Below are positions 1 to 11,669 of a stretch of 11,669 bases of DNA, piece after piece (position 1 is the stretch's first letter; each line of letters starts with the position of its first letter). The stretch comes from Clostridia bacterium. Its GTDB lineage: Bacteria; Bacillota; Clostridia; Oscillospirales; Acutalibacteraceae. The translations under genes were made by a program, and so were the position numbers. Location: assembly GCA_900752115.1 (NCBI GenBank), contig CAADUC010000019.1, positions 1 through 11,669 of the forward strand, in the 5' to 3' direction. The notes under the pieces were generated by a model that was not told the origin of the DNA, did no database searches, and saw only the letters and a program-made list of their open reading frames with translations.

Positions 1-140
1 ATTAGTATATGCCTAATTTGAAAAAATTATATGTCATGCGTGTTTTATGGTGAAAATACCCTTGACAAATCGCTTTTCAGAAAGCAATCCAGCTGATTCA
101 ACTGGCAGAGCAAACAAGCCAAAGAAAGGTGGGATGATTT
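1..140. other. Intergenic region upstream of the recombinase pair
   Basis: AT-rich at its left end. I see no convincing complete gene or promoter here. A short open stretch at 66-134, in the frame of the downstream recombinase, ends in TGA at 135-137. It encodes an amphipathic segment (…FQKAIQLIQLAEQTSQ…) that could be the tail of a lost upstream gene, because a stop at 63-65 closes it on the left. The purine-rich AAAGGTGGG at 125-133 is the likely ribosome site for the GTG start at 141. Confidence 0.4.
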
Positions 141-1799
141 GTGGCAAGAAAAAGCAGAAAAGAAACTGTCGTGCTTCCTGCACCGGAGATAGATACCTCT
201 TGCCGCGCCGGAGTTTATGTGCGGCTTTCCGTTGAGGATAAGCATACTCACACCGCCTCTATTGAAACCCAGCAGCTGATTATAGCTCGGTATCTGGAGC
301 AGAACCCGGAGATTATTGTGGTACAGACCTACATTGACAATGGCGCAACGGGTACGAACTTCCACCGCCCCGGCTTCCAGCAGATGCTCTCCGATATTGA
401 AGCGGGTCTTATCAACTGTGTCATCGTAAAGGACCTCTCCCGCCTGGGGCGAAATGTCATAGACACCGGCTACTATATCGAGCGTTACTTTCCCATGCAG
501 AAAGTCCGGTTTATTGCCGTGAATGACCGCTACGATTCTGCTTCCCCGGATAATGCCCACGATGGTATCATCATTCCGCTGCGGAACATGATTAACGAAG
601 CCTATGCGATGGATATTGCCAGAAAGATTAAAGCCCAGCAGCGGCAGGCCATGAAAGACGGCAAGTATGTTGGTGCGCGTACACCCTATGGATATTTGAA
701 AGCTCCTGATGACTGCCACCAGCTGATCGTTGACCCGGTAGCTGCCGAGGTAGTCAAGACCATGTTTCAATGGGCCGCCGAGGGCGCAGGATTAAATACT
801 ATCGCGGTACGCTTGAACGAGGCCGGGTATCTCTCTCCCAGCCACTACAAGAGGACCTTGGGAGAGATCACCCACGAGAATCTGGTGGGCAATGGGCATT
901 GGCAAACCCGCACCGTTGCCAAAATTCTCCGTGCAGAAGTTTATACCAGCGATCTGGTGCAAGGGGTATCTAAAATCATTGACCACAAGCAGGTCAGAGC
1001 CAGCGCCGATGAATGGACAACGGTACGCGGCACCCATGAAGCCATCATCAGCCGGGAGCTGTTTGCAGCTGTTCAGAAAGCGTTGGACCAGGCTGCACAG
1101 CAGGCAAAAGACAGGGAGATCCATTCCTGGTCCCCCAATCTTTTGAAAGGCAAAATCTTCTGCGCCCACTGCGGACGCAGCCTTCACCGACAAAAATGCG
1201 TCCGCAGAAAGTCACAGGAGGTATATGTCTACCACTGTATCAGCAACAACCGTATTAAAAAGGGCGTTTGTTCTGGTGCGTTTATTTTTGAAAAAGAGTT
1301 GCTGGATGCCCTGGCCGATATGATACAGGAACAGCTTGATACCACGCTGGGGCAATACTCTCTCGGTCTGGAAAACCTCACCAAAGAAGCCGAGGAGCAG
1401 AAAAACATACAGGCAAAAATCTTCAGCCGGAAACAGGAAATCCAGCAGCTGCGAACCTATCAGCGTGGATTGTATGAGGGCCTGATCCAGAACCATCTGT
1501 CAAAAGACGAGTATTTTACCTTCAAAGAGAAATACGAAGCCAAAATCGAGGCCATCAGCAAGGATATTGAACAGCTGAAAGCAGGGCTTGCGATTCTCGC
1601 CAAGCAGCTGGAACAGTATAAAATGCTGTCCCAGGATGCACAGCATATCAAAGAAGATCGCCAGCTGACGGCAGCCCTGATTGACCGCCTGATTGACCGT
1701 GTAGAGGTCTCAAGAGAAAAGCGGATTACGGTTCGTTTCCGCTTCCAGAGCGAATTTGAGCATTGTGAGGAGGTGCTGAGCCAGTGCAGAAATATGTGA
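141..1799 (+). CDS. Large serine recombinase (site-specific integrase/resolvase), first of a pair
   Basis: A 552-aa large serine recombinase, predicted to cut and rejoin DNA at attachment sites to integrate or excise a mobile element. Visible parts in order are: the resolvase catalytic domain (about residues 21-165) with YVRLS and nucleophile Ser30, and DLSRLGRN at 98-105; the 'recombinase' DNA-binding domain (about 180-310) containing the typical ARTPYGY entry; a zinc ribbon with Cys341, Cys344, Cys366 and Cys377; and a long charged coiled coil (about 405-505) of the kind that controls integration versus excision. Length is normal and no frameshift is seen. The start is GTG, because TGA at 135-137 closes the frame just upstream; AAAGGTGGG gives the ribosome site. 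Its end overlaps the next recombinase by 16 bp, so the two are co-transcribed and probably translationally coupled. The family call is firm; the particular element and att site are unknown. Confidence 0.95.
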   Translation: MARKSRKETVVLPAPEIDTSCRAGVYVRLSVEDKHTHTASIETQQLIIARYLEQNPEIIVVQTYIDNGATGTNFHRPGFQQMLSDIEAGLINCVIVKDLSRLGRNVIDTGYYIERYFPMQKVRFIAVNDRYDSASPDNAHDGIIIPLRNMINEAYAMDIARKIKAQQRQAMKDGKYVGARTPYGYLKAPDDCHQLIVDPVAAEVVKTMFQWAAEGAGLNTIAVRLNEAGYLSPSHYKRTLGEITHENLVGNGHWQTRTVAKILRAEVYTSDLVQGVSKIIDHKQVRASADEWTTVRGTHEAIISRELFAAVQKALDQAAQQAKDREIHSWSPNLLKGKIFCAHCGRSLHRQKCVRRKSQEVYVYHCISNNRIKKGVCSGAFIFEKELLDALADMIQEQLDTTLGQYSLGLENLTKEAEEQKNIQAKIFSRKQEIQQLRTYQRGLYEGLIQNHLSKDEYFTFKEKYEAKIEAISKDIEQLKAGLAILAKQLEQYKMLSQDAQHIKEDRQLTAALIDRLIDRVEVSREKRITVRFRFQSEFEHCEEVLSQCRNM

Positions 1800-3310
1800 T
1801 TGCCCTTTATATCCGCCTTTCCCTGGAGGATTATAAATACGACAGTATGAGCATTGAAAACCAGCACCTTGCGCTGAACGAATTTGTTTCTTCCATGCCG
1901 GAGTCCTCCAATGCGGAAGTCCTTGAATTTATCGACAACGGGTATAGCGGGACAAACTTTGAGCGGCCCAAAGTCCAGGAGCTGATTGAGATGGTACGGG
2001 CCAATAAGATCGACTGTATCATCGTAAAAGACTTTTCCCGATTTGGACGAAACAGCATTGAGACCGGCTATTTCATTGAGCGTGTGTTCCCGCTGTTTCA
2101 CACCCGGTTCATTTCCATCAACGATGATTTTGACAGCGATCAGCACAAGGGCGATACCGGCGGTATGGATGTGGCTTTCAAGTATCTAATCAGCGAGTAT
2201 TACAGCCGCGATATGTCCATCAAGACCAAAAGCGCCAAGTATGCCAAAATGCAGCGCGGTGAATACCAGAGCAAAGTTTGCCCTTACGGGTATCGCAAAA
2301 GCGCCGATGGCAGAATGGAACCGAACCCGGAAACCGCTGCTGTGGTACAGCTCATTTTCCAACTTGCCGCAACCGGAATTGGAGCGGCAGCCGTTACCAG
2401 GGAACTGTTTAAGCGAGGCATACCGACCCCAGGAGAATACAAAGCAGCTCATGGGCAGCAGTACCACGATGTCTCACGCTCCCGTGGCCGCTGGAGCAGT
2501 TCTACAGTTCTCCGTATCCTGGAGGATGAACGCTATATCGGCTCCTATGTCATCGGGCGTCGTGCAGTCATTGAAGTAGGCGGCACACGGAGCCGCAGAA
2601 AGGACCGGGACAAATGGTTCATTATTCCCGACCATCATCCGGCAATCGTTGATAAAGAACTATTTGAAAAGGTGCAGGCTGTGCAGCGCCGATTCTCCTT
2701 GCCGACCAAGAAAACCAGGGAGTACCCACTAAAAGGCAAGGTCTATTGCGGCTGCTGCGATCATGCACTCTCCCGCATCGCCCAAAAGAGACCGTTTTAT
2801 ATGTGCCGCCATTCCACAGCCGATTTGAACAGCCGCTGCCGCGATGTCCGGGCAGATGCTGCCGGTCTGGAAGAAGCGGTCCTCCTCACTTTGAAAAAGC
2901 AGCTGGAAATCCTGTTGCCCGTACATGAGGACGGCACCATTCACCTGGAGGCCACCGCTGCTAAATGCTCCGAGTATGAGAAGCAGCTGGAAGTTCTGAA
3001 GGACCAGAAGCAAGCTCTCTTTGAACGGTATCTCTTGGGGCAAATCGAGCTGGACACATATAAATCGGAGAAAGCTGTTTATGACGGAGAAATACTGAAA
3101 GTCAAAAACGCCTACGCAGCCGTCACCGCCCAGGCAAAGCTGAAGCGAGAAGAACAGGCTCGCCAAAGCAGCCGACAAGAGATCGTTCACTCGATTGCAG
3201 AAGCGGATGTGCTGACCTCGGAGCTGACCGATTTGCTAATTGAAAAGGTGTATGTATTCCCCGACAATCGCATTGAGATTGTTTACAAAGTCCATGACCT
3301 CTTTGAATAA
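1784..3310 (+). CDS. Large serine recombinase, second of a pair
   Basis: A 508-aa large serine recombinase that is a diverged relative of its upstream neighbour. The catalytic domain starts almost at the N terminus (YIRLS, nucleophile Ser13; DFSRFGRN at 83-90). The recombinase domain follows, with CPYGYRKS near residue 166. The zinc ribbon has Cys322, Cys325, Cys341 and Cys352, and a C-terminal coiled coil runs from about residue 390 to 470. The start is GTG inside the 3' end of the previous gene, preceded by GAGGAGGT at 1766-1773. Both copies keep the catalytic serine and all four zinc cysteines, so both are likely active. Tandem overlapping pairs recall the ccrA/ccrB arrangement of staphylococcal SCC elements and the recombinase clusters of Clostridia ICEs, but sequence-level membership of either cannot be claimed. 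A strong terminator follows 17 bp after the stop. Confidence 0.95.
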   Translation: MQKYVIALYIRLSLEDYKYDSMSIENQHLALNEFVSSMPESSNAEVLEFIDNGYSGTNFERPKVQELIEMVRANKIDCIIVKDFSRFGRNSIETGYFIERVFPLFHTRFISINDDFDSDQHKGDTGGMDVAFKYLISEYYSRDMSIKTKSAKYAKMQRGEYQSKVCPYGYRKSADGRMEPNPETAAVVQLIFQLAATGIGAAAVTRELFKRGIPTPGEYKAAHGQQYHDVSRSRGRWSSSTVLRILEDERYIGSYVIGRRAVIEVGGTRSRRKDRDKWFIIPDHHPAIVDKELFEKVQAVQRRFSLPTKKTREYPLKGKVYCGCCDHALSRIAQKRPFYMCRHSTADLNSRCRDVRADAAGLEEAVLLTLKKQLEILLPVHEDGTIHLEATAAKCSEYEKQLEVLKDQKQALFERYLLGQIELDTYKSEKAVYDGEILKVKNAYAAVTAQAKLKREEQARQSSRQEIVHSIAEADVLTSELTDLLIEKVYVFPDNRIEIVYKVHDLFE

Positions 3311-3327
3311 TTGAAGATACAAAAACG

Positions 3328-3377
3328 GAAAACCCAGGCTATCAAATCCATCTTGGTAGCTTGGGTTTTCTGCTTTT
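3328..3377 (+). terminator. Intrinsic terminator after the recombinase operon (repeat copy A)
   Basis: An 18-bp stem (3328-3345 with 3353-3370, 7-nt loop) with only G·U-type imperfections; the stem carries AAAACCC/GGGTTTT and is followed by a T-rich stretch. It closes the recombinase operon 17 bp after its stop. The block 3322-3380 recurs almost unchanged at 4381-4440. Confidence 0.9.
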
Positions 3378-3384
3378 CGGCGCT

Positions 3385-3412
3385 TTTATAGTCAAACGAC
3401 GAGTGGTACAAT
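3385..3412 (+). promoter_or_regulatory. Probable sigma-A promoter for the HEPN-like gene
   Basis: TACAAT at 3407-3412 is preceded by TGG (extended -10, TGN). A weak -35-like TTTATA lies at 3385-3390, 16 bp upstream. It sits between terminator copy A and the gene at 3460, so the gene appears to be an independent transcription unit. Confidence 0.5.
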
Positions 3413-3446
3413 ATAGTTAAATTCTATTTACTATGAAAGCCGTACC

Positions 3447-3453
3447 AGGGGGA
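3447..3453 (+). promoter_or_regulatory. Ribosome binding site deciding the start at 3460
   Basis: AGGGGGA lies 6 nt before the ATG at 3460. The earlier in-frame ATG at 3433 has no purine-rich site in front of it, so the shorter 304-aa product is favoured. Confidence 0.7.
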
Positions 3454-3459
3454 ACAAAA

Positions 3460-4374
3460 ATGGGAAATCGAACATTTGAAGATGTGAAAAGCTATGTAGA
3501 ATGGCAATCTCAAGGGAAATGCACAGTATTGAGCGCAAAAACAGAGCAACACTTCGATGATTTGGGTGTTAATGTACGCGTCTGGAATGTCAAAACCGAT
3601 ACTGATGGAGATTGGTGGGTAGTGGAGGGCGACGGGATTCCAATGAATCTATATCCCCAAAGTGCATATTATTTTGGAGCAGATGAAGTGTATTCATTCC
3701 ACATGGGCTTAATGCAGAGAATGAACGCAGCCCAGGGTGAATATAATCCAGAGGATTTTGTAAATGGTGTGACGCTCGATGCAGAGATTGCTCCTCAACT
3801 TTTCCGAAAGCTCAAAAGTGTCGCTGCGCTAATTGATACCGCTAAGGAGATTGAAGATTTCCAAGCGATAGGTGTTCAGTGCAGAGAAACATTGATTGAA
3901 CTCGGCAACCACATTTATGACCCTGCAATGGCTGGTGATGGGGAGCAGCCCCAAGCATCGAATTTCAAGCGAAAATGTGAACTATTTATTCAGTTCTATT
4001 TGAAAGGATCGGAAAACGCAGATTACAGAAGTATTATTAAGAAATTAACAGAATCCACCTGGGATTACGCCAATAAGATTACACATTCGCGTAGTGCTAC
4101 ATACTACGAAGCCTCAACCTGTGTTACGCTTTGTATTTCTCTTGTTGGCGTTTATGAAAACATCCTTCAGAAAGTTTTCGATCCACTTTCTCAATACCAT
4201 TGCTCAGTTTGCCAAAGTAAGAAATTAAGCATTGATGGTGATGATTCAGATGAAGATGGAATGGTGAAAAAACTATATCTCCGCTGCGAAGAATGTGGTG
4301 CTACAACAGAAGTAGTCTTTGAAGGAAATGATAGGGATAATCCCACCTATACTACGGGCAAAGTCGTAGAATAA
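3460..4374 (+). CDS. HEPN-like protein with C-terminal zinc ribbon; candidate defence cargo
   Basis: A 304-aa protein I do not recognise as a named gene. The N-terminal ~115 residues are a mixed region rich in Trp and acidic residues (DGDWWVVEGDG). The central helical part (about 120-240) looks like the HEPN-type domain found in hypothetical and abortive-infection proteins: FQAIGVQCRETLIELGNHIYDP at its start and the NKITHSRSA segment (205-213) at its end. A canonical RNase R-x4-6-H motif is not obvious; the nearest is Arg142…His151. The C terminus carries a zinc ribbon with Cys248, Cys251, Cys276 and Cys279. It has its own promoter and lies between two near-identical terminators. It is AT-richer than its neighbours, which suggests separate acquisition. 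A role in phage defence is inferred from the domain type and the neighbourhood only. Start choice rests on AGGGGGA at 3447-3453. Confidence 0.75.
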   Translation: MGNRTFEDVKSYVEWQSQGKCTVLSAKTEQHFDDLGVNVRVWNVKTDTDGDWWVVEGDGIPMNLYPQSAYYFGADEVYSFHMGLMQRMNAAQGEYNPEDFVNGVTLDAEIAPQLFRKLKSVAALIDTAKEIEDFQAIGVQCRETLIELGNHIYDPAMAGDGEQPQASNFKRKCELFIQFYLKGSENADYRSIIKKLTESTWDYANKITHSRSATYYEASTCVTLCISLVGVYENILQKVFDPLSQYHCSVCQSKKLSIDGDDSDEDGMVKKLYLRCEECGATTEVVFEGNDRDNPTYTTGKVVE

Positions 4375-4384
4375 AAAGCAAAAA

Positions 4385-4438
4385 CAGAAAACCCAGACTA
4401 TCAGCACTAAGATTGGTAGTTTGGGTTTTCTGCTTTTC
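4385..4438 (+). terminator. Intrinsic terminator after the HEPN-like gene (repeat copy B)
   Basis: A 19-bp near-perfect stem (4385-4403 with 4414-4432) followed by a T-rich run, 10 bp after the stop. It matches copy A at 3328-3377 in both arms while the loop differs. One stem pair changes from G-C in copy A (GCTA/TAGC) to A-T here (ACTA/TAGT), so pairing is preserved. Confidence 0.9.
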
Positions 4439-4473
4439 AGAATTATATTTTTTGTCGTGTGCTTGACATACGG

Positions 4474-4653
4474 GTGACGAAGATCGTGGAAACGGATGTG
4501 CGGCAATCCTGCGTCCTTCAGAATCTTCTTGTGGAGGTTCACTATGGAATCCGGGTGGTACATCCTGCCGGTCTTGGGGGATGGGAACATGTAGGGGTTG
4601 TTTTGATGCTTGCTGTGTTCTTCGAGCAGGAGATCGACGGCCGTCTTTACCAT
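4474..4653 (-). pseudogene. Tyrosine integrase fragment (catalytic domain piece)
   Basis: About 60 codons match the core of Tn916/phage-type tyrosine integrases: AVDLLLEEH, then NPYMFPSPKTG, then LHKKILKDAGL, then the catalytic box HDLRH. The fragment is cut at both sides. Nothing integrase-like lies upstream of the Met at 4653. After HDLRH the frame runs into unrelated sequence (toward terminator copy B), so the second catalytic histidine/tryptophan and the tyrosine nucleophile (usually in a TYTH-like context) are missing. The catalytic arginine of the first box is also absent. It cannot be active. It is probably a scar of an older integrase gene broken by a deletion or by insertion of the element carrying the serine recombinases. 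The open frame continues to 4273 but only overlaps the HEPN-like gene by chance. Confidence 0.8.
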
Positions 4654-4762
4654 TTCAAAAATCCTGATTTTAGTTTTTCTTTGTTTACAGCTTATTCCAT
4701 TTTGCTCTTCTTTCTAGTCTTATCCCGTCTTCCTGCTCTGGTGATGTTCTCCGTCTTCTTGT

Positions 4763-4820
4763 GGTGCGAACCACCATTTCTTCATGTTTCAAAATGAGAC
4801 GTTCAAGGGAGGTTCGCACC
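4763..4820. repeat. Inverted repeat at the outer edge of CRISPR leader 1
   Basis: GGTGCGAACC (4763-4772) faces GGTTCGCACC (4811-4820) across 38 nt; flanking bases add partial pairing. The right arm and the following AGCACAGACAAAAA are conserved at the same place in leader 2 (right arm 11250-11267). The rest of 4654-4808 is AT-rich and holds no gene I can support. Confidence 0.6.
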
Positions 4821-4961
4821 GAAGCACAGACAAAAATCCAGCAATTTTTCATTATAATTCAGGTGAAAACTTGCAAAAGCGATACGTGATATGATATAAT
4901 ACCTGTACGAGTTGTGAAAAATCCGTCCGTTTTCCCTTATGTGATGTTGTGCACTTTTGCT
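4809..4961 (+). promoter_or_regulatory. CRISPR leader 1 with promoter and 5' anti-repeat
   Basis: Leader of array 1. It carries a sigma-A-type promoter: TTGCAA (4871-4876), 18-bp spacer, TATAAT (4895-4900). Transcription should begin near 4907, immediately before GAGTTGTGA (4909-4917). That segment is perfectly complementary to TCACAACTC (4963-4971) in the first repeat. The last bases before the repeat (GTTGTGCACTTTTGCT) are identical in leader 2 and are the likely spacer-integration recognition zone. Overall it is clearly homologous to 11250-11401, with the part between the outer motif and the -35 diverged. Confidence 0.85.
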
Positions 4962-5254
4962 GTCACAACTCATCCCCTCACGGGGACAGAAACGAGTATT
5001 TTTTGACTTTGAAACAGTAGTCACAGTCACAACTCATCCCCTCACGGGGACAGAAACATGAACCCGTAGGTTGACGAGCACATTGCTGCGTCACAACTCA
5101 TCCCCTCACGGGGACAGAAACAAATCACAATAATATCCGCTGTACCCCTCTTTGAGAGTCACAACTCATCCCCTCACGGGGACAGAAACGAGTAACGCTT
5201 AATCGAAAAGCATTCGTTGCAAGTCACAACTCATCCCCTCACGGGGTCAAAAAA
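4962..5254 (+). CRISPR. CRISPR array 1 (5 repeats, 4 spacers)
   Basis: Repeats of 32 nt start at 4962, 5026, 5090, 5158 and 5223; they begin GTCACAACTC and end GGGGACAGAAAC, with an internal hairpin TCCCC-TCAC-GGGGA. Repeats 1-4 are identical. The fifth keeps its first 24 nt, then diverges (TCAAAAAA in place of ACAGAAAC), marking the leader-distal end. Spacers are 32, 32, 36 and 33 nt. The hairpin and 3' tail fit a Cas6-processed class 1 array with an ACAGAAAC handle, but the subtype cannot be set from the repeat alone. No cas genes are in the window. Direction is set by the leader and by the degenerate last repeat. Confidence 0.97.
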
Positions 5255-5296
5255 AGAGGCATGCTACAGCATCACACTGCAACATGCCTCTTTCTT
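5253..5296 (+). terminator. Bidirectional terminator closing CRISPR array 1
   Basis: An 11-bp perfect stem (AAAGAGGCATG 5253-5263 with CATGCCTCTTT 5283-5293) with T-rich sequence after it and an A-run before it, so it could stop transcripts from both sides. It starts inside the degenerate terminal repeat. Confidence 0.85.
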
Positions 5297-5337
5297 ACGC
5301 GAGAACAGGACCAAACTGCCAACCACCAACCGGCGGC

Positions 5338-5409
5338 TCATTTTTTGTCTGAAAAAAATGCGCACTTGAACAACCGGTAAAGCAGATACAAAATGATGAA
5401 AGTCCACAT
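5338..5409 (-). CDS. Possible 23-aa hydrophobic peptide
   Basis: A short frame on the minus strand starts at ATG 5409, preceded by AAGGGGGGAT at about 7 nt. It encodes a peptide beginning MWTFIILYLLYRLF with a charged tail (SDKK). The hydrophobic N-terminal half could span a membrane, as in small type I toxin-like peptides, but no antisense RNA or promoter is evident. It lies just downstream of the hsdM terminator, so it would need read-through or its own promoter. It may be chance. The remainder of the 5297-5443 gap shows nothing else. Confidence 0.25.
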   Translation of the reverse strand: MWTFIILYLLYRLFKCAFFSDKK

Positions 5410-5443
5410 GGGAATCCCCCCTTACGCCACACCCGTTTCATCA

Positions 5444-5485
5444 AAAAACGCCGCGCTCTTTTGGAAAAGAAGCGCGGCATTTTTT
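5444..5485 (-). terminator. Terminator of the restriction-modification operon
   Basis: GCCGCGCT (5450-5457) pairs with AGCGCGGC (5471-5478), extended by A/T pairs. It is flanked by A6 at 5443-5448 (a T-run on the minus strand) and by T-rich 5480-5485. It begins at the hsdM stop codon and could also work in the + direction. Confidence 0.9.
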
Positions 5486-7537
5486 ATTCCTCCGCACCGA
5501 GACACACACCGAGATTCTCCTGCAAGCGCTCCAGGATGTCCTTGAGCTCCATGGACGCCATCCACTGGGAGAAAAGCTCCTCGATCATCCGGGCGGCCTG
5601 AGCATCCCCCTCTCCGGGGAGACAGAACTCAAACCCCAGAATATCGTCGGTGTTGAAGTGGTTCTGTCCGGCCGCACCGCGCAGAGGCTTCTTGGCTTTC
5701 TGCACCGCGTGCAGAACTGCAAGGAAGAGAAGCCCCATCCCGATCTCGGAGGAAACCCTGCGCAGAACAAACAGGTTCGTGTTGTAGACGGCGGGCAGAT
5801 CACACGGCCGTGTCAGCGCCAGCTTCCCGATGGACGCGCCGGTGCCAAGGTTGGCGATCATGATGTCGTTCGGCTGCGCCAGGTACTTGTCGAGCTTGTG
5901 CGGTTTGACGAAGTCCTTCCGGATCCGCATCACAGCTTCCCTGTTTGTCAGACCGAAGCTGAAGTTGCTGATCTTGAGGTAGTGCAGGCTATCCTCCGTC
6001 TGCTCTGCCTCTGTCGTTTTGCCGGGGCCGATCAGGGGAACTGACTGAACAAACTCGGAGAGAGAGGCCCTTCTGCCGCTGAACCGGAACCCTTCCTCAC
6101 CGCACAGCAAATCAGCGACACTGTTCCCCAGCGCGTCTTGCTGCAAGAACGGCAGCTGGGAACGATACGCCCCGATCAGCTCGGAGGTTTCCGGTGCAGG
6201 CTCCTCCGACGACATAATGTACCGCGAGGGCTGGAGCAGAAAGGACTGACGTTCCACCTCCTGCACGGGAACGCTATGGCAGAAGTCTATCTCGTCGTCG
6301 TAGCCCTCCCCGTTCTTCCATGCGTGGTACTTGTCCGCAATCCGGCGGATCAGAGACTCCGGGAGAGTATACTTGGAGGGGGAGATCTTCTCACCGAGAG
6401 CGGAAACGTCTACAAACAGGATTTCCTGCGCCCGCGCCGTCCTTCTCTCCTTGCTGCGGGACAGAATCCAGAGATTACAGCCCACGTTGGTATTGGAGAA
6501 CAGATTGGACGGGAGGGAAACAATACACTCGACGCAGTTATCCCGCAGCATCCCGGCCTTGATGTCATTGTACCAGGAGCGAACCTCCGCGCCGCAGCTT
6601 CTGCTCGTAAGCACAGCCGCCACACCCGTGGGGCTGAGCTTGGACAGAATGTGCTGAAGCCAGGCGTAATTGGCATTGTTCGCCGGGGGAACGCCGTACA
6701 CCCAGCGGGGATCATCGGCCACCTTCTCCGCGTCCCAGGCCTGGCCATAGGGCGGGTTGGCAAAGATGAAGTCCGCCTTCAGCAGCCGGTGCAGATCGTT
6801 GGTGAGGGTGTTGGCGGGGCCGCCGCCGAGATCACAGTCGATCCCGCGGATGGCAAGGTTCATCTTGCCGAGCTTCCAAGTGGCCGCGTTGATCTCCTGC
6901 CCGTAGACATGGATAGCGTCCTTGCGGTGGCGGTGACGCTCCACAAATTTTGCCGAACGGACGAAGGTGCCGCCGGAACCGAAGCAGGGATCGTAGATCC
7001 GCCCGGAATACGGCTCAAGCAGCTCTACCATGAGATCCACCAGACAGGCGGGGGTGTAGAACTCGCTCTCCTCCGTGCCGAACTTGCGCAGCAGGAACTC
7101 GTACATGGCACCGAGAACGTCCTCCCCCTCCTTCATCTCGAAGGAGAGCAGATCAATCAGGTCTCCCAGCTGAGAAGAACGAAGCTCCGGACGGGTGTAG
7201 ATCGTCGGCATGACGCCCTTGAGCGCGCTGTTGCTCCGCTCGATCTGCATCATGGCCTCATTGATCCTCCGCCCGATCTCGGGCGTGTGCGCCTCCGCAC
7301 GCAGAGTGCTCCAGCGGGCCTGCGGCGGGATGAAGAAGATATTCTCCGCGAGATAGGCTTCCTCATCCTCCTCGAACCCGTCCCCCTCCTCAAGAAGGGC
7401 CTGGTACTTCTCCTCAAACACCGACGAAACGTAGCGCAGGAACACAAGCCCCAGCACGACTGACTTGTAGTCCGAGCGGTCAATGCTGCCCTGCAGCTCC
7501 CGGCTCCGATCCCAGATGTTCTGCATCATTTCCTGAT

Positions 7538-7541
<4 letters not shown>
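5484..7541 (-). CDS. hsdM: Type I N6-adenine methyltransferase fused to a half HsdS specificity domain
   Basis: A 685-aa protein predicted to methylate adenine and to supply target recognition for the restriction complex. The N-terminal ~100 residues are the HsdM helical domain ([20 protein letters not shown]…). The methylase core has SAM motif I DPCFGSGG at 184-191 and catalytic NPPY at 262-265. Standard HsdM homology ends near residue 445. The extra ~235 residues look like one HsdS half: [10 protein letters not shown] (521-530), a [11 protein letters not shown] (567-576) element equivalent to the G-T-x-GK motif of specificity subunits, [14 protein letters not shown] (626-639), then a helix (about 646-678) resembling an HsdS spacer helix. 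Only one target-recognition domain is present and no separate hsdS is found. The ATG at 7541 overlaps the hsdR stop as ATGA, so translation is coupled. Usual HsdM proteins are about 500 aa. Confidence 0.9.
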
Positions 7542-10651
<3,110 letters not shown>

Positions 10652-10658
10652 GAAAGAT

Positions 10659-10664
10659 CCTCCT
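10659..10664 (-). promoter_or_regulatory. Ribosome binding site fixing the hsdR start
   Basis: AGGAGG on the minus strand ends 7 nt before ATG at 10651 and decides this start over the longer frame from 10912. Confidence 0.9.
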
Positions 10665-10667
10665 CTC

Positions 10668-11027
10668 TCACAGCGGCATGGTTTCGATCTCCAGTCTGAC
10701 CAGCCGTCTCCACCCTGTGTGAACAAACGCAAACTCCGGCTCCTCCCTGCCCTCAGGCGACGCGCGCGTCCTTCCCGTGGGGATGCGCGCCGACTGCGAC
10801 AGCAGCACAGGCTTTTCCCCCGCAAGCCGCAGCAGCGCGCCCAGCAGCTCCGGCGGCAGAACCGCCGCGACGGCGTCGGCATCGCGAAGCGCGGGAAGCA
10901 GCTCCCGCACATCCGTCACCGTATCCCGCCACGGCAGAAGCGCCACCGGAGATTCCAGCGCTCTCTCCAAATCCGCGCGCTGTTCCGCCGTCATCTCGTG
11001 GCGGGAAATCCAAAGCACCTGTTTCAT
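10668..11027 (-). CDS. Small alpha/beta protein of unknown function, first gene of the R-M operon
   Basis: A 119-aa soluble protein with no named function that I can assign. It begins [23 protein letters not shown] (a beta strand, then SRHxMTxEQ and a helix). A second strand (VALLPW), a helix with [20 protein letters not shown], and another strand (KPVLLSQ) follow; it ends in [18 protein letters not shown]. This strand/helix order suggests a small Rossmann-like fold. From memory it resembles short unknown proteins with an SRHxMTxEQ start and a GW-R end found on mobile elements. The 'xxH-x-(M/L)TxEQ' start is also faintly like Csx20-type ring nucleases linked to type III CRISPR; this is a weak impression, not a call. 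The ATG at 11027 has AAGGAGGG 7 nt upstream, and the stop is 16 bp before hsdR, so it is co-transcribed. No TM segment or signal peptide is seen. Confidence 0.8.
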
Positions 11028-11055
11028 CTCTCTGCCCTCCTTGTTTTGCTCTCTG

Positions 11056-11190
11056 GTTTCCTCTCGTAAAAAAAGGAATCCATTTCAGGGATACGAAAAA
11101 ATTTTTTCGCTTTCTCCCCGCATTTCCTTCTGACAGTTTCCTTCTCGTCGTTTCACAGACTGATTTCAGGGATTCAAAAAAATATTTTGA
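11056..11190. repeat. Degenerate ~80-bp tandem duplication upstream of the R-M operon
   Basis: Two related ~55-bp units (11056-11110 and 11136-11190) each contain GTTTCC(T)TCTCGT, then ATTTCAGGGAT (11082-11092 and 11163-11173, identical), then an A/T palindrome. The first palindrome is perfect (11094-11109, CG-A6-T6-CG); the second is imperfect (11174-11190, TCAAAA…TTTTGA). It lies in the 5' region of the leftward operon, so the units could be operators. I find no clear sigma-A promoter in it. Confidence 0.55.
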
Positions 11191-11199
11191 GACAAAAAG

Positions 11200-11267
11200 G
11201 CTCTGGTGCGAGCCTCCCTTTTTTGCACGCCGAAAAAGAGGCGTTTTCAGGAGGTTCGCACCAGAGC
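11200..11267. repeat. Inverted repeat at the outer edge of CRISPR leader 2
   Basis: An 18-bp arm (11200-11217, GCTCTGGTGCGAGCCTCC) faces its complement (11250-11267) with one G·T pair and a 32-nt loop. The left arm alone also forms AGGCTC-TGGTGC-GAGCCT (11198-11215) followed by a T-run, which resembles a short + strand terminator. The right arm matches the start of leader 1. Confidence 0.75.
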
Positions 11268-11401
11268 ACAGACAAAAACCGGGTTCACATTTCACTTTTC
11301 TTTGGGTAAAGCTTGAAAGAACCCTCACAGCATGGTATAATACCTGTGCGGGTTGTGAGAATTCATCCGCTTTTCCCCATACGAGGTTGTGCACTTTTGC
11401 T
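11250..11401 (+). promoter_or_regulatory. CRISPR leader 2 with promoter and 5' anti-repeat
   Basis: Homologous to leader 1. It has TTGAAA (11313-11318), a 17-bp spacer and TATAAT (11336-11341). Predicted transcription begins near 11348, directly before CGGGTTGTGA (11349-11358). That segment pairs with TCGCAACCCG (11403-11412) of the first repeat through 9 Watson-Crick pairs and one G·U. The leader ends with the conserved GTTGTGCACTTTTGCT. Confidence 0.85.
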
Positions 11402-11669
11402 GTCGCAACCCGTTCCCCTCACGGGGACAGAAACTTCCTTTCTAGCCTGTCTCATCAGTGTTAGGAGGTCGCAACCCGTTCCCCTCACGGGGACAGAAAC
11501 AAATAAATCTTGTACATCCTTATCCCTCCTTTATGTCGCAACCCGTTCCCCTCACGGGGACAGAAACTCTAATGTGAGAAGGGAAAGAAAAGAGGATACA
11601 GGAGTCGCAACCCGTTCCCCTCACGGGGACAGAAACAGGAATAGGATGATTAGGATACAGACTGTCACG
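11402..11669 (+). CRISPR. CRISPR array 2, incomplete at the window edge (4 repeats seen)
   Basis: Four identical 33-nt repeats start at 11402, 11468, 11535 and 11604; they begin GTCGCAACCCGTTCCCC and share the 3' half (CCCCTCACGGGGACAGAAAC) with array 1. Complete spacers are 33, 34 and 36 nt; the last, from 11637, is cut by or ends at the window edge. The repeat differs from that of array 1 by three substitutions and one inserted base. Orientation is given by the leader. No cas genes are visible; if they are linked they would lie to the right. Confidence 0.97.

Follow-up and report, generated by a model that had tools for sequence, protein, structure and literature searches.

The stretch of DNA analysed here (the window) spans 11,669 nucleotides of a Clostridia bacterium and carries two CRISPR arrays, referred to below as W1 (array 1) and W2 (array 2). 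Upstream of array 1 lie two genes that by eye resemble serine recombinases (within positions 141-3310), and between the arrays is a type I restriction module (within 5484-10912) consisting of HsdR and HsdM, the C-terminal part of HsdM weakly matching specificity subunits; comparison of HsdM with plasmids and of HsdR with phages gave matches that were all below 60% identity. A small protein of ~119 aa (10668-11027, reverse strand) recurs in array-bearing loci of five other genomes at 34-66% identity (L114:6872-7201, L052:11629-11976, L116:8613-8969, L169:3602-3949 and L061:481-822). The window copy matched no Pfam, NCBIfam or PADLOC model and the five others matched no PADLOC model; our guess is a Rossmann-like protein linked to CRISPR, possibly a ring nuclease. 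None of the eight window proteins scanned matched a cas model, an Rfam scan of the window returned nothing at gathering scores, and no match turned up in plasmids for the leader and repeats of array 1, or in phages for array 2. The features of the two arrays are as follows.

4871..4900, + strand: promoter-like site of array 1; −35 TTGCAA, 18-nt spacer, −10 TATAAT; 10 of 12 consensus matches, TG ahead of the −10
4909..4917, + strand: distal anti-repeat of array 1, GAGTTGTGA; 9 bp; p = 0.0015; predicted pairing probability 0.98
4946..4951, + strand: proximal anti-repeat of array 1, GTTGTG; 6 bp; p = 0.18, non-significant by itself
4962..4993, + strand: first repeat of array 1; paired 5' half 4963-4971, 3' tag ACAGAAAC
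4974-4985, + strand: predicted Cas6 stem in repeat 1 of array 1, CCCC TCAC GGGG; putative Cas6 role, from the relative
4962..5254, + strand: array 1; five repeats, the 3' tag of the last one degraded (GGGGTCAAAAAA)
11313..11341, + strand: promoter-like site of array 2; −35 TTGAAA, 17-nt spacer, −10 TATAAT; 11 of 12 consensus matches, TG ahead of the −10
11348..11358, + strand: distal anti-repeat of array 2, GCGGGTTGTGA; 11 bp including two wobbles; p = 0.0005
11385..11391, + strand: proximal anti-repeat of array 2, GGTTGTG; 7 bp; p = 0.03; predicted pairing favoured over the distal copy (probability 0.74)
11402..11434, + strand: first repeat of array 2; paired 5' half 11403-11413, predicted Cas6 stem 11415-11426
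11402..11669, + strand: array 2; four repeats visible, reaching the window end

The −10 elements end at 4900 and 11341, so that transcription, as judged from promoter consensus matches only, would start about 7 nt downstream, at ~4907 in W1 and ~11347-11348 in W2, at or 1-3 nt before the distal segment. A preliminary description of this DNA had placed that segment at or next to the transcript start, and the predicted starts agree with it to within ~3 nt. Upstream of both promoters we observed an inverted repeat, GTGCGA(A/G)...TTCGCAC (4764-4819 and 11206-11261), with arm starts 49 bp apart. Its TYCGCAC arm occurs upstream in 13 of 18 type III-like arrays (within 200 nt) and in 9 of 12 type I-C leaders (within 200 or 250 nt), compared with 1.8% of mononucleotide-shuffled stretches. 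Where both arms were found, their spacing was 48-49 in nine of ten type III-like arrays, the exception being G589c at 35, and lay at 35-36 in all seven I-C cases; the inverted repeat is likely a DNA-binding site of fixed geometry.

Related arrays were obtained by setting out from L001, a Clostridia contig that had matched a pattern by chance, and sampling genomes of the same class and then of the orders, families and genera around the matches. The closest relatives in this sample are two arrays of genome G1026 (L114, L115), called G1026a and G1026b below, and no relative nearer than G1026 was found among the class, order, family and genus genomes sampled. The window and 11 genomes (12 sources) together supplied a test set of 18 leader-bearing arrays, each with a CCCC-loop-GGGG stem, and the controls were 12 type I-C leaders from related genomes (L005, L006, L118 and nine others), a set found through its leader-end motif. 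Excluded from the counts were a vestigial single repeat (G1026c, L115), a degenerate two-unit array (L060), an array whose leader lies outside the contig (G644, L170), four arrays with almost no leader (L053, L054, L058, L059), two arrays of L018 (its plus-strand array and the second on its minus strand), the array that comes first in L019 and is cut by the contig end, and short degenerate arrays in L119 and L174; L064, L065, L120, L172, L173 and L175 looked like single matches, and L091 duplicates L118. A leader-junction pattern gave four matches in genome contigs, one of them in L003, a Vibrio contig, with no array in L001 (whole), L002 (3800-6000) or L004 (1-3000), while the leader-junction and repeat patterns gave no match in viral contigs.

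The repeats of both window arrays combine a short G+C-rich stem with an 8-nt 3' tag ending in GAAAC (CCCCTCACGGGG ACAGAAAC), which we take to be a type III tag. The operon beside G1026b (L114) matched PADLOC models for Cas10d, III-D Cas5, III-D Cas7, CARF-HEPN, CARF and Cas6; above cut-off, its sole NCBIfam match was TIGR03986 (RAMP), and its Pfam matches were Cas6, the Cas10 palm domain and RAMP. By eye, genes in the G598 operon (L052) follow the same order, and G589 (L018) has one operon of this kind plus another read as III-A-like. Because the G1026b operon is III-D-like and includes Cas6, the window arrays are most likely type III arrays served by Cas6, and III-D-like. A Cas13-type repeat, suggested by the GGGGAC-AAAC ending, was considered and dropped in view of the same operon. 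The window repeats are also unlike the I-C repeat (GTCGC..., ending TGGATTGAAAT or near it, with a large hairpin), the likeness to I-C being confined to the leader end and the upstream element. From the 3' tag, the Cas6 operon of the relative and the degraded terminal repeat, we infer a repeat-guide order for the window arrays. The terminal repeat of array 1 has lost its GAAAC tag and is followed, by eye, by a hairpin and TTTCTT (the whole within 5223-5305), a combination absent from the output of a terminator scan; terminal repeats reading GGGGACAAAAA were seen in other arrays (L053, L057, L058, L059, L061). As expected, such degradation fits a silencing of extraneous crRNA.

We found that in each window leader a segment at the predicted 5' end of the transcript is complementary to the 5' half of the first repeat. 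In W1, GAGTTGTGA and TCACAACTC (4963-4971) form nine perfect pairs with 45 nt between them, and in W2, CGGGTTGTGA (11349-11358) and TCGCAACCCG (11403-11412) form ten pairs including one G-U. The preliminary description had both pairs right in position, letters and length, and the second can be extended to 11 bp by a further wobble at 11348. Measured against 2000 dinucleotide shuffles, complementarity in the distal part of the leader (−65..−26) was in excess in both W1 (p = 0.0015) and W2 (p = 0.0005), as it was for the whole 65-nt leader (p = 0.0040 and 0.0005, respectively). The leader-repeat complementarity is real in both window arrays. Each leader additionally holds a second, leader-proximal anti-repeat copy, overlooked in that description, whose core word starts 16 nt ahead of the repeat in both window leaders (16-19 nt being the range for proximal copies).

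Both copies are also present in both G1026 arrays. Between W2 and G1026b the distal motif is identical at 10 of 10 positions and the leader end at 16 of 17, compared with 9 of 27 between the two copies, which makes the distal motif a conserved island within an otherwise diverged leader. When W1, W2, G1026a and G1026b were aligned, 94.4% of distal cells paired, relative to 34-47% in slid versions of the alignment. The preliminary description had further claimed that leader and repeat covary, and this survives in part: between W1 and W2 one distal pair changes on both sides (A-U to G-C), while the other difference is a U-A to U-G wobble, and a wobble would, under base-pairing rules, let the W2 leader pair with the W1 repeat too. 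The single two-sided change in the four-sequence alignment was equalled by 127 of 500 shuffles and is non-significant, the proximal helix has none, and the several independent two-sided changes by which a covarying RNA structure is recognized were absent from the four rows. Comparison of aligned leaders for compensatory changes, which that description had proposed, thus gave a divided answer, with the motif kept in the diverged G1026 leader on one side and one two-sided pair on the other. As the alignments read, conservation of the complementarity is good and covariation weak.

Across the test set, a distal match at p < 0.05 occurred in 6 of 18 arrays, from 4 of 12 genomes with the window included: W1, W2, G1026a and G1026b (p between 0.0005 and 0.002), G525, and more weakly G1018a (p = 0.04). 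The other 12 arrays had no significant distal match, and distal complementarity was significant in none of the 12 I-C leaders (lowest p = 0.19). With one array per genome (12 of the 18, by analyst's choice), Fisher combination gave 6.4 × 10−4 in the distal part of the leader, 0.0034 over all 65 nt and 0.23 in the proximal part; a fold-based score gave p = 0.0063 across 18 arrays and 0.08 with one array per genome. W1, W2, G1026a and G1026b were significant by both the helix and the fold-based scores, and G525 by the helix score alone (fold-based p = 0.60). Swapping leaders and repeats between genomes gave a mean pairing of 0.41 with foreign repeats against 0.51 with a leader's own; the share of foreign repeats doing at least as well was 0.06 with the W1, W2 and two G1026 leaders; with G1018a, G589c and G589d it was 0, and elsewhere it reached up to 0.93. 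The feature is confined to part of the repeat family and is no general rule. One way to read this distribution is as an inherited coincidence, in which the leader of one lineage gained a duplicate of a short word containing GTTGTG, the match to the repeat being without function. The one clear compensatory change among the W and G1026 arrays and the 12 arrays lacking a match are what this reading predicts, and W and G1026 may represent one event; set against it are the fully identical island in a diverged leader and G525, where a different leader word, GTTGCATC, matches a different repeat, beginning GATGCAAC (p = 0.003), and may be independent since it lies at −37 rather than −53. We regard coincidence as unlikely.

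The proximal copies raise a more serious rival, and the main one, namely that the leader copies are DNA-level motifs binding integration machinery or a regulator that also contacts the repeat, the inverted match reflecting two-fold symmetry of the protein or a cruciform. The W1 proximal anti-repeat overlaps a leader-end motif, TTGTGCACTTTTGCT (4947-4961), that is common to type I-C leaders: all 12 I-C leaders have the leader end TTTGTRYN-TTTGCT|GTCGC (the bar marking the start of the repeat), a count that is partly circular given how the set was found. The distal part of I-C leaders does not pair with their repeats, which gives the proximal word a reason for being there that does not depend on the repeat. 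The spacing of the copies moreover holds at 33-35 nt although the sequence between them diverges, and the inverted repeat upstream, with its fixed geometry, points to DNA sites in these leaders. There is also a precedent in Sulfolobus islandicus, where, in the part of the report available, Cas1 binds a leader-proximal stem-loop whose sequence is of little import (PMC9456107). Three observations pull the other way. All six leader copies in W2, G1026a and G1026b hold a T opposite the G of the repeat; U opposite G is tolerated in an RNA pair, whereas in an exact inverted DNA copy that position would not be T, which supports an RNA-level reading. The flanks of the proximal copy partly track the repeat, being GGG in G1026 and GG in W2 (both with CAACCCG repeats), TG in W1 (CAACTC) and T-rich in I-C. 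Finally, Cas1 was matched in 3 of the 11 array-bearing genomes searched and unmatched in eight (G1026, G598, G1018, G1145, G577, G399, G665 and G740; genome completeness is not given for these). The G1026, G598 and G1018 leaders retain the I-C-like junction motif despite having no Cas1 match. On balance we hold a DNA-level role to be possible, if somewhat improbable.

We then turned to predicted RNA folds. In the predicted ensembles, the partner of nt 2-10 of the first repeat is the distal copy in W1 (probability 0.98) and the proximal part of the leader in W2 (0.74), G1026a (0.89), G1026b (0.88) and G1018a (0.77), the distal part pairing with the repeat in these last four at 0.00-0.22 (W2: 0.22). 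The fold-back of the transcript 5' end over a ~45-nt loop, as initially proposed, is consequently borne out for W1, while in W2 and G1026 the proximal copy is the predicted partner. That the topology is unlike even within the window counts against the reading preferred below, an insulating leader. It also bears on the idea that the helix chiefly guards the leader end against 5' decay: the W1 distal copy, at about +3 to +11 and predicted paired, is well placed for this, but in the four other arrays the distal part is mostly not the partner of the repeat, and we consider such a role very improbable.

With the leader present, the Cas6 stem of the first repeat formed at a predicted 0.96-0.99 in W1, W2, G1026a, G1026b and G1018a. 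Shielding of the first repeat, an effect raised in the preliminary description, is in its II-A/VI-B sense therefore not predicted for W1, W2, G1026a or G1026b, and neither is the opening of a functional repeat structure that marks those systems. A leader that blocks the first repeat, as II-A and VI-B leader-repeat hairpins do, would share the topology of leader RNA pairing with the first repeat (PMC13187072, available sections), but it fits poorly because the helix adjoins the stem rather than covering it. Those same sections place the extra crRNA of repeat-guide systems at the last repeat, and array 1 already shows degradation in its terminal repeat; we judge blocking to be highly unlikely.

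The folds instead point to support of the stem in some arrays. Taken alone, the repeat formed its stem at 1.00 in W1, 0.55 in W2, 0.72 in G1026, 0.52 in G1018a and 0.98 in G525, and leader context raised this to 0.96-0.98 in W2, G1026 and G1018a. When both anti-repeat copies were scrambled, the stem stood at 0.97 (W1), 0.63 (W2), 0.80 (G1026a) and 0.80 (G1026b), whereas scrambling one copy left it at 0.87-0.99 in these four arrays. In these folds, which covered 8 of the 18 arrays in one test and 11 in another, a repeat that folds poorly alone and a leader context that lifts its stem are, by prediction, a trait peculiar to W2, G1026 and G1018a; stems were stable alone (0.96-0.99) in G598, G399, G665 and G1018b. 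Counting against the stem-rescue reading, the G577 stem was at 0.26 alone and 0.34 with its leader, which has no anti-repeat, and W1 and G525 have anti-repeats although their repeats fold well by themselves.

First and internal repeats were compared in 11 of the 18 arrays. In folds limited to upstream context, the stem of repeat 1 exceeded those of all internal repeats in W2 (3), G1026a (10), G1026b (4) and G1018a (3). Once the next spacer was added, internal repeats did at least equally well in 0 of 4 cases in W1, 0 of 3 in W2, 8 of 10 in G1026a, 1 of 4 in G1026b and 2 of 3 in G1018a, and the first stem of G1026a dropped to 0.66, which counts against an insulating leader. The corresponding counts in arrays lacking a significant anti-repeat were 0 of 11 (G665), 2 of 8 (G399), 5 of 15 (G598), 2 of 5 (G1018b), 1 of 3 (G577) and 1 of 2 (G1145a); good first stems therefore also occur outside the anti-repeat arrays. 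The proposition that the first repeat is rescued in every context was dropped, as whole-context folds gave a mixed outcome.

Our preferred reading, to which we assign a probability of roughly 0.38, is that the leader RNA insulates the first Cas6 hairpin, keeping it formed and securing maturation of the newest spacer. The leader RNA would carry two short, partly redundant anti-repeats, the one where the transcript is predicted to begin, the other sharing positions with the conserved leader-end motif; nt 2-10 of the first repeat could pair with either. The resulting helix would sit beside the Cas6 hairpin, not over it, and would take up the 5' half of the repeat, which in AACCCG repeats may otherwise mispair with the GGGG arm; with this half occupied, the first Cas6 stem would stay formed and the 5' tag of crRNA 1 would be favoured. 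In Cas6 systems, cutting in repeat 1 generates the 5' tag of crRNA 1, so insulation should secure newest-spacer maturation. An altered output of the newest spacer is possible on these terms, through protection rather than blocking of the first hairpin. Four arrays (L053, L054, L058, L059) count against an insulator, having similar stems and, by eye, a TATAAT just before the repeat, with almost no leader RNA. The scattered mini-arrays of G577 (L058, L059, L060) mainly keep the stem and tag (e.g. CCCCACAGGGGACGGAAAC) and not the 5' part of the repeat, which suggests that this part is unnecessary for processing; in L058 and L059 the TATAAT lies shortly ahead of a first stem. A broader formulation, in which class 1, Cas6-processed leader RNA acts as a cis folding chaperone whose redundant anti-repeats would give repeat 1 a better hairpin than internal repeats and so privilege the newest spacer, we consider doubtful.

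Several known leaders invite comparison. In the open-access literature, as far as titles and the beginnings of abstracts go, we found no type III or Cas6 equivalent of leader-repeat pairing, and the available parts of a II-C paper (PMC12080349), a review of type III adaptation (PMC9048733) and an I-F integrase preprint (PMC12259127) do not mention leader RNA pairing in type III. The related type I-C leaders share the leader end and, in 9 of 12, the upstream TTCGCAC element, and differ in their repeat and in having no significant distal complementarity (12 of 12). Sulfolobus islandicus I-A leaders likewise combine a leader-proximal stem-loop with a leader-distal motif, the stem-loop, bound by Cas1, having a DNA-level role in integration according to the accessible text (PMC9456107). 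At the RNA level, leader-repeat hairpins are reported in guide-repeat Cas13 systems including VI-B (EMBO J 2026, PMC13187072). In the sections available of that paper, the VI-B helix disrupts the processing hairpin and stops an extraneous repeat-1 crRNA, the repeat-guide control subtype VI-A shows no leader-repeat pairing beyond chance, and the extra crRNA of class 1 is located at the array end. As in those systems, an upstream leader RNA in the window would pair with the first repeat, in excess of dinucleotide shuffles and presumably tuning crRNA output; unlike in VI-B, the predicted helix spares the Cas6 stem, and under the likely repeat-guide order repeat 1 would yield a useful crRNA. In II-A, too, pairing of leader RNA with repeat 1 is tied to output of the newest crRNA (Liao et al. 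2022, as cited in PMC13187072), although there, so far as this citation goes, it acts by interfering with tracrRNA pairing and belongs to another effector class. Leader-repeat RNA pairing has been described where repeat 1 yields a useless crRNA. A Cas6 system with stem-sparing leader anti-repeats would need a different reason for them, and would suggest that class 1 leaders can be tuned towards the newest spacer. If it is true, a chaperone leader would act in the opposite sense to Cas9 and Cas13 leaders, whose hairpins with the repeat are blocking.
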